A stretch of DNA of 64,000 bases from Natronogracilivirga saccharolytica (lineage in GTDB: Bacteria; Bacteroidota; Rhodothermia; Balneolales; Natronogracilivirgulaceae). The translations under genes were made by a program, and so were the position numbers. Below, piece by piece: positions 1-64,000 of the stretch. The stretch lies in contig NZ_JAFIDN010000012.1 of NCBI RefSeq assembly GCF_017921895.1, forward strand, positions 1 through 64,000. Reading direction: 5' to 3'. The notes beneath the pieces were generated by a model. The model saw nothing but the letters and a program-made list of their open reading frames with translations. It made no database searches and was not told the origin of the DNA. Position 1 is the first letter of the stretch. The number at the start of each line of letters is the position of its first letter.

Positions 1-40
1 AGGTGGTCGCCTCATCTCTTTTTTTATCTTTACCCCCCTC

Positions 41-90
41 AGCGGGGCGCTCAACGGTCCTCCATAACCACGGCGTCCCGCTTTTTTTTT
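41..90 (+). terminator. Probable rho-independent terminator of an upstream gene
   Basis: The nine bases at 41-49 (AGCGGGGCG) pair with 74-82 (CGTCCCGCT), with one G-T pair, and are followed by nine T on the plus strand. The loop is long (about 24 nt), which lowers confidence. It would end a plus-strand gene lying before the window. Confidence 0.45.
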
Positions 91-292
91 ATCCCAATCC
101 CTGGCATCCTTTTGACGTTTTTTTTGTGGAATGTTTGTACCGAATTGATCGTTGTCTACAAAACGACAATTCAAAATGACAAATAGCATACAAATCAGTA
201 AATTAGCTCTTTGTCACTGAAAAAAACAACCATTACAAAAAACTGTTTTGCAGTACACAAACCCACCAACTGACGTTACAGCGGAAAACAGG

Positions 293-1792
293 ATGAATAA
301 CAATCAGGATTCTTCCTTCAGCCGTTTCATAAAAGAGTATGAAAATGTGTTGCACCGGGTCTTCCGGGATTCACAAAATCATAAAAAAGTAAGTCTCCAC
401 AGAAGCATACCTCCCATGTTGATGAGGGACATTATGCAGTGCAAGCCCCTGAATGTATTCATCGGAAAAGAACACGGAGGCTTTGGAGGCAATGTAAGTC
501 AATGCCTCAAAATGCTTGAAGCATCCTCTTATGAATCCCTGCCGCTCTCTTTGATGATGGGGATCAACGGTGCCCTGTTTATCCAACCTGTAAGCCGGTA
601 TGCTGACAAAAAAGTAGCAAAAGATGTGCTATGGCAGTTTGTGAATGATCAGGCAATGGGCGGATTGATGATAACCGAACCTGGATACGGATCGGATGCC
701 TTGCATATGCAGACTGCTTACCAGGAGGCACAGAATGGTTACAGAATCAAGGGGACAAAGCACTGGGCAGGTTTAACCGGATGGGCGGATTACTGGCTTC
801 TTACGGCCAGAAAAAGGAAAAAAGACGGTACGCTTGCACGTGACATTGATTTCTTCATTCACGACAACAGAAACTCCGGAATTGAAGTTGAAGAATATTT
901 CGAGAATCTCGGTCTCTATATGCTGCCCTATGGCAGAAACAGTATTGATGTCACCGTTCCTGCTGATTATAAACTTGATTCAGGCTCTACAGGTATAAAG
1001 CTCATGCTGGATATGCTTCATCGCAGCCGCATGCAGTTTCCCGGTATGGCAATGGGCTTTTTGCGAAGAATTGCTGATGATGCTCTAACGCATGTCACAA
1101 ACAGAAGTGTCGGCGGAAAAAGTCTTTTTTCATATGACCAGGTTAAGGAAAGGATGGTAAGACTACAGTCATGGTTCACATCCTGTTCGGCTATGTGCGC
1201 CTATACCAGTGCGCATGCTCCGATATCCAAAAACCTGTCAACCGAAGACATTCCGGCAAATGCCATCAAATCGATTGTTACAGATATGATGCAGGATGCC
1301 GCCCAGTCATTTCTGCAGCTTACCGGAGCGCAGGGGTACAAACTGGACCATATGGCCGGACGGGGAATTATCGACAGCCGGCCGTTTCAGATATTTGAAG
1401 GGTCCAATGACATTTTGTACCAGCAGATAGCCGAGTCCTTTATCAAAAGGATGAGAAAAGCCAAAATATCGGTGCTCTATGATTATCTGAAAAGTTACGA
1501 GTTAACTCAAAAAGCATCTGAATATCTGGAAAAGGATACCAATATTTCTGTTTCTGCCGATATGGCCCAAAGAAAGCAGGTTGTTCTCGGCAAAATGCTT
1601 GGTTATGTCGTAACCATGAACATGGTTCTGGACCTGGGTGAAAAGGGATTTAACAATGAGCTTATCGGGAATACCCTGAATGTTCTTTCCGTGGAAATAA
1701 AGAAGTTTCTCAATGTTCTGCACGAACTGCCGGAATCATTTCCAAGTGAAGACATTGAGAGCAGTGCAAACTGGGCTGATTTCACCAGCTGA
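293..1792 (+). CDS. Acyl-CoA dehydrogenase family protein
   Basis: This is a flavin-dependent acyl-CoA dehydrogenase, expected to oxidise an acyl-CoA (or a related CoA thioester) at the alpha-beta bond and pass electrons to an electron-transfer flavoprotein. The middle domain carries the family signature ITEPGYGSD at about residue 126, followed by the KGTKHWAG strand that contacts FAD and substrate. The C-terminal helical domain contains QIFEGSNDIL, whose glutamate (about residue 369) sits where the catalytic base of this family lies. The length of 499 residues is longer than the common 380-400, with a C-terminal helical extension as in larger ACAD subfamilies. The frame opens at a TTG at 248, but the ATG at 293 is preferred because homology begins only later. 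It is followed by convergent osmC. The substrate cannot be read from the sequence. Confidence 0.9.
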   Translation: MNNNQDSSFSRFIKEYENVLHRVFRDSQNHKKVSLHRSIPPMLMRDIMQCKPLNVFIGKEHGGFGGNVSQCLKMLEASSYESLPLSLMMGINGALFIQPVSRYADKKVAKDVLWQFVNDQAMGGLMITEPGYGSDALHMQTAYQEAQNGYRIKGTKHWAGLTGWADYWLLTARKRKKDGTLARDIDFFIHDNRNSGIEVEEYFENLGLYMLPYGRNSIDVTVPADYKLDSGSTGIKLMLDMLHRSRMQFPGMAMGFLRRIADDALTHVTNRSVGGKSLFSYDQVKERMVRLQSWFTSCSAMCAYTSAHAPISKNLSTEDIPANAIKSIVTDMMQDAAQSFLQLTGAQGYKLDHMAGRGIIDSRPFQIFEGSNDILYQQIAESFIKRMRKAKISVLYDYLKSYELTQKASEYLEKDTNISVSADMAQRKQVVLGKMLGYVVTMNMVLDLGEKGFNNELIGNTLNVLSVEIKKFLNVLHELPESFPSEDIESSANWADFTS

Positions 1793-1856
1793 TGATAACA
1801 GACCGCACACAAAGTGCAGAAAAAATACCATTCCTGAAACGTAATCCTCTTTACTA

Positions 1857-2309
1857 CTATTTGCCGTTTAATACCTTTATTTCGTGTGTGATCCAGGCCC
1901 CGTGCTTAAGCATTTTGTGAACCGGGCATTTTCCTGCGATGACATCAAGCTTTTGTATGTGCTCAGCATCAAGATTTCCGGATACAGAAATAATAGCATG
2001 AATGAACCGGACTTTACCCTTGTCGATCATCTGAGGTTTATCCCTGAACCGTTCATCACTGTCTTTGACAGACTTTTTTTCAGCTTCAATCGTGATCTCA
2101 ACACTTTCCAGGGGGATTTTTTTATGATCGGCATACATGCGGAGGGTTATGGAAATACATGCGGCCAACGCCGAATAAACCGCTTGTACAGGTGTTGGTC
2201 CCTGATTGTTGCCACCCAGTGATACGGGTTCATCCAGAATCTGAATATGGTCACCGGTTTCAATAGTTGTGAGATACTTTGGTTCCGGGTTGAGTTTGGA
2301 CTTTATCAT
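1857..2309 (-). CDS. OsmC/Ohr family protein
   Basis: This 150-residue protein has the OsmC/YhfA-type fold pattern, with a GPTPVQAVYSALAAC stretch ending in Cys51 and a second cysteine at about 128 in GKCPVHKML. In OsmC/Ohr enzymes two such cysteines form the thiol pair that reduces organic hydroperoxides, so a cytoplasmic peroxidase role is likely. The subgroup (OsmC, Ohr or YhfA) is not certain. It is divergent from the sirtuin gene at 2395, and the 85-bp AT-rich gap between the two starts must hold both promoters. Confidence 0.85.
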   Translation of the reverse strand: MIKSKLNPEPKYLTTIETGDHIQILDEPVSLGGNNQGPTPVQAVYSALAACISITLRMYADHKKIPLESVEITIEAEKKSVKDSDERFRDKPQMIDKGKVRFIHAIISVSGNLDAEHIQKLDVIAGKCPVHKMLKHGAWITHEIKVLNGK

Positions 2310-2394
2310 GTAGTTCGTAGCGTTTAAAAATGATTTTTTCTATTCTGACTGTATTATTTCAGTGTTATTTGCAATAATAATCATATATAAATAT

Positions 2395-3108
2395 ATGAAT
2401 TTATATAATAAAGAAAAAGCCGTTGCATTGACAGGTGCAGGGATGAGTGCGGACAGCGGTATCACCACTTTCAGGGACTCCGGTGGCCTCTGGGAAGGTG
2501 TGGATGTGATGGAGGTAGCTTCGATTGAAGGTTGGAACCGGGATCCTGAAAAGGTTCTTGAATTCTACAATTCAAGAAGGAGACAATTGAAGGAAGTTCA
2601 GCCGAATGCAGGACACCTGGCTCTGAAACAGCTGGAGAAATACTATGATGTAACAATAGTGACTCAAAACGTGGATGATCTGCATGAGCGGGCCGGTTCT
2701 TCCCGAATAATCCATTTGCATGGTGAACTGACCAAGGCAAGACCCGTAAATGCGGATGGTCCTGTGAAAGATATTGGATATGATGATATAAAACCGGGTG
2801 ACAAGGACAGTGAAGGCCGGCAGCTCCGGCCTAATATCGTATGGTTCGGAGAGATGGTTCCCATGATGGAAACAGCTGCAAGGGAAGTTGCCCGGTGTGA
2901 TATCCTGCTTGTCATCGGGACGTCTCTGGCCGTTTATCCGGCCGCTGGTCTGGTAGATCTCACGCAGCCCGGCACTCCCGTATACGTCATAGATCCGAAG
3001 CAGCCGGAATTCAGGTTTCAATCCAATGTTACTTTTATTCAAAAAACGGCTGCGGAGGGAACCCCAGAACTGGTTCAGGATCTGATTAAGAAGAAAAAAG
3101 AGCATTGA
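2395..3108 (+). CDS. cobB: Sir2-family NAD-dependent protein deacylase, CobB-like
   Basis: This sirtuin removes acyl groups from protein lysines using NAD+. It shows GAGMSADSGI at about residues 14-23, TQNVDDLH at about 90-97, and the catalytic histidine in HLHGEL at about residue 109. The FYNSR motif places Tyr58 and Arg61 where SIRT5 and E. coli CobB have the residues that bind succinyl and other acidic acyl groups, which suggests a class III desuccinylase. The four zinc-binding cysteines of most sirtuins are absent between HLHGEL and the WFGE motif; that stretch is instead an acidic loop. The frame is open to a GTG at 2362, but ATG 2395 gives the usual N-terminus, directly before the Rossmann fold. 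Acs, a well-known sirtuin target, is encoded at 53.8 kb. Confidence 0.9.
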   Translation: MNLYNKEKAVALTGAGMSADSGITTFRDSGGLWEGVDVMEVASIEGWNRDPEKVLEFYNSRRRQLKEVQPNAGHLALKQLEKYYDVTIVTQNVDDLHERAGSSRIIHLHGELTKARPVNADGPVKDIGYDDIKPGDKDSEGRQLRPNIVWFGEMVPMMETAAREVARCDILLVIGTSLAVYPAAGLVDLTQPGTPVYVIDPKQPEFRFQSNVTFIQKTAAEGTPELVQDLIKKKKEH

Positions 3109-3215
3109 CCGGTTTCTGTACAACGGTTTACGGATTGGTACCGTTATGAAGTCCGGGATGAAATACTCCGTGATGATATGCGAATATTGAAAAACATTAA
3201 ATCAATTCATTGGTA

Positions 3216-4106
3216 ATGAAACAGGAAGAAAAAGAAGCGTTGCTCGAATATCTGGTCCAGTTTTCAAATATTGAAAAACGGTTTCCTTTATTTCAGGGCA
3301 TCAAAGATGCTGAAGCAGTGGCCGACTTCATCGGTCTGGACTCAGATCAGTTTCAGAGTATAAGAAATCACTTTGATGAGCAGGCAAAAAAGGCTGCTGA
3401 AGAGATACTCAAAGACGAAAAAATGCTGGAACTGATTGAGAGCCTGCCAATTGAGGCGGATGCTACCATAGCGGTTGTAGGTGACGCAATTACGGATGAC
3501 AGGCAGGGTTGGTTTCAAATATTCCGGAACGTACTTGAAATGGCTGTTCCGAAGGCAAATTACCGGTTTATCGATGCCAGTTTAGGTGAGTCATTATCTT
3601 CGGATGCACTCCGCAGGCTGGAACGGGATGTTATTGCCCATAAACCGGACTGGATATTTGTTGCACTTGGAAGCCAGGATGCACAACGGCTGCATTTGAC
3701 AACAGGACGAACACTGGTTTCTCTTGCCGAGTTTTGGGAGAACATCAATGCCATTGAATCGGCTATACTTCAAAACTGCGACAACCCGCCTGTGTGGATT
3801 ACTCCACCACCGGTCATATCCGAACTGATGCAGCAAATGCCTCTTCATGCCGGTGTCGTACTTGAGGAAGACCTGAAAGAGTTCAGGGAAGTGATATCGG
3901 GTAAATCCGGTTACATAGTAGATCCCGCCGGAAAACGCATGGGTTCACCACCTGATGCCTGGAATTTTCTCAATGACGGCTTCCATCCATCACTCGCAGG
4001 GAATACTGAGACCGTAAAAAGTATCATTAAAACATTTGCTGAAGCTGAGAAGCAGGATAAGGGAGAAAATGACGGCAACGAACCAGGCGGCCCGGATGAC
4101 GGATAA
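3216..4106 (+). CDS. SGNH/GDSL hydrolase-like protein lacking the nucleophilic serine
   Basis: This 296-residue cytoplasmic protein has a helical N-terminal part of about 80 residues and then an SGNH-type fold. Block I reads VVGDAITD, so the GDS serine is Ala91 (codon GCA at 3486). Block III is GSQD (residues 152-155, in place of GxND). Block V is DGFHPS with Asp254 and His257 in place. The fold assignment rests on block order and spacing. Without the serine, normal esterase activity is not expected, so it may be a binding protein or use another mechanism. The start is ATG 3216; the frame also opens with TTG six bases earlier. It lies about 110 bp after the sirtuin gene on the same strand and could be co-transcribed. 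The C-terminus is a low-complexity Gly/Asp/Glu tail. Confidence 0.6.
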   Translation: MKQEEKEALLEYLVQFSNIEKRFPLFQGIKDAEAVADFIGLDSDQFQSIRNHFDEQAKKAAEEILKDEKMLELIESLPIEADATIAVVGDAITDDRQGWFQIFRNVLEMAVPKANYRFIDASLGESLSSDALRRLERDVIAHKPDWIFVALGSQDAQRLHLTTGRTLVSLAEFWENINAIESAILQNCDNPPVWITPPPVISELMQQMPLHAGVVLEEDLKEFREVISGKSGYIVDPAGKRMGSPPDAWNFLNDGFHPSLAGNTETVKSIIKTFAEAEKQDKGENDGNEPGGPDDG

Positions 4107-4152
4107 ACCGGTCACCGTTAATCTTCTCATTGCTGCATTGGATGTCATTTAG

Positions 4153-4857
4153 CTAAAGAGATATGCTGATACGGGTAAATTCAACTCCCAAACTGGTTTT
4201 ACCGGTAATATCATTTCCGGGACTGAAATCGACTGACTGATACATCATGGGATTCAGAAGGCCGACAGCAAAACGATCTTTGTCATCTTTAAGCTGAATA
4301 AATCCGGCAGTTGCAGGGTTCGACATGCTGCCGGATGCGTTTGTATAGTCATCGTAAAAACTGTCATATCCGCTTTGCGAGCTGAGCACAAAGGCATCAA
4401 ACAAACCGAATGCAAATCCGACCCAGGCTCCGGTAGCACTGCCAAATTGCACACCTTTGACAATTTTTGATTCTGTCATCAGACTTACAGCCGTCCCGAC
4501 AATCGCACCGGTAGCAGCCCCGTAAAATGTATCCAGTAAAATAAGGGTGCCGGTTGTTCCGGTTGAACTTATGGCACCGTCGACGTAGTATCCGTCTCCG
4601 GCAGCCTGAGACCAATCGTAAAACCCGGTGCCAACACCCATAATGGTCCCCATGCCAATGCCGAACCGAAGGGGATAATAGTCGATGTCACTTTTGTTCT
4701 GCAATGCTATAGTTGCACCGCCAAGAGCCGCGCCGGTTACGGCACCTGTGAACGTATTGACAGCAACGATACGCAAAGGCTGTGATTCAACTGTCCGGAC
4801 TGCGGTCAGAACAATCAATAAGAGAAGTAAAACGGGGAGGCTTTTTGAATTGAGCAT
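4153..4857 (-). CDS. Exported glycine-rich protein of unknown function
   Basis: I do not recognise a family. The 234-residue product starts with a signal peptide (hydrophobic LLLLLIVLTA core, probable cleavage after VES). It then has repeated small-residue stretches such as GAVTGAALGGAT, GIGMGTIMGVGTG and GAATGAIVGTAV, which look like glycine-zipper membrane-inserting segments. The C-terminus ends with alternating hydrophobic residues (FTRISISL), as in outer-membrane beta-strands. An envelope or outer-membrane location is inferred. It is convergent with the SGNH-like gene. A perfect 14-bp tandem repeat lies just upstream of its start. Confidence 0.6.
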   Translation of the reverse strand: MLNSKSLPVLLLLLIVLTAVRTVESQPLRIVAVNTFTGAVTGAALGGATIALQNKSDIDYYPLRFGIGMGTIMGVGTGFYDWSQAAGDGYYVDGAISSTGTTGTLILLDTFYGAATGAIVGTAVSLMTESKIVKGVQFGSATGAWVGFAFGLFDAFVLSSQSGYDSFYDDYTNASGSMSNPATAGFIQLKDDKDRFAVGLLNPMMYQSVDFSPGNDITGKTSLGVEFTRISISL

Positions 4858-4877
4858 GGTAAATAGTTATAAAAGTA

Positions 4878-4905
4878 CTTTGAGGAGTGACCTTTGAGGA
4901 GTGAC
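4878..4905. repeat. Perfect 14-bp tandem duplication upstream of the glycine-rich exported protein
   Basis: CTTTGAGGAGTGAC occurs twice head to tail (4878-4891 and 4892-4905), 20 bp before the start of the minus-strand gene ending at 4857. It may lie in that gene's promoter or leader. The rest of 4858-5114 holds no gene or hairpin that I can support. Confidence 0.8.
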
Positions 4906-5114
4906 TGTTGGAATTTATTGAATTCACGGTTTATGCCAAAATAATCGAAGTCAATTGGCATCCTGTACACAAACTGCAACGACTATGCCATCCTGTTTGT
5001 GATCTTTTCAGAACAGGAAAATGGTTGCCGCAGCAATATATTGAATAATCTGCAATGCGGTGAAAATGATTCAGGGCTTGGTTCAGTTGCCGGAAGTGAC
5101 GGGATGAACAGGGT

Positions 5115-5810
5115 TCACGGATCACCGGAAGTGACGGGAAGCACTTTGCCATTCATGAATTTGTGAGCTTTCATTGCAAAATCTCCGATATATTCACCGA
5201 TGTCTTCAGGTTTCAGCGGTGCCTTTACGCCCGGAAAAGCGGCAGAGAACATTTCTGTCTGGACGGCACCCAGGCACAGGCAGTTGACAGAGATGTTATC
5301 ATCCTTCAGCTCTGCAGCCATAGCCTCTGTCCAGATACTCAGTGCACCTTTACTGGTGCTGTAGGCCGACAAACCCGGGAATTTGGAGCTGCCCTGGTAT
5401 CCCCCCATGCTTCCGATAGTGACAATGTGAGCTCCTTTTGCAAAGAAAGGAAACAAAGCGCGCAGCAAACGGACAGCAGACATGACATTCATGTTCCACA
5501 TCGTATTCCAGTCATCATCGGTGAGTTCCATGAAGTTTTTTTTGATGAGACCGCCTGCATTATGAACAAGTGAAGTGATCTGCAGATTCTGATCGCGGAC
5601 TGCATCCACAAGATTCTGAATGGAAGAGGAGTCCAGCAGGTCGCAGGCAACGGTTTCAATTCGTTTCGGTGCTTTGGACTTCAGTTCTTCTAGCCGGTCT
5701 TTGCTCCGGGCGACGGCCAGAACATGTTTTTTTTCACCTGCAAGATATGCTGCTGTTGCATATCCGATGCCTTTGCTTGCTCCTGTGACAAGAATGGTTT
5801 TTTGAGCCAT
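5115..5810 (-). CDS. Short-chain dehydrogenase/reductase (SDR) family oxidoreductase
   Basis: This is a classical 231-residue SDR that uses NAD(P)H for alcohol/ketone redox chemistry. The cofactor motif TGASKGIG is at residues 9-16 and the NAG motif at 84-86. The catalytic set is Ser134 (IGSMGG), Tyr150 and Lys154 (YSTSK). The basic Lys13 and the ARSKDR segment after the second strand suggest NADPH preference. The sequence resembles 3-oxoacyl-ACP reductases, but the substrate is unknown. It is 20 bp downstream of the M23 peptidase gene on the same strand. Confidence 0.88.
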   Translation of the reverse strand: MAQKTILVTGASKGIGYATAAYLAGEKKHVLAVARSKDRLEELKSKAPKRIETVACDLLDSSSIQNLVDAVRDQNLQITSLVHNAGGLIKKNFMELTDDDWNTMWNMNVMSAVRLLRALFPFFAKGAHIVTIGSMGGYQGSSKFPGLSAYSTSKGALSIWTEAMAAELKDDNISVNCLCLGAVQTEMFSAAFPGVKAPLKPEDIGEYIGDFAMKAHKFMNGKVLPVTSGDP

Positions 5811-5830
5811 ATTGGACGTAGCTAATTGGT

Positions 5831-7168
5831 CTATAATTCAGTAGAGTCTTCCTGCGCGGGAGATCCGGAGAGAATTCCGGAATAACCGATATCTGGTGCG
5901 AATGCAAAAGGTCTTTGAATTACGGTATCCGGATCAATATCCATCCTGGTCAGCAAATCTTCTTTTCTGGAAAGAAATGCAACCCGGTGCTCCGTCTGAA
6001 TCGGGTCTGCAGGGGGCAGGTCAATTCGCTGCGGATCAACGGGTTCGCCATGTTTCCAGAACCGGAAACAAAGGTGAGGGCCGGTAGCCGTTCCCGTCGC
6101 CCCGACGTAGCCGATTATCTGGCCCTGCTCGACTTCCGTTCCGGCGCTTATACCATCAGCAAATCGTGACATATGAAGGTATCCTGTTTCGTAAATACTG
6201 TTATGTCTGATTCTGACGAAGTTTCCGTTATTTCGTCCGTATCGGGCTGCGGTAACGACACCATCCCCCACGGCTCTGATGGGAGTACCCGTAGGAGCGG
6301 CATAATCAGTTCCGTAATGCGGCATATGGCGCCGGTGTACGGGATGATACCTGTTGTGTGAAAACCGGGAGCTGATACGATTGTATTCCAGCGGAGCGGC
6401 CATGAACTGACGTCTCATGGACTTCCCGTTTTCGTCATAATACTCATCCATTCCGTTTTGTCTGTAATGAAAAGCGTAATAATTGTTGCCCCGGTGATTG
6501 AATACGGCTGCTTTTATACGGCCAATACCGGTACGCTGTCCGTCTACATATTTTTCCTCAAAATAGACCTCAAAATGATCTCCCCGCTGGATACGGTAAA
6601 AGTCTACCTGCCAGGCGTAAACTTCGGCGAGGCGGTGTGTAAGCTGCTGATCAACACCGAGTGAGCGAAGTGCCTGATATAATGAACTGTTGATTTCCCC
6701 GCTTACCAGCCGGGTGCGTGTTTCCTGAGGTTTTGAACCCCTTTCGACACTAACGGAATCACCAAGCTCAAACCGGATGAAATCTGTGCTGTTCTCCTCA
6801 TAAACAATATACCGGGGTTTTGCAGCCCCGCCGGTAGTGTCTGACTGAGTGTAAATGTGAAGAGGCCGTCCGGCGCGTATCCTTCGCACATCAAAAATTC
6901 CCGAGGAAGCCTGAACAATTTCATGCACGTTACGGGGTGTGAGTCCATTATTTCTGAGTATGAAAGACAGCGACTCATTTCTTCTGATTCTGTGAGTTGT
7001 GGCTTCCAGCTCTTTGTTGATCCCAAATACATCCAGTTCAGGCTGTATTTCAACTTTTTCAGAAACAGGTTCTGCCGTGTCTGAAGTGTCATAGCTGCTG
7101 TCATCTTGGAAATGGCAGGCATTCAATGTTACAATCAGGAGCAGTGATGGCAGAATAGCGCGATGCAT
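5831..7168 (-). CDS. M23 family peptidase lipoprotein with Cys in place of a zinc His
   Basis: This is a periplasmic lipoprotein expected to cut peptidoglycan cross-links. The signal peptide ends in a lipobox LNAC with Cys18. A region at about 55-110 (HRIRRNESLSFIL...) resembles the LysM/OapA-like module that precedes many M23 domains. The C-terminal M23 domain has His284 and Asp288 (HYGTD) as zinc ligands and GPHLCF at 363-368. His365 corresponds to the first His of the usual HxH motif, but the second, normally the third zinc ligand, is Cys367 (codon TGT). Cysteine can bind zinc, and I recall similar HxC variants in other Bacteroidota M23 proteins, so activity may be retained. The C-terminal 50 residues after the domain are unrecognised. 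The SDR gene follows. Confidence 0.85.
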   Translation of the reverse strand: MHRAILPSLLLIVTLNACHFQDDSSYDTSDTAEPVSEKVEIQPELDVFGINKELEATTHRIRRNESLSFILRNNGLTPRNVHEIVQASSGIFDVRRIRAGRPLHIYTQSDTTGGAAKPRYIVYEENSTDFIRFELGDSVSVERGSKPQETRTRLVSGEINSSLYQALRSLGVDQQLTHRLAEVYAWQVDFYRIQRGDHFEVYFEEKYVDGQRTGIGRIKAAVFNHRGNNYYAFHYRQNGMDEYYDENGKSMRRQFMAAPLEYNRISSRFSHNRYHPVHRRHMPHYGTDYAAPTGTPIRAVGDGVVTAARYGRNNGNFVRIRHNSIYETGYLHMSRFADGISAGTEVEQGQIIGYVGATGTATGPHLCFRFWKHGEPVDPQRIDLPPADPIQTEHRVAFLSRKEDLLTRMDIDPDTVIQRPFAFAPDIGYSGILSGSPAQEDSTEL

Positions 7169-7320
7169 AAAAATGTATAAGTTGCTGAGAGTTATATAAA
7201 TGGAAATAACGTTTTAATCTTTTCCCGTGTTCCCGGAATATACTTTCAAAATACACAAAGTTGCATTACCGGAACAGTATAGTTACAAACTGATTTATTT
7301 TTTAACATCATCTGGTTTCA

Positions 7321-9342
7321 TCACTGATTCTCAGGGGAATGCTGCTGTCTTTGCCGTTCAAGCTGCCACAACCATGAGTCCAGTCCGGGGAAGCCCGGCT
7401 GTACCTGTCTCAGTTTCATTGCTGTTTCGTAAGCAGTTTCAAGCTGGCCATTCATGGCCTGGGCGCCCGACAAGTTAAACATGGCCTGAACGTCTCTTTC
7501 ATTAAATTCGAGGGCCTGTTCCAGAAGGGAAATTCCCCGTTCGTAGTTGCCGTCATTTACTTCGATGGAGCCGAGCATGCGCGCGTTGTAATTGGATGGC
7601 TTCATACTCCACGCTTTTTCGAAATGGGGCCGCGCCCGGTCGAAATCGTTCATGTACTGCAGAAGCAGGCGCCCTGCAAACTGATAGGGTGAATGGTTGT
7701 ACGGCTGATCCCTTATAAGACCTTTGTATTCGCTGAGAGCCTTTTCAAAGGCCCCGTTTTCGGTGTAATATTCGGCGATACTCAGCTTGGCCTGATCCCA
7801 TCTTTTGGCAGTGTGAACGACATCAAAAGCCACATCATCTATAAAACCCTCCGGCTCATAGCCGTAAGGGTAACCATACGGATCCGGTTCGTCTTTAAAG
7901 GGCCATCCACCGGTAAGAAGCTGAATTCTGTGGTATGCGATCCGGTCATCAAGCTCAGAGAGCTTCATGGCATCAAAATAGTGCTCCCAGTCGCGCAGCT
8001 CAGTTAATTCAAGTTCATTTTCCAATATTCCGCTTTCCGCAAATGACTCAAAAAAGGATTTTCCGATGTGAAAATATCCGGGCTGATTTGCATGAAGGTG
8101 CTCCAGCATGAAATCAAAACCGATAATACCGTTTATGCTGTTTGCCTGCAGGCTTTCATATGCCGGGACATAATGGGCATTGTGTATTTCTGCTTTCTTC
8201 CGGATGATTTCATTGAAAATTTCAGGTGCTCTGAACTTCAGGGCATCAAGGTCTTTGGCATATTTGAATTTTTCGTAAGCATCCTGATAGTTGCCTGCCT
8301 GATAGTGTTCTTTTGCCCTTTGAAAAACTTCTTCGGCCGGGGGATGCTTGTCAGAACGGATTGAAACGAAGGGTTTCTGATCTTTCAGATTGCTTGCAAT
8401 GCTTGAGATGAAAACCGGAATATCATTCTTATCGAATCGTGACAAAATTTTGTCAAGATTGCTTTCAAACTGGTTCTTGCCGAGAAGAAAAGCGTCACTG
8501 TCGAGCGTGATGGTCTGATCCTGAACCATACGCTGCATGAGTGTTCCGTCACCGGCCGGAAGCCGTTCATCGGCCATTGTTGTTGCAATCCAACCTGAAA
8601 CTGTTGCAATGAAATCCCGGATAAGCATGAATGTTTTCAGACGCTGCAGTCTGAGGTAGGTGCGTACAAATCCGGGGAATGCACCGAATTGTTCGCTGGA
8701 TCCGACTCCGAGGGCACCGTAGTATTCATTGTGGCCGGTATATATGAAAATGGCATCGGGTTCTTGTGCGAGAATTTCGGGAATCTGATCGTACAGTGTG
8801 TAGGTATTGACCGCGGCAGCCCCGATATTCACAACCTCAATGAGCCGGCCGGGCATAACATCTTTCATTGCATCAGCTGTTACCCTGGAAAATGTGCCGT
8901 TAAAACCGTAGGGATACCCGGCAGTGGATGAACCACCCATGACAAATACCCGAAAAGAGGTGTCGGGTTTATCAGCAAGAAAGGCATCGTTGGAAAAACC
9001 GGGGAGGTTGGCTGTATTGAAAAAATAACGTGCATTGAAGTTTCTGTTAGGCAGTCCGTACTCACCTTTAAAGTACTCTTCCGGAAATTCGAAAAGACTG
9101 GTATCTCCCCTGTAGTTGAATAACCGGAGTGAGCTTTCAAGAATCACAAAAAACAGCACCGGAATCATCAGGGTAATGGCAAGAAAAATGAGCTTTTTCC
9201 TGCCATCGGCAGTTGGCTGCAGAGTTTCAATATAGGCAGCAATGTCGTCCGGGTCTGCCTTGATCTCACGTGCGAGCTGACCGGAACTTTTTTTTCTGTA
9301 CTGCTCCCGGATGTAGTTTTTCTGTTTGTTGCTTAAGCCCAT
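7321..9342 (-). CDS. Membrane-anchored SGNH/GDSL hydrolase with C-terminal TPR repeats
   Basis: The 673-residue protein has a short cytoplasmic N-terminal helix region, one membrane segment at about residues 51-70, and a large outer domain. That domain starts an SGNH hydrolase with GGSSTAG, where Ser138 takes the nucleophile position, and GHNEYYG at 203-209 as the block III equivalent. The second half contains tetratricopeptide-like helices (KALSEYKGLIRDQP, ARPHFEKAWSMKPSN, GISLLEQALEFNE, NLSGAQAMNG). It may act on esters of envelope polymers such as acetylated polysaccharide, with the TPRs binding partners; this is inference. The start ATG 9342 is 27 bp below the stop of the cobalamin adenosyltransferase gene, so an operon with it is likely. 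Confidence 0.8.
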   Translation of the reverse strand: MGLSNKQKNYIREQYRKKSSGQLAREIKADPDDIAAYIETLQPTADGRKKLIFLAITLMIPVLFFVILESSLRLFNYRGDTSLFEFPEEYFKGEYGLPNRNFNARYFFNTANLPGFSNDAFLADKPDTSFRVFVMGGSSTAGYPYGFNGTFSRVTADAMKDVMPGRLIEVVNIGAAAVNTYTLYDQIPEILAQEPDAIFIYTGHNEYYGALGVGSSEQFGAFPGFVRTYLRLQRLKTFMLIRDFIATVSGWIATTMADERLPAGDGTLMQRMVQDQTITLDSDAFLLGKNQFESNLDKILSRFDKNDIPVFISSIASNLKDQKPFVSIRSDKHPPAEEVFQRAKEHYQAGNYQDAYEKFKYAKDLDALKFRAPEIFNEIIRKKAEIHNAHYVPAYESLQANSINGIIGFDFMLEHLHANQPGYFHIGKSFFESFAESGILENELELTELRDWEHYFDAMKLSELDDRIAYHRIQLLTGGWPFKDEPDPYGYPYGYEPEGFIDDVAFDVVHTAKRWDQAKLSIAEYYTENGAFEKALSEYKGLIRDQPYNHSPYQFAGRLLLQYMNDFDRARPHFEKAWSMKPSNYNARMLGSIEVNDGNYERGISLLEQALEFNERDVQAMFNLSGAQAMNGQLETAYETAMKLRQVQPGFPGLDSWLWQLERQRQQHSPENQ

Positions 9343-9372
9343 GCAGCTGAACCGTTAAAGCCTGTTGAAGTT

Positions 9373-9915
9373 TTAGGGTGCCTGCCATTTCACGTCATCG
9401 ATTCTTTTTGCCTTATTCTGAAAGCGAGCCATCACAAAAAGCAAGTCGGAAAGTCGATTCAGGAAAATAAGAGCTTCCTGTGAAATAATCTCGGACTGTT
9501 TGCATGAAAAGCAGATTCTTTCCGCCCGCCGGCAAACGGTTCTTGCATGGTGCAGATAGGCGGAACAGGAGGAACCTCCGGGCAGGATAAAAGAAGTCAG
9601 GGGTTCAAGAGATTTTTCAAGGCGGTCGATGGATTCTTCCAGAAGAGACACCTGGTCGTTGCCAACACGTTGTACCCTGCTGCTTTTTTCAGGAGGTGTA
9701 GCCAGGTCGGCACCAAGGACAAAGAGCTCATTTTGCAGCTGATCCAGTAATTGTTCAATCTCCGGTACCGGATCTGCCGTGCGGGCTATTCCGATTATGG
9801 TATTGAGCTCATCAACAGTGCCGTACGCATCAATACGGGAGTGGTTTTTTGACACCCGCTGTCCCCCGAACAGGGAAGTTTCCCCGTGATCGCCGCTTTT
9901 TGTGTAGATTTTCAT
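9373..9915 (-). CDS. PduO-type cob(I)alamin adenosyltransferase
   Basis: This enzyme transfers the adenosyl group of ATP to cob(I)alamin, making coenzyme B12 for mutases and reductases. The 180-residue length is typical. The N-terminal ATP-binding motif TKSGDHGETSLFGG is at about residues 5-18, and the conserved ILPGG...HHARTVCRRAER block is at about 112-134. The start codon ATG 9915 is immediately preceded by a palindromic repeat unit (9916-10035), and no other start is plausible because the enzyme motif begins at residue 5. No cobalamin riboswitch features were seen upstream. The TPR/SGNH gene follows on the same strand. Confidence 0.93.
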   Translation of the reverse strand: MKIYTKSGDHGETSLFGGQRVSKNHSRIDAYGTVDELNTIIGIARTADPVPEIEQLLDQLQNELFVLGADLATPPEKSSRVQRVGNDQVSLLEESIDRLEKSLEPLTSFILPGGSSCSAYLHHARTVCRRAERICFSCKQSEIISQEALIFLNRLSDLLFVMARFQNKAKRIDDVKWQAP

Positions 9916-10035
9916 GTGTTTAAAATTTTGGATTTATATGGTCAGATGAACCGAAGGTCACGTAGTGAAATGCCATGACCGTATTTAATCATACGCCTGT
10001 TTGTCCGGGCGCCAGCCCGGTCATGGACATTTCAT
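9916..10035 (-). repeat. Start-codon-abutting palindromic repeat, type B, copy 1
   Basis: Read on the minus strand, the unit begins ATGAAAT and ends TTTTAAACAC directly against the ATGAAA start of the adenosyltransferase gene. Its core runs from CATGACCG to CGGTCATG, an 8-bp outer inverted repeat. Inside lie a CCGGGC-TGGC-GCCCGG hairpin and the shared string ACAGGCGTATGATTA. It belongs to the same family as 13501-13688, 46285-46377 and 47901-48001. It is 120 bp long, the longest copy, with extra bases between the core and the 3' flank. Confidence 0.85.
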
Positions 10036-10066
10036 GTGTTTTAATTTTCCTTTTTCGTTTGGGATG

Positions 10067-10699
10067 CTATGTAACAGGAAGATACCGGTCTTCTTTTCTT
10101 TCAAACTCAATTCCAAGGTAGGAGTGATGTTCGAGCATACTCTGCAGATCATCAGTATGTTCAAAAGGACAACGGACTGTAATAGTTACAGTTTCAAGAT
10201 ATAGTTCATCTTGTTTTTTCATATTAAACCTGTTCATCATTTCCCGGATCCGGTTTTCCTGGTCGTATGGATACTCAATTCTGAACCCGGAATATAGTCC
10301 AAGTGTCTTTTTTCCGGAGTGTTGCACAGAGCGTAGTGCTGATTCTCTGTACGACTGAATAAGCCCCGCTTTGCCGAGTTTCGTTCCTCCGAAATAGCGA
10401 ACCACGATTATCAGCACGTTGATCAGCTCCTCTGATTTGATGACACCGAGAATAGGCACACCGGCTGTTCCTCCCGGTTCACCGTCATCCTGCGCAAATT
10501 CCTCAGGGTGAAACGGGTTTACACGCCATGCAAAACAGTGGTGGGTGGCATAAGGATGCTCCTCCCGGACAGCCTTTCTTTTTCCGGTGATTTCATGCAT
10601 GTCTGAAACGGGAAAAGAAAACGAGAAAAAACGGGATCCTTTTTCTGTCAAAACTCCTTTTCCAGCCTGTGTTATCGTTTTAAGTGTGTCAACCGGCAT
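10067..10699 (-). CDS. yigZ: YigZ/IMPACT family protein (UPF0029)
   Basis: This 210-residue protein has the IMPACT/YigZ N-terminal domain with HPYATHHCFAWR, DDGEPGGTAG and VVRYFGGTKLG (about residues 48-115), followed by the C-terminal ferredoxin-like domain (DUF1949 type). The family is widespread and cytoplasmic; eukaryotic IMPACT regulates translation under stress, while the bacterial role is unclear. Length and domain order are normal. It lies just above the type B repeat (9916-10035) and is divergent from the DUF971 gene. Confidence 0.92.
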   Translation of the reverse strand: MPVDTLKTITQAGKGVLTEKGSRFFSFSFPVSDMHEITGKRKAVREEHPYATHHCFAWRVNPFHPEEFAQDDGEPGGTAGVPILGVIKSEELINVLIIVVRYFGGTKLGKAGLIQSYRESALRSVQHSGKKTLGLYSGFRIEYPYDQENRIREMMNRFNMKKQDELYLETVTITVRCPFEHTDDLQSMLEHHSYLGIEFERKEDRYLPVT

Positions 10700-10778
10700 G
10701 AAAAAAATGAATTCTGAAGTGAGAATTTCAATAATAAGGCCTTATCTTAGTGTAATTTAGCAGATCGTGTCTAAGGCC

Positions 10779-11114
10779 ATGGAAAAAAAGTATCAGATAC
10801 AAAAGATAACGGTTAATTCCGAAACAAGAGAATTGCAGGTTGGCTGGGCTGACGGGCACCACAGCCGGTATCCGATGGAAGGTCTGCGTCGTGCCTGCCC
10901 GTGTGTTTACTGTCAGGGGGGACATGAAAATATGGGAAAAAAAGTGGATCCCGAAATTTTCCTGCAGCCATCGGGCCAAAATCGAACAATATCAAAAATT
11001 TCTCAGGTCGGGAATTATGCCGTTCAGATTATCTGGAGTGACGGACATCAGAACGGCATCTACCGGTTTGATGCATTGCGTGATATGTGCCCTGTGGAAA
11101 ATGGTGTTTTATAA
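10779..11114 (+). CDS. DUF971 family protein (gamma-butyrobetaine hydroxylase N-terminal-like)
   Basis: The protein is about 111 residues long and matches the DUF971 pattern, with a W-x-DG-H...YP-x-E-x-LR-x-x-CPC core (WADGHHSRYPMEGLRRACPC) and a second half NYAVQIIWSDGHQNGIYRFDALRDMC. Conserved cysteines in PCVYC and His residues suggest metal binding, as in the zinc-binding N-terminal domain of gamma-butyrobetaine hydroxylase. In bacteria these stand-alone proteins are often found near iron-sulfur or apbC/mrp genes, but no such gene is nearby here. The frame opens with GTG 10767; ATG 10779 is preferred. TetR starts 6 bp after its stop, so the two genes are probably co-transcribed. Confidence 0.85.
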   Translation: MEKKYQIQKITVNSETRELQVGWADGHHSRYPMEGLRRACPCVYCQGGHENMGKKVDPEIFLQPSGQNRTISKISQVGNYAVQIIWSDGHQNGIYRFDALRDMCPVENGVL

Positions 11115-11120
11115 CCGCAA

Positions 11121-11741
11121 ATGTCAGATAAAAAACAAAAAATACTTGATGTGGCGGAGAAGCTGATAGCCGCTCACGGATACCGGAGTACAACTACCAG
11201 AATGATTGCCGAGCACGCCGGGGTGAATGTGGCCATGCTTGCCTACTACTTCGGGTCCAAAGAGTTGTTGCTCCGTGAACTCCTTGACAGGCATACGGCA
11301 GCCGTTAAAGAATTGCTTGATGTAATCAGCAGTGAAAAGGCACCTGCTGCGGAAACGTTCCGAAAGTTTCTGTTTTCCTATGTGGATTACTCCTTTCAGA
11401 ATCCGCGTCCGGTAATAATTGCCATTCGTGAAATAGGTCTTCTTAATCAAAGACCGGAGATCATGAGGAACCTGCAAAAGACCATGCTTGAAGTCCATGG
11501 CATGTTTATTGAAGTTCTCGGGACTGCAATGAAAACCGGTGAGCTCCGAAACATTGATATTGAATTATCCGTATTAACGTTCAGCTCTACGATTGAGAGC
11601 TATGTGGTCAATGCCTTCATGTTTGATGAAGCGTTTCCGTTTCTGGGTATAGAGCAACGGTCACCGGATATCATGAAAGAAAGACTCAAGTCACATTTAT
11701 CAATGCTGCTGGAAAATCTTATGAAAGAATCTGAAAGCTGA
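11121..11741 (+). CDS. TetR/AcrR family transcriptional regulator
   Basis: The 206-residue protein has an N-terminal helix-turn-helix of TetR type (ILDVAEKLIAAHGYRSTTTRMIAEHAGVNVAMLAYYFGSKE, about residues 8-47, split here only for description) and a C-terminal ligand-binding helical domain. It probably represses the efflux genes that follow on the same strand (TolC, adaptor and RND pump), responding to a toxic small molecule. It lies between the DUF971 gene (6 bp gap) and tolC (82 bp from its stop to the preferred TolC start). Confidence 0.92.
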   Translation: MSDKKQKILDVAEKLIAAHGYRSTTTRMIAEHAGVNVAMLAYYFGSKELLLRELLDRHTAAVKELLDVISSEKAPAAETFRKFLFSYVDYSFQNPRPVIIAIREIGLLNQRPEIMRNLQKTMLEVHGMFIEVLGTAMKTGELRNIDIELSVLTFSSTIESYVVNAFMFDEAFPFLGIEQRSPDIMKERLKSHLSMLLENLMKESES

Positions 11742-11823
11742 AACGTTGCTTCCGGAACGGATGTTAATCAATCGTTTGATAAACCCGGTTGGTTCGTCTT
11801 ATCATTTTACTCGCACACATGCT

Positions 11824-13413
11824 ATGTTATTGAAATCAAAAAAAATAGGGATAAAAGTCTGTCGGTCGGTTTTACTTTTTTCTTTTCTGCTGCTTGCAAC
11901 TTTTTCAAACGCCCATGCTGACGCACGTGGTGATACGTTGTCACTTACGCTGGATGAAGCGGTCCGCATTGCCCTGGAAAACAACTTCGGACTTCGTGAT
12001 GTTATGCTGGACCGGGAGATGGCCGATCAGCAGGTCCGTGAAGCCTGGGGCAGCGTTTATCCTCAGATTAATGCCACCGGAAATTTCACACGTAACGTGG
12101 TAACGGCCAATCCTTTTGCCGGTAGCGGAGCTGAAGATCTCTTTGCAGACTTCGGGGCTATCGGGTGGCTTCGCTACAATGAAGAGGCCCGGCTGGCCGG
12201 GGAAGAGCAGCTGACGTTTGAAGAGTTTCTTGAAAGGCAGAGGCAAGGGTACGAACAGGCGGGTATCACTCCGCCAACGGAAGAGGATGATCCCTTCAGT
12301 GTTGACAATCAGTTCTCAATGTCTCTCGGAATAACACAGACACTGTTTAACGGTTCGGCATTTGCTGCTATAAGAGGCGCTGAGCAATTTAAAAAACTGA
12401 GTGAAGATGCCGTTCACAGGGAGCGGCAGGTTGTTATCGACGAGGTGCGTCAGGCTTACTTTTCTGCATTGCTGGCCTGGCAGCAGGTCGAAGTCCTGCA
12501 AAAAAGTGTTGAAAGGCTGCGCAAGACTGTAGAAGATACGGAGCGAACCGTCGAGCAGGGGCTGGCCTCCAAATCGGAAAGGCTGAGCGCCGAGGTTGAG
12601 CTGGTCAATCTTGAAACGGAAATGATTGAAGCGGAAAATCAGGCGGAACTTGCAAACAAAAGCATCAATCTCCTGCTTGACCTGAGGGCCGACAAACCCA
12701 TCAGGCTTGACGGAGACCTGACCATGACGGCTATGCAGCCGATTGGTGACATTCCCCTGGAAGAAGCTGTACGAATTGCCAAGGAACATCGTCCGGATCT
12801 TGAACAGGCTGAAGGGTTTATTGAAGTGAACAAGATCAACGAGCGGATAAACAGGTCTTCATACAAGCCAGTTGTCAACGCTTTTGCCAATATCGATTAT
12901 GTGGGAAGGGTGCCTGACAACCGGACTATTATTACGCCGGATCCTGATGATCCTGACAACCCGTTCCGGTTTGAAAGTGAAACCCGAAGTTTTTTTGACG
13001 ACACCTACTGGAACCCCAATGTTGCAGTGGGTATCAACATCAGCTGGAGTATTTTTTCCGGATTTCAGAACCGTGCCAGGGTTGAGCAGAGCAGGATAGA
13101 TACCAGACGAAGCCAGTTGCAGTACGAAAATCTGACCAGTGCTGTCGAAATTGAGGTAGAGCAGGCGCTGAGAAACCTGAGAACGGCCGAACGCAGAATC
13201 ACAAGTCAGGAACGTAATACCGAACAGGCTCAGGTCAATTATGATTTTGCCAGGACCCGTCTGCGTGAAGGTGTGGGGACAAGCCTGGAAGAGCGTCAGG
13301 CATCCATGCTGCTTGATCAGAGTCAGCTCAGCTATCTTGCTGCCATTCATGACTATCTGATTGCAGTCAGCAACCTTGAGCTTGCACTTGGTACTTCAGT
13401 GGATCAATTGTGA
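11824..13413 (+). CDS. TolC-family outer membrane efflux protein
   Basis: This is the outer-membrane channel of a tripartite efflux system. From ATG 11824 the product is 529 residues with a signal peptide (VLLFSFLLLATFSNAHA). The frame also has an ATG at 11761 and opens at 11746, but those starts would put about 25 residues before the signal sequence. TolC family features are the LTLDEAVRIALENN start of the first repeat, the matching ISWSIFSGFQNRARVEQSR in the second repeat, long coiled-coil segments rich in Glu, Arg and Gln, and the closing EERQASMLLDQSQLSYL...LIAVSNLELALGT. It is in the same direction as TetR, adaptor and pump. A repeat array of two 94-bp units separates it from the adaptor gene. 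Confidence 0.93.
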   Translation: MLLKSKKIGIKVCRSVLLFSFLLLATFSNAHADARGDTLSLTLDEAVRIALENNFGLRDVMLDREMADQQVREAWGSVYPQINATGNFTRNVVTANPFAGSGAEDLFADFGAIGWLRYNEEARLAGEEQLTFEEFLERQRQGYEQAGITPPTEEDDPFSVDNQFSMSLGITQTLFNGSAFAAIRGAEQFKKLSEDAVHRERQVVIDEVRQAYFSALLAWQQVEVLQKSVERLRKTVEDTERTVEQGLASKSERLSAEVELVNLETEMIEAENQAELANKSINLLLDLRADKPIRLDGDLTMTAMQPIGDIPLEEAVRIAKEHRPDLEQAEGFIEVNKINERINRSSYKPVVNAFANIDYVGRVPDNRTIITPDPDDPDNPFRFESETRSFFDDTYWNPNVAVGINISWSIFSGFQNRARVEQSRIDTRRSQLQYENLTSAVEIEVEQALRNLRTAERRITSQERNTEQAQVNYDFARTRLREGVGTSLEERQASMLLDQSQLSYLAAIHDYLIAVSNLELALGTSVDQL

Positions 13414-13500
13414 TCAGCAATGAAATTAAACTTCGTACTCCGGGATTTGCCAGTCCGGCTCTTTGAGTATCTCTTATCATAAATCGAAAAATTTAAACAC

Positions 13501-13688
13501 ATGAAATACCCATGGCGGCTTACCGTCACACAGGAGCATGATTATAGCCAACATGGGTACTACATGTGACTTCAGAATCATAAATTATAAACACATGAAA
13601 TACCCATGGCGGCTTACCGTCACACAGGAGCATGATTATAGCCAACATGGGTACTACATGTGACTTCAGAATCATAAATTATAAACAC
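13501..13688 (+). repeat. Start-codon-abutting palindromic repeat, type A, two identical 94-bp tandem units
   Basis: Two units (13501-13594 and 13595-13688) are identical base for base. Each begins ATGAAATACCC, has a core from CCCATG to CATGGG (6-bp outer inverted repeat, inner GGC/GCC), contains CACACAGGAGCATGATTATA and ends AATTATAAACAC. The third ATGAAA, at 13689, is the real start of the RND adaptor. The flank AAATTTAAACAC also precedes the first unit, so there are two cores and three flanks. Open reading through the units (for example from the ATG at 13632) enters the adaptor in frame, but the signal peptide shows this is not the real N-terminus. Confidence 0.95.
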
Positions 13689-14765
13689 ATGAAAGCATTA
13701 AAATATGTGACACCGTTATTACTTTTTTCATTCGTCTTATCCGCCTGTGATCAGAACGGTGATGAAAATAATAATGAGCAACAGCGTGCACGTGAAGTTG
13801 TTGTAGAGGTTCTTGATGTGGACCCCAGAGCCTTTGAGGAGCGTGTCCGGGTTACCGGGACCGTTGAAGCGCTTGAGGATGCGACCATATCGGCGGAAGT
13901 GTCAGGAAGAGTCCATACCATTGCAGAAAGGGGAACGACAGTAGAACGGGGGTCGGAGCTTGTGAGCCTGGATGACCGTGTCGTCCGGTCTTCACTTGAA
14001 ATGGCCCGTGCCAATTTTGAATTTGCCGAAGACGCACTTGCCAGGCAGGAACCGTTGCTGCGGGATTCTATCATCAGCACCCTGGAATTTAATCAGGCCA
14101 GGTCACAGCGTGACCAGGCGAAGTCACAACTTGAGCAGGCTGAAAAACAGCTGGGTGACTCGCGCATTCAGGCTCCGTTCCGGGGACGTGTGGAGGAACG
14201 CATGGTGAAGTCCGGAGAGCTTGTCAATCCCGGAATGCCGGTTCTGAGGCTTGTAAATACCGACAAAGTACGCATAAATGCCGGAGTGCCTGAACGATAT
14301 ATCAATGATATCGACGAAGGGGCTGCTGTTACAATCAGTCTCGGAACTTATGGCAGAGAAGAGTTGAAAAGCACAATTCGTTATGCCGGAAGTGTCATCG
14401 TACCCGAGACTCGTACATTTCCCGTTGAGGTAGTTATGGAGAACACCGGGAGGTTGCTGAAGCCCGAAATGACCGTCAACTTGTCGATTGTCAGAGACTT
14501 TTGGGATGATGCACTTGTTGTGCCGCGAACCGCTCTTGTCCGGGATGAAGACGGGCTCCGCCTGTTTGTCACAACAGAAGATGAAAATGGAAGAAAAAAG
14601 GCGGAAGCAAGAAGGGTCAGGACCGGTGCAGCGTCCGGTTCACTCATTGTTATTGAGGAGGGCATTGAACCGGGTGATCAGGTGATCGTAACCGGTCAGA
14701 CAAATGTCAGTGACGGTGATCTGCTGCGTATCCAAAACACACGCACCTACGACCATTACAAGTAA
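13689..14765 (+). CDS. RND efflux periplasmic adaptor (membrane fusion protein), lipoprotein
   Basis: This adaptor links the RND pump to the outer-membrane channel. The 358-residue product starts with a lipoprotein signal (LSAC, Cys20) and continues with an acidic linker. The first half of a lipoyl/barrel-hybrid domain (EALEDATISAEVSGRVHTI) is followed by a coiled-coil hairpin (about residues 95-145) and the second lipoyl half (DSRIQAPFRGRVEE). The beta-barrel and membrane-proximal domains follow (FPVEVVMENTG, VPRTALVRDEDG, VIVTGQTNVSDGDLLRI). The start at 13689 places the lipobox correctly; upstream in-frame ATGs lie in the 94-bp repeats and are rejected. The pump gene begins 67 bp later. 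Confidence 0.93.
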   Translation: MKALKYVTPLLLFSFVLSACDQNGDENNNEQQRAREVVVEVLDVDPRAFEERVRVTGTVEALEDATISAEVSGRVHTIAERGTTVERGSELVSLDDRVVRSSLEMARANFEFAEDALARQEPLLRDSIISTLEFNQARSQRDQAKSQLEQAEKQLGDSRIQAPFRGRVEERMVKSGELVNPGMPVLRLVNTDKVRINAGVPERYINDIDEGAAVTISLGTYGREELKSTIRYAGSVIVPETRTFPVEVVMENTGRLLKPEMTVNLSIVRDFWDDALVVPRTALVRDEDGLRLFVTTEDENGRKKAEARRVRTGAASGSLIVIEEGIEPGDQVIVTGQTNVSDGDLLRIQNTRTYDHYK

Positions 14766-14832
14766 TACGGCACCTCCATCTTTGTATCCATTTACTGCAA
14801 CAGTTTTTCCTGCATAATATGTCTGATTTTAC

Positions 14833-17800
14833 ATGAAAGTAATAGAACAAGCAATTAAGAACAGGACGCTCATTGTAGTCCTTGCCGGCGTGCTCATCGT
14901 TTCCGGGCTCTATTCCTATATTACCATACCGAAAGAGTCGGCTCCGTCCATCGATATTCCGTTGTTCATAATTACAACGATATATCCGGGCATCGGTCCT
15001 TCCGACATCGAATCACTGGTGACCCAGCCGCTGGAGCGGGAGCTTCAGGGTATAGAAGGGGTCAGTGAGATCCGTTCTACATCGTTTGAGGGGTTCAGCA
15101 GTATTGTCGTGGAGTTTGATCTGGATGTCGAGAACATAGAAGCCAGCCAGCGGGTACGGGAGCAGGTGGACCTGGCCCGGTCCGAGCTGCCTTCAGACGC
15201 CGAAGAACCTGTGATCACCGAGTTTAATATTGATGATTTTCCGATTATGACGGTAAATCTTGGTGCCGATTATTCGATGGCACAGCTCACCCAGATTGCT
15301 GAACGCCTGGAGGACGAACTTGAGACGATATCCGGGGTTCGCGAAGTGGATGTTATCGGCGGACTTGAACGGGAGGTGCAGGTAAATGTGGCACTTGCCG
15401 CTTTGAAAGGTCATAATATCTCATTTCAGCAGATCATAGGTGCCATTCAGGGACAGAATGTGACGATCCCGGGAGGCAATGTGGATGTGGACCGACTGTC
15501 GTACCTGCTCAGGGTCTCCGGAGAGTTTGAACATCCGGATGAAATTGAGGACCTGGTGGTTTTTGCACCGCCTGCCGGCGGGGGTGGCGGTGACAACGAT
15601 CAGCCCGCTCCTTTGGGCATGATATACATGCGGGATCTGGCCGAGGTGATTTATGGATTCAAGGACAGAGAGAGCTATGCCCGTCTGACGGCATACAAGG
15701 TTGAGGACGACAACGGCGATCTGATTCCGGTTCCCTATGAAGAAGTGGCTGAAAATCAGGTAGTCAGTCTGGATATCAAGCAGCGCTCGGGTTCGAACAT
15801 CCTTGAAATATCGGAAGATGTAAACAGGGTGCTGGAGGAGTTCGGCTTTCCTTCCGGCACACAGATTGTTATGACCAATGATGCCAGCGAAGACATTCAG
15901 AACCTGATCAGCGATCTTGAAAACAGCATCATCAGCGGTATGCTGTTTGTTGTGCTGGTGCTGGTATTCTTTCTGGGTATACGCAATGCCCTGCTTGTCG
16001 GAACCGCGGTACCCCTGGCAATTTTTGTCGGTTTTCTTGTCATGACAATAATGGGGCTGACACTCAATTTTGTGATTCTGTTCAGCCTTATTATTGCACT
16101 GGGTCTGCTGGTAGACAACTCCGTTGTTATTGTTGAAAATATTTACCGTTTTCGGGAAAGGGGAATGGAACGTTTTGATGCTGCCAGGGAAGGTGCCAAC
16201 GAAGTCGGCTATGCATTGCTGGCATCCACAGCTACACTGGTTGCCGCTTTCCTGCCCCTGCTTTTCTGGCCGGATATCATCGGGGAATTCATGAGTTATC
16301 TTCCCATGACCCTGATTATTGTACTGCTCTGCTCGCTTTTTATCGCGCTGATTATATATCCGTCACTGACCGGCTTTTTTGTCAAACTGCCGACAGAGAA
16401 AAAAAGGCGCAAAAGTCTGTTAACGAAAATATCCATATGGACCGGTGTTGTACTGGTTGCAGCAGTGGTAGGTCTGACAAACTACATCACTTTGATCGTA
16501 GGTATACTCATTGTTCTGTTCTTTGTTGTTACTTACAAGCTTTTTGTCAAACCATTGAGCGATATATTCACCGGGCAGCTGCTGCCTGCTTTTATCGAAG
16601 GCTATAAATCGTTTCTGACATGGATGCTCCAGCGCAATTACAAGGTGAGATGGGCATATTGGCGGAACATGTTCAGTCTTTCGGCATTCACGGCAGGATT
16701 TCTCCTGCTTGTTCTGAGCGGTGCACTGTCTCTTTTCCTTGGCGCTGCAGCGCTTCCGGTTGCCATTCTCGGTGGTATCGCTCTTGTGATCGGTTCGCTT
16801 GGTGTTATCTTGCATACGTTTGAATCAGTAATCCTTGGTGGTATTCGCAGTGTTATCGGCGGACTGGTAGTGGCAGTGGTATTTGCACTCACATTGTTTG
16901 GTTTCAGCTTAATGAGTGCGGAACTGACATGGCGTATTTTTCTGATAGTGATGGGTATTCCCGGGTTGGTCGTAGTGCTTGGATTTCTGGGAATGTTCCG
17001 TACACGCAAAAGCCCGATAATTCTCACCGATAACAGGTCTCGTCTGCTCAATTCAACTGTAGGCGCATTATTTGCCATACTGGTGGTCTTTTCTCTTGTA
17101 CCTACCGGTGTCAATTTCTTTCCGGAAACCGACCCTAACCGTATCGACATCAACATCGAGGGTCCGCTGGGCATGAATATTGATGCCAGCAACGAGATGG
17201 TCAGGGAGATTCAGTCACGCCTGAACAGTCTTATTGATGAAAGTGATGATACACGGGGGAGCATTGAAAATGTTCAGGTTAATGTGGGAATTGCTGCAAC
17301 GGGAGGATTCGGCGCCGGAATTCCAAGTCCGGAGCGGGCCCGAATATCGTTGAATATGGTTGATTTTGCCGACCGGTATGAGTCCAGCAGTGTTACCATG
17401 ACAAAAATCCGGGAAGCCATCGGCGAAGTTCCGGATGCACTGATCCAGGTGGAAGGCCAGGAGATTGGGCCACCGACCGGTTCCCCTGTTAACATTGAGA
17501 TATCCGGCGATGACTTCAGGCAGGTGGAACGCATCACCAGTGAAGTCAGGCAGAGACTGCAGGATGCTGAATTTACCGGGTCCATTCCCGGACTTGTAGA
17601 TGTACGTGACAATGTCAGCGGCGGGCTGCCTGAGTACAATCTGAGGATTGACCATGAAAAAGCCAGAAAATTCGGACTCACACTTTCCGATATTGCCCAA
17701 ACCGTGAGAATTGCTGTTAACGGACTGGATGCCAGTACGTTCCGCGACGGGGAAGACGAGTATGACATTGTAGTGAGACTGCGGGAAGAGGATCGTGATG

Positions 17801-18651
17801 ATCTGGACAAGCTGCGTGATTTAACCATTAATCAGGCCGGAATGCAGGTTCCGCTGGTTTCTGTTGCCGATTTTGAAGAAGCAGCGGGACCCGGTTCGAT
17901 ATCACGTCTTAACCTGCAGCGTACGGCTGTTGTAGAGGCGGATGCCGCCGCCGGTTTCAGCGGGCCACAAGTGCTCTCTCAGGTTCAGGACTATCTTGCT
18001 GACTACCGCCAGGACCTGCCGGCAGGGTATACCATGGAGTATACAGGAGAGAGTGAAGATCAGGAAGAAAGCTTCAGCTTTTTGACGACCGCTTTGGTTA
18101 TCAGTTTTGCACTTATCTTTCTGGTGCTGCTTGCCAAGTTCAACAGTCTGATCATTCCGTTCATAATATCCATTGCTGTCGGCCTGAGTCTGATCGGTGT
18201 ATTCCTCGGACTGATTGTCACGCGAACCGAGTTCAATGTCATGGTTTTTGTCGGGATCATCAGTCTGGCAGGAATTGTTTGTATCAACAACATCGTCCTG
18301 GTGGAATATATCAAGCAGATGCTTGATTCCGGAAAGTCAAAAATGGATGCCATCGTTGAGGCGGGCGCCATCAGGCTTCGTCCCGTACTGCTGACAGCAC
18401 TTACCACTATTCTTGGTCTGGTTCCGCTGACATTTGGTATAGACATTGACTATATCGGCTTGCTGACACAATTTGACCCTGCCTTTCAGCTTGGAACAGA
18501 GAGCACCCAGTTCTGGGGGCCGATGGGGATTACAATTATCAGCGGACTGATGTTTGCGACATTCCTTACCCTTGTTATTGTTCCCGTGATGTATTCGGTG
18601 TTTGATTCACTTTCAAAGAGTGTCGCAGAAGCGTACCGATCCAGGGACTGA
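14833..18651 (+). CDS. RND efflux permease with an extra membrane block (1272 residues)
   Basis: This is the inner-membrane proton-driven pump of the tripartite system. Typical RND features are the first helix (about 10-30), the porter-domain start PKESAPSIDIPLFIITTIYPG, helix 4 with LLVDNSVVIVENIYR (Asp428 kept, next residue Asn429) and a C-terminal half with INNIVLVEYIKQM, where AcrB has a lysine. The length exceeds the usual 1020-1050 residues by about 230. The extra part lies between TM6 and TM7, at about residues 528-735. It contains roughly six hydrophobic segments (VVLVAAVVGLTNY..., FLLLVLSGALSLFLGAAALPV, GGLVVAVVFALTLFGF, FLIVMGIPGLVVVLGFLG). The substrate is unknown; the HAE-type family suggests hydrophobic or amphiphilic compounds. 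Confidence 0.93.
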   Translation: MKVIEQAIKNRTLIVVLAGVLIVSGLYSYITIPKESAPSIDIPLFIITTIYPGIGPSDIESLVTQPLERELQGIEGVSEIRSTSFEGFSSIVVEFDLDVENIEASQRVREQVDLARSELPSDAEEPVITEFNIDDFPIMTVNLGADYSMAQLTQIAERLEDELETISGVREVDVIGGLEREVQVNVALAALKGHNISFQQIIGAIQGQNVTIPGGNVDVDRLSYLLRVSGEFEHPDEIEDLVVFAPPAGGGGGDNDQPAPLGMIYMRDLAEVIYGFKDRESYARLTAYKVEDDNGDLIPVPYEEVAENQVVSLDIKQRSGSNILEISEDVNRVLEEFGFPSGTQIVMTNDASEDIQNLISDLENSIISGMLFVVLVLVFFLGIRNALLVGTAVPLAIFVGFLVMTIMGLTLNFVILFSLIIALGLLVDNSVVIVENIYRFRERGMERFDAAREGANEVGYALLASTATLVAAFLPLLFWPDIIGEFMSYLPMTLIIVLLCSLFIALIIYPSLTGFFVKLPTEKKRRKSLLTKISIWTGVVLVAAVVGLTNYITLIVGILIVLFFVVTYKLFVKPLSDIFTGQLLPAFIEGYKSFLTWMLQRNYKVRWAYWRNMFSLSAFTAGFLLLVLSGALSLFLGAAALPVAILGGIALVIGSLGVILHTFESVILGGIRSVIGGLVVAVVFALTLFGFSLMSAELTWRIFLIVMGIPGLVVVLGFLGMFRTRKSPIILTDNRSRLLNSTVGALFAILVVFSLVPTGVNFFPETDPNRIDINIEGPLGMNIDASNEMVREIQSRLNSLIDESDDTRGSIENVQVNVGIAATGGFGAGIPSPERARISLNMVDFADRYESSSVTMTKIREAIGEVPDALIQVEGQEIGPPTGSPVNIEISGDDFRQVERITSEVRQRLQDAEFTGSIPGLVDVRDNVSGGLPEYNLRIDHEKARKFGLTLSDIAQTVRIAVNGLDASTFRDGEDEYDIVVRLREEDRDDLDKLRDLTINQAGMQVPLVSVADFEEAAGPGSISRLNLQRTAVVEADAAAGFSGPQVLSQVQDYLADYRQDLPAGYTMEYTGESEDQEESFSFLTTALVISFALIFLVLLAKFNSLIIPFIISIAVGLSLIGVFLGLIVTRTEFNVMVFVGIISLAGIVCINNIVLVEYIKQMLDSGKSKMDAIVEAGAIRLRPVLLTALTTILGLVPLTFGIDIDYIGLLTQFDPAFQLGTESTQFWGPMGITIISGLMFATFLTLVIVPVMYSVFDSLSKSVAEAYRSRD

Positions 18652-18748
18652 CGGGTGGTTTGACACATTGATGTCGGAGCGATATCTGGTGCGGATTCAG
18701 CAACAGATGCTTTTTCAGGAATTGCGGTCTGTGAGACGGACCTGATGG

Positions 18749-19177
18749 TCAGTGGTTCGACAGGATGGCGGTAGTGCATCTGCTGATGCAAACCAGCTCA
18801 CTATCGTCATTTCGTATCTCTGTCTGCCAGACATGGGTTTTACTGCCATGATGCAGAATTGTGGCTGTTGCGTACACACTGCCTGTCCTTACGGGCCGAA
18901 TATGGTTGGCATTGATCTCAAGTCCGACTGCTTTTTGATGATCCGTGTCGATGAGCATCCAGCTGCCCAGAGATGACACGGTTTCGGCAAGTGCAACCGA
19001 AGCACCCCCGTGAAGCAGTCCGAAAGGTTGTTTTACCGCCGGGCTGACCGGCATGGAGGCCTCGATGCATCCATGATCAATTCTGGTGATTCGGATGGAT
19101 AAAGCTTCCATCAGTCCGGGCTGACCGATAGATGAAAGTTGTTCCCATTTATCTTTCAGGTCGTCGGCAATAATCAT
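18749..19177 (-). CDS. Hotdog-fold thioesterase, PaaI/YdiI-like
   Basis: This 142-residue protein matches the PaaI-type hotdog thioesterases, with the core LLHGGASVALAETVSSLGSWM around residue 55. Glu in AETVSS is the likely catalytic acid, and INANHIRPVRTG follows as the second conserved stretch. It should hydrolyse an aromatic or acyl-CoA thioester in the cytoplasm. MenI (DHNA-CoA hydrolase) belongs to this group and is one possible role, but no men genes are nearby. It is convergent with the RND pump and about 30 bp below the phzF-like gene, probably in one transcript with it. Confidence 0.85.
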   Translation of the reverse strand: MIIADDLKDKWEQLSSIGQPGLMEALSIRITRIDHGCIEASMPVSPAVKQPFGLLHGGASVALAETVSSLGSWMLIDTDHQKAVGLEINANHIRPVRTGSVYATATILHHGSKTHVWQTEIRNDDSELVCISRCTTAILSNH

Positions 19178-19204
19178 GAGGTGCCATGTTTTAGCGGGGC
19201 TTGA

Positions 19205-20140
19205 TCAGAAACTGCCATCAGACTGGCCCCGCAGTCTCATATTGCCGTCTATCACTGTTATGGCTTCTCCAGCGATTTGTATAAGGGAAACCTTGCCGTC
19301 TTTAACGGCCATATTGACATGCACTATTCCGGGGCGTTTGATATTCTCACCCTGCAGCGCGCGGAAGGAGAAAACCTTCTTGTTTTTATCGAGAAATCCA
19401 TTCTCCCACAGAAAAGCGGCCATAGGACCGTTTGCTGTTCCGGTAACCGGATCTTCCAGGATGCCCAGCGACGGGGCGAAAAATCGCATGACCCAGTCCT
19501 CGTCAAGATCACCGGTATCGGTGGTGACAACAGCAAATCCGCTCAGATCATGCCTGTCATTGAGCGTGCGAAGCAAGTGCTGGTTGGGTTCCAGCGTCTC
19601 CAGGCTTTCAAGATTCCGGACAGGCACGTAGCAAAATCCGTTTCCGGTAATCTGAGGTGCAACCTTTTGACTGAGTTCAATATCCGAGAGCCCGAGCGCC
19701 CCGCACAGATATCTGGTATCACCCGGATATGGGAAAAATTGGGGTACCGGAAGCGAAAATTTCACATAAGGCCTCAGGTCAAACCATTCCACGTCAACGG
19801 TAAGCACACCCGCCCGTGTTTCCACAAGAAAAGATTGCGGCTCATTTACCTCAAGGTCGAAAGCGCCGTCTTCAGCCAGTATGTGAAATGCAGCGACGGT
19901 TCCGTGTCCGCAAAGATCCACTTCCTGGGTAGGGGTGAACCAGCGCAATCTGAGATCATGGTTTTCATTTTCAGCAGGAAGTACAAATGTGGTTTCCGAG
20001 GCATTTATTTCCCGTGCGATATTCTGCATATCGGAGCTGCGCAGATGCTCCGCATCGGTAACCACACCCGCGGGGTTTCCGGAAAAAGGTTTGCGGGTAA
20101 AAGCATCAACCTGACGAAATCGAATAACAGAAGCAGGCAT
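19205..20140 (-). CDS. PhzF family isomerase/epimerase-like protein
   Basis: The 311-residue protein has the two-lobed PhzF/diaminopimelate-epimerase fold. The N-terminus QVDAFTRKPFSGNPAGVV and REINASETTFV carry the conserved Glu (residue 49) that serves as the acid/base in PhzF. The second lobe has VDLCGHGTVAAFHIL and EDPVTGTANG. Most PhzF relatives outside phenazine producers have unknown substrates. No phenazine genes are present, so a phenazine role is not implied. Gaps to its neighbours on the same strand are short (27 and 32 bp). Confidence 0.9.
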   Translation of the reverse strand: MPASVIRFRQVDAFTRKPFSGNPAGVVTDAEHLRSSDMQNIAREINASETTFVLPAENENHDLRLRWFTPTQEVDLCGHGTVAAFHILAEDGAFDLEVNEPQSFLVETRAGVLTVDVEWFDLRPYVKFSLPVPQFFPYPGDTRYLCGALGLSDIELSQKVAPQITGNGFCYVPVRNLESLETLEPNQHLLRTLNDRHDLSGFAVVTTDTGDLDEDWVMRFFAPSLGILEDPVTGTANGPMAAFLWENGFLDKNKKVFSFRALQGENIKRPGIVHVNMAVKDGKVSLIQIAGEAITVIDGNMRLRGQSDGSF

Positions 20141-20172
20141 AAAAGTGTCTTATGAGCTTTATGTTCCGGCTA

Positions 20173-20955
20173 TCAGTTGACAGAAAGCAGTTCTACGTCA
20201 AAAACCAAGGTAGCATTGGGAGGAATGACGCCTCCGGCTCCGGACTCACCGTATCCCAGCTCAGGCGGAATAACCAGCGTCCTTCGTTCACCAACGTTCA
20301 TGTCGAGCAGGCCTTCATCCCATCCCGGAATAACCTGACCTTCTCCCACGGTGAATTCAAACGATTCGTCCCTGAGAGTGGAACTGTCAAACATGGTGCC
20401 GTCTTTCAGGAAGCCGGAGTATTCAACGGTAATCATGTCACCGGCTTCCGGTGAGGGGCCGTCGCCTTCTTCGTGGACAAAGTATTGCAGACCGCTTTCA
20501 GTGGATTCCAGTGCCGCATCATCATAGTCCCATGGTTGCGGAGGCTTGGTGATGGAAATCAGCTCAATATCCATGTATACATTTTCCCCGCCGGGGATGA
20601 ACCCTTCGATTCCCTCATCACCGAATGCAAGATTCGGAGGGATTACAAGTGATCGCTTTCCGCCTTCACGCATGCCTATCATGCCTTCATCCCATCCCTG
20701 CATGGGAAGCTGTCCGGCTCCGACCTGAACAACGATGGGCTCATCACGTTCGTAGGTAGATTCAAAAACCTCACCATTTTCAAGTGAACCTTCAAAATGA
20801 ATAGTCAGAAAATCCATGGATTCGGCCTCGGCACCGTTGCCGACTTCGGTGTCGGTGATCTCCAGTCCGTCATCTGTTACTGTGGTATCATTTCCGCAGC
20901 TCCAGGTAAAAAAGACCAGTGCAGCAACAATGTAAGAAAATGTTTGGTATCTCAT
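20173..20955 (-). CDS. Double-domain FKBP-type peptidyl-prolyl isomerase lipoprotein
   Basis: This envelope lipoprotein helps fold exported proteins by isomerising prolyl bonds. From ATG 20955 the product is 260 residues. The signal peptide ends in WSC at Cys20, which decides this start over the longer open frame. Two FKBP domains follow: the first with GWDEGMIGMREGGKRSLVIPPNLAFGDE, the second with GWDEGLLDMNVGERRTLVIPPELGYGESGAGG, each closing with a conserved VELISI/VELLSV strand (motifs named in pieces). An acidic linker follows the lipidated Cys. The phzF-like gene comes next on the same strand. Confidence 0.93.
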   Translation of the reverse strand: MRYQTFSYIVAALVFFTWSCGNDTTVTDDGLEITDTEVGNGAEAESMDFLTIHFEGSLENGEVFESTYERDEPIVVQVGAGQLPMQGWDEGMIGMREGGKRSLVIPPNLAFGDEGIEGFIPGGENVYMDIELISITKPPQPWDYDDAALESTESGLQYFVHEEGDGPSPEAGDMITVEYSGFLKDGTMFDSSTLRDESFEFTVGEGQVIPGWDEGLLDMNVGERRTLVIPPELGYGESGAGGVIPPNATLVFDVELLSVN

Positions 20956-21110
20956 GATCAAAAAAAAGTTTGAAAATTGTAAAACCGGGTTTGCATAAAG
21001 TTCTGGTAGAAGGATAGCAGATTTTCGGCCAATTTCATAGCCCAAAAACATTAGTACTTTATAACGCAGAAATCTGAAATAACTTGCTTTTATGGCAGGA
21101 GCCGCCACAA

Positions 21111-21968
21111 CTACCGGTGTGAAAAACGATCCATTCTTGAGATCAGATGATCCAGTTCCGTGATTCCGAAAGCCGGTTTTTCTCCGTTTTGCACGCATCT
21201 GATAAAACGGGAAAGCAAGTGCTGTGCGGGTTCGCTGTAGTCGAACCGCATGATGTGAGGGGTTTTTTGCTGCTCATCTCCGAGCAGCCATTTCTTGACG
21301 ATATGATCGTTGATCTGGCAGACGGCAGCCAACTTTTGTCCGATTGCAAAACGGGAGTGACGGTTCTCAAGACCGAAAGGGTTCATGAATATGGATGCGG
21401 AACTTCCGTTTCCGAACTTCATATGGAGAAGATGCATTTGCTGCTCCTGGTCATCAGCCAGGTTGCCGAATGGCAGGTCACCTTCAAGTTGTACTGGCTC
21501 GCTTTTGCACCATTCAAGACATATGGAGATCTCTTCGAGCAATATCCGGTTAAGGGTCTGCACGTCGGGCGTATGCTTCGGTCCGGACCACTCTCTGTGA
21601 ATGTGAATTTTTTTCGGGGATGCAATATGGCTGAACAGCCACTGGGTTGCCGTGGAGTAGTATGACCACATGGCAAACATCACGACCATGCCGCTTTCTT
21701 CGGCAATATCAAGGCATGACCGGACATCAGCGGCGTTCAACGGAGGCGGAGCGACCCACAGAACATGGTAGCCGCTTTTGAGTGCATCCTGCAGCAATCC
21801 GGTCTGACGGCCGGGCTCATCGCCGCTTCCCGGAATGATAACGGCATCCACATGCTGCAGCATGCTGATCCGCGGAGTGATCACCACTTCGTGCACTCCT
21901 GCCGTGCGCCTGAGGTGTTGTTCCCAGGTTGCGGCCATACTGCCCGGACCAATGATCCCGAACTTCAT
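21111..21968 (-). CDS. Gfo/Idh/MocA-like NAD(P)-binding protein, divergent
   Basis: The 285-residue protein begins with a Rossmann motif (MKFGIIGPGSMA) and then follows the Gfo/Idh/MocA layout. A second strand DAVIIPG, a helix, GYHVLWVAPPP (where the family normally has the EKP catalytic lysine) and a C-terminal sheet domain with GNGSSASIFMN can be seen. The absence of the EKP lysine suggests a non-catalytic or altered enzyme. PspC starts 30 bp upstream on the same strand's far side (its stop at 21999), so the two may be co-transcribed. Confidence 0.6.
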   Translation of the reverse strand: MKFGIIGPGSMAATWEQHLRRTAGVHEVVITPRISMLQHVDAVIIPGSGDEPGRQTGLLQDALKSGYHVLWVAPPPLNAADVRSCLDIAEESGMVVMFAMWSYYSTATQWLFSHIASPKKIHIHREWSGPKHTPDVQTLNRILLEEISICLEWCKSEPVQLEGDLPFGNLADDQEQQMHLLHMKFGNGSSASIFMNPFGLENRHSRFAIGQKLAAVCQINDHIVKKWLLGDEQQKTPHIMRFDYSEPAQHLLSRFIRCVQNGEKPAFGITELDHLISRMDRFSHR

Positions 21969-21998
21969 AAATTAATGACTTGGTGAACGCCGGATGCA

Positions 21999-22187
21999 TC
22001 ATCTTGGCATGATTACAGCCAGTACCAGATACAACAGAGCGAAGGAACTGAAACTGAATATGGTTGCAACTATGAATATAACCCGGACAAGCGTGCTGTC
22101 CCACCCGAAATATTCGGCAATTCCTCCGCAAACACCAAACAGTATGCTGTCCGTTGCTGATTTTGTCAATCTCTTAGTCATGGTCAT
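21999..22187 (-). CDS. PspC domain small membrane protein
   Basis: This 62-residue protein is a single PspC domain: KSATDSILFGVCGGIAEYFG, then the WDSTLVRVIFIV...LLYLVLAVIMPR membrane segment (in pieces). PspC-like proteins act in membrane stress sensing, usually with a phage-shock system; no pspA gene is in the window. Either ATG 22187 or ATG 22181 could be the start. It is divergent from the photolyase operon, with a very short shared upstream region. Confidence 0.9.
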   Translation of the reverse strand: MTMTKRLTKSATDSILFGVCGGIAEYFGWDSTLVRVIFIVATIFSFSSFALLYLVLAVIMPR

Positions 22188-22247
22188 GATGGTATTTTTT
22201 ATGGGTTGAGGATGGATTTACTTTTTTCATACGCCGGCAGAAGCGCT

Positions 22248-23918
22248 ATGTTTCAGAAAAGTACAGGGAACGATACAATCCGGACTTTACTTTTGGCTTG
22301 TGATGTCCGCACACAGTATTATCAATCATCCCGTTTTGTGAGAAAACTCCTTTACATTCACCAGGATCAGCTCAATCTGAACTGTTTTCCGGAAGAGCTT
22401 TCTTCCGTGGATGCCGTTATCATGGCTGAATCGGTCGCCGATGCCTCCATCCTGCCTTTCCACAAGAAGAAGCTTGTGCTGGAATGGAGTGCACGAAGGC
22501 ATTTTGCATCGGAACTTGAAAAGGATGGTTATGATGTTATTCTCAGCCAAACGGAAAAAACGTCAGCAGGTTTTCTGAGAGAGTATCTTGAAAGCCATCG
22601 CGATGCTTCAATTGTAATCATGGAGCCGGCGGAGTGGACGCCGAGAATGGAAATGATGAAACTTGCGGACGCATTTGGCGAGCGCATCCGGATCATCCCC
22701 AATACATTTTTTCTGGCAGATGCTGGATCCTGGACGGACACCGTGCGCAACGGCTACCGGATGGAGTTCTTCTACAGGGAAATACGTCGTCAGACCGGTT
22801 ACCTGATGGATGACGGCAAGCCCGAAGGAGGGGAGTGGAATTACGATGACCGCAACCGGAAATCGCTGCCTGATGATGAGAACGTGCCTGAATCTCCCTC
22901 ATTCACTCCCGATAAGATCACTCAGGAGGTGATGGCGGATGTCAACCGTCTTTTTCCCGATCATTTCGGGTCGACTGAGGGATTTGCCTATGCTGTCACA
23001 AGAAAAGATGCATTGCAGGTGTTCAGGAATTTTCTGGATGTCAGACTGGAAAACTTTGGCCCGTATCAGGATGCAATGGCCGACGGAGAGCCGTTTTTGT
23101 TTCATTCACTGATCTCGCCATATCTGAACATCGGTCTGCTGACTGCCCGCGAGGTTTGTGAGGCTGCAATCGAAGCATATGACGCATCCAAAAAGCAAAA
23201 AACAGACTCCGGCAAAAAGGGCGGGGGCAGCGATGGCAATGACGAAGGCGATGACAGCAAAACACTTCCCCTTAATTCGGTTGAAGGGTTTCTGAGGCAG
23301 ATCATCGGCTGGCGTGAGTATATACGGATTTATTACGAAGCAATGATGCCTGATGTCCGGGAAGCCAATCATTTTTCTTACGGTGAGGAGCTGCCCGACC
23401 TGTACTGGTCGGCAGATACTGATATGAACTGCCTGAGTCAGGCAACCCAAAGTGTTTTGGATCACGGTTATGCTCATCATATTCAGCGGCTTATGATCCT
23501 GAGCAACTTCAGCAATCTCACCGGATCAGATCCGCGCCGGCTGCTGGACTGGTTCTGGTTTGCGTTTGTCGACGCGCATGAATGGGTGGTGCTGCCCAAT
23601 GTTCTGGGTATGTCCACCTTCGCCGATGGTGGTGTGCTGGCATCCAAACCTTATGTCGCGGGCGGCAATTACATCAACAAGATGAGCAATCACTGCAAGA
23701 GCTGCCGCTACAATGTAAAAGCAAGGACCGGCGAATCTGCGTGTCCGTTTAATTATCTGTACTGGAATTTTGTCGACAGGGAACATGACAAACTCAAACA
23801 AAATCCAAGGATCGGGTTTATGATCCGCACCTGGGATAAAAAAGGGGAAGAAGAGAAACAGAATATTCGTGAACAGTCAGAGGTGTTTCTGGCAGAGTTG
23901 AAGAGGTATAATTCATAG
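22248..23918 (+). CDS. Iron-sulfur bacterial cryptochrome/photolyase (FeS-BCP, PhrB-like)
   Basis: This DNA-repair flavoprotein of the FeS-BCP group is a likely (6-4) photolyase. Four cysteines for a 4Fe-4S cluster are present at about 395 (DMNC), 483 and 486 (CKSC), and 499 (ACPF). Their spacing (88, 3, 13) equals that I recall for Agrobacterium PhrB. Family motifs include LDHGYAHHIQRLMILSNF, DWFWFAFVDAHEWVV and NYINKMSNHC. An acidic/Lys-rich insertion at about 317-345 (KKGGGSDGNDEGDDS) is unusual. The frame opens at TTG 22206 with ATGs at 22212 and 22248. A GTG at 22338 would give the family-like N-terminus RKLLYIHQDQLN, so the true start is uncertain. The class II photolyase follows 33 bp later. 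Confidence 0.9.
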   Translation: MFQKSTGNDTIRTLLLACDVRTQYYQSSRFVRKLLYIHQDQLNLNCFPEELSSVDAVIMAESVADASILPFHKKKLVLEWSARRHFASELEKDGYDVILSQTEKTSAGFLREYLESHRDASIVIMEPAEWTPRMEMMKLADAFGERIRIIPNTFFLADAGSWTDTVRNGYRMEFFYREIRRQTGYLMDDGKPEGGEWNYDDRNRKSLPDDENVPESPSFTPDKITQEVMADVNRLFPDHFGSTEGFAYAVTRKDALQVFRNFLDVRLENFGPYQDAMADGEPFLFHSLISPYLNIGLLTAREVCEAAIEAYDASKKQKTDSGKKGGGSDGNDEGDDSKTLPLNSVEGFLRQIIGWREYIRIYYEAMMPDVREANHFSYGEELPDLYWSADTDMNCLSQATQSVLDHGYAHHIQRLMILSNFSNLTGSDPRRLLDWFWFAFVDAHEWVVLPNVLGMSTFADGGVLASKPYVAGGNYINKMSNHCKSCRYNVKARTGESACPFNYLYWNFVDREHDKLKQNPRIGFMIRTWDKKGEEEKQNIREQSEVFLAELKRYNS

Positions 23919-23951
23919 CGTGCTATTGAATCCCGCAAATATGAAATTACC

Positions 23952-25610
23952 ATGACCGGGTATGATTCCGGAGTGACAAAAGCAGTGTTAAACAAGATTG
24001 CGGCAACAGAGCAGTCATTAAAAATCGAAAAAGTTTTTCAGATGAAGAATATTAACAGTTTCCGAAAGAACGTCCGCATTGCCGGTCCGCACGACAGTTC
24101 GGCTCATTCAGACGGTAAAGCCCGGGCAGATACCGGGAAAAGCCGGGTAAAGATCGCCTCCAGACCGATTTCGGAGGGGGATTATGTGCTGTACTGGATG
24201 CAGATCAACCGCAGGCTTCAGTATAACTTTGCACTGGAGTATGCCGTTGCCTACGCCAACAAAACCGGCAAGCCGCTTGTGATTCTGGAAGGGCTGGCCT
24301 GCAACTATCCATGGGCATCGCAGCGCACAACAGCCTTCATCCTGGAAGGTATGGCCGAGCATGCCGCGGAACTTCCTGATGTGCAGTCGCTCACCTATAT
24401 TCCTTTTCCGGAAAAAGAGCCCGGCAGCTACATGCGTCTGGTGAAGGACTTATGCCGCAATGCCGCTATTCTGATATCTGACGAATATCCGGTCTTTATT
24501 ATGAGAGAACGAAACCAGCAGCTGCAGGAGGAGCTGGATATCCCGTTTCATACCATCGATGCCAACGGTATTATTCCCATGGCACTCTCCGAAAAAGCGC
24601 CCTATTCTGCCTTTGTTTTCCGGCGGATGATGCAGAAAAACTTTCTTGCCTGCTGGGAACAGCCACCGAATGCACATCCACTCAAAGGGCTGGCGGATCA
24701 TGGCAGTCCGGGTTTGCCACAGGAAATTTGCAGCAAACAGGCAGCCGGATTTGAGCGTTTGAAGTCCGCAGAGAGAATCGCCTCATTTACTGCCGGATTG
24801 AAAGACCTGGATCAGGATATCGGGCCTGTTTCCATGACGGGAACGCGAAAGGCAGGGCTTGAGCGGCTTGATGATTTTGTCGGAAATGATCTTTTGCGTT
24901 ATGATGATGACCGGAATGATCCGGATAAAGAGCGGACCAGCAGGCTGAGTCCGTGGCTGCACTTCGGAAAGATTTCGTCTTTTGAGGTGGTAAGCAAAGT
25001 GTTTGAAATGCAGCCGGATGGATGGGATGTGTCGGGTGTCCGGCCGGTTAACGGAAAAAGATCCGGTTTTTTCGGAGGGCACAGCGCTGCGGAATCCTTC
25101 CTGGATGAAGTCATCACCTGGCGGGAAACCGGGTTTCATTTTGCCTGGCATACGCCGGGTTATGACCAGTTTGACTCCCTTCCAAACTGGGCGCGTGAGA
25201 CATTGTCGGATCATGCCGATGACCACAGGGATTATGTGTACTCGTACGAAGAGCTTGCCGCATCGAAAACCCACGATCCCATCTGGAATGCCGCTCAGAC
25301 CCAGCTGAGGGTGGAAGGCCGGATTCACAACTATATGAGGATGCTCTGGGGTAAAAAAGTACTGGAGTGGACACCGGATCCGCAAACGGCACTGGCTTAC
25401 CTCATTGATTTGAATAACTACTATGCCATTGACGGAAGAGATCCGAACAGTTATTCCGGGATTTTCTGGATATTCGGCCGATTTGACAGAGCCTGGGGGC
25501 CGGAGCGTCCGATATTCGGAAAAATTCGGTACATGAGCAGCGAGAGTGCACGCAAAAAAATCAAACTCGACAATTATTTGAAAAGGTACTCCGGAACATC
25601 AATATTATGA
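23952..25610 (+). CDS. Class II CPD photolyase
   Basis: This enzyme uses light and FADH- to split cyclobutane pyrimidine dimers. Class II signatures are SEGDYVLYWMQINRRLQYNFALE at about residues 75-97 (in pieces) and the C-terminal run LWGKKVLEWT, LIDLNNYYAIDGRDPNSYSG and WIFGRFDRAWGPERPIFGKIRYM (in pieces). The length of 552 is longer than usual (about 450-470) because of an N-terminal basic, low-complexity extension; a start at ATG 24042 would shorten it by 30 residues. It overlaps the convergent purine nucleoside phosphorylase gene by 6 bp at the 3' end. It is co-directional with the FeS-BCP gene, so the two repair enzymes for the two main UV lesions are probably one transcript. Confidence 0.92.
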   Translation: MTGYDSGVTKAVLNKIAATEQSLKIEKVFQMKNINSFRKNVRIAGPHDSSAHSDGKARADTGKSRVKIASRPISEGDYVLYWMQINRRLQYNFALEYAVAYANKTGKPLVILEGLACNYPWASQRTTAFILEGMAEHAAELPDVQSLTYIPFPEKEPGSYMRLVKDLCRNAAILISDEYPVFIMRERNQQLQEELDIPFHTIDANGIIPMALSEKAPYSAFVFRRMMQKNFLACWEQPPNAHPLKGLADHGSPGLPQEICSKQAAGFERLKSAERIASFTAGLKDLDQDIGPVSMTGTRKAGLERLDDFVGNDLLRYDDDRNDPDKERTSRLSPWLHFGKISSFEVVSKVFEMQPDGWDVSGVRPVNGKRSGFFGGHSAAESFLDEVITWRETGFHFAWHTPGYDQFDSLPNWARETLSDHADDHRDYVYSYEELAASKTHDPIWNAAQTQLRVEGRIHNYMRMLWGKKVLEWTPDPQTALAYLIDLNNYYAIDGRDPNSYSGIFWIFGRFDRAWGPERPIFGKIRYMSSESARKKIKLDNYLKRYSGTSIL

Positions 25611-26465
25611 CATGCTCCCGTAGATGGGGCTGTTTTCATCGGACATGATTCTGGAGATCAGTGCGATGATGTCTTTTTCCCTCAGGGTTGCCGCCTCTTT
25701 TATCTCGCCATGATCCAGTTTTTCCTTGCTGACACCGGTGGCCTGATTGGTGATAAGTGAAATCCCGAGGCAGGTCATGTCAAGCCGGAGTGCTTCATTC
25801 AATTCCGCGGCCGTAGACATTCCCACTGCGTCGGCGCCCATGATGCGGAATGAGCGGATTTCCGCTTTGGTTTCATAACTTGGTCCCTTTGCATACAGAT
25901 AAGTGCCGCGCGTTACTGCAATGCCCTCTTCGGCGGCCATGTGAGTAATCCGGCTCACCATTCTGTCGGCGGCGTAGCGTTTGTTGATCGGGCTGTTATG
26001 GGGACTGACAGATATCAGCGGATACAGCAGATCATCAATAAGCATCAGATCACCGACCTGAAAGCGGGTGTTGATTCCACCGGCGGCATTGGTTACCAGA
26101 AGGGAGTTGCAGCCCAGCGCTTTGGTGACCCGGACGGGAAGGATGGTCCGTTCAAAAGGATGGCCCTCGTAGAAATGAAATCGCCCGGACCAGGCCAGTA
26201 TCGATTTTTTGCCCAGCTGACCAAAATGCAGCGCACCGTCATGTCCGGCAACACTGGTTTCGGGGAAACCGGGGATTTCAGAATAGGGTACCACCACACT
26301 GTTTTTCAAAAAACCGGTCAGGGCACCAAGGCCGGAACCGAGTATGATGGCACAGTCCGGTTTGCCGATACCCTTTTCCTGAAGCAATGCAACAGTTGTG
26401 TCAGGAAGCGTTGCCGAGACGTCCTGATGTGATGTGCTGTATGTCGTATCCTTTTTTGCTGTCAT
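25605..26465 (-). CDS. Purine nucleoside phosphorylase, class I trimeric type
   Basis: This enzyme splits inosine, guanosine and deoxy forms into base and (deoxy)ribose 1-phosphate for purine salvage. Motifs in the 286-residue product are ILGSGLGAL (phosphate loop), the GHDGALHFG/GRFHFYEGH block, LLVTNAAGGIN, SYETKAEIR and GADAVGMSTAAELN, then LITNQATG. The first 65 bases overlap the end of the MBL hydrolase gene. A shorter start at an internal TTG is possible but would remove part of the N-terminal helix. It is the last gene of the long minus-strand run. Confidence 0.92.
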   Translation of the reverse strand: MTAKKDTTYSTSHQDVSATLPDTTVALLQEKGIGKPDCAIILGSGLGALTGFLKNSVVVPYSEIPGFPETSVAGHDGALHFGQLGKKSILAWSGRFHFYEGHPFERTILPVRVTKALGCNSLLVTNAAGGINTRFQVGDLMLIDDLLYPLISVSPHNSPINKRYAADRMVSRITHMAAEEGIAVTRGTYLYAKGPSYETKAEIRSFRIMGADAVGMSTAAELNEALRLDMTCLGISLITNQATGVSKEKLDHGEIKEAATLREKDIIALISRIMSDENSPIYGSMS

Positions 26466-27204
26466 ACCCTGTTAATCTCAAAATGGCTCCGTTTCCACCG
26501 TGATACGTCAGAATAAAGTACTCTTCTTGCAGTGCCATTTGCAAATACTTATTTCTCATTTCCTGACTTTTCGCTCCGTCGAAGTCAAATTTGGCTGAAA
26601 ACTTCCGGTTGACGGCTTCCGGACGTCCGAGAACATCTCCGAGCATCATGGCTTTGCCTTCCGGGCCGTCATAAAAAATACCCTGATGATAGCGGGTATG
26701 ACCGCCGATGGTTTTCATTTCAATCTGATCTGTTCCGGGAGATTCCTCGTCAGCAAACCGGAGCTCTGCATGTGTTTCCAGAAACAGCGCCCACCGGGAA
26801 GTGGCATCGTGCCCTTTTTCCTCTGCATTTGCCACAAAACGTCTCCAGTCTTCACCGGAAAGCCAGATTTCAGCATTTGGAAAGGTCAGCGCAAATGCTC
26901 CGAACTGCTCATGAAGCAGTCCGCCGATATGATCCATATGCAGATGGCTGAGAAAAACCTGCTGAATATCATCCGGGGCAAGTCCGTGCTCTTCCAGGTT
27001 CCGGTTCAGCAGTTCGTAATGATCGAGGGGGCCGAACGGACCCGGCCCGGCATCAATAAGAGCCGTAAGGTTATCATTGTGAATGAGAAAAGGATTGAGA
27101 GCCAGTTTCAGGGCACCACGTTCAGGCTGGTCGCCCGGATCTATGGGCACAAATTTCTCGTCCCTGCCGACAGAGAAGGTGCCCTCATGAAGAGATGCAA
27201 TCAT
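26401..27204 (-). CDS. MBL-fold metallo-hydrolase
   Basis: This 267-residue metallo-beta-lactamase-fold protein has the zinc motif HLHMDHIGGL (HxHxDH form) at about residues 87-96, a later metal histidine in KTIGGHTRYHQG, Asp in MLGDVLG, and a final histidine in FILTYHGG. The N-terminus (LHEGTFSVGRDEKFVPID) resembles quorum-quenching-lactonase-like and related hydrolases, but the substrate cannot be assigned. Its start is 2 bp from the phoH stop, and its end overlaps the PNP gene, so all three are probably translated from one mRNA. Confidence 0.88.
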   Translation of the reverse strand: MIASLHEGTFSVGRDEKFVPIDPGDQPERGALKLALNPFLIHNDNLTALIDAGPGPFGPLDHYELLNRNLEEHGLAPDDIQQVFLSHLHMDHIGGLLHEQFGAFALTFPNAEIWLSGEDWRRFVANAEEKGHDATSRWALFLETHAELRFADEESPGTDQIEMKTIGGHTRYHQGIFYDGPEGKAMMLGDVLGRPEAVNRKFSAKFDFDGAKSQEMRNKYLQMALQEEYFILTYHGGNGAILRLTGYDSKKGYDIQHITSGRLGNAS

Positions 27205-27206
27205 GT

Positions 27207-28136
27207 TTACTTTTTATCTTCGTAACGTTCGTAAGCCTCGATGATATCACGGATCAGTTTATGACGGACAACATCATTCTGATCAAGGTAGACAAATGAA
27301 ATGCCTTTGATTTTTTCGAGGATATGCTGAATGGTCATCAGCCCGGAGTGCTGGTTTTTGGGGAGGTCGGTCTGGGTCAGGTCGCCGGTGATGATGGCTT
27401 TGCTGTTAACGCCAAGACGGGTCAGGAACATTTTCATCTGCATTTGCGTGGCGTTCTGGGCTTCATCCAGTATCACAAATGCATTATTGAGGGTGCGGCC
27501 GCGCATGTAGGCGAGCGGTGCTATTTCAATGATGTTCTTGTTTATATTCATTTCCAGCTTGTCGAAATCAAGCATCTCCTCAAGGGAATCGTAAAGCGGT
27601 CTGAGGTAGGGGTCAATTTTGTCCTTAAGGTTGCCGGGCAGGAAACCCAGGCTTTCACCAGCTTCAACTGCGGGCCGTACAAGAATGATCTTTTTTACCT
27701 GGCGTTCTTTCAGTGCGCGAACGGCCAGCGCCACCGATGTGTAGGTCTTGCCGGTTCCGGCAGGGCCAATGGCAAACACGATGTCATTTTCGTTGGATGC
27801 CTTGACGATGACTTTCTGATTTGCGGTGCGGGCCGATATGGGTGTGCCCGTGGTGGTATAGAGCAGTGTTTCATCGGGCGAAATGGTGACCTGGCGAAGC
27901 ATCCGGTCACTCTTCTGCAGCGAGAGCAGGGTTGAAACATCATTTTCGGTTACCGCTCCGTTCCTTCTCGCAAGCCGGATGAGCTCTTTGATGATGGCTT
28001 CAATGCCTTCAAATTGTTCCGGCGGACCGGTGACTTTTATTTCGTTGCCGCGGACGGTAAGTTTGCTCTCAGTATAAGCTTCATCGATTTGTTTGAGGAT
28101 TCGGTCCTGCAGTCCCAGTACCACAACCGGATCCAC
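27207..28136 (-). CDS. phoH: PhoH family ATPase
   Basis: This cytoplasmic P-loop ATPase belongs to the PhoH/YbeZ family, linked to RNA metabolism and ribosome maturation. It shows an N-terminal KH-like region, Walker A GPAGTGKT, Walker B region AFVILDEAQNA, and the conserved MKMFLTRLG and ITGDLTQTDLP. The frame from GTG 28136 gives 309 residues. The homologous N-terminus appears to continue upstream in frame (ETKSIFIDS directly before the GTG) for about 28 codons to an in-frame TGA without ATG, GTG or TTG, so the true start may be a rare codon such as CTG 28199. rpe is directly upstream and the MBL gene 2 bp downstream. Confidence 0.92.
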   Translation of the reverse strand: MDPVVVLGLQDRILKQIDEAYTESKLTVRGNEIKVTGPPEQFEGIEAIIKELIRLARRNGAVTENDVSTLLSLQKSDRMLRQVTISPDETLLYTTTGTPISARTANQKVIVKASNENDIVFAIGPAGTGKTYTSVALAVRALKERQVKKIILVRPAVEAGESLGFLPGNLKDKIDPYLRPLYDSLEEMLDFDKLEMNINKNIIEIAPLAYMRGRTLNNAFVILDEAQNATQMQMKMFLTRLGVNSKAIITGDLTQTDLPKNQHSGLMTIQHILEKIKGISFVYLDQNDVVRHKLIRDIIEAYERYEDKK

Positions 28137-28216
28137 GCTGTCGATAAATATGGATTTTGTTTCGAATTTTTCTGTATGCGTTTCGATAGGTAAATGCAGT
28201 TGTTTTGAGTTGACGG

Positions 28217-28909
28217 TTATACATAATCAGAACGATAAGAAGCACCTGCAGCATTCCGTATTGCATCCACTTCAGAAGCAATATCAGAGCTTTTGAATAC
28301 GCTGCTTCCTGCTACAAGAACGTCAGCACCTGCGGATGTAATATCTGATGCATTGGATCGCGACACCCCACCGTCTACTTCAATAAGAAATGACTTGTTC
28401 AGCTCCTGGCGCATGAGCCGCAGGGCCCGCAGACGGTCATAGCTGAACCGGATGAATTTCTGCCCCCCGAATCCGGGATTGACCGTCATCAAAAGCACCA
28501 GATCGGCATCCTCAAGCGCAGCGCGCAACGTACCGAGTGCCGTACCCGGATTGATGGCAACACCGGCATGACATCCGAGTTCATGAATGGACTGCAGCGT
28601 TCGGTGCAGATGCGGGCACGTTTCGACGTGAACGGTAATCAGATCAGCCCCGGCTCTGGCAAAATCGGCTATGTAGCGGTCGGGATCTTCAATCATGAGG
28701 TGAACATCCAGAAAAACATCGGTTGCAGATCTGACGGTTTCAACGACATCCGGCCCGAAGCTGATATTGGGCACGAAGTGTCCGTCCATGATATCACAGT
28801 GGATCCAGGGTGCCCCGCCGTCAACCGCCTGCCGGATATCATTTTCAAGATGGAGGAAATTTGCTGCAAGAATGGATGGAGCAACAACAGGCGGTGATGT
28901 TTCATGCAT
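28217..28909 (-). CDS. rpe: Ribulose-phosphate 3-epimerase
   Basis: This enzyme interconverts ribulose 5-phosphate and xylulose 5-phosphate in the pentose phosphate pathway. The 230-residue TIM barrel carries APSILAANF, HCDIMDGHFVPNISFGP, LDVHLMIEDP, VNPGFGGQKF, the EVDGGV metal/proton residue region and the C-terminal GADVLVAGSSVF. ATG 28909 is preferred over ATG 28918 (three codons earlier), but either is possible. It sits between the PASTA-protein gene (42 bp) and phoH in the long minus-strand run. Confidence 0.95.
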   Translation of the reverse strand: MHETSPPVVAPSILAANFLHLENDIRQAVDGGAPWIHCDIMDGHFVPNISFGPDVVETVRSATDVFLDVHLMIEDPDRYIADFARAGADLITVHVETCPHLHRTLQSIHELGCHAGVAINPGTALGTLRAALEDADLVLLMTVNPGFGGQKFIRFSYDRLRALRLMRQELNKSFLIEVDGGVSRSNASDITSAGADVLVAGSSVFKSSDIASEVDAIRNAAGASYRSDYV

Positions 28910-28951
28910 GGATTTCATTGCAGTTCTCGGTGAAGAATTAATGTTTGATCA

Positions 28952-29866
28952 TTACTCACGGGGATCGGGAGGGAGATCATCCTGCTGATCATCTTCAAAA
29001 TCATCCTCTTCTTCCGGGTCAAAATCATCTTCCTGATCGAATTCATCATCCTCTACTTCCCCCGACTCGTCAATGATGACGGGACCGGTTTCCTCTTCTT
29101 CATCCTCTCCGGCGCTTACGGAAACGACCAGGTCGATGGCGGTTCCTTCGTAAACGGAGGGCTCGTCATCCGGATGATAACGTAAAACGGTGTTTGGAGT
29201 CACCTGATCTGTTGGCTGAAAGTCAATGGTTCCAACCCTGAGTCCGGCCTCGCGAAGCTTGTTTTGTGCCTCGGTCAGATGCATGTTGGAAATATCGGGC
29301 ACATCAACCATGTCGCTGCCAAGTCCGTCACCAACAACCAGATCGACAGTTGTGTTCTGGTCGACTTCCCGTCCTGACGGTACGGATTGTCTCAGGACAC
29401 TGTTCCGGAATGGCGATGACTCATGCGTCACATTGCCGACCTGCAACCCGGCGTTCTGGAGCTGGATAGAGGCGTTTCTCAATGAGAGATTTTCCACATC
29501 CGGTACGGAAACCGTTGGTGTGGCCAGCGTATTAATAGTGATGTATACTTTCCGCTGCGGCTTGACGATCATTCCAGCTTTAGGTGTCTGGTCGATGACA
29601 TAATCCGGCGGAAAGGCTTCGTTTGAGCGTTTTGCGGCAAGTTCGTATCGCAGACCACGTGATTCCAGCCTTTCTTTGGCCTCTTCAAGGGGCATGCGGC
29701 TGATATCAGGCACAGAAATCCCGTGGCCGTACTTGGTATAGGCCGGCATGATAACTCTGTCCATCGCAATAAGGGTAACCCCGCCGAACAGGATGAGTCC
29801 GGCAAGCAGATAGTAGAGTTTGCGGTCAGTAATAAAGTCGAAAAAGAATCGGAATATTTTTGTCAT
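28952..29866 (-). CDS. Stand-alone PASTA-domain membrane protein with acidic tail
   Basis: The 304-residue protein has a short cytoplasmic N-terminus, one membrane helix (about 20-38), and three PASTA domains outside (starting at VPDISRM, VPDVENLS and VPDISNM, each about 70 residues). It ends in a tail of about 55 residues made largely of Asp and Glu. PASTA domains bind muropeptides and usually belong to Ser/Thr kinases or class B PBPs; no kinase or transpeptidase domain is present. A cell-wall sensing or anchoring role is inferred. The tail could bind cations or interact with basic partners. It lies in the run after the DUF5683-like gene (24 bp gap). Confidence 0.85.
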   Translation of the reverse strand: MTKIFRFFFDFITDRKLYYLLAGLILFGGVTLIAMDRVIMPAYTKYGHGISVPDISRMPLEEAKERLESRGLRYELAAKRSNEAFPPDYVIDQTPKAGMIVKPQRKVYITINTLATPTVSVPDVENLSLRNASIQLQNAGLQVGNVTHESSPFRNSVLRQSVPSGREVDQNTTVDLVVGDGLGSDMVDVPDISNMHLTEAQNKLREAGLRVGTIDFQPTDQVTPNTVLRYHPDDEPSVYEGTAIDLVVSVSAGEDEEEETGPVIIDESGEVEDDEFDQEDDFDPEEEDDFEDDQQDDLPPDPRE

Positions 29867-29890
29867 TACAGTAAAATTACTCGCTTTTTT

Positions 29891-30937
29891 TTAAAAACGG
29901 TAATTAAATCCAAATGTTGGGCGCAATCCGTATTCCATGGATGCGGTGGGCTGCATGCGGGCGCGGCGCAACTGCTGGGTGAAATAGGCATCGAATGCCG
30001 CTACAAAATGGTTGGCAATCAGCAGTTTGAGCATGTTTCTGGCCGTGTTGAGCTCGGTGTTGAAATCGTATCCGATCTGTGCGTGGTACCAGAACCTGTC
30101 GGTCATGACTTCGTCATCAATGTCATAGGGACCGGCGTTGTCCCAGTCCCGCCAGCCGGGACCGTACTGAAAATACTTGCTGATCAGCTCATAATATTGC
30201 TGGGACCCGTAATCGGGGAGAGTATGGGAAAACGCATTGTTGTTTTCGTACAACGTTTTGCGTTCCGCGTCACGAAGTGTTTCGATATCGACCATGGGCC
30301 AGTCGTGATCGATGTTGTAAATGGGCCAGTTGTCCGGCTGGGACCCGAATTCATCCTTGTACTGCTCGTATTTTTCCACACCATGTTCGGTCAGCAGATC
30401 GGAAAACTCAAAATCAAAGTCGGCGGCATAGCGGCCGTGTTCGTCGGTTAAGTAGTGGGCATATTTGACCACACTCCAGTGATCGTGCGCGTAGTCCTGG
30501 TAATACCGCTCGCCGTCTCTGCCGCTGTTTTCATAATGCAGGTAGACGCCGATGGCCGTGGCCTCAACGGCAGCAAAGATGGCCGTTTTCCACCACTGAC
30601 GATTGGCAGCCTGGCCGAGTCCGGGCAGTACAGCCGAAGCGAGAAACGCATAACCCGGGCGCGTGCTGATGGACTGCATGAATCCGGAATTCCATCCATT
30701 ATCGTGACTCATATCATCACTGGTTATGTAGCGCGGACCCGGCAGCACCGGCGAGGGACGAAGGTCTGCCCGGCTTACAGAAGGCTGCTGATCATGTTCT
30801 AATGCCGCAAATTGTTCCGGTGTTCCGTCAAGCCCGGATAAATCATTATTTTCACTCAGAAATGCTCCGCTCTGTGCCTGCAGCACCAGAGGTGAGAGGG
30901 ATATCAGAAGTATTGCGGCTGTCAGTGACTTGAACAT
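29891..30937 (-). CDS. DUF5683-like exported protein
   Basis: This 348-residue protein has a signal peptide (LTAAILLISLSPLVLQAQS). The central stretch PGYAFLASAVLPGLGQAANRQWWKTAIFAAVEATAIGVYLHY (in pieces) is the hallmark of DUF5683-type Bacteroidota proteins, where P-G-x-G-Q precedes a hydrophobic segment. The remaining acidic Tyr/Asp-rich region ends with an aromatic strand FGFNYRF, as in outer-membrane proteins. The function is unknown; this family is often encoded near envelope or T9SS genes. It lies 46 bp after the HEFTH-barrel gene. Confidence 0.75.
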   Translation of the reverse strand: MFKSLTAAILLISLSPLVLQAQSGAFLSENNDLSGLDGTPEQFAALEHDQQPSVSRADLRPSPVLPGPRYITSDDMSHDNGWNSGFMQSISTRPGYAFLASAVLPGLGQAANRQWWKTAIFAAVEATAIGVYLHYENSGRDGERYYQDYAHDHWSVVKYAHYLTDEHGRYAADFDFEFSDLLTEHGVEKYEQYKDEFGSQPDNWPIYNIDHDWPMVDIETLRDAERKTLYENNNAFSHTLPDYGSQQYYELISKYFQYGPGWRDWDNAGPYDIDDEVMTDRFWYHAQIGYDFNTELNTARNMLKLLIANHFVAAFDAYFTQQLRRARMQPTASMEYGLRPTFGFNYRF

Positions 30938-30983
30938 TGCAATAAAACGTTTGGCTGGTTGTAGAAGTTATAGCATGTACTGA

Positions 30984-33900
30984 TTAAAACTCAAAATCGA
31001 ACAGAAGACCAAAGTTGATCAAAAGCCGCTGTCCGTAATCAACCGTTCCGGTAGGTGTTTCTGTAATAAACGCTTCCGGAAGCTGTAGTTCGTATGAATT
31101 AAATCCATACGCACCGCTGATGTAGAAACTTGACGGGAAGAAGTAGTAAGAGTTCATGCCGACACGAAGTTCGGCACCGACTCCGGTCTTGATATCGCTG
31201 CCGATATTCAGCGGACCGCCCCACGCATTACCCGCTTCAGCAAACAGACGAAGGAACACCTTGTCGAGGGTTAACCGCCCCTGCTGTCTGTAAATGCCGG
31301 TTTTCAGCGGAACGAACCAGGATAAGGTGGAAAAGGCTGTCGTGTTGCCGCCGAGTGCAAAATAGGGATAACTGCGCATACCTATCATACCGCCGATATA
31401 ATCGAGATAGAAGTACTCATCCGGACCGCCGAAATAGGTGAAAAATCGTGAGCGCAGATTGAAACGCTGGTCTTGCCAGTCAAAGCCAACCCTCAGGTCA
31501 GCCTCGACCGAGTGGTTGTCATATTCATTATAAATCGGGATCAGGGTGCCGTCCCGTATGTCGTAGGAATCAAGCAGTTCGCTGGGAGAGTAGCTGTACC
31601 GAAACAGACCGCGCCATCCGGTCGGAGCGATATCCCCGTGCCGGTCGGGCAATGAGAGGTCGAAAATCCATGCGGCTGTCCAGGTTGAACCGATATAGTA
31701 TCTTGCCGTTGATCCGGAAACTTCTTCGCGGAACTCCCGCGAGACAAACGATTCCGTCTCAACGCGGTAGGGACTGTAGTAGTAGCCCAGCTCCACAATG
31801 CTCCACTGGTTGATTTTGCTGATGAGGTTCACCTCCGCCTGCCACATGTTGTAGGCAATGTCGGTTGATGTGGTATCCGGAAGGCAGGATGTGCAGGGAA
31901 ATTCTTCGATCTGAAGGCCGTCACGAACATTTCTTCTGATGTTGAAGAAGGAAACGGATACCGTTGGTGACCAGTGGCGTTCGATAAAAGGAATGCCCCT
32001 GTATTCCGCCTCGAGAAACAGGTCACGGTCGAGATTAACAAGACGGGAGGGCTGGAAAAAGTTGCTGATACCGTCACTGGAACGGGATCCGGGGCCGAAC
32101 AGTGCCCCGCCGAAAATGCTGAAGTTTTCACGCATCTCCCGCGAAGCGAAATAGGTTCCCACCTTGAAATCACGCCAGAGATTGCTTCCGAGATCGGCGA
32201 ACTGTGCGTCTCCGAGCAGCCGTGAGTTTCTCCCCTCAAGACGGGAATAGTTGTCGAAACGAATTACCGGATAGAACTGAAATGTGGTAAACTGCTCGTC
32301 GTAGCTGTAAAAGCTCCGGTCGGATGAAGAACCGCGGGTGGACAGATCAAAATGATAGGTACCCGTATCGGCTACGGCACTTGCCGTTTCCGGCAGAGGA
32401 TCAATATCGGTATCATCAAAGTCATTCAGAAATGAAAGTCCGCCTGAACCGGCAGAGGGTGTCTGCGGGCGGACATCTTCTGAATGTTCAGGTGCAACAT
32501 CCATGCCGTTTCGGGCCGGTTCTGCGCCGGTGCGGGAGTCTGAAACCCTGGTTGCTTCATCAGAAACATACCTTCCTGAGTAATCGTCATCCGGGAAATC
32601 CGATACGGTGGCTTTTGACAGATCCAGCACAGCGATTTTGTATCCCTCAGCATCGTATTCCGAGTAGGCTAGCTTGTCTTTTTCGGGATGCGGGTGCGGC
32701 ATGAAAGCGCCGCCGACGACATTGGTCAGCTGCTGTTTCTGTCCGTTTTCAAGTGACTTCCGGTAAATATTAAATACACCGTCAGGATCGGCACTGTAAT
32801 ACAGCCATCGTCCGTCGCTGCTCACAACCGGATTGCGGTAATCGGTTTTTGCATCTGTCAGCACGGGCTCTATAGCGGATACGCTTCCGGCCATGTCATC
32901 CGGAATGGTCAATTTGTAGATACCCCGCTGGGCTTTGTCGGAATAGGAAATGTAAATCGTATTGCCGTCAGGGTGCCATGCCGGCCGGTAGAGCTGCTCG
33001 CCGTGGCGGTATTCGGTGAGGCGTATAAGGGAATCAGCTTCGATGTCGTAGAGGTGAAGATTGACGGAGCCATCCTCGATCTTGCCGGTGGCAATGAACT
33101 TGCCGTCCGGACTCCAAACCGGATCCTGAAGCCGCCGGCTCTGCGTGAGCTGGCGCGATTCGCCTTCTTCCGAATCAAAAATGTAGATGTCGCGGTAGCG
33201 TTCGCCGTATTTGTTCAGCCGCGCACGGCTGTATGCAATTTGTTTCCCGTCAGGCGAATAGCTGAAAGATGTCTCCAGCCGTCGCAAGGATGTTGCCTGC
33301 AGGTGACATTCACTGCTGTGTCCATCGTGTCCGGTCAGATGCGCCCGGTCTGATAAGTTGCGCATCGCCCGGCTTCCGGCCGGTCCGGAACCTCTCCTGC
33401 TTTGCTGCCGGATAAAGGAGCCGCTTTGATCCATAACATGCTCTCCATGGCCATGGTGGCTGTGGGAAAACGAGGACTCAGGATTTTCAAACAGCTCCGC
33501 CTCGAAACCATCCCATTCATCTTCTTCTTCAGAATCCAGCTTCTTAAAGAAGAGACTGGCAATGGCGCCGTCGTTGAATTTGTTGGACAGGTAGGCAATA
33601 CCGTTGCCATCGGGGTGGAAGGTGGGATAAAAATTGAAAAAGCCGTCCGGTTCGATTATTTCCCGGTGTTCCGGGTCGGTATCCCTGTTTTCGGCAAAAT
33701 GCTCATACTGCACTCTGCGCTCTTCAATCCAATCCTCAAAAACCTGGCGGCCATCCGTTCCGGTAGCGTTTTTTATCGCCTTGCGAACATCATAGACACC
33801 ACTTTGACTAAATTCTCTGGTAATATCGGCAATAGACTCTTCACCGAAACGATCAGCCAGGTAGCGGGTGAAATCGAACCCCTGATTGTAGACAAGCTCC

Positions 33901-34700
33901 CGCTCAAGTGATGTCTTTGAATCAAATGTCCCCATTTTTTCAAGGCTGAGATAGCTTCCGTCAAGAATGCGGGTGCGCAGAAGCATGTCCCGGTGAGAAT
34001 CCCAGTCATCATAATAAATTTCTTCCCGCATATACTGAGCGGTGCCTTCTGCCAGCCATGCCGGCATGCTGATACCGGAGAGCGGGTAAGTGATGATTCC
34101 GCTTGGAAAACCGTACAGGACATCGGGCCTGCGCACATCTTCGTACGAAAGCCACTGGACATATGTGGCAGGATGGCGCCTGCTCTGTTTCATGGATGCC
34201 TGCAGCTGTACAATATGTGTGAATTCGTGCGTGATGACATTCCGCAGCCAGTTGTGTGTTCCGCGAAGGGGGGTGTCGAGTGATGGAAGCCAGATTTCGA
34301 TCTTGTTGTCATAAAAGAAGGCCGCACCGTTGGAATAGTCCAGCCGGTCGATGATCAGTATGCTGACTTTGTGCTCAGGTTCATGGCCATAAAGCTCTGT
34401 AATCGGTTCGTACACTTCTTCAGCAATCCGGGATGCCACCTGGGCAGGTCGGCTGCTGCCTTCCTGAAAATGAACCAGGAAATGGTCGCTCTCGATGGTG
34501 TACCAGTCGAGATGGTTCTGAGGATAGTCGTAGAATGCAGGGTTGCGCTGAGCTTCGGCCCGGAATGCGGAAAGGGTGATCAAGGCAGCGGCGAACAGCA
34601 CAAAAAGGGCACGGGCGGACAACAACGCCCCCGGCCTGAAGGCTGTCCCGGTACATATCCTTTTCAGCGGTATGACATCAGTGTTTGTTGCGAATTTCAA
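30984..34700 (-). CDS. HEFTH metallopeptidase-beta-propeller-outer membrane barrel protein
   Basis: This is a 1238-residue three-part envelope protein. After a signal peptide (about residues 31-50), a gluzincin-type peptidase domain holds THEFTHIV (His158, Glu159, His162) and WLAEGTAQY with Glu218 as probable third ligand. A TolB/PD40 propeller follows (repeats such as FHPDGNGIAYLS, YSPDGKQIAYS, WSPDGKFIATG, WHPDGNTIYIS), interrupted at about 408-470 by a His/Ser/Gly-rich insert. The C-terminal half (from about 820) has alternating strands ending in INFGLLFDFEF, as in a BamA/Omp85-like barrel. The peptidase would then sit on the periplasmic or surface side. Its start overlaps the stop of the M6-like gene by 4 bp (ATGA), so the pair is translationally coupled. 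Confidence 0.85.
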   Translation of the reverse strand: MKFATNTDVIPLKRICTGTAFRPGALLSARALFVLFAAALITLSAFRAEAQRNPAFYDYPQNHLDWYTIESDHFLVHFQEGSSRPAQVASRIAEEVYEPITELYGHEPEHKVSILIIDRLDYSNGAAFFYDNKIEIWLPSLDTPLRGTHNWLRNVITHEFTHIVQLQASMKQSRRHPATYVQWLSYEDVRRPDVLYGFPSGIITYPLSGISMPAWLAEGTAQYMREEIYYDDWDSHRDMLLRTRILDGSYLSLEKMGTFDSKTSLERELVYNQGFDFTRYLADRFGEESIADITREFSQSGVYDVRKAIKNATGTDGRQVFEDWIEERRVQYEHFAENRDTDPEHREIIEPDGFFNFYPTFHPDGNGIAYLSNKFNDGAIASLFFKKLDSEEEDEWDGFEAELFENPESSFSHSHHGHGEHVMDQSGSFIRQQSRRGSGPAGSRAMRNLSDRAHLTGHDGHSSECHLQATSLRRLETSFSYSPDGKQIAYSRARLNKYGERYRDIYIFDSEEGESRQLTQSRRLQDPVWSPDGKFIATGKIEDGSVNLHLYDIEADSLIRLTEYRHGEQLYRPAWHPDGNTIYISYSDKAQRGIYKLTIPDDMAGSVSAIEPVLTDAKTDYRNPVVSSDGRWLYYSADPDGVFNIYRKSLENGQKQQLTNVVGGAFMPHPHPEKDKLAYSEYDAEGYKIAVLDLSKATVSDFPDDDYSGRYVSDEATRVSDSRTGAEPARNGMDVAPEHSEDVRPQTPSAGSGGLSFLNDFDDTDIDPLPETASAVADTGTYHFDLSTRGSSSDRSFYSYDEQFTTFQFYPVIRFDNYSRLEGRNSRLLGDAQFADLGSNLWRDFKVGTYFASREMRENFSIFGGALFGPGSRSSDGISNFFQPSRLVNLDRDLFLEAEYRGIPFIERHWSPTVSVSFFNIRRNVRDGLQIEEFPCTSCLPDTTSTDIAYNMWQAEVNLISKINQWSIVELGYYYSPYRVETESFVSREFREEVSGSTARYYIGSTWTAAWIFDLSLPDRHGDIAPTGWRGLFRYSYSPSELLDSYDIRDGTLIPIYNEYDNHSVEADLRVGFDWQDQRFNLRSRFFTYFGGPDEYFYLDYIGGMIGMRSYPYFALGGNTTAFSTLSWFVPLKTGIYRQQGRLTLDKVFLRLFAEAGNAWGGPLNIGSDIKTGVGAELRVGMNSYYFFPSSFYISGAYGFNSYELQLPEAFITETPTGTVDYGQRLLINFGLLFDFEF

Positions 34701-37700
34701 TGCGTTACCACAATTTTTATCATTTTCGTTTCCGACTCTCCGCCGCTTCTTGCGCGGACACGGGCAAAGTAGACACCGTTACCCCAGGAGGAGGTGTTTA
34801 GTCTGATCTCTTCGGGACTTCTGCCACGTGAATCCGTTTGTGTCTGATAAACCGTCGACCCGCTCTGGTTGATCACCGTAATATCGACAGAGGCGGGTTC
34901 GGATGTTTCAAAACGGATGTGGGTGTGATCATCAGCCGGATTCGGCCAGTTGTAAGTTTCTTTCTCATTGAGGATACCGAATGCATCCCGCTCTGATCGT
35001 TCCCTATCCATGTTGCGACCGGCTTTGTTGCCGGCCTGCATGCCATAAACACGCCCCCAGGCAATTTCGCCGGCTTCAGGAAGATCCCATACCCGCACTT
35101 CGCCGGATGGTGCAACGGAAAACAGGCGATTTCCGGTAATGAGCAGCGGATGAGGCTCCAGATCGTTATCATCGGACAGGCTCCCGGCTGTCAGCGGAAA
35201 TCCTTCCACCCGGTTCATCCAGCGGTCGTAGGCGTGGATGGTCATGGTCAGACTGTCAACGGCAGCTGCCACAAGCTCCTGATGGCCGTCGCCCGTAATA
35301 TCCGCAAAAAGGGGCGAGCCTGTAAAACGGCTTTGTCCCGGGGCCCGGACCGGAAAGTAATCAAGCTGTCCGCCATCACGGTAATAACCGTAAATCCGGT
35401 TTGTCTCCGGGTCAGTAATAAAAAGATTCAGTGATCCGTCACCGTTGAAATCGACAAGCGAGGGCCAAGAAATTTCCGATGACTCATGAACCGTTTCAAC
35501 ATCCCACTCGCCGCCCGAAGACATATCCATGAGCGACAAACGGTCGTCGGTCAGAATAAAAAAGGAGGGGCCGGAGCTGCCGTCAAACCGGATATTGCCG
35601 ACATATTTTCGTTTTGAGCCGCGCTTATCACCGCGCAGGTCGTAATGGAACGAACCGTCAGAAATGACGACCCTGTCATCCTCCAGTTCGGCGTAAATTC
35701 CGTCTGTCTCCCCGCTTTTTTGAACGGCTGGCCCGTCGTCTGTGAGCACGACGCCATCGGCATCGAATGTGAGCGGCGTGAGATCGGCGCGATAGCTTCC
35801 GTCATTTTCACGGCTGACAAGCCCCGGACCGAACGGGCGGCCTTCGAGCACCCATGATGAAACCCAGTCACCGTTTTCCAGTGTCCAGGAGCGGATGTCC
35901 TGGCTGCTTTCGGCCGGCTCCGGCGGCATTTGTCCGGACAGCAGTTGGTTGCCATCAATTACAGGCGATGACGGAAAAGGGTGTTCCAGAAAACGATAGT
36001 CTTCTTCACTGTCTCCGGCTGCAATGATGTAAAAGCCGGATGGTGACGGTATCATCAGTTCGTCGGGCCCGTCATCAATCATATCGGCCAGCCAGACAAG
36101 TGCTGAGGGAAACTGCGCTGATCCGGATGGGTGTCCGGCAGATTCCGGCAGCTCCGGAAACGAAGGTGAGACGGGATCGGTCAGATCTCCGGCAACGGAG
36201 CGGGCATAAAAATAGGCCTCCGGTATGTTGTCGGAGAAATCGTAGAACTCAAAATGGGATGGGCTGCCGAGGTTGCTTTCGTTGGATGGACGAGTATCCG
36301 GACCGAACCGGTTTTCGTAAACCACAATACTGTCGCCGGCGGTGGTGATGACGGTAAAGTCGTTGCCCGACCACCAGAAGTCAAAGGCGTGGCCGTTTGT
36401 GAAGCGGTCCTGCCCGGTTCCGGGGGAGCGGCCGATGTCCCTCGCACCGTCTGCCTCCACTACCTGAACCCCTCTTCTGTCGGAGTTGGCGTTGACGCGG
36501 TTATCATCCAGAGTACTGCGGATCACGGCATTATCGATATGCCAGATGAGCATGCCGCCGTTCAGAATCCGGTCGGTGTCTGCATCGGTATCATCATCGG
36601 TGCTGATATCAGGTCCGCCGGGAAGGCTCCAGTCGAAGTTGCTGACGTTCACAATCACGCCCGGTTCGAGGATCTCATCATAATCGGAGGCATCGAACGG
36701 ATCAAAGCGCTCATCATCAGGTTCAACCGTTCTGGTCACATAATTTCCGTCGGGTGTCCGGATGGTCAGTTCGAGCGCTTCATTTGAAGGGTTTCGATGG
36801 CGGTTTTCCACGAGGAAGTGCTCGTCGGAAGAGATCGCGTGGCGTGCGATGCTGTTTTCTTCCCGCAGGGAAACGGCGGGAAGCCGGACGGGCTCTTCGG
36901 TATCAAGTGTGATATCAAAGGGTTCCTGCCATCCGAGATGGATCTTTTCCCATGCGGACGGCTCCGGAGGGAACAGACCGAGATAGGAGAAAATGGAGGC
37001 TCCGTCCATCAGACCGAAACGCCCGATGGCCGAGGCTCCGCTGTCGGTATTGAACAGGTCGGGCAGACCCAAGAAGCTGCCGATATTGGCGACCAGCAAT
37101 CCGTTGATGGAGAGCTCAAGGACATATTCATCCCCGGCGATATCTTCTCCGGTCCGCGACTGGGTCTGCGGCAGAAGAGCGGTGTTAGTGACTTTGAGAT
37201 CAGGTTCACCGATATCAAACCCGTCGAAACCGGGTTCATCAAGCAGGCGCTGAAAGGATTGCGGTCCCAGGTAAACCGAGGGGATATCCTGAGGCGTTTT
37301 GTCGAGTGTGGTACCCATGAGTTCGATATTCCTGCCGGAGCCGGCATGAAATACAATAAACATGGTTTTATCGGGGTCGTGGCCGGACAGATCGGGCACA
37401 GTACCGGGACTGACACTGGTCCAGGCATCGCGTGCCAGGTTGGCCAGCTTGAAATTTTCTTCGTCTGTCTCTCCGGTGGGAGAGTAGGCGCTCATGGGCT
37501 CATCCAGCTGAACAATCTCCGGGAGCACTTCCCAGGTAACATCCAGTTTGCCGCCGGATACCGTGTTAAAATAGTTTCGGGCAAATTCCAGGCGGGCTTC
37601 AAAATAGCCTTTGTCGTGCGGGAGCGGATCGATTACGATATCATGGCGTTCCAGAAAGTCCAGTTCGAAGGTGCCGTCCCCGGTAGTGAACCGGTTGTCG

Positions 37701-37897
37701 TCCTCCTGAAACTCCACCATAACGGCAACGATGTGAATGGTACCGGATGCTCGTGCTTTGGCAGCAGTTTCATCAGCAGAATAGTATGGAGCTGCAAGCA
37801 GGTAATCAGCAGGCTGGTCAGCAATGGCAGAAAGAGGAAAAAGCAGAAGCCATGACAGCAGGGTCAGGCTTCCGCTTTTCATCAGGAGACGCGACAT
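34697..37897 (-). CDS. M6-like pseudopeptidase with FG-GAP repeats and T9SS sorting domain
   Basis: This 1066-residue secreted protein has a signal peptide (LTLLSWLLLFPLSAIA) and an M6 (immune-inhibitor-A type) peptidase fold. The Met-turn-like FGLMDGA is at 294-300 and GLPDLFNT at 277-284, exactly where the family has HExxH-x-x-GLPDLY. The motif itself reads ANIGS (residues 270-274), so all three zinc/catalytic residues are lost. FG-GAP/VCBS-like repeats follow (DFNGDGSLNLFI, DITGDGHQELV). A C-terminal type A T9SS sorting domain (WPNPADDHTHIRFE ... NGVYFARVRA ... MIKIVVTH) marks it for export and surface attachment by PorU. It is placed between porV (37 bp) and the barrel-protein gene (4 bp overlap). 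Confidence 0.85.
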   Translation of the reverse strand: MSRLLMKSGSLTLLSWLLLFPLSAIADQPADYLLAAPYYSADETAAKARASGTIHIVAVMVEFQEDDNRFTTGDGTFELDFLERHDIVIDPLPHDKGYFEARLEFARNYFNTVSGGKLDVTWEVLPEIVQLDEPMSAYSPTGETDEENFKLANLARDAWTSVSPGTVPDLSGHDPDKTMFIVFHAGSGRNIELMGTTLDKTPQDIPSVYLGPQSFQRLLDEPGFDGFDIGEPDLKVTNTALLPQTQSRTGEDIAGDEYVLELSINGLLVANIGSFLGLPDLFNTDSGASAIGRFGLMDGASIFSYLGLFPPEPSAWEKIHLGWQEPFDITLDTEEPVRLPAVSLREENSIARHAISSDEHFLVENRHRNPSNEALELTIRTPDGNYVTRTVEPDDERFDPFDASDYDEILEPGVIVNVSNFDWSLPGGPDISTDDDTDADTDRILNGGMLIWHIDNAVIRSTLDDNRVNANSDRRGVQVVEADGARDIGRSPGTGQDRFTNGHAFDFWWSGNDFTVITTAGDSIVVYENRFGPDTRPSNESNLGSPSHFEFYDFSDNIPEAYFYARSVAGDLTDPVSPSFPELPESAGHPSGSAQFPSALVWLADMIDDGPDELMIPSPSGFYIIAAGDSEEDYRFLEHPFPSSPVIDGNQLLSGQMPPEPAESSQDIRSWTLENGDWVSSWVLEGRPFGPGLVSRENDGSYRADLTPLTFDADGVVLTDDGPAVQKSGETDGIYAELEDDRVVISDGSFHYDLRGDKRGSKRKYVGNIRFDGSSGPSFFILTDDRLSLMDMSSGGEWDVETVHESSEISWPSLVDFNGDGSLNLFITDPETNRIYGYYRDGGQLDYFPVRAPGQSRFTGSPLFADITGDGHQELVAAAVDSLTMTIHAYDRWMNRVEGFPLTAGSLSDDNDLEPHPLLITGNRLFSVAPSGEVRVWDLPEAGEIAWGRVYGMQAGNKAGRNMDRERSERDAFGILNEKETYNWPNPADDHTHIRFETSEPASVDITVINQSGSTVYQTQTDSRGRSPEEIRLNTSSWGNGVYFARVRARSGGESETKMIKIVVTH

Positions 37898-37934
37898 TCG
37901 GAATACTGGCGGTTGCAGGTTTTGAAAATAATTA

Positions 37935-39050
37935 TCAGAAGCTCAGCAGAGCGGTAAAGCGCAGGGTGTTGGCCAGCGGATGCTGTTCTTCGAGTGTGTA
38001 AATATAGCTGAAGTCAACACCAAACATGTTGTAGCGCAGACCTGCACCGAAGGTAAGAAATTCCCGGTCGCCGTTGTTGGGTGACTCGTAGAAATAACCG
38101 GCACGCAGAGCAAACAGATTGTCATACCAGTACTCGGCCCCGACTCCGATCATGATTTGCTCGCTCAGAGGGACATCAACGTTGTCAAGCGAGTTGTGCC
38201 AGGTATCCCATGAGTTGAACAGAGCTTCGATCGGATTCATGGCAATGCCGTCTTCATCATTGCGGGCCATGATCTTGGAAAAGTCATTGGTAATGGTGAT
38301 GGTATTGAAGCCGTCGCTGTCAATATCCATTTTATATGCCCAGCCAACCCTTAGCAGTGTAGGCATCGGGTCTTTCTGCTCTTCATCGGTGTACTGAATG
38401 GACGGTCCGAGATTGGACAGATTCATCCCTGCACGCACCTGGGCGGCCCGGTTGCCAACCGAAAATTCATTTGACCGGTACAGTGCCGCAAGATCCAGAC
38501 CGATACTCGTTCCGTTTTGAGCCGTCTGTCCGCTCACATCTGTTCCTTCCGGAACCAGGTTGCTGTATACGTACCGAAGGCCGGTTCCCAGCGAGAAATT
38601 ATCGTTGAGCTTGAAAGCGTAGGAGAGTCCGAAGGCAAGGTCGTAACTGGAGAATGTCCCCAGTTCCTGACCTGTTTCGTCGGTTCTGACCTGCTCGCCG
38701 AGGTTGAGGTATGTAATATGTCCGCCAATGGATCCGATACCTTCAACATAGTAGCGGCCGGATACATAGTTGTAGAACATGTCGACATCAAATTCCGGCA
38801 GCCAGCTGGAGTGCGTCAGACTGAACTCGTGTCCTTCCTGGAAGGCAAGTCCGGCCGGATTCCAGAATACCGCACTTGCGTTGTCGGCAAGGGCAACACC
38901 GGCATTCCCCATACCAGCGGAACGGGAGTCCGGTTCAATCTGCAGGAACGGAACGGCGGTTATAGCTACCTGGCTGTAGCTGATGCCGGGGGCAAGCAGC
39001 AACAAAGCTGCCAGGGCAATAGAGTAGATGTAGTTCTTTTTACTATGCAT
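37935..39050 (-). CDS. porV: Type IX secretion outer membrane protein PorV
   Basis: PorV (LptO) is the FadL-like outer-membrane barrel that shuttles T9SS cargo from the translocon to the PorU attachment complex. The product matches at AVPFLQIEPDSRSAGMGNAGVA, NASAVFWNPAGLAF, the SWLPEFDVDMFYNYVS segment, YAFKLNDNFSLGTGLRYVYS and FGAGLRYNMFGVDFSYIY (motifs in pieces). ATG 39050 is preferred because it places the signal peptide (SIALAALLLLAPGISYS) normally; the frame opens at 39095, near the porU stop. Its cognate porU is just upstream. Confidence 0.93.
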   Translation of the reverse strand: MHSKKNYIYSIALAALLLLAPGISYSQVAITAVPFLQIEPDSRSAGMGNAGVALADNASAVFWNPAGLAFQEGHEFSLTHSSWLPEFDVDMFYNYVSGRYYVEGIGSIGGHITYLNLGEQVRTDETGQELGTFSSYDLAFGLSYAFKLNDNFSLGTGLRYVYSNLVPEGTDVSGQTAQNGTSIGLDLAALYRSNEFSVGNRAAQVRAGMNLSNLGPSIQYTDEEQKDPMPTLLRVGWAYKMDIDSDGFNTITITNDFSKIMARNDEDGIAMNPIEALFNSWDTWHNSLDNVDVPLSEQIMIGVGAEYWYDNLFALRAGYFYESPNNGDREFLTFGAGLRYNMFGVDFSYIYTLEEQHPLANTLRFTALLSF

Positions 39051-39098
39051 GGTAACGATTGTTCTTGTTTGGAGAGTGAAATAAAAAGTTCGCAAAAA

Positions 39099-42000
39099 TT
39101 ATCGTAATATCACAAGCCGCTCGATCTGATCCTTTCTTTGACGACCACTGTCGGTTTCAGCCTGAACCTGTACATGATACAAATATGTACCTGTGGCCAG
39201 ACGATGCTGGTCATCATCGCGGCCATGCCAGTCAATTTTAACCAGATTCCCGCCGGTGATATACTGTTCGCGGCGGATAGTAGTGACCGGCTGTCCACTT
39301 AACGTATAAACCCGGATATTAATATCCAACGGCACACCGGGTTGATTGTGTTCAAACACAAAATGTGTGAAGTTGTGCATGGGATTGGGATAGTTGTAAA
39401 CATTCCGGATCTGCAGCTCTTCACTTTCCAGTACTTCGAAAGTGATTTCAGATTCGCCAAGGTTATTGAAAACATCCCATGCACGCACTTTCAGGCGGTA
39501 GTGACCCTCTTCCAGGCCGCTGAGCGGATATTCGATCCTTCCGCTGGTAAAATCGTCAAGGTTGCTCTGATAAAACTCATTCAGGGTTATGGTCCGGCGG
39601 TTAGAGGCATCGTCGAGGTCTTCCAGTATTGCGACGATCTCGTGGCCGACACCGGCACCTGTCGTGTTGATTCCGGATTCATCCTGAAGAAGCACAATGA
39701 GCTGCGGTGAGTCGTTAACTACGCCTCCGTCGGCAAAAAGCTCGTCGTTCATGTACACTTCAATATCCGGACCATCTCCGTCATCTTCGGCATCCGGATT
39801 TCTGCCACGGATGCGGAATCCGGAACCGGAACCTACGGCATCAGCATCCTGCTTTCGTGCGTAAACCTGCACTCTTCCCGGATCGGCAGAATAGGAGACG
39901 TCTTTCGGAATGATAAATTCACTCTGGAACTGCCCGCCGGTTACAGAAACCCGGCCGCTGAACAGGGCATCGGTCTGGACAAAATAGCCGCAATCATCCA
40001 GATAGCAATTGCCGGCGGCGACCCAGTCGAAATCAGGATAACTCACAAGGCGCCGGGCATCGAAAACCCGGACATTGGCTTCACCGTCAAAACCGGTGTC
40101 AACAGATCCGTCAGGACGGCTGACCTGCCCGCTTACCGAAACACGGTCCAGGGCGCGAAGTTCAATGAGCGAATCGGATGCTATTTCCTTTCCGTTGATG
40201 TGAGTCAGATCAATTTCGGTTTCCGGGAAACCTATCCGCATCGCGGGATCGCCTAGCAGGATGAATTTCCGGGCATTGAAGTCCGATCCGGCCGGATAAT
40301 ATTTGGTTTCCCTGAAAATGTCGCCAAGCCGTCTGGGCCGGCCGTCTTCGTCGCGGCGGGTCATTTCACGGGTAAGGGCGATGTTCAGACCGAAATTCAG
40401 AATTTCGGGATTAGGGGAGGTATAAACGACACGGGTAGTAGTAAATGCGGCGATCAGTCCGCCATCCTGATGGAGCAGCATTTTTTCAGCGCCGGAGTTT
40501 TCTTCCGTATCGTCAAATCTGCCGAATGAACAGGTTGCCGTCACCATGATGGTGAGCCGGTCCCGGTTGTTCAGCTTGCTGATATCATCTGAGGTGAACA
40601 GCCGCTGATCTGTGAGAAACTGCTCGGCTCCGTGTCCCGAAAAATTCCAGACCAGTGTACCATCATTGATGCGGTCAACCATGGCCTGGGTGGCCTGGGG
40701 TACTCGCTGACCGGCACTTGTATTTTCCGTCGGATAGGAAATCTGGTAGATTTTTTCCATCCTTACCCCGGTTTCGTCCTGGTCGATGACATCGGCAGTT
40801 CCGTCGGCATTCAGGATGTGCAGATCCCGGTCATTGCTGCTTCCGGCCTGGTGGTCGTCTGCGATGAATGTGAACAGGCTTTGCCAGTCACCGCGGTTGC
40901 GGGGATCTTCGTAAGCCTTGATTTTATCGACCAGCAACCGGGCTTCTTCGGTAGTCTGTATGGAGAGTCGGCCTATGCCTATGTCCAGAAGATTCAATGG
41001 ATTGTCGGGGCTGCCGTTTCTGGGCCAAAGGCCTTCATCATCACCCATGAAGCCAAAAAAGTCATCACTGCCATAGCTGTTGGTGCGATGGACGGATTCT
41101 TCACTCTGATAGGTGAAGACATGGTTCTGCATGTTGGGGTTGCGGATGACCCCTTTGTAGTCATAGGTCGCTCCTCCAAACAGGAGCAGGTACTCGGGCC
41201 GGGACCGTCCGGCATCGCCTCCCCTGTCATAAAGGTGCTTCAGATAGTCACGAATCGCGACAAAATCGGGCACACCGCCATTGAATTCATTGAATATCTG
41301 CTGCTGAGTGACAATAACAGGTGTCAGTCCGTCACGGTCACTGCGGTAATCGGCAAGGCGCTGCGCTTCATCGAGAAAATCCTCGGCTGTGATGATGACA
41401 TAGTCCGGATAACCGGATGGATTGCGGATGTCCTGAGTGGGTATAGATTCCCCCTGCCCGGGCGTTTGAAAGCCGGATCGTGCTATGAACCGGCGGTCGC
41501 GGTCGGAATAATGTGTCACTGAGTAATCATCGCCGGAGGATGTGACAGTCAGCTTCACGGGGTTGACCGGATCGGTTATGTCGAGCACGACGGGTTCATC
41601 GGAAAAACCGGTCATTTGATAGCGAACCAGACTTCCGTCTCCGTCATCGGGCGGATGAAAAAGGAGCTTGTTACTTCTGGCCTGCAAAGCACGATCGGCT
41701 CTGATGCGAATCCATTCCACCCAGCCGCGGGAAGAGCTGCTGGGGTTTTGGAAGGTGGCGCTGATGGTGAGCACATCATTATCCAGAGAAAAGCCCTGGA
41801 ATGTGTGGCGCTGGTCGCGTACCTGGGCGGACAATCCGGTTGCCCGTGTCAGAGAGGTGATGCTGTTGATATTCAGCACGGGCATGCCGGAACTGCCATT
41901 GACAGTGAAGGAGAATTGTGACTGGGATGTTGACCGGGCTGCCATCGAAACCCAGACATCCAGGTCCGATCCGTCACGATATCCGGCCAGTGTGTCGGAG

Positions 42001-43046
42001 AAAATGGTCCGGGAAGGCGAACTGGCGGGGTCGAAGGACTGGCCGAACCACTGCGTGCCGGATTTGATCCGGGATTCCGATTTTTCGCGATCCTCTTCAA
42101 ACCACACAAAATCGCGGAATTCGCTGACGTCCCGGGTCGGCTGGCCGGAGGGCTCTTCAGCGGACAGCCGCATGCCGGGCTCAGATCCGACAGTCAGAAA
42201 CACATAATTATCGTTGGTGAAGGGGTGGAGCCGGTGCTCAAACTGATTTTGCTGTTCATTGAAGATCACCTTGTCGGGCCCGTTGGCAAAAAACTTCACA
42301 CGGTCGCCTTCATCAAAGGATCCGTCAGATTCCCCTCTGACAATGATGGGAATTTGTGCCAGTTCCGGTCTTGGGGCGCTGTTCAGATGCGGCAGTTCAT
42401 AGCCCGGCGTGGTCCAGACCTGAATGTTCCGGGGATCAATATTATCGGTGTTGATTCCAAGGGCATCCAGATAATCGATGTCAAGAGCGTAGAGGTCATC
42501 TTCAGGGACGGGGATTTTGAACCAGTCGCCAGATGAGAGAGGGTTGTCAGGGGTGTCGGCGACATCAGCAGGCTGATATTCCTGCCGTAGCTGCGGTTCA
42601 TCGGAATCTTTGTATACACGGATGCGCAAATGGCGCAGAACCTGGAAGTTCAGGCTTTCTTCTTCGTTCTGCCGGGCAATGTGGATAGTGAGCGGCGCCT
42701 GCATTTTACCTCTTGTGTACCCGGGCTGTCCGGTTTCGATGACAGGCGTATCGCGTCCTTCAATCATCAGCTGGCCGGGATTTTTGGCGTAATGCAGCTT
42801 GCTGGAATCGGCAGTGACCGGCACTATTTCCTGTTCCATGACCCGGTACCGCGCCTCCCCGTTCTGCCAGGGAACCATCACCATTTCCGGAGCAGTAATG
42901 AGAAGCTTGTCGTTTTTTAATTCATACTCATCGAACTCGGGAGTCTGATGCACTTTCCGCAGGTTCTGCGCATCAGCGACAAGCCCGAATAACAGGAGGA
43001 GCAGTAACCCCGTGCTGGCTGCTATGGAATATTTACGAATTGCCAT
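39099..43046 (-). CDS. porU: Type IX secretion sortase PorU
   Basis: PorU is a gingipain-like (C25) cysteine protease on the cell surface that removes the CTD of T9SS cargo and attaches the cargo to lipid A-linked sugars. This 1315-residue copy has a signal peptide, a long N-terminal beta domain, and the C25 domain with His805 (WNFSGHGAE) and Cys839 (TATCSFGRF). The two are 34 residues apart, close to the spacing in known PorU. Its C-terminus is an Ig-like/CTD region (NYPNPMHNFTHFVF ... GTYLYHVQVQ). It is the first gene of the ten-gene minus-strand run; porV follows. No promoter matching TAnnTTTG was found in the 230 bp before it. Confidence 0.95.
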   Translation of the reverse strand: MAIRKYSIAASTGLLLLLLFGLVADAQNLRKVHQTPEFDEYELKNDKLLITAPEMVMVPWQNGEARYRVMEQEIVPVTADSSKLHYAKNPGQLMIEGRDTPVIETGQPGYTRGKMQAPLTIHIARQNEEESLNFQVLRHLRIRVYKDSDEPQLRQEYQPADVADTPDNPLSSGDWFKIPVPEDDLYALDIDYLDALGINTDNIDPRNIQVWTTPGYELPHLNSAPRPELAQIPIIVRGESDGSFDEGDRVKFFANGPDKVIFNEQQNQFEHRLHPFTNDNYVFLTVGSEPGMRLSAEEPSGQPTRDVSEFRDFVWFEEDREKSESRIKSGTQWFGQSFDPASSPSRTIFSDTLAGYRDGSDLDVWVSMAARSTSQSQFSFTVNGSSGMPVLNINSITSLTRATGLSAQVRDQRHTFQGFSLDNDVLTISATFQNPSSSSRGWVEWIRIRADRALQARSNKLLFHPPDDGDGSLVRYQMTGFSDEPVVLDITDPVNPVKLTVTSSGDDYSVTHYSDRDRRFIARSGFQTPGQGESIPTQDIRNPSGYPDYVIITAEDFLDEAQRLADYRSDRDGLTPVIVTQQQIFNEFNGGVPDFVAIRDYLKHLYDRGGDAGRSRPEYLLLFGGATYDYKGVIRNPNMQNHVFTYQSEESVHRTNSYGSDDFFGFMGDDEGLWPRNGSPDNPLNLLDIGIGRLSIQTTEEARLLVDKIKAYEDPRNRGDWQSLFTFIADDHQAGSSNDRDLHILNADGTADVIDQDETGVRMEKIYQISYPTENTSAGQRVPQATQAMVDRINDGTLVWNFSGHGAEQFLTDQRLFTSDDISKLNNRDRLTIMVTATCSFGRFDDTEENSGAEKMLLHQDGGLIAAFTTTRVVYTSPNPEILNFGLNIALTREMTRRDEDGRPRRLGDIFRETKYYPAGSDFNARKFILLGDPAMRIGFPETEIDLTHINGKEIASDSLIELRALDRVSVSGQVSRPDGSVDTGFDGEANVRVFDARRLVSYPDFDWVAAGNCYLDDCGYFVQTDALFSGRVSVTGGQFQSEFIIPKDVSYSADPGRVQVYARKQDADAVGSGSGFRIRGRNPDAEDDGDGPDIEVYMNDELFADGGVVNDSPQLIVLLQDESGINTTGAGVGHEIVAILEDLDDASNRRTITLNEFYQSNLDDFTSGRIEYPLSGLEEGHYRLKVRAWDVFNNLGESEITFEVLESEELQIRNVYNYPNPMHNFTHFVFEHNQPGVPLDINIRVYTLSGQPVTTIRREQYITGGNLVKIDWHGRDDDQHRLATGTYLYHVQVQAETDSGRQRKDQIERLVILR

Positions 43047-43276
43047 GAAACAGTCGTGCGCTATGAGCGCAAAGAAACAAAAAGATGGTTATTGATATAT
43101 GAGGGCAAGGATTAACGGTTCAAATCTTCATTAGCATATGAAAAAGCAACCTTTAGAGCAGAACCGGCAAAACCTGTGTGCAGTAACCACTGATGCAATA
43201 GGCAATATCGTTTTATTGGAAATTTGATAAATAAATTACGTCCGGAAGATGTTAAAGTCAATGATGTGCTGCATAT

Positions 43277-44455
43277 TCATATCAATTCTGTAATTATTGC
43301 CGATGCCCCGCCGCCGCCGTTGCAGATAGCAGCACAACCCCGTTGTTTTTCATATCTGCGAAGGGCATGGATGAGAGTGACAAAAATTCGTGCTCCGGAA
43401 CATCCGACCGGGTGACCCATGCTCACAGCACCTCCGTGGACATTAACAATGTCCGGATCCAGATCAAGAAGTGCCATATTCGCCAGTGCTACCACGGAGA
43501 AAGCTTCGTTGATCTCAAACAGACCGATGTCACCGGATTTGAGTCCGGCCCTGTCCAGTGCAGCCGGTATGGCTTTCGAAGGTGCTGTGGTGAACCATTC
43601 GGGTTCCTGCGCGGTACTGGCATGACTGAGAATCCGGGCAACCGGGGTCAGATCCAACTGTTTTGCCTTGCGTTCGCTCATCAGCAGCACCGCAGCCGCT
43701 CCGTCACTGATGGGCGATGCGTTTGCCGCTGTGACCGTGCCTTCCTTCTGAAAGGAGGGGGACAGTTTCGGGATTTTGTCAAAGTTTACACGATCCATTT
43801 CTTCATCATCACCGATGACTTCGGCACGGGTTCGTCCTTCACGTATTTTGACAGGTGTCACTTCTTCATTAAATGCGCCTTCATCACGGGCCCGGCGCGC
43901 CCGGCGGTATGACATGGCGGCATAGTTGTCCTGTTCCTCGCGGGAAATGTCATATTTTTCAGCGCATTTTTCAGCGAAACGGCCCATGTAGGCATGGGTG
44001 AAGGCATCACAAAGACCATCGCGGATGATGCCGTCCTGCATGTCCGTATGACCCAGTTTGTTGCCGAACCGGGCACTGTGGACATAGTACGGAACGTTGC
44101 TCATGCTCTCCATGCCACCGGCAACCACAACATCAGCATCGCCCGTCTGAATCTGCTGAGCGGCATACATTATTGCCTTCATTCCGGAGGCGCAAACCTT
44201 GTTGACGGTTGAGGAGGGTGTTTTATTTGAAAGTCCGGCTTTCAGAGCGGCCTGACGTGCGGGCGCCTGACCGACACCGGCCGAAAAGACATTGCCCATG
44301 ACCACCTCATCTATTACATCAGGATTGAGGCTGTTGTTTTTGTAAAGTGCTCCTATGGCAATGGCTCCGAGTTCAGGTGCGGTAAGTGATTTCAGTTTGC
44401 CGCCGAATGAACCCATTGGCGTACGGCTTGCATCAATAATGACTACATTTTCCAT
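43277..44455 (-). CDS. Acetyl-CoA C-acetyltransferase (thiolase II)
   Basis: The enzyme condenses two acetyl-CoA to acetoacetyl-CoA or runs in reverse. The 392-residue length is typical. The acylated Cys88 lies in SSTVNKVCASGMK, and the C-terminal catalytic set is NEAFSVVALA, GHPVGCSGARI (His and second Cys) and the final GGGGASAIITE. It may serve ketone-body/polyester metabolism or beta-oxidation, matching the acyl-CoA dehydrogenase at 0.3 kb. It is downstream of the NTF2-like lipoprotein gene on the same strand, with a 54-bp gap. Confidence 0.95.
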   Translation of the reverse strand: MENVVIIDASRTPMGSFGGKLKSLTAPELGAIAIGALYKNNSLNPDVIDEVVMGNVFSAGVGQAPARQAALKAGLSNKTPSSTVNKVCASGMKAIMYAAQQIQTGDADVVVAGGMESMSNVPYYVHSARFGNKLGHTDMQDGIIRDGLCDAFTHAYMGRFAEKCAEKYDISREEQDNYAAMSYRRARRARDEGAFNEEVTPVKIREGRTRAEVIGDDEEMDRVNFDKIPKLSPSFQKEGTVTAANASPISDGAAAVLLMSERKAKQLDLTPVARILSHASTAQEPEWFTTAPSKAIPAALDRAGLKSGDIGLFEINEAFSVVALANMALLDLDPDIVNVHGGAVSMGHPVGCSGARIFVTLIHALRRYEKQRGCAAICNGGGGASAIITELI

Positions 44456-44509
44456 TCAGATGTTTGACGGTTTTGTTGATGTGAACCGGGACCTCACATT
44501 TACATATCT

Positions 44510-45037
44510 TTAAATATCGGATTCATCACGCCAGGATACAAGCCTCCAGTCAGCGGTACTGTCAGAGCGTGTGAGGCGGAAGCTCGCCGACCCGTCACTG
44601 CGAAGCGGAGGTTCGGACGGGGAAAGAACAACACTCAGATTGAACCTTCGGATGACTTGCGCTTCGGCCTGGTCTTCCTCGATGACTTCCTGGGTGATAT
44701 TGTTCCAGCGCACGTTAATATCGTAGCTTTGGGAGAACATGTTGTAAGTACTGTTCATTTCTTCCGAACGCCCCCAGGTGACATCTACATTTCGCTCATC
44801 ATCGCGATAAGTAAATGTGAAATCGGGGTGGATAAGCGGTCCGTACAGCGATGTGTCACGTAGTTCGTAGGCTTTTTGAAATCGCGTGTAAAACCCTTCA
44901 ATAGTGGATGGATCACCCAGAAGTTCGGCAAACGGATCACCTTCCAGCTCTCCAGGGGCGAAAGGGTTGTTGCACCCGGCGGTAAAAACCGGGAGCAAAA
45001 ACAAGCAAAGGCATATGTAAATCCGGCGAGGGGTCAT
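44510..45037 (-). CDS. Lipoprotein with NTF2-like domain, unknown function
   Basis: From ATG 45037 the product is 175 residues with a lipoprotein signal (FTAGC, Cys at about 21), which decides this start over an open frame beginning at 45124. The mature part has one compact alpha+beta domain (FYTRFQKAYELRDTSLYGPLIHPDFTFTYRDD then several strands up to WRLVSWRDE, in pieces) typical of the NTF2/SnoaL-like fold. No catalytic residues can be assigned. It lies between cystathionine gamma-synthase and thiolase on the same strand. Confidence 0.7.
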   Translation of the reverse strand: MTPRRIYICLCLFLLPVFTAGCNNPFAPGELEGDPFAELLGDPSTIEGFYTRFQKAYELRDTSLYGPLIHPDFTFTYRDDERNVDVTWGRSEEMNSTYNMFSQSYDINVRWNNITQEVIEEDQAEAQVIRRFNLSVVLSPSEPPLRSDGSASFRLTRSDSTADWRLVSWRDESDI

Positions 45038-45138
45038 GGGAAGATGCTCATAGAGCCGAATCAGAAGGTGTTCAGACCGTGTCTTTTCAAAGGTAACTGC
45101 CGCCCTGATCAAGATCAACAGCATGTGCGCGGACAGGG

Positions 45139-46284
45139 CTACAGACTATCAAAAGCGGAATCAAGGTCAGCTATGAGATCATCAATGTCCTCAATGCCGA
45201 CAGATAACCTGATGAGCGAGTCTTTGAGTCCTGCTTCTTCACGAATGTTTTTCGGTATGGAGGCATGGGTCATGCTTGCGGGGTGGCTGATCAGAGACTC
45301 CACACCACCCAGGCTTTCGGCAAGTGTAAACACCGAGGTGTTGCTCATGAACTTTTCAGCACTCTCCTGGTCATCACTTTTCAGGCTGAATGAGACCATC
45401 CCCCCGAAATCACTCATCTGCTTTGCAGCAATTTCGTGTCCCGGATGATCACTGTGCCCGGGGTAGCGGACATCACCCGTCATGGGGTGGTTGCGTAGGT
45501 AATCGGCAAGCGCACGTGCATTTTGGCATGATCGCTCTACCCGCAGTGAAAGCGTTTTGATTCCCCTCAGTGCAAGGTAGCAGTCCATCGGCCCGGGGAC
45601 GGCACCTGTGGTTTTCGTCTGAAATGTGAGGTTCTCATATATCTCATCGTTGCTGGTGCTGACTGCTCCGCCGATAAGATCGGAGTGCCCGCCAAGATAC
45701 TTCGTTGTGGAATGGACAACGGCGTCAGCGCCCTGGTTTAATGGTTGCTGAAGTGCCGGAGAGGCGAACGTGTTATCGACAACCGTATAAGCGCCATGAT
45801 GTTTTCCCAGACCGGCAATTCCTGCAATATCGGCTATTTTCAAGAGGGGATTGGTAGGGGTTTCTACCCACAGCATCCTGGTATCCGGCGTTATGGCTTT
45901 GCCGACATTATCAACAGACCGCATGTCCACAAAGCTGAAAGAAATTCCGAAAGGTTCAAAAACCTCTTTGAACAAGCGGTATGATCCGCCGTACAGGTCA
46001 TTGGTAGCGACAACATGATCGCCGGGGCGCAGCATTTTCAGGAGGGCATCCATCGCGGCGCAGCCCGATGCAAAAGCACAGGTGCAGCGGGCATCTTCAA
46101 GCCCGGAAAGCAGGTTTTCAAGTGCCGTACGGGTGGGATTGGTAACCCTGGCATATTCGTGCCCCTTGTGTTTGTTGGGTGCCTCCTGGGCGTAGGTGGA
46201 TGTGAAAAAAACAGGAGGCATCACAGATCCTGATGTCTCTTCGGGTTTTTGTCCGGCGTGGATGGTTTTTGTGTTGAATTTCAT
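45139..46284 (-). CDS. metB: Cystathionine gamma-synthase/PLP-dependent transsulfuration enzyme
   Basis: This PLP enzyme of the Cys/Met metabolism family probably makes cystathionine from an activated homoserine and cysteine. From ATG 46284 the product is 381 residues, the usual size, with TIHAGQ at the N-terminus, YARVTNPTR (about 45-53) for substrate/PLP contacts, the PLP Asp in VVDNTF, and the PLP lysine (Lys195) in HSTTKYLGGHSD. An in-frame ATG at 46377 would add 31 residues, but that part is a copy of the palindromic repeat and is not coding. Cystathionine gamma-lyase activity cannot be excluded. Confidence 0.9.
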   Translation of the reverse strand: MKFNTKTIHAGQKPEETSGSVMPPVFFTSTYAQEAPNKHKGHEYARVTNPTRTALENLLSGLEDARCTCAFASGCAAMDALLKMLRPGDHVVATNDLYGGSYRLFKEVFEPFGISFSFVDMRSVDNVGKAITPDTRMLWVETPTNPLLKIADIAGIAGLGKHHGAYTVVDNTFASPALQQPLNQGADAVVHSTTKYLGGHSDLIGGAVSTSNDEIYENLTFQTKTTGAVPGPMDCYLALRGIKTLSLRVERSCQNARALADYLRNHPMTGDVRYPGHSDHPGHEIAAKQMSDFGGMVSFSLKSDDQESAEKFMSNTSVFTLAESLGGVESLISHPASMTHASIPKNIREEAGLKDSLIRLSVGIEDIDDLIADLDSAFDSL

Positions 46285-46377
46285 GTGTTTATAATTTGTG
46301 ATTCTGACGTCACATGTAGTACCCATGTTGGCTATAATCATGCTCCTGTGTGACGGTAAGCCGCCATGGCATTTCAT
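46285..46377 (-). repeat. Start-codon-abutting palindromic repeat, type A, single copy
   Basis: Read on the minus strand, the 93-bp unit begins ATGAAATGCC and has a core CCATGG...CCAACATGG with CACACAGGAGCATGATTATA. It ends AATTATAAACAC flush with the ATGAAA start of metB. It is nearly identical to each 94-bp unit at 13501-13688. The outer stem shows only small changes, so a recent common origin is likely although the two genes are unrelated. Confidence 0.92.
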
Positions 46378-46472
46378 CTGTTGAAAATTTTCAATTTATG
46401 TAGTTCCCAATTTTCGGTTGTATCTGTTGCAAATTGAAGCAGAATGGCAAAAAGGTTCTTAACAAAAAGAAA

Positions 46473-46510
46473 AGCCCGGCAGTTTGGAAGCTGCCGGGCT
46501 TTTCAGATTA
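46473..46510 (-). terminator. Rho-independent terminator of the TPR lipoprotein gene
   Basis: AGCCCGGCAG (46473-46482) and CTGCCGGGCT (46491-46500) form a perfect 10-bp stem with an 8-nt loop. On the minus strand it is followed by TTTTCTTTTTG. It lies 62 bp after the stop of the minus-strand gene at 46572 and separates it from metB. Confidence 0.9.
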
Positions 46511-46571
46511 TCTGTCAGATGTCAGCTCATGTTATGAGTACTGGTGACATCTGCAACAGGAGGAGAGTCAA

Positions 46572-47900
46572 TCAGAGTCCTGCACGCTCCTGAGCGTCCT
46601 GAGCCTCTTCTTCCATCCCGAGGTTGGTATAAATGCGGAATAGTGAACGCCAGTGCTCCGGATTGTCAGGCTCCAGTTCGGCCGCTTTTTCGTAATGCGG
46701 CAGTGACTGCTCCAGATATTCCTGAGCCTGTTTGTCAAACTCGTCAGCTTCATCCATGTCGTCAGTCATGTTTCGCTTATCCTGCATGACAGCCGCGCGG
46801 TTCTGATACAGAATTCCGAGTGTGGCATGGACATCCGGGTTTTCAGGATCCTTTTCAAGGGCAAACTGAAGCTCTTCTTCTGCTCTGTCGGAGAAACGGA
46901 ATGATTCCTGAATCAGGTCATTAGCTTCTTCCTGTTTCCGGTCCAGCTCAGCCAGCATGTCTTCAACTTCCTGCTCATCAGCATCAGGTTCTCTGGCCTT
47001 GTCCCTGATTTCACGACTCATGTCATACATATCATCGTGTATCTCCCGGATCTGATCGTCGATATCCTGCACCATCTGGTAGACCTGGGTAGCGTATACC
47101 AGCCGGTACTGCGGATTTTCGGGATCACGGTCAATCAGCTCCCGGACCACCTCAAGTGCCTTGTCCGTATCACCTGTTCTGAGGTAGGCATTGGCAAGCT
47201 CCTGAACAATTTCGATCTCATCCGGATACTCATCACGTGCTTCAGTCAGGATCTCAATGGCTTCATCGTCACGGTCACCTTCCATTAGATAAAAGGCAAG
47301 GCGGTAATAATTGAACAAGTCGGCTTTTTGCATATCATAAATGATATGACGGGTGATGCGCTCGGCTTCTTCGAGGTCACCCAATGCAAATTCGACCTCA
47401 GCCAGGAGGTTAAAGCTTTGGACACTGTCCGGGTTGATGGTTGTGGCATTTTTGAAGTGATGCCGGGCCAGCTTCAGTGAGTCTTCATCGGAACTGATAA
47501 TGTCGTCAGTCAGAGGCTCAACACCTGAATTGTGCTCATATCCCCAGGTTTCAACAAGGATTTCATCCAGGTTGTCGGCTTCGTCACTGGAAATCAGCTG
47601 GTCTTCATAGCGCTCTCGCGCTTCCATGAAGTATTCACGCGCTTTTTTGTAATCCTCAACCCGCTCATCTGCCGGCTTTTCAGCAGCTATGGAAGCATAA
47701 GCAACCGCCATGTAGTAATAGCCGTCACCATTGTCAGGGTCGCTGTCAATAGCTGCCTGGGCAGATTCGATGACTTCCTGATAGTCTTGCTGTACCAGTG
47801 CCAGCCGGGCCGACTCAATGTTCGGGTCCGTTGCGCATGACCAAACCATCATCATCAGGGCAGCAGCAATAAGTGCTTGTGGAAAAAATTTGGTTTTCAT
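46572..47900 (-). CDS. TPR-repeat lipoprotein
   Basis: The 442-residue protein has a lipoprotein signal (MMVWSC, Cys at about 22) and then many tetratricopeptide units (ARLALVQQDYQEVIESAQAAIDSDPDN, KARHHFKNATTINPDSVQ-like, ALEVVRELIDRDPENPQYR, EEELQFALEKDPENPDVHATLG, HYEKAAELEPDNPEHW; motifs in pieces). An acidic coiled coil sits at about 290-340 (DDQIREIHDDMYDMSREI). It probably scaffolds envelope complexes; the specific role is unknown. Its start is flush with repeat 47901-48001, and a strong terminator follows. Confidence 0.88.
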   Translation of the reverse strand: MKTKFFPQALIAAALMMMVWSCATDPNIESARLALVQQDYQEVIESAQAAIDSDPDNGDGYYYMAVAYASIAAEKPADERVEDYKKAREYFMEARERYEDQLISSDEADNLDEILVETWGYEHNSGVEPLTDDIISSDEDSLKLARHHFKNATTINPDSVQSFNLLAEVEFALGDLEEAERITRHIIYDMQKADLFNYYRLAFYLMEGDRDDEAIEILTEARDEYPDEIEIVQELANAYLRTGDTDKALEVVRELIDRDPENPQYRLVYATQVYQMVQDIDDQIREIHDDMYDMSREIRDKAREPDADEQEVEDMLAELDRKQEEANDLIQESFRFSDRAEEELQFALEKDPENPDVHATLGILYQNRAAVMQDKRNMTDDMDEADEFDKQAQEYLEQSLPHYEKAAELEPDNPEHWRSLFRIYTNLGMEEEAQDAQERAGL

Positions 47901-48001
47901 GTGTTTAAATGTTTGGATTTATGTCGTCACATGTAATGTCATGACCGTATGTAATCATTCGCCTGTGTGTCCGGGCGCCGACCCGGTCATGTTCATTTCA
48001 T
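47901..48001 (-). repeat. Start-codon-abutting palindromic repeat, type B, copy 2
   Basis: On the minus strand the 101-bp unit begins ATGAAATGAA. Its core runs from CATGACCG to CGGTCATG (outer 8-bp inverted repeat) with an inner CCGGG/CCCGG hairpin and CACACAGGCGAATGATTA. It ends CATTTAAACAC flush with the ATGAAA start of the TPR lipoprotein gene. The core matches the copy at 9916-10035; both share ATGAAAT, CAGG and ATGATTA with the type A units. Confidence 0.88.
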
Positions 48002-48400
48002 CTGTATGTGCTTTTCTGAGTTATTTAATCTGTTGAGATGTGCGTTAGTATCCGATGCCGAAGCATGCCGGATATGAACAAAGCATCATTTCAACTGATT
48101 TTTGTTTGTAGTTTTGTTGTTTTGAAAGTTTTTATTAAGACCGTACTTCTGATTTTTCAAATGTGAAAAATTTAATCAATACTGTAATGTAAAATTATCA
48201 AAAATATAGTAGTATATGATACGGAATCCAAAGCAACTATAGGTTGAAGTTACCGCAACAATGCAACACCTGTAACTGACAGGGGATTAGCCCGGTCTGT
48301 TTCAGGATGCATAACTGCTGACGTGCTGGGTAAAGAATCAGATCTCAAACCCGGTACATGTCACTTCAATGAAAAATAACGTCACAGGCCATTAATCATT
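48002..48400. other. AT-rich intergenic region between the repeat and ridA
   Basis: About 400 bp without a supported gene. It has AT-rich stretches and a TAGTTTTG at 48109-48116 that matches the Bacteroidota -7 consensus TAnnTTTG, but there is no TTG at the expected -33 place. It must contain the ridA promoter. No hairpin, riboswitch or tRNA was recognised. Confidence 0.6.
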
Positions 48401-48781
48401 ATGTCAAAGCATACCGTTACTACCCGAAGAGCACCGGCAGCTGTAGGACCATACAATCAGGCAGTGGTTTATGACCAGTTGGTTTTTTGTTCCGGCCAGA
48501 TCGGTCTTCTTCCTGATTCCGGTGATATGGCCGGTCAGGATGTTTCATCGCAACTGCATCAGACCATGAAAAACCTTGGTGAAGTGCTGAAGGCAGCTGG
48601 TTCCGACTGGAACAAGGTGATCAAATGCACGGTTTATCTGTCGGATATGAAGGACTTTGCAGAAGTAAATGAGATTTACGGCCGATATTTCCCGGAAAAT
48701 CCACCTGCAAGAGAAGCTGTTGCTGTTAAATCACTTCCCAAAAATGCACTGGTGGAAGTCAGTTGTATCGCACATCGCTGA
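48401..48781 (+). CDS. ridA: RidA family reactive intermediate deaminase
   Basis: RidA hydrolyses reactive enamine/imine intermediates released by PLP enzymes. The 126-residue product has the complete family set: GPYNQAV near the N-terminus, FCSGQIGL, the catalytic Arg104 in NPPAREAV, and Glu119 in LVEVSCIA. Its last 23 bases overlap the end of the convergent M23 peptidase gene. It stands alone with a 500-bp intergenic region upstream. Confidence 0.95.
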   Translation: MSKHTVTTRRAPAAVGPYNQAVVYDQLVFCSGQIGLLPDSGDMAGQDVSSQLHQTMKNLGEVLKAAGSDWNKVIKCTVYLSDMKDFAEVNEIYGRYFPENPPAREAVAVKSLPKNALVEVSCIAHR

Positions 48782-50879
48782 AAGTTTTTTCCGTTGTGTT
48801 GCCGGCATTGTCTGATATCCGGACACGCAGCTCGTTTACCTGCTCCGGACGGAAGCCCGGCAGGTGAAACCGCAGCAGTTTTTTTTCAGGGTCATATTCT
48901 GCGATACCCCGCTCTCCGTTTACTTTAAAAACAGCAGACCGGTAATTAATACCCGACTTTTCGTCATTTACAGATACCGTTGCAAAAAACTCGTCAATAT
49001 GTGACCACTTGCCAATCGATGGCGAGGTAACCGAGGGAGCAGCTGTGTCAGCTTTCAGAGTATATTTGCCTCCCGAATTTATCGAGGCAACAAGTACCGA
49101 CTGATCCGGGTCTTTGATGGATGCAACATGGCTTGAATTTCTGTTTCCGGAATTAATCCGGTACAGACCCAGTCCGGGTATGTTGCGCAGGGTTTGATCC
49201 AGATGGATGCGGACAGCGGCCGGACGCCGGAATGGTTTTGAATCCGGGAATAAAGCAAACGCGGGATAATCGGAAGCAAGTCCGATAGTCACAGGTTCGA
49301 AAAAAGAACCCTCCGGAAAATCTACAGAAACACGCATATTCCCGGAGTAAATGGTAGTTCTTTGCTCCGGATAGATTCGATTCAGCTTCCAGGACTGCTC
49401 ACCTGAGGACAGGAGCATGCGTGAGCTTTTGTCCAGGGGGACGCCACTATTGCCCCGGATTACGGTTTGTTCATCAGAAAAGGATCCCAGCGGCCGCAGC
49501 GAGAGTACCTGAGCATCCTCTGCGAAGTCATTGTCTAATTCTCCGGAAGTGCCGCCACTGACTGTGTTTTTCAGGCGTACCCAGTTCTTGTTCCAGAAAA
49601 GATTTTCAGGAATCCGTGGGGGCTGGTGATTTGTAAAACCGGCCACGTGTGAACCGGCATTTACAATTTTTCCGGGCCGGTTGCTATCTGCAGCAAAAAC
49701 AGCAGCACTATCGGAAACATGTGAGAAACGAGTAGCGCCTCCTGCTGACTTTGAAGTGCTTTGGATGTAGCCGTCAGGGAAATCAGTGCGGACAACCGTA
49801 CCGGCATCACCCGGAGTATCGGATGGATCCTCCACTTCAAGTACCAGCCGCGCACGGGACCGGTTCCCGAAAAAATCCGATGTGTAAATTGTTATGTCAT
49901 GCCGCCCCGGTGGGAGATCCAGTTTCCCGGAATGGCCGGTATCCTTATAAAAAGGGAGGTTATTGCCGTTTCTTACGTAAAGTCTCTGATACCCCTTTCG
50001 CTCAGTCCGGAGAATTGAGAAGACCCTGTCGACAAACATCTGCCGTGTCTGATCAAATGAGAAACTGTCAACGCGTGAATGAAAGTAGCGTTCGTCGTTG
50101 ACATACATTTCAAGTTCGTAAACAGCGTGGACATTATTGGATCCATCTGCACGGTCAAATACATTGACAGCCAGTCCGATCTCCCCGGTTACATTATGAT
50201 GCCCGAAATCAAACCAGCCGTCTCTGAAGGCAGGGCGCACTCTTCTGATCCCCCCGTTTGTTCCTGAAATGCTGCTGTTGAGGCCAAGGGGTTCAATGGC
50301 CAGACCCGAAAAACGCGGCGGGATGGTGTCATCAATTTCAATGCCTGCAAGCAGCGGATTGAACGGGCGTCCTTCAGGTGACCTGAGTTCAAAATGCAGA
50401 TGCGGCGGGCCGACGCCGGTGGATCCGGACCAGCCGATTTGTTCGCCTCTGCGAAAGGTTATGCCATAATCTTTCAATACTTTGTCAAAATCAAAGGTAT
50501 ATTCGGGCAGCCGCAGGGAATCAACCAGTTCACGGATTTCCGGATGGAAGTCTTTAAGATGGGCATACAGTGAGTAAGAGCCGTCATCGTGTTTGAGATA
50601 GATGACATTTCCATATCCGCTCGGACTTACACCCACCCGGTACAAAACTCCGTCACGCGTTGCAAATATGGGGTATCCTTCATGACCCCATGTACCTATG
50701 TCCATTGCGGCATGAAAATGAGCGGATCGTGTTTCACCAAATGAGGAGGACATGTACCTGCTGGCATTGGTAGGCCAGAAGTAGGAAACGTCATCGTCCA
50801 GGAAAGCCGGTCTTTCCTGGCCTGCAGCGTTGGTCGCAAAAAACAATCCGGCAAATATGACAAGTAAGGCAGGGCGCAT
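48759..50879 (-). CDS. M23 family metallopeptidase with long C-terminal extension
   Basis: This exported protein has an N-terminal M23 peptidoglycan hydrolase domain. A signal peptide is followed by the zinc residues His56 and Asp60 (HFHAAMDIG), YSLYAHLKD, and GPPHLHFEL with His160 and His162. Unlike the other M23 protein at 5.8-7.2 kb, the HxH motif is complete. About 500 residues of beta-rich, unrecognised domains follow, probably for binding or localisation, with Ig-like stretches near the end (DNAGNTTEKTFSDV). It is the last gene after the FAH-family gene (9-bp gap) on the same strand and overlaps ridA by 23 bp at the 3' ends. Confidence 0.9.
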   Translation of the reverse strand: MRPALLVIFAGLFFATNAAGQERPAFLDDDVSYFWPTNASRYMSSSFGETRSAHFHAAMDIGTWGHEGYPIFATRDGVLYRVGVSPSGYGNVIYLKHDDGSYSLYAHLKDFHPEIRELVDSLRLPEYTFDFDKVLKDYGITFRRGEQIGWSGSTGVGPPHLHFELRSPEGRPFNPLLAGIEIDDTIPPRFSGLAIEPLGLNSSISGTNGGIRRVRPAFRDGWFDFGHHNVTGEIGLAVNVFDRADGSNNVHAVYELEMYVNDERYFHSRVDSFSFDQTRQMFVDRVFSILRTERKGYQRLYVRNGNNLPFYKDTGHSGKLDLPPGRHDITIYTSDFFGNRSRARLVLEVEDPSDTPGDAGTVVRTDFPDGYIQSTSKSAGGATRFSHVSDSAAVFAADSNRPGKIVNAGSHVAGFTNHQPPRIPENLFWNKNWVRLKNTVSGGTSGELDNDFAEDAQVLSLRPLGSFSDEQTVIRGNSGVPLDKSSRMLLSSGEQSWKLNRIYPEQRTTIYSGNMRVSVDFPEGSFFEPVTIGLASDYPAFALFPDSKPFRRPAAVRIHLDQTLRNIPGLGLYRINSGNRNSSHVASIKDPDQSVLVASINSGGKYTLKADTAAPSVTSPSIGKWSHIDEFFATVSVNDEKSGINYRSAVFKVNGERGIAEYDPEKKLLRFHLPGFRPEQVNELRVRISDNAGNTTEKTFSDVRYN

Positions 50880-50888
50880 GGCGGCCAG

Positions 50889-51551
50889 TCAGTTTTCAAA
50901 AGCGATGATGACATCAAGGGTGATCAGCCCTTGCTGAAGCTCTGCATGAAGGTGGTCACCCGGATGCAGCTGCCCGACACCTTCCGGTGTTCCGGTGAAT
51001 ATCAGGTCTCCGGGTTTGAGAGTTACATACTTTGAGAGCGTAGCTATCAGCAGGTCAATTGGAAACAGCATCAGAGAAGTATCGCCGGTCTGACGCCGTT
51101 CTCCGTTAACTTCAAGGGAAAATGAGATGTTGTTCGGATCCGCTATCTCTGCGGCTGAAACGAAGGAACTCACCGGAGCGAACGTATCGAGGCTTTTGGC
51201 AAGGAACCATGGGTGTGACTTTTCTTTAAGTTCAGTCTGAATATCCCTTGCGGTGACATCAATGCCAACAGCATATCCGGCAATGTGTTGCAGGGCTTCT
51301 CCGGCAGGAATGTTTTTGCCTTCCCGGGATATGGCTGCAACGACTTCGGTTTCATAATGCGGTTCTTTGACAAAAGCAGGGATTACCACATTGCCGTCAT
51401 AGCACAAACTTGACGATGATTTGGTGAATATGACCGGCCGTTCAGGAACCGGATTGTTCAATTCCCTTGCGTGTGCCGCATAGTTGCGGCCTATGCAAAA
51501 AATATTTCCCGGCTGGAGGTCCGGCAATCCCGGTAAAGAATCTGTATTCAT
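50889..51551 (-). CDS. Fumarylacetoacetate hydrolase (FAH) family protein
   Basis: The 220-residue enzyme has the FAH/MhpD-like metal-binding core: IGRNYAAHARELN, VIFTKSSSSL, HYETEVVAAIS (the E-x-E metal residues), GYAVGIDVTARDIQ, WFLAKSLDTFAPVS, and IFTGTPEGVG. It may act as acylpyruvate hydrolase or oxaloacetate decarboxylase/tautomerase; the substrate is not decided by sequence. The M23 peptidase gene begins 9 bp after its stop, an operon although no functional link is apparent. A terminator of the rplU-rpmA unit lies just upstream. Confidence 0.92.
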   Translation of the reverse strand: MNTDSLPGLPDLQPGNIFCIGRNYAAHARELNNPVPERPVIFTKSSSSLCYDGNVVIPAFVKEPHYETEVVAAISREGKNIPAGEALQHIAGYAVGIDVTARDIQTELKEKSHPWFLAKSLDTFAPVSSFVSAAEIADPNNISFSLEVNGERRQTGDTSLMLFPIDLLIATLSKYVTLKPGDLIFTGTPEGVGQLHPGDHLHAELQQGLITLDVIIAFEN

Positions 51552-51603
51552 GGCTTACAAATTGCAGAAAGGCAAGTTTGAGAACGGATAATATTAAAGA
51601 ATG

Positions 51604-51648
51604 GCAAAAAAAAAGCTCTAATGAAAGTGGTCATTAGAGCTTTTAATA
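51604..51648 (-). terminator. Rho-independent terminator of rplU-rpmA
   Basis: AAAGCTCTAATGA and TCATTAGAGCTTT form a 13-bp stem with a short AAGTGG loop. On the minus strand the stem is followed by a run of about nine T. It lies about 30 bp after the rpmA stop. Confidence 0.92.
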
Positions 51649-51674
51649 CCTGTTGAAAACGTCTTAAAGCGGAA

Positions 51675-51929
51675 TCAATTGGCCTCAACAGAAACCGTTC
51701 TGCGGTCGTTTCGCCCTTTGCGGAACATGACAGTTCCGTCAGCCATAGCGAAAAGGGTGTCGTCTTTGCCAATGCCGACATTGGTTCCGGGATGGAATTT
51801 GGTTCCACGCTGCCGGACGAGGATGTTGCCGGCTTTCACGGCTTCACCGCCAAAGCATTTCACACCAAGTCGCTTGGATTCTGAGTCACGACCGTTTTTT
51901 GTTGATCCGCCGCCTTTTTTATGTGCCAT
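51675..51929 (-). CDS. rpmA: 50S ribosomal protein L27
   Basis: L27 sits near the peptidyl-transferase centre. The 84-residue protein begins [19 protein letters not shown] and contains the conserved [22 protein letters not shown] (in pieces). There is no N-terminal cleavable extension of Firmicutes type. It follows rplU by 11 bp, the standard L21-L27 operon, closed by the terminator at 51604-51648. Confidence 0.98.
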
Positions 51930-51940
51930 AATTCAAGGAG

Positions 51941-52255
51941 TTAAGCGGTTATTTTTTCAATTAAAATTCGGGTAAGATGACGCCGGTGTCCGCGGGTGAC
52001 CTGATAGCCTTTGCGTCGTTTTTTCTTGAAAACGATCATCTTGTCACCTTTGGTATGGTCAACGATTTTGGCCTGAACTTTGGCTTTTTCCAGAACGGGT
52101 GTTCCAACGTTTACTTTACCGTTTCCGTCTGAAGTTAAAAGCACCTTGTCCAGGGTGATTTTTTTGTTTTCATCGGCTTGCTGCCTGTCAACAAAAATCA
52201 CATCCTTTTCGGCAACTTTGTATTGATGCCCACTTATTTCAACAATCGCGTACAT
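51941..52255 (-). CDS. rplU: 50S ribosomal protein L21
   Basis: L21 binds 23S rRNA in the large subunit. The 104-residue protein begins [18 protein letters not shown] and ends with [24 protein letters not shown] (in pieces), the standard family pattern. It is first in the rplU-rpmA operon, with a Bacteroidota-type promoter about 50 bp upstream. Confidence 0.98.
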
Positions 52256-52303
52256 GTCTGTTTTCCTACTGTTCTTGTCAAAAACTGGATTTTATTAAGA
52301 ATA

Positions 52304-52333
52304 CAAATATAAGACTTTGTCAGGAAGAATGAA
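52304..52333 (-). promoter_or_regulatory. Probable Bacteroidota-type promoter of rplU-rpmA
   Basis: On the minus strand TATATTTG (plus-strand positions 52311-52304) matches the -7 consensus TAnnTTTG exactly. A TTC occurs at the place of the -33 TTG, 19 bases upstream. The start of rplU is about 50 bp downstream. Confidence 0.55.
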
Positions 52334-52463
52334 AAGTAATTTTCGGGGTATCGTGACATTTGAAAAATAGCCGGAGTAGTGTAACTTTGGATTCGGGAAG
52401 AAAATCAGCGATCATCTTCCGCCTGCATCATCCAATCACCCCTGTTTTGAATTAATATAGCTT

Positions 52464-52730
52464 ATGAGTACGGAGAATCAAGATAAATCAAAACAACTGC
52501 CTGATTTGCACAGACAGGCTTTTTTAATCAAGAACCGGAAGCGGCTGCAGCATGATGGCGGACGTGCATGGATCAAAGATGGTCAGCTGCATGAGGCGGT
52601 AAAAGGGGTAAATGTATACATTACACGCGGAAAATCCCGGGAGGAGATGCTGAGAGGCAGCGGCAGAGAAGTCATTGAGAGAAAGAAAGGTGAGCTAATC
52701 AGCAAAACGAATTCCCTCAGAAAACTCTGA
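52464..52730 (+). CDS. Small hypothetical basic protein
   Basis: I do not recognise a family for this 88-residue protein. It is hydrophilic and rich in Lys and Arg, with no signal peptide or membrane segment. The pattern RQAFLIKNRKRLQHDGGRAW...KGVNVYITRGKSREEMLRGSGREVIERK (in pieces) looks like a compact domain. Codon use is like its neighbours, and it is convergent with lexA. It is a weak but reasonable gene call because ATG 52464 and the stop fit the space between rplU and lexA. Confidence 0.45.
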   Translation: MSTENQDKSKQLPDLHRQAFLIKNRKRLQHDGGRAWIKDGQLHEAVKGVNVYITRGKSREEMLRGSGREVIERKKGELISKTNSLRKL

Positions 52731-52832
52731 AAGCCCCGCGGTCTTACGATGCTGCCGTTTCAGGTTATAACGCCCGGAGCCGTGCTCACAGCATGGTGGA
52801 GCCGGCCGGCCCGATGCATCAGCCGGTTGATA

Positions 52833-53489
52833 TCAGTTTCTCGTGTCCGTATCAGTTTGCTTGAAGATGCCGGATCTGTTTACATGTCCGACATATTTTC
52901 CCAGTACACGAACTTCTTCGAAAACGTCAGGCTCAATGATGATATCCTGATACTCTTCATTTGCCGGTTTTAACTGCAGACCGTTCTTCCCGTAAAAAAT
53001 CTGTTTCAGCGATGTCTCGCCATTGTACAGTACCGCTCCGATATCTCCGTTTTTGATGTCATCATCTATGAGAAGGACGAAGTCGCCGTCGTGTATGTTG
53101 GCATCTTTCATGCTGGCGCCCGAAACGCGCAGCGCATACATTTTATCGATATTGGGGAACAGATATTCCAGTGTGATGGAGCCGAGGTTGGCTTCAACGG
53201 CCTCCTGAAGTGATCCTGCTGCAATAAGGCCGCGTACGGGGATTCCCGTTTCAGGGATGCTGTCCGCGGTATCGAATTCGGGAGCAAGTTCATATTCATC
53301 ATCGTCTGTTTTGATGAGATAGCCCTTCTTTAGCAGCGCCTGGAGATTTTGTGTGACACTATTCGGCGATTTGAACCGGAACTGCTCGGCTATTTCACGA
53401 TAGGTAGGCCAGATACCATGTTCTTCCTTGAAGGTTACAATGTAATCAAAAAACTGTTTCTGCTTCCTGGTCAGTTGACTGTTATCCAT
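52833..53489 (-). CDS. lexA: LexA repressor
   Basis: LexA represses SOS genes and cuts itself when RecA is active. The 218-residue protein has a winged helix-turn-helix (TYREIAEQFRFKSPNSVTQNLQALLKKG, in pieces), the Ala91-Gly92 cleavage site in LIAAGSL, and the catalytic Ser126 (SGASMKD) and Lys162 (ETSLKQI). The first wing-helix resembles Firmicutes/Bacteroidota LexA forms. A direct repeat just upstream may be its own operator. A full LexA is informative here because many Bacteroidota lack it. Confidence 0.95.
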   Translation of the reverse strand: MDNSQLTRKQKQFFDYIVTFKEEHGIWPTYREIAEQFRFKSPNSVTQNLQALLKKGYLIKTDDDEYELAPEFDTADSIPETGIPVRGLIAAGSLQEAVEANLGSITLEYLFPNIDKMYALRVSGASMKDANIHDGDFVLLIDDDIKNGDIGAVLYNGETSLKQIFYGKNGLQLKPANEEYQDIIIEPDVFEEVRVLGKYVGHVNRSGIFKQTDTDTRN

Positions 53490-53509
53490 ATCGCTGAGAT
53501 CACTGTGAT

Positions 53510-53533
53510 GAAGTATGTGTACGAAGTATGTGC
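53510..53533 (-). promoter_or_regulatory. Direct repeat upstream of lexA, possible operator
   Basis: GAAGTATGTGT (53510-53520) and GAAGTATGTGC (53523-53533) are the same 10-base string with a 13-bp period, 20 bp before the lexA start. Autoregulation by LexA is the usual arrangement. The repeat does not match the E. coli CTGT...ACAG or the Bacillus GAAC...GTTC box, so the operator role is only a guess. Confidence 0.3.
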
Positions 53534-53777
53534 ATAATACAATAAAAAAAGACAGCGTGCAACCGGATGTAAAAAAAATATGGATCAGGGTGCAGCTGAG
53601 CTGCTTTACCGTTCAGGTAGTCCGGATTCATCCCGAATGATTATGTATCCATCGGTATTAACCGGATCGGCATCGACCGGAAATAAAGTTTGAATTCCTG
53701 TCCGACATAAGTTAAAATAACATCTGCATAAAGAGCTGCATTTTAATTGAATGAACGCAAGCAACTGATAATCAACT
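53534..53777. other. Intergenic region between lexA and acs
   Basis: About 245 bp, AT-rich near 53541-53580. It must hold the divergent promoters of lexA and acs. A TAAAGTTTG at about 53685 is one base off the TAnnTTTG spacing. No structured element was recognised. Confidence 0.5.
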
Positions 53778-53785
53778 AAAAGGAG
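53778..53785 (+). promoter_or_regulatory. Shine-Dalgarno site of acs
   Basis: AAAAGGAG ends at about 53785 and is followed six bases later by ATG 53792. It is one of the few clear ribosome binding sites in this window and shows that ATG 53792, not the TTG 53786 of the open frame, starts acs. Confidence 0.85.
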
Positions 53786-53791
53786 TTGTAC

Positions 53792-55711
53792 ATGGCCAAG
53801 AGTACTCAGAAAAAGACAAACAGTAGCAGTAACGGAGAGCTTGTATATCCTCCGAAAGAGATCGTTAAGCAGGCCAATGTGAAAGATTATGATGCTGTAT
53901 ACAAACGTTCGGTAGAAGATCCGGAAGGTTTCTGGGCTGAGGAAGCCAAAAAGCTGCACTGGTTCAAAAAGTGGGACAAGGTTCTGGATGACAGCAACAA
54001 GCCGTTTTACAAGTGGTTTACCGGCGGAAAAACCAACATGATCAGCAATGCCATAGACCGCCATCTGAAGACGTGGCGGAGAAACAAGCTTGCGCTGATC
54101 TGGGAAGGTGAACCCGGCGATCTCAAAACCATGTCATACCATGCACTGAACAGGGAGGTTTCCAAATTTGCCAATATCCTGAAAAGCATGGGTGTCAAAA
54201 AGGGTGAAATTGTGACCATATACATGCCCCAGATCCCGGAGCTTGCCATAGCCATGCTCGCGTGCGCGAAAATCGGTGCCGCACATAGTGTTGTGTATGG
54301 CGGATTCAGTGTGGAGGCCCTGGCTTCACGGATTGACGACTCTCAAAGCAGGGTGCTGGTTACTGCTGACGGCGGATGGCGCCGCGGAAAAATCACTGAT
54401 CTGAAGGGTATTGCCAATGAGGCCATGAAGCGCTCGCCGACCGTTGAGGTCTGCATAACCGTCAAACGCACCGGGCATGAAGTGTATATGGAGAATGACC
54501 GTGACTTCTGGCTTCATGATCTGCTGGCCCTGCCTATTTCCAGTCCGAAATGTGATACCGAAGTCATGGATGCCGAAGATATGCTCTTCATTTTGTACAC
54601 GTCAGGGACAACGGGAAAACCCAAAGGGCTTTTGCATACTCATGGCGGATATGCTGTGTATACGGCCGCTACGCATCGTTACGTATTTGATATAAAGGAT
54701 GAGGACCGGTGGTGGTGCGCCGCGGATCCGGGATGGATTACAGGTCACAGCTACATGATTTACGGTCCGCTGATTAACGGCTCTACGGTGATGATGTATG
54801 AGGGAGCGCCCAACCATCCCTATCCCAACCGTTGGTGGAGCATGGTGGAAAAGTACGGCATCAATATTCTCTACACATCACCGACAGCCATCCGCGGTCT
54901 GATGCGTTTTGGTGAGCAGTGGCCTGCTCGGCATGACCTCAGCTGTCTGCGGCTTCTGGGTTCCGTCGGTGAACCCATCAACCCGGAAGCATGGAAATGG
55001 TATCACAGGGTTATCGGGAATGAGAAATGTCCGATCATGGACACGTGGTGGCAAACCGAAACCGGCGGCTTCATGATTTCGCCCCTTCCGGTTACACCCC
55101 TGAAGCCTGGCTCGGCAACCAAACCGTTTTTTGGCATTGAGATAGCTATTGTGGATGAAAAGGCCAAAGAGGTAAAAGCCGGTGAAGAAGGAAATCTCGT
55201 CATAAAAACACCGTGGCCCGGCATGGCCCGAACCATATACGGTGACCCCGACCGCTTTGTGGAAACGTACTGGAAAGAGTATGAAAAGCAGGGATGGTAC
55301 AAGGCCGGCGATTCTGCGAGAGTGGATGAAGACGGATATTTCTGGATTATCGGCCGGATCGATGATGTAATCAAGGTCAGCGGATACCGTCTGGGTACTG
55401 CTGAAGTCGAGAGTGCCCTCGTGAGCCACCCGTCGGTTTCAGAAGCGGCGGCAATTGCGCTGCCTCATGAAGTCAAGGGGAATGCCATATACACCTATGT
55501 GATACTTAAACAGGGAGTGAAAGGGGGCAAGAGCCTGGAAGAGGAGCTCAGGCAGCACGTGAGTGATGAGATCGGCCCGATCGCCCGTCCGGAAGTGGTT
55601 CAGTTTCTGGATTCCCTGCCCAAAACCCGAAGCGGGAAAATTATGCGGAGGGTACTGAAGGCCCGGGCCATGGGTGTTGATGAAGGTGATTTGTCAACCC
55701 TGGAAGAGTGA
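53792..55711 (+). CDS. acs: Acetyl-CoA synthetase (acetate--CoA ligase)
   Basis: This enzyme activates acetate with ATP and CoA. The 639-residue product has the ACS N-terminus (EDPEGFWAEEAKKLHWFKKWDKV, in pieces), the AMP-binding loop YTSGTTGKPKG, DTWWQTETGG, the hinge GRIDDVIKVSGYRLGT (in pieces), and the C-terminal PKTRSGKIMRR, whose Lys is the acetylation-controlled residue in other bacteria. The sirtuin at 2.4 kb would be expected to regulate this enzyme. A bidirectional terminator lies after it, before the stress-protein genes. Confidence 0.97.
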   Translation: MAKSTQKKTNSSSNGELVYPPKEIVKQANVKDYDAVYKRSVEDPEGFWAEEAKKLHWFKKWDKVLDDSNKPFYKWFTGGKTNMISNAIDRHLKTWRRNKLALIWEGEPGDLKTMSYHALNREVSKFANILKSMGVKKGEIVTIYMPQIPELAIAMLACAKIGAAHSVVYGGFSVEALASRIDDSQSRVLVTADGGWRRGKITDLKGIANEAMKRSPTVEVCITVKRTGHEVYMENDRDFWLHDLLALPISSPKCDTEVMDAEDMLFILYTSGTTGKPKGLLHTHGGYAVYTAATHRYVFDIKDEDRWWCAADPGWITGHSYMIYGPLINGSTVMMYEGAPNHPYPNRWWSMVEKYGINILYTSPTAIRGLMRFGEQWPARHDLSCLRLLGSVGEPINPEAWKWYHRVIGNEKCPIMDTWWQTETGGFMISPLPVTPLKPGSATKPFFGIEIAIVDEKAKEVKAGEEGNLVIKTPWPGMARTIYGDPDRFVETYWKEYEKQGWYKAGDSARVDEDGYFWIIGRIDDVIKVSGYRLGTAEVESALVSHPSVSEAAAIALPHEVKGNAIYTYVILKQGVKGGKSLEEELRQHVSDEIGPIARPEVVQFLDSLPKTRSGKIMRRVLKARAMGVDEGDLSTLEE

Positions 55712-55740
55712 TCCTCCGGCCGTTTCGCCTGCGAAAGAAA

Positions 55741-55777
55741 AAAAGCCATCCCGTCATACTTTCGGGATGGCTTTTTT
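55741..55777. terminator. Bidirectional rho-independent terminator between acs and the USP genes
   Basis: GCCATCCCG and CGGGATGGC form a perfect stem with the loop TCATACTTT. The left side is flanked by A residues and the right by TTTTTT, so it can end both acs (plus) and the universal stress protein gene (minus). Confidence 0.92.
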
Positions 55778-55823
55778 AATACGCTGAAAGAGAATACCCG
55801 TCAGCTAACGGGGGGCAGAGACT

Positions 55824-56720
55824 TCAGGATTTTTTATCCGCTCCTTTCAGACGGCGTGGATTAACTGTAAACACCGCATTTTCTACGTGCCGGACCACAT
55901 TGGATGCGGTACTGCCAAGGCGGAGATACTCAAGGCCGGTACGGCCGATGGTTGCCATGATCACCAGATTATATTCGCCCTTGTGCACTATCTTGGTGAT
56001 CTTTTCGTGAATAGAGCGCTGTGTGGAGACCACATCGGTTTTCACAAGATCTTTCATATCACTGAAGCGCTCTTCAACCAGCTCCCTCATTTGCTTCTTT
56101 TTGGTATCGGTGGCAGCCTGAATTTGCGGAATACTGCCAAACTGCTCAAAACTGACGACATGAATGATATCCAGCCGGGCTTTGGAAGCTTCTGCGATAC
56201 TCCTGGCAAAGGGAACCGCCTTGAGCGAATATTCGGAAAAGTCTGTTGTCAGCAGAATTTTCTCAAGCGGAGCGATACTGGATTTTTCCTCGACAACAAC
56301 CACCGGTACCGGAGCAAACCGGATAACTTTTTCTGCGACCGAGCCCATGATCAGCCGTGAAAATCCGGTACGGCCATGGGTGGTCATAACGATCAGATCA
56401 AAGTTTTGGGCAGCTTCAATTATGGCATCTGCCGGGTTGCCAACCTGGATCATCCCTTTGTTCAGAAACTCGGAGTCTACATACTGGCTTGCTTTCTGAT
56501 CAAGCTTGGCAGCAAGCTTTTTTTCAAGCTGCTCGTGGTCCTTGAACAGTTTTTCCGATGATTTGGAAGTCTCCGGGATATCCACATCACTCATCGAAAC
56601 ATAGGAGTGAAACGGGGTGATGGCGCCGTCAAACAGTTTTGCAAAGGTTACGGCTGATTCCAGCGCTTTGTAGCTCAGTTCGGAAAAGTCAATGGGGACA
56701 AGGATATTTGCGTTTTTCAT
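55824..56720 (-). CDS. Tandem-domain universal stress protein
   Basis: The 298-residue protein has two USP domains, the first beginning ILVPIDFSELSYKALE and the second EKILLTTDFSEYSLKAVP. Each ends with the ATP-type loop: VMTTHGRTGFSRLIMGSVAEKV in the first, VIMATIGRTGLEYLRLGSTASNVV in the second (in pieces), followed by the hydrophobic PVVVV/AVFTVNP strand. Universal stress proteins respond to starvation, oxygen or ionic stress. It is a close paralogue of the next gene, with the same length and domain order, so a tandem duplication produced the pair. It ends just before the bidirectional terminator. Confidence 0.93.
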   Translation of the reverse strand: MKNANILVPIDFSELSYKALESAVTFAKLFDGAITPFHSYVSMSDVDIPETSKSSEKLFKDHEQLEKKLAAKLDQKASQYVDSEFLNKGMIQVGNPADAIIEAAQNFDLIVMTTHGRTGFSRLIMGSVAEKVIRFAPVPVVVVEEKSSIAPLEKILLTTDFSEYSLKAVPFARSIAEASKARLDIIHVVSFEQFGSIPQIQAATDTKKKQMRELVEERFSDMKDLVKTDVVSTQRSIHEKITKIVHKGEYNLVIMATIGRTGLEYLRLGSTASNVVRHVENAVFTVNPRRLKGADKKS

Positions 56721-56783
56721 ATCAGTAAAAGTTTAGTGATCATCGGATTAATACATAAAAAAACCGGGAGTTGACGCCGGGTA

Positions 56784-57659
56784 TTATTGATTCGGTATCG
56801 GATTGAAACTGAGAACGGCGGTTTTTACATGGCGAAGTACGCTCGAAGCGGTACTTCCCAGCATCATATAGTCGAGGCCTGTCCGGCCGATGGTAGACAT
56901 GACCACAAGATTGTAAGGCCGGGATTTCGTCAGGCGCGATATTTCTTCGTGAACCGATTTCTCGGAAAAGATAACTTCCGTGCGAACCTGCTGCTCAAGA
57001 TCCCCAAGATATTTTTCCGATAACCGGGCGAGCCTGTCTTTGCGCTCCTTGCTGTCATGCTGCGCCTGTGCCAGAGTATCAAACTGTTCATAACTGACAA
57101 TATGCACCAAATCGATGCGGGCTCCTGTTGCTTCTGCAAACTCGGCTGCCGGCTCAAATGCGTATATGGAATTGTCGGAGAAGTCTGTCGTCAGAAGGAT
57201 ACGCTCCAGCGGCATTAGCCGGCTTTCCTTTTCCAGCACGAGAACAGGGGTGTGCGAGGTTCTGAGTACTTTTTCACAAACCGATCCCAGAATCAGCCTG
57301 GAGAATCCGGTTCTTCCATGACTGCTCATTACGATGAGATCAAAATCTTTTCCGGTCTCGGTAATGGCACGTGCCGCATTTCCGATTTTTACAACCGGTT
57401 CATCTCTGTAAGGCTCCTCAACAAGTTCGGATGCGACCTGCTCAAGTTTTTTGTACAGTGTTTTTTCAAGTGTTCGTAGGTCCGCTTCCGGACTGGTCTC
57501 GCCCATATAGTAAAATCCGTCAAGTTCGTTGACCTGCATGTAGGCATGAAAAGGGGTGACTTTACCGTCAAACAGTCCGGCTATCGCCGATGCATTGGAA
57601 AAAGCAAGTTTGCTCAGGTCGGAAAAGTCGGTGGGGACCAGAATACGTGGATTTTTCAT
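56784..57659 (-). CDS. Tandem-domain universal stress protein, paralogue
   Basis: This is the 291-residue paralogue of the neighbouring gene. It shares ILVPTDFSDLSK in the first domain and LERILLTTDFSDNSIYAFEPA in the second, with the loops VMSSHGRTGFSRLILGSV and VMSTIGRTGLDYMMLGST. The two genes are 63 bp apart in the same direction, the upstream one being this copy. Whether the pair is one transcript cannot be decided; a weak GC-rich hairpin with T residues lies in the gap (56762-56782). Confidence 0.93.
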   Translation of the reverse strand: MKNPRILVPTDFSDLSKLAFSNASAIAGLFDGKVTPFHAYMQVNELDGFYYMGETSPEADLRTLEKTLYKKLEQVASELVEEPYRDEPVVKIGNAARAITETGKDFDLIVMSSHGRTGFSRLILGSVCEKVLRTSHTPVLVLEKESRLMPLERILLTTDFSDNSIYAFEPAAEFAEATGARIDLVHIVSYEQFDTLAQAQHDSKERKDRLARLSEKYLGDLEQQVRTEVIFSEKSVHEEISRLTKSRPYNLVVMSTIGRTGLDYMMLGSTASSVLRHVKTAVLSFNPIPNQ

Positions 57660-57795
57660 AGGCGGATGTCCTTGATGTATAATGTGCTAATGCAATGTAG
57701 CCAATCCATGGATATCCGACAAGATGCTTGTGCATATTGCAGCAGAAAAAATGACAGCCGGTTACTGATTTTATTGTCATTTTCAAACCATGATT

Positions 57796-60081
57796 TCAGG
57801 GGATATCCCGGAAATTCAGGCCGATCTGAAACTCCAGCAATACGGTGTTCTGCCTGCTGCCTGAAAGAGCCACCTCAACAGGGCCGAGAACAGTATCCCA
57901 GCTCAGCGCGGTAGTCCAGCCCCATAATAATGATTTGTCGAACACGTCAAAATTGAGATTATCATATGTGTTTCCGGCATGAACACCGATGGTGGCATAA
58001 AAATTGGAGTAAAGATGATAGCGGCCGGCGATTCCTGCGGAAAGAATGTTGTTTCCGGTAACCGAATCTTTTTTGAATCCGGGAAAATCCTGGTATCCGC
58101 CGGCATAAAACCGGTAGTGCAGCGGGATATTGTCGCCGAAGGTATAGCCGCCGCGGATGGTATGGATCAGAGCCAGCGGGGATATGACCCTGTAGTGTCC
58201 GGTCCACTTCCCGGATATCCGGCCGAAATGATCTCCGGGAAGGAATTCGGCCGAGTAGTCTCCCCGGACTCTGAAATTCTGACCGCTTCTCGGTAGTACT
58301 GATCGGTCAAGGTTGTCAAATTCAATCTCTCCGGAAAGCAGATGCAAGGTGTTCCATCTTTCAGGTACATCAACGACTCCTACACTTTCAGTGAGATTGA
58401 AATGTTCAAGACGATATCCGAAGCCGGCCCGGAACACAGAGCCGTAAAGCGGTCCGATCAGACCTTCAGCATAGAAAATATCTGTGCGCAAATTCGCCAG
58501 CCTTCGGTCGTCATCATAAACATCAATTTCACGTTCGCGGAATCCGCCCGCTGCCTGAAAGGCCAGGCGCGGTTCCAGGCCAATGTAGTTGAAATATTCT
58601 CCGCCCAGTTTGGCTTCGTGTCCGATTCGTGATGTGACGCGGGCCGTTGAGGCGGGATGCAGCAGATTCCTGAAGGTGGTGGTAAACAGCAGAGAGGGAC
58701 CCAGCGTGTTGTTGTGGAAGATTCCGACCTGGAAGGCATTTGAAGTTTGCTCTTCCAACATCAACACCAGGTCAGCATAATCGCGGTCGCCGGACCATTC
58801 CAGACGATAGTTGACACTTTTAAAGCGCTGCATGCCGTGCAGCCGCATCAGCCCATCGCTGAGTGTTTCTTCGTGAACAGTAGTATTGCTTTCAATCTGA
58901 AGCTTGGAGAGGATGTGCTCTTCGGGAACGGTTTCCAGACCCTCAAAAGAGATGTTCCGGATGTTCAGTGTGGATGTCATTTCGTACGGCGGAATCTCTT
59001 TGACTACGGAATCGGAAAGGTGCCTTTCCTGCCGCTGGTGTTCAATCGTATCGGCAAGAGCTTTAAGTTCATCCATTCTTGCCCGGGCGGCATTTTCGCC
59101 TTCCATGACAATGTCTTTGACATCACCGAAACCAAGAGTAGAGAATTTTTGCAGATCAGGGCGAATGACGAAATCAGCCAGCTTTTCCTGCTCCAGCATG
59201 TATGACCGAATGCCGACAGAAATGGTCTGGGTCAGAATATCAGACAAGTTTCGCAGATCATGGGCAAGTCTGAGGTCGGAGCTCGAATTAACAGCAATTA
59301 CCAGATCAGCACCAAGATCAAAGGCTTCTTTGACCGGCAGATTGTTTACAATGCCTCCGTCAACCAGGTAGCGGTCGTCGATCCAGACAGGGTCAAAAAT
59401 GGACGGGATCGACATGCTTGCACGGATGGCATTGGGCAGGTATCCGCTGTCCAGTATGACCTGCTCGCCTGTTTCTATGTCAGCGGCAATGCACAGAAAC
59501 GGACGTGGAAATGATGTAAAGTCAACAACGTCATGATAGTTCCAGGTCAGACGGGCCAGCCGGTTGAATATGTGATTGCCGGAAACCAGCCCGGTTGGCA
59601 GATTGATCTTCCGGCCTTCAAACGGGAATGTCAAATTGAAAATTCCGTCATAGGGCTTTTCTTCCATGGGAAGGTGCTTGCGCTCTATCCGTTCCTCGAA
59701 CAGGCCGCGCCAGTCGGTTCTGTACACCTCCTCTTCCAACTGCGAGGTGCTGTAACCTATGGCGTACAGCCCTCCCACGATGGCCCCCATGCTGGTACCC
59801 GTTACGACATCAATGTGAATGCCGGCCTCTTCGAGTACCTTGATCACACCTACATGGGCCAGTCCGGCAGCTCCGCCGCCGCTGAGTGCCAGACCCACCA
59901 CAAAATCTTTGTCAGTGGAGTCACGATCAGAACCGGATATTGAAATCGTGCCGGTCTCCTCCGCCGGGTGAATCCCGGTTTGTCTGTGGTGCGGTCCGTG
60001 GCTGGCAGCTGAGAGGCAATCTGCTGAGAAAAAAGTCAGTAACATCAGGAACAGTCCGGATAGAGGCAATAATCTTGTCAT
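57796..60081 (-). CDS. Patatin-like phospholipase with outer membrane barrel (PlpD-like)
   Basis: The 761-residue protein combines a signal peptide, an N-terminal patatin domain and a C-terminal barrel. The patatin domain has the oxyanion loop SGGGAAG (about 67-73), the nucleophile Ser97 in GTSMG, and the catalytic Asp241 in LVDGG. A POTRA-like domain follows (RNISFEGLETVPEEHILSKLQIE, in pieces), then a BamA/FhaC-type barrel with final strand VLLEFQIGLNF. This is the layout of PlpD (type Vd) autotransporters and related outer-membrane lipases. It may cleave membrane phospholipids inside the periplasm or outside the cell. Confidence 0.9.
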   Translation of the reverse strand: MTRLLPLSGLFLMLLTFFSADCLSAASHGPHHRQTGIHPAEETGTISISGSDRDSTDKDFVVGLALSGGGAAGLAHVGVIKVLEEAGIHIDVVTGTSMGAIVGGLYAIGYSTSQLEEEVYRTDWRGLFEERIERKHLPMEEKPYDGIFNLTFPFEGRKINLPTGLVSGNHIFNRLARLTWNYHDVVDFTSFPRPFLCIAADIETGEQVILDSGYLPNAIRASMSIPSIFDPVWIDDRYLVDGGIVNNLPVKEAFDLGADLVIAVNSSSDLRLAHDLRNLSDILTQTISVGIRSYMLEQEKLADFVIRPDLQKFSTLGFGDVKDIVMEGENAARARMDELKALADTIEHQRQERHLSDSVVKEIPPYEMTSTLNIRNISFEGLETVPEEHILSKLQIESNTTVHEETLSDGLMRLHGMQRFKSVNYRLEWSGDRDYADLVLMLEEQTSNAFQVGIFHNNTLGPSLLFTTTFRNLLHPASTARVTSRIGHEAKLGGEYFNYIGLEPRLAFQAAGGFREREIDVYDDDRRLANLRTDIFYAEGLIGPLYGSVFRAGFGYRLEHFNLTESVGVVDVPERWNTLHLLSGEIEFDNLDRSVLPRSGQNFRVRGDYSAEFLPGDHFGRISGKWTGHYRVISPLALIHTIRGGYTFGDNIPLHYRFYAGGYQDFPGFKKDSVTGNNILSAGIAGRYHLYSNFYATIGVHAGNTYDNLNFDVFDKSLLWGWTTALSWDTVLGPVEVALSGSRQNTVLLEFQIGLNFRDIP

Positions 60082-60287
60082 AGCTTGTCAAGCCACATTA
60101 CTTTTACTAAGGAGTTTATAACCATACACCGCCCGGAAGTCAGTTGCCCGTATATACGTAGTACCACCTGTATTCAGACAATACTGTCTGCTGCAAAAGC
60201 GGCACCAAAACAGCACAATACAAAAGCGGCTCAATAGCAGCACCAATAGCGGCATAAAACGAAAACGGCAGAAGTACCTCTTTTGAA
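60082..60287. repeat. Intergenic region with degenerate AAAAGCGGC-type short repeats
   Basis: The 206 bp between the patatin gene start and the korB stop contain three or four short related strings (GCAAAAGCGGCACC, CAAAAGCGGCTC, CCAATAGCGGCATA, GAAAACGGCAG), roughly at 60190-60275. They are imperfect and could be decayed tandem repeats. No gene or terminator hairpin was recognised. Confidence 0.5.
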
Positions 60288-61343
60288 CTACTTCACAACC
60301 CAGGTCTCTTCGCCGCCAAGCAGCTCATCCAGGTCACCTTCGCCTTTCCTGTCGTAAACCTCTTTGGTCTGTTCGCTCAGAAGATCTTCATAGGTCGGCC
60401 GGTCTGCCGCAAGAAATACACCAAACGGTCTGGGGAGTCCGCCTTCTTTGGTGTTGTCATCAAACAGGGTTGTCAGCAGCCATGCCTTGTTGTAATCCTT
60501 CTCATCGTGAATCCAGAGATCATCTTTGGAATACTGACCGTTGCCAAGTTCGACTATTTCGGGGTGCAGTCCGTCAAGACGGATACCATAGGCATCATTT
60601 TTCCCGAATACAAGAGGCTGATCCTGCTCAAGGTACAGTGTTGTATTGTCGCGTACGGCTTTGTCGGTGTATGGACTGAAAGCGCCGTCATTGAATACAA
60701 TGCAGTTCTGATAGATCTCCAGCAGGGAGGTGCCATGGTGCTCATGGCTTCGCTCCAGCATGGCCTGCAAATGTTTGGGGTCCCGGTCCAGGGTTCTCGC
60801 AAGAAACGTGCCGTTGGCTCCCAGGCCCAGTGCCAGCGGATTGAACGGGGCATCGAGGGATCCCATCGGAGTCGATTTGGTCACGTGACCCTGGCGCGAA
60901 GTCGGGGAGTACTGCCCTTTTGTGAGGCCGTAAATTTCATTGTTGAAAAGCAGCACATTGATATCCAGATTACGCCGCAGGAGATGAATAATGTGATTGC
61001 CGCCTATGGACAAGCCGTCACCATCGCCGGTTGCAACCCAGACACTCAGCTCGGGACGGGCAGCCTTGAGGCCGGTTGCAATGGCCGGCGCGCGCCCGTG
61101 GATGCCGTGAATGCCGTAGGTGTTCATGTAGTAGGGGAACCGGGAGGAGCATCCGATTCCTGCGATAAAAACGATATTCTCAGGTTCCACGTCCAGCTTC
61201 GGCATGAGGTTCTGAACCTGTTTCAGGATGGTGTAATCTCCGCAACCGGGGCACCACCGCACATCCTGGTCGGATGCGAAATCTTTGCCTTTCAGTTCAG
61301 TGCCGTTTCCTTTGGTTCCGTTGACTGTTTTTTGACTGCTCAT
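60288..61343 (-). CDS. korB: 2-oxoacid:ferredoxin oxidoreductase beta subunit
   Basis: With KorA this enzyme oxidises 2-oxoglutarate (or another 2-oxoacid) to the acyl-CoA, reducing ferredoxin. The 351-residue beta subunit has WCPGCGDYTILKQVQ and GIGCSSRFP for the iron-sulfur cluster, and the TPP motif GDGDGLSIGGNH near residue 105. The family match to KorB/OorB is based on overall layout; pyruvate specificity cannot be excluded. It is 107 bp downstream of korA on the same strand and clearly its partner. Confidence 0.93.
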   Translation of the reverse strand: MSSQKTVNGTKGNGTELKGKDFASDQDVRWCPGCGDYTILKQVQNLMPKLDVEPENIVFIAGIGCSSRFPYYMNTYGIHGIHGRAPAIATGLKAARPELSVWVATGDGDGLSIGGNHIIHLLRRNLDINVLLFNNEIYGLTKGQYSPTSRQGHVTKSTPMGSLDAPFNPLALGLGANGTFLARTLDRDPKHLQAMLERSHEHHGTSLLEIYQNCIVFNDGAFSPYTDKAVRDNTTLYLEQDQPLVFGKNDAYGIRLDGLHPEIVELGNGQYSKDDLWIHDEKDYNKAWLLTTLFDDNTKEGGLPRPFGVFLAADRPTYEDLLSEQTKEVYDRKGEGDLDELLGGEETWVVK

Positions 61344-61450
61344 AATGTTCAGATAGTTCAGTAGGTCAGTAAATTAGTGTGATTGGTGAAGCTGCCCGGG
61401 GGATAAAGCTGCAAATATGGCAGATCCGGGGCGGCTTCAGAGATTCCCGG

Positions 61451-63313
61451 TTACCCGGTACACATTTCCACAATTTTTGTCTTCAGTTCGGCAACCGTGA
61501 AAGGAACACCGCGTACACGGTTGTAACCTTCAACAGGCAAGAGGAACTGATCCCTCAGTATTTTGGAAAGCTGTCCGCGGTTGATTTCCGGCACCAGAAT
61601 CCGGTCAAAACGTCCGAGGATATCTTTCAGGTTCTTTGGAAACGGACTCAGATACCTCAGATGGATGTAGGAAACATCGTGCCCGTCCTCAAGTGCTTCC
61701 GTTACGGCCGATTTGATGGATCCGTATGTCGAACCCCATCCCACGACGAGCAGTTTGCCGCTGTCGGTGCCTTCATCGATTTCCTGATCCGGGATGAATT
61801 TTGCGATGTTATCTCGTTTTTTCTCCCGGAACTCGGTCATCATGTGATGATTGTCGGGATCGTAGGAGATATTTCCGGTTTCATGTTCTTTTTCCAGACC
61901 TCCGATCCGGTGGGCAAGTCCCTTCGTGCCGGCTACAGCCCATGGGCGCACCAGGTTTTCGTCCCTTTTGTAAGGAAGGAACGGCGCGCTTTCCTGACCG
62001 TTGCCGCCATCAGCCGGCTTTTCCTGTTTTACATTGACGGGCTTGAGTTTGGATGTGTCCGGCAGTTTCCACGGTTCGGCCCCGTTGGCGATATATCCGT
62101 CGGTCAGCATCATAACCGGAATCATGTGCTCAACGGCGAGACGGCACGCTTCATAGGTGACATCAAAACAGTCGGCCGGGGAAGATGCGGAAATTATTGC
62201 AACAGGACATTCGCCTGCTCTTCCGTAAAAGGCCTGCAGCAGATCAGCCTGTTCGGTTTTAGTCGGCAGTCCGGTTGAGGGGCCGGCCCGCTGCACATTG
62301 ACGATCACAAGCGGAAGCTCAAGCATGGTCGCCAGTCCGATGGCTTCACTTTTCAGCGCCACGCCGGGACCCGAGCTGGTAGTAACTCCAAGATGTCCGC
62401 CGAAGGAAGCGCCGATGGCAGATGTAATTGCGGCAATTTCATCCTCGGCCTGAAACGTACTCACATTGTAATTCTTCAGTCGTGACAGGCCGTGCAGAAT
62501 TTCAGATGCCGGTGTAATCGGGTAGGAGCCGAGAAACAGTGGCAGATTGGATTTTTTTGCCACTGCAGCCAGGCCCAGCACGATGGAGTCGTTGCCGGTG
62601 ATATTCCGGTACGTGCCGGGCTTAATTGGTGCGGCTTCTACAGTATAGCGTTCGCTGAAAATTTCAGTGGCGATGCCATAGGTAAAACCGTCATTAAGGG
62701 CTTTGATATTGGCTTCGGCAATCTTCGGCTTGTTTGCAAACTTCTTCTTTAGAAACTCAATTGTTGAATCTGTGGGACGGCTGTAAAGCCAGTAGACCAC
62801 ACCAAGGACAAACATGTTCTTGCTCCGGTCAATTTCCTTGGTGGTCAGGCCGGTATCTTTCAAGCTTTCTCGGGTCATCTTTGTGACGTCAATTTCAATC
62901 ACCGAGTAACCGGCTTCTTTGGCATCCTGAATGGGTGTTTCTTCGGGGGCATATTTTGCCAGTGAGAGATCCTTTTTACCGAAACCATCGGTATTTGCAA
63001 TGATGATTCCGCCGGGTTTGAGGAATTTCAGGTTGGCTTTCAATGCAGCGGCATTCATCACAACCAGAACATCACACATATCACCGGGGGTGTGAATCGG
63101 CTTGCTTCCGAAATGGATCTGAAATCCGGAAACGCCATGCACCGTACCGGCCGGAGCCCGTATTTCAGCGGGGTAATCGGGAAAAGTGCTCAGGTCATTG
63201 CCGGACAATGCCGTTGTGTTGCTGAACTGTGATCCTGTTAATTGGATTCCGTCACCGGAATCTCCTGAAAACCGGATCGTAACTTCTTTTTTTTGTTTTT
63301 CTGTAATACTCAT
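61451..63313 (-). CDS. korA: 2-oxoacid:acceptor oxidoreductase alpha subunit (gamma-alpha fusion)
   Basis: The 620-residue subunit has an N-terminal gamma domain (FSGDSGDGIQLTGSQFSNT through about residue 190) fused to the alpha domain (from about 230: LPLFLGSYPITPASEILHGLSRL, then GVTTSSGPGVALKSEAIGLA; in pieces). The alpha domain continues to a C-terminal SKILRDQFLLPVEGYN region. This fused form is the two-subunit KOR type found in Bacteroidota and halophiles, often aerobic. It is upstream of korB on the same strand. Together they suggest a ferredoxin-linked TCA route rather than only a 2-oxoglutarate dehydrogenase complex. Confidence 0.94.
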   Translation of the reverse strand: MSITEKQKKEVTIRFSGDSGDGIQLTGSQFSNTTALSGNDLSTFPDYPAEIRAPAGTVHGVSGFQIHFGSKPIHTPGDMCDVLVVMNAAALKANLKFLKPGGIIIANTDGFGKKDLSLAKYAPEETPIQDAKEAGYSVIEIDVTKMTRESLKDTGLTTKEIDRSKNMFVLGVVYWLYSRPTDSTIEFLKKKFANKPKIAEANIKALNDGFTYGIATEIFSERYTVEAAPIKPGTYRNITGNDSIVLGLAAVAKKSNLPLFLGSYPITPASEILHGLSRLKNYNVSTFQAEDEIAAITSAIGASFGGHLGVTTSSGPGVALKSEAIGLATMLELPLVIVNVQRAGPSTGLPTKTEQADLLQAFYGRAGECPVAIISASSPADCFDVTYEACRLAVEHMIPVMMLTDGYIANGAEPWKLPDTSKLKPVNVKQEKPADGGNGQESAPFLPYKRDENLVRPWAVAGTKGLAHRIGGLEKEHETGNISYDPDNHHMMTEFREKKRDNIAKFIPDQEIDEGTDSGKLLVVGWGSTYGSIKSAVTEALEDGHDVSYIHLRYLSPFPKNLKDILGRFDRILVPEINRGQLSKILRDQFLLPVEGYNRVRGVPFTVAELKTKIVEMCTG

Positions 63314-63614
63314 GTTCTTACGTCGCAGCGACGGTTTGGCGGTTATGGGTAATGCGATAAAGCCCGGATTCGACTTCCGGACTTCTAAAAAGCGCGATGA
63401 ATAAAATGGAAAAGAGCTGTTTTGGTCTGTCGGAAAGGCAGGTATTGCACGGATGCAGGATGAATTGCAGGGGAGAGAAATGTTCTAATAATGTCAATGC
63501 ATTCACGTGCATCCCTGAATTAATTATGCCTTTATATTCTATTAAACAATTGCAGAGCAAAAAACAAGTAAAAACGTAAAATTATGTCACTTTTTTAACG
63601 CTTTTGAGGTTAGT
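63314..63614. other. Intergenic region between korA and the rlmN-like gene
   Basis: About 300 bp without a supported gene. It is AT-rich at 63550-63600 and must contain the korA promoter. The small frames that fit here have no recognisable family and are not reported. Confidence 0.5.
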
Positions 63615-64000
63615 TTATTCCGGTTTTCCGGACGGGTGCTGCTCCGGTTTGCCGGACCGTAATCCGGAACCGTGTCTCATGGACATGGATACACGGTCAT
63701 TCTCACTGAATACTTTCAGCTGGCCACAACCCGCTTCAATGTCTTCTCCATAGCACCAGCGGGTGTCGGTATCAAAACCTGCCCCGGTCAACACATTGCG
63801 GAAAGTATTCCATCTTTCCCGCTCCGTACGGGTCATACCGGATTCGGATACATCGTTATACATAATCAGTGTTATGCCGGCGCGGATATTGCGGAGATAG
63901 GAGGCCAGGTTTTCAGCATCCTGCTGCCGGTCATTTACGTCTTTCATGAGCAGGTACTGAATGGTGACAGTCTGGCCGGTTTTTCTGTTGTAGTAGGACA
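63615..64000 (-). CDS. rlmN: RlmN/Cfr-type radical SAM rRNA methyltransferase, C-terminal part
   Basis: The gene continues beyond the window. The visible 128 residues read through YYNRKTGQTVTIQYLLMKDVND, LRNIRAGITLIMYND and ERERWNTFRNVLTGAGFDTDTRW (in pieces). The closing GEDIEAGCGQLK holds the cysteine that carries the transferred methyl group in RlmN. It would methylate adenosine 2503 of 23S rRNA and some tRNAs. The last 30 residues after CGQL are Ser/Gly/Pro-rich (SGKPEQHPSGKPE) and longer than in common RlmN. The N-terminal radical-SAM CxxxCxxC motif lies outside the window. Confidence 0.85.
   Translation of the reverse strand, partial: SYYNRKTGQTVTIQYLLMKDVNDRQQDAENLASYLRNIRAGITLIMYNDVSESGMTRTERERWNTFRNVLTGAGFDTDTRWCYGEDIEAGCGQLKVFSENDRVSMSMRHGSGLRSGKPEQHPSGKPE

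What the first reader, a model, noticed from the sequence alone, without database searches (positions are those of the whole stretch)
47901..48001. Type B units: different stems, same plan, at a TPR lipoprotein gene and a B12 adenosyltransferase gene
The copies at 47901-48001 and 9916-10035 share outer CATGACCG/CGGTCATG arms and an inner CCGGG...CCCGG hairpin. In type A the outer arms are CCCATG/CATGGG, so base pairing is kept while sequence changes. The single-stranded string CAGGnGnATGATTA and both flanks are kept in all copies. Paired changes in the stems suggest selection for an RNA or single-stranded DNA structure. All copies also contain a short ATG-ATT reading frame that could be a leader peptide.
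Basis: partly seen in the sequence, partly recalled or inferred. Interest (0 to 1): 0.7.

Follow-up and report, generated by a model that had tools for sequence, protein, structure and literature searches.

The report
Mobile elements inserted at start codons
The repeated ~100-base unit in front of these genes is a non-coding mobile element, a short cousin of an IS110 "bridge RNA" transposon whose guide RNA carries the sequence of a gene start (ATGAAA), so that it inserts at start codons and leaves a new start codon behind; about a hundred copies sit at gene starts in this bacterium.

Summary
The unit at 47898-48001 (minus strand) and its relatives are one repeat family with paired-arm covariation. 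The finding is larger than described and the interpretation changes. The genome has about 100 units (E<=1e-3), and 17 of 20 genomes of its family carry them. Nearly all lie in gene orientation and most end exactly at a start codon: 65 of 89 readable arrays are the precise start of an ORF of at least 50 aa, six more are near one. Orthologous genes with and without units show insertion at ATGAA, which is present at both ends of the insert. The unit's left half is also the left end of IS110-family transposons in this genome, a family member, and distant Bacteroidota. Those transposons insert at ATGAA too, and end in ...CA(C/G)|ATGAA. Downstream of their transposase lies a structured RNA with two ATGAAA loops. 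The base before ATGAAA in loop 2 equals the element's own last base in 14 of 16 elements (p about 4e-5). I conclude that the units are non-autonomous relatives of an IS110 element whose guide RNA is naturally programmed to start codons. The stems and leader-like position follow from that. A leader peptide is not supported.

The parts
47898..48001 (-). Type B unit, 104 nt including the ATG at each end; abuts the start codon (47898-47900) of the TPR lipoprotein gene
   Evidence: (E 4.6e-21)
9913..10035 (-). Type B unit, long form (123 nt, extra hairpin-rich segment); abuts the start codon of the cobalamin adenosyltransferase gene
   Evidence: (E 7.3e-20); sister genomes G012, G003, G010 lack it at the same gene
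13501..13597 (+). Type A unit, first of a tandem pair
13595..13691 (+). Type A unit, second of the pair; abuts ATGAAAGCATTAAAA, start of the HlyD-family lipoprotein gene
46282..46377 (-). Type A unit with a 1-nt deletion, so that the whole unit reads in frame into the Cys/Met metabolism PLP enzyme gene
46572..47900 (-). TPR lipoprotein gene downstream of the 47898-48001 unit
9373..9915 (-). Cobalamin adenosyltransferase gene (PF01923) downstream of the 9913-10035 unit

Best explanation
The units are non-autonomous mobile elements that share ends and target with an IS110-family transposon. The transposon carries a DEDD/serine recombinase gene and, downstream of it, a guide ('bridge' or 'seek') RNA with two ATGAAA-containing loops. 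One loop matches the joined ends of the element (donor: ...CA[Y]|ATGAAAT), the other matches the target ([L]|ATGAA). The recombinase, guided by this RNA, inserts elements at ATGAA. After insertion the left junction keeps the native leader followed by ATG(AA) and the element, and the right junction is ...AAACA[C/G] followed by ATG(AA) and the coding sequence, so the gene keeps a start codon directly behind a new A/T-rich leader. Because each junction is again an ATGAA site, elements stack in tandem. The paired arms are structural parts of the element's left end, probably read by the recombinase as DNA or RNA. SHOWN by sequence: the repeat family, the start-codon position, presence/absence with ATG(AA) at both junctions, shared left ends and target with IS110 elements, the conserved RNA region, and base-for-base agreement between guide loops and element ends. 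INFERRED: that this RNA binds the recombinase, that the units are moved in trans, the exact crossover point, and the effect on translation.
For: (1) Repeat family: 125 matches at E<=1 (roughly 100 at E<=1e-3) in the own genome and 3 to at least 97 in 17 of 20 family genomes. (2) Start codons: 65/89 readable arrays abut the ATG of an ORF of at least 50 aa, 6 more lie near one; among ATGAA sites outside ORF interiors in the window only 10 of 34 are starts (Fisher p 1.2e-5). (3) Orthologue comparison: purQ is occupied in G000, G003 and G011, empty in G002, G004, G005, G007, G008, G010 and G012, with the native leader going straight into ATG when empty. (4) IS110 elements (PF01548 + PF02371; IS621 recombinase 8wt6 is the best PDB match, E 7e-12) start with the unit's left half in G000, G002, G222 and G436 (unit HMM matches 3e-5 to 2e-7); where the right end is assembled they end ...CA[C/G]|ATGAAA; all five copies in G446 and the eight in G695 join ATGAA on the right. 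(5) Downstream RNA: one stem of 7 modelled pairs, three of them with base changes on both sides, a single A-C mismatch; loop-2 base equals the element's last base in 14/16 elements, all four bases represented (p 4e-5); loop-1 base equals the left-flank base in 5/6. (6) Sister element G501 has a different loop-1 sequence (ATAAATAAAC) that matches its own different left flank (TTAAATAAAC), i.e. apparent natural reprogramming.
Against: G007 (98% complete, 20 contigs) and G003 carry many units, yet no IS110 gene or guide RNA was found in them; the driver may be lost, unassembled, or something else. The stretch between the unit's conserved string and its AT-rich end (second outer arm, CAT[C/G]TG) is not found in the IS, so units are not simple internal deletions of the IS copies seen. 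The shared right end is short. The element in C16 of the own genome has loop 1 = G but left flank C (the solo RNA copy in C4 also has G against A), and two elements (G017, G646) break the loop-2 rule. 11 of 89 arrays have no ORF nearby. The unit/IS left-end match is modest in bits for the distant genomes.
Confidence: 0.8

Rival explanations
1. The units are host cis-regulatory RNA leaders (riboswitch-, thermometer- or leader-peptide-like) kept by selection at each gene.
For: They sit in 5' leaders, fold with covariation, and their 3' part can pair CAT[G/C]TG with CA[C/G]ATG, i.e. with the start codon (distinct-copy Fisher p 0.001).
Against: Downstream genes share no pathway; sister species lack the unit at the same gene; near-identical tandem copies; no Rfam match; same left end and target as IS110 elements; no conserved leader frame. 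Secondary effects on translation remain possible.
Confidence: 0.07
2. Units are mobile at start codons, but another enzyme moves them; the IS110 elements independently adopted or landed in unit sequence.
For: G003 and G007 have units without a detected IS110 element or guide RNA; the unit interior differs from the IS.
Against: Separate IS110 lineages all have the unit-like left end just before the transposase gene and the same ATGAA junctions; among 99 distinct units only the two IS110 copies had a left half leading into a gene instead of a right half; contigs in G010, G016 and G017 break inside the guide RNA, as multi-copy elements do in draft assemblies.
Confidence: 0.1
3. REP/RAYT- or IS200/IS605-type elements moved by a Y1 HUH transposase.
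For: Small hairpin-bearing repeats without terminal inverted repeats; guide-like pairing near the end.
Against: Y1_Tnp is absent from most unit-rich genomes (G003, G007, G008, G010-G016) and present in the three family genomes without units (G005, G006, G009).
Confidence: 0.02

Closest known systems
IS110-family elements with bridge RNA (IS621; Durrant et al. 2024, PMC11208160)
   Same: DEDD + Transposase_20 recombinase; structured non-coding RNA at one end with two loops, one agreeing with donor and one with target; short target, no long terminal repeats
   Different: RNA lies downstream of the gene; target is the start-codon motif ATGAA; accompanied by about 100 short non-coding relatives per genome, stacked at start codons
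IS1111-type elements with seekRNA (Siddiquee et al. 2024, PMC11187229)
   Same: Long non-coding region downstream of the transposase gene; target matches in that RNA; natural redirection between relatives
   Different: No clear subterminal inverted repeats seen between the two ends; the members described there target a short linear site, attC sites or REP sequences, not gene starts
Bacterial MITEs (e.g. Correia elements, review PMC10969869)
   Same: Short, non-coding, high copy, many immediately upstream of genes
   Different: No terminal inverted repeats; position is exactly the start codon; related to a bridge-RNA transposon rather than a DDE one
REP/RAYT elements
   Same: Hairpin repeats dispersed between genes
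   Different: No Y1 transposase in most carriers; located at start codons in one orientation

Membership tests
IS110 family (autonomous element) | DEDD_Tnp_IS110 plus Transposase_20 recombinase | tested here: met
   IS621 and ISCro4 are the PDB matches
IS110 family (autonomous element) | Long non-coding end that encodes a structured RNA | tested here: met
   about 190 nt downstream of the stop, one compensatory stem, found again by model R2 in other genomes; transcription not testable
IS110 family (autonomous element) | RNA loops match donor and target | tested here: met
   loop 2 vs own end 14/16, loop 1 vs left flank 5/6; the strand-complementary half of each loop pair was not identified
IS110 family (autonomous element) | Circular intermediate, RNA-bound recombinase | not testable with these tools
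   needs experiment
IS1111 group | Non-coding region downstream of transposase | tested here: met
IS1111 group | Subterminal inverted repeats of 7-17 bp | tested here: inconclusive
   none seen by eye in G000, G222, G436, G446 ends; not searched systematically
Non-autonomous derivative of the IS110 element (the units) | Shares both ends with the autonomous element, no coding capacity | tested here: inconclusive
   left ~55 nt shared; right end shared only over a short A/T-rich stretch ending CA[C/G]|ATGAA; the middle is not shared
Non-autonomous derivative of the IS110 element (the units) | Presence/absence at orthologous sites | tested here: met
MITE in the strict sense | Terminal inverted repeats | tested here: not met
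   ends are AAATG... and ...AAACA[C/G]; the inverted arms are internal
Known Rfam riboswitch or leader | Match at gathering score | tested here: not met
   zero matches in the window
REP/RAYT or IS200/IS605 | Y1 transposase in carriers | tested here: not met

The most novel reading that the evidence does not exclude
A lineage of bridge-RNA-guided transposons has naturally programmed its guide to the translation start (ATGAA), the one site where insertion into a gene is nearly harmless because a start codon is rebuilt. Its short relatives have replaced the 5' leaders of many genes per genome, core genes included. A one-base guide code before the ATG (donor base Y, target base L, often different) controls which junction is used next and so produces the mixed tandem stacks.
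Probability: 0.5. Interest if true: 0.82.

Novelty: new variant of a known kind. Interest (0 to 1): 0.74.

Why it matters
IS110 recombinases are being developed as RNA-programmable insertion tools. A natural group programmed to start codons shows how far guides drift and how little target is needed, and its short companions suggest what may be enough for trans-mobilisation. For genome biology it is a case where a selfish element has rewritten the 5' leaders of many genes, core genes among them, which can be tested directly with translation reporters and with existing species that do or do not carry the insert. For annotation it warns that apparent conserved RNA leaders upstream of unrelated genes in Balneolota and other Bacteroidota may be transposon copies.

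Tried and rejected
Rfam scan: no match. RNAalifold on the MAFFT alignment missed the arm stems because types A and B differ in length; it returned only the 3' CAT[G/C]TG/CA[C/G]ATG hairpin. Minimum-energy folds differ between copies. Y1 transposase (REP/RAYT, IS200/IS605): rejected by phyletic pattern. 'IS110 merely landed in a unit': I took this reading seriously because close homologues were found in only two family genomes; the G002, G222, G436 and G446 copies with intrinsic unit-like left ends overturned it. The end of the IS was for a time misread as CCCCGTAG|ATGAAATTGAC, which proved to be loop 1 of the RNA; the true end is at the next gene's ATG. The other IS110 genes of this genome (C10, C7) have unrelated surroundings. 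The search for related loci with the Cys/Met enzyme gave two Balneolales orthologues (L164, L165) without units nearby and mostly distant genomes. Leader peptide: frame and length not conserved. CAT[X]TG in units relates both to the unit's own last base (distinct-copy Fisher p 0.001) and to the left-flank base (p 4e-5); these are confounded in tandem arrays and I do not interpret them.

Full report
WHAT WAS CHECKED. The unit at 47901-48001 and its partner at 9916-10035 exist as described. The conserved string CAGGnGnATGATTA has five exact copies in the window and 37 in the genome, with none for the reversed control. With a covariance model built from 25 copies the genome gives 125 matches at E<=1 and roughly 100 at E<=1e-3, and the exact ends of the two named copies are 47898-48001 and 9913-10035. 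Of 20 genomes of the same family, 17 carry 3 to at least 97 copies; one of the 21 other genomes of the order examined has two. The nearest named records are Balneolales MAGs.

STRUCTURE. On 104 distinct units aligned to the model, 87.5% of cells pair (shuffles 82.4%), 32 cells carry changes on both sides (shuffles 6.4) and the covariation score is 0.155 (shuffles 0.075; 0 of 500 reach it); sliding the partner destroys the signal. That alignment is fitted to the structure, so I repeated the test with the sequence only anchored on the conserved string: own outer arms pair better than shuffled ones (8.69 against 7.49, maximum 7.86), and some copies have perfect arms of 12-15 bp such as AATGTCCATGACG/CGTCATGGACATT; the inner hairpin did not exceed shuffles in that test. 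The outer and inner helices compete for the same CCG/CAG segment (sequences).

POSITION. The unit runs from ATGAAATG to ...AAATTTTAAACA[C/G] and is followed at once by ATGAA, in gene orientation. Among 89 arrays with a complete right end and enough sequence, 65 are the exact start of an ORF of at least 50 aa, 6 lie within 60 nt of one, 7 begin a 20-49 aa ORF (one of them a basic, ribosomal-protein-like 38-mer), and 11 have no ORF. As a control, the window has 10 ATGAA sites at ORF starts, 24 in intergenic sequence and 226 inside ORFs; the excess at starts over the first two classes is significant (Fisher p 1.2e-5). Names of the downstream genes outside the window (PurQ, SucC, MnmG, PlsX, PheT and others) are my reading of their N-termini; those in the window were confirmed by Pfam.

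MOBILITY. Twelve conserved N-termini were located in 21 genomes and leaders of eight of the genes fetched and compared. PurQ has units in G000 (three), G003 and G011 and none in G002, G004, G005, G007, G008, G010 and G012; SucC, of the genomes read, only in G000; the cobalamin adenosyltransferase gene of the window in G000, G007, G008 and G011 but not in G003, G010 and G012. At empty sites the native leader runs directly into the ATG; at filled sites ATG(AA) is present at both ends of the insert. In G011 purQ both copies read ATGAAC. This is insertion at the start codon, and it leaves the coding sequence with a start codon. The exact crossover inside ATGAA cannot be resolved from sequence.

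THE TRANSPOSON. One copy of the conserved string, in contig 16 of the own genome, runs from a unit left half into a transposase gene with the DEDD_Tnp_IS110 and Transposase_20 domains, whose best solved relative is the IS621 recombinase. The same left end stands before a 76%-identical gene in G002, a 70%-identical one in G222, a 70%-identical one in G436, and in diverged form before five copies in the single-contig genome G446. The unit HMM finds the left ends in G000, G002, G222 and G436 with E 3e-5 to 2e-7. The right ends...AATTATAAACAC in G000 and ...TATACA[C/G] in G446, are followed by ATGAAA, in G000 the start codon of the next gene. In G695 eight copies end ...TATTTTCA[C/A] followed by ATGAA. 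In G016 and G690 the element sits at what reads as the start of pheT.

THE GUIDE RNA. Downstream of the transposase lies a conserved region with a stem whose bases change in step (U-A, C-G, G-C at one pair, C-G/U-A at two others; one A-C mismatch) and two loops: GTA[L]ATGAAATTG and .A[Y]ATGAAAATTT. Y equals the last base of the same element in 14 of 16 elements, with all four bases represented: C in G000, G010, G446a, G642, G695; G in G016, G222, G436, G446b, G690, G640, G564; T in G586; A in G695b; exceptions G017 and G646. The shuffle mean is 6.1 and p about 4e-5; these elements are related, so the p value is a guide only. L equals the base left of the insertion in 5 of 6 elements with a readable left flank, the exception being G000. 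A sister element in G501 (53% identity) has ATAAATAAAC in loop 1 and TTAAATAAAC at its left flank. This is the behaviour expected of the target and donor loops of a bridge RNA (PMC11208160) or of a seekRNA with natural redirection (PMC11187229). The matching strand is the one that would pair with the bottom DNA strand; the complementary half of each loop was not identified with confidence.

WHY UNITS WITHOUT A TRANSPOSON IN SOME GENOMES. Model R2 found a second guide-RNA copy in the own genome without a transposase (C4) and fragments in G010, G016 and G017 that begin exactly at a contig end, as expected for multi-copy elements in draft assemblies. G003 and G007, however, have units and no trace of the transposon or RNA. 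The three family genomes without units (G005, G006, G009) lack the RNA too. I take loss or missing assembly as most likely but cannot show it; this is the main weakness.

WHAT THE UNITS ARE. They share the ~55-nt left end and the short A/T-rich right end and target with the transposon, have no gene, and contain a middle part (second outer arm, CAT[C/G]TG) that the transposon copies lack. They are therefore best called non-autonomous relatives rather than simple deletion derivatives. In G000, G222, G436, G446 and G690 the transposon follows directly on a unit, so unit and transposon may also move as a pair.

FUNCTION. The stems are most simply explained as element structure. A regulatory effect on the gene is possible, since the unit replaces the leader and can pair with the start codon, but nothing here shows that the host uses it. 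The ATG-ATT frame is in phase with the gene in 25 of 84 distinct units and ends at many positions in the others, so a leader peptide is not supported.

NOVELTY. Searches of the held literature for IS110, bridge RNA, seekRNA, start codon and non-autonomous elements found the founding papers and no report of start-codon targeting or of bridge-RNA MITE-like elements (texts searched). That library is incomplete. I rate this a new variant of a known kind.

Noticed in passing
L414 (own genome C4:287044-287175, minus strand): A copy of the guide-RNA region without a transposase gene, inserted after ATGAAC and ending AAACAC|ATGAAA at a gene start: an RNA-only element. A similar RNA fragment lies directly upstream of the IS110 copy in G002 (L335).
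   Followed up: partly
L403 (G501:C485): Related IS110 element (53% identity) whose loop-1 sequence and left flank are both changed to TAAATAAAC: apparent natural reprogramming of target.
   Followed up: partly
L404, L406, L407, L408 (G446), L418 (G690), L373 (G222), L402 (G436), L334 (G000): Transposon copies are directly preceded by a unit, so unit and transposon may move as a composite.
   Followed up: no
window 46282-46377 and 13595-13691: Type A units can read in frame into the gene; the 46282-46377 copy has a 1-nt deletion that opens the whole unit, which would add about 30 residues to the N-terminus if the upstream ATG is used.
   Followed up: no
units such as window 9913-10035, L015, L018, L023: Long forms carry an extra 19-nt hairpin-rich segment (about TTCACTTCGTGACCTTCGG) in both type A and type B, ending in TTCAT[C/G]TG, the complement of CA[G/C]ATGAA.
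   Followed up: no
units in general, CAT[X]TG about 25-30 nt before the gene ATG: X tends to be complementary to the unit's last base (distinct-copy Fisher p 0.001) and is never C when the left-flank base is G (p 4e-5); meaning unclear, confounded in tandem arrays.
   Followed up: partly
L410 (G016), L411 (G010), L412 (G017): Draft contigs end at the same place inside the guide RNA, a sign of unresolved multi-copy elements; in G016 and in G690 (L418) the element sits at the apparent start of pheT.
   Followed up: partly
own genome C10:27.8-28.9 kb; C7:211 and 216 kb: Other IS110-family genes with unrelated flanks, two with internal stops.
   Followed up: partly
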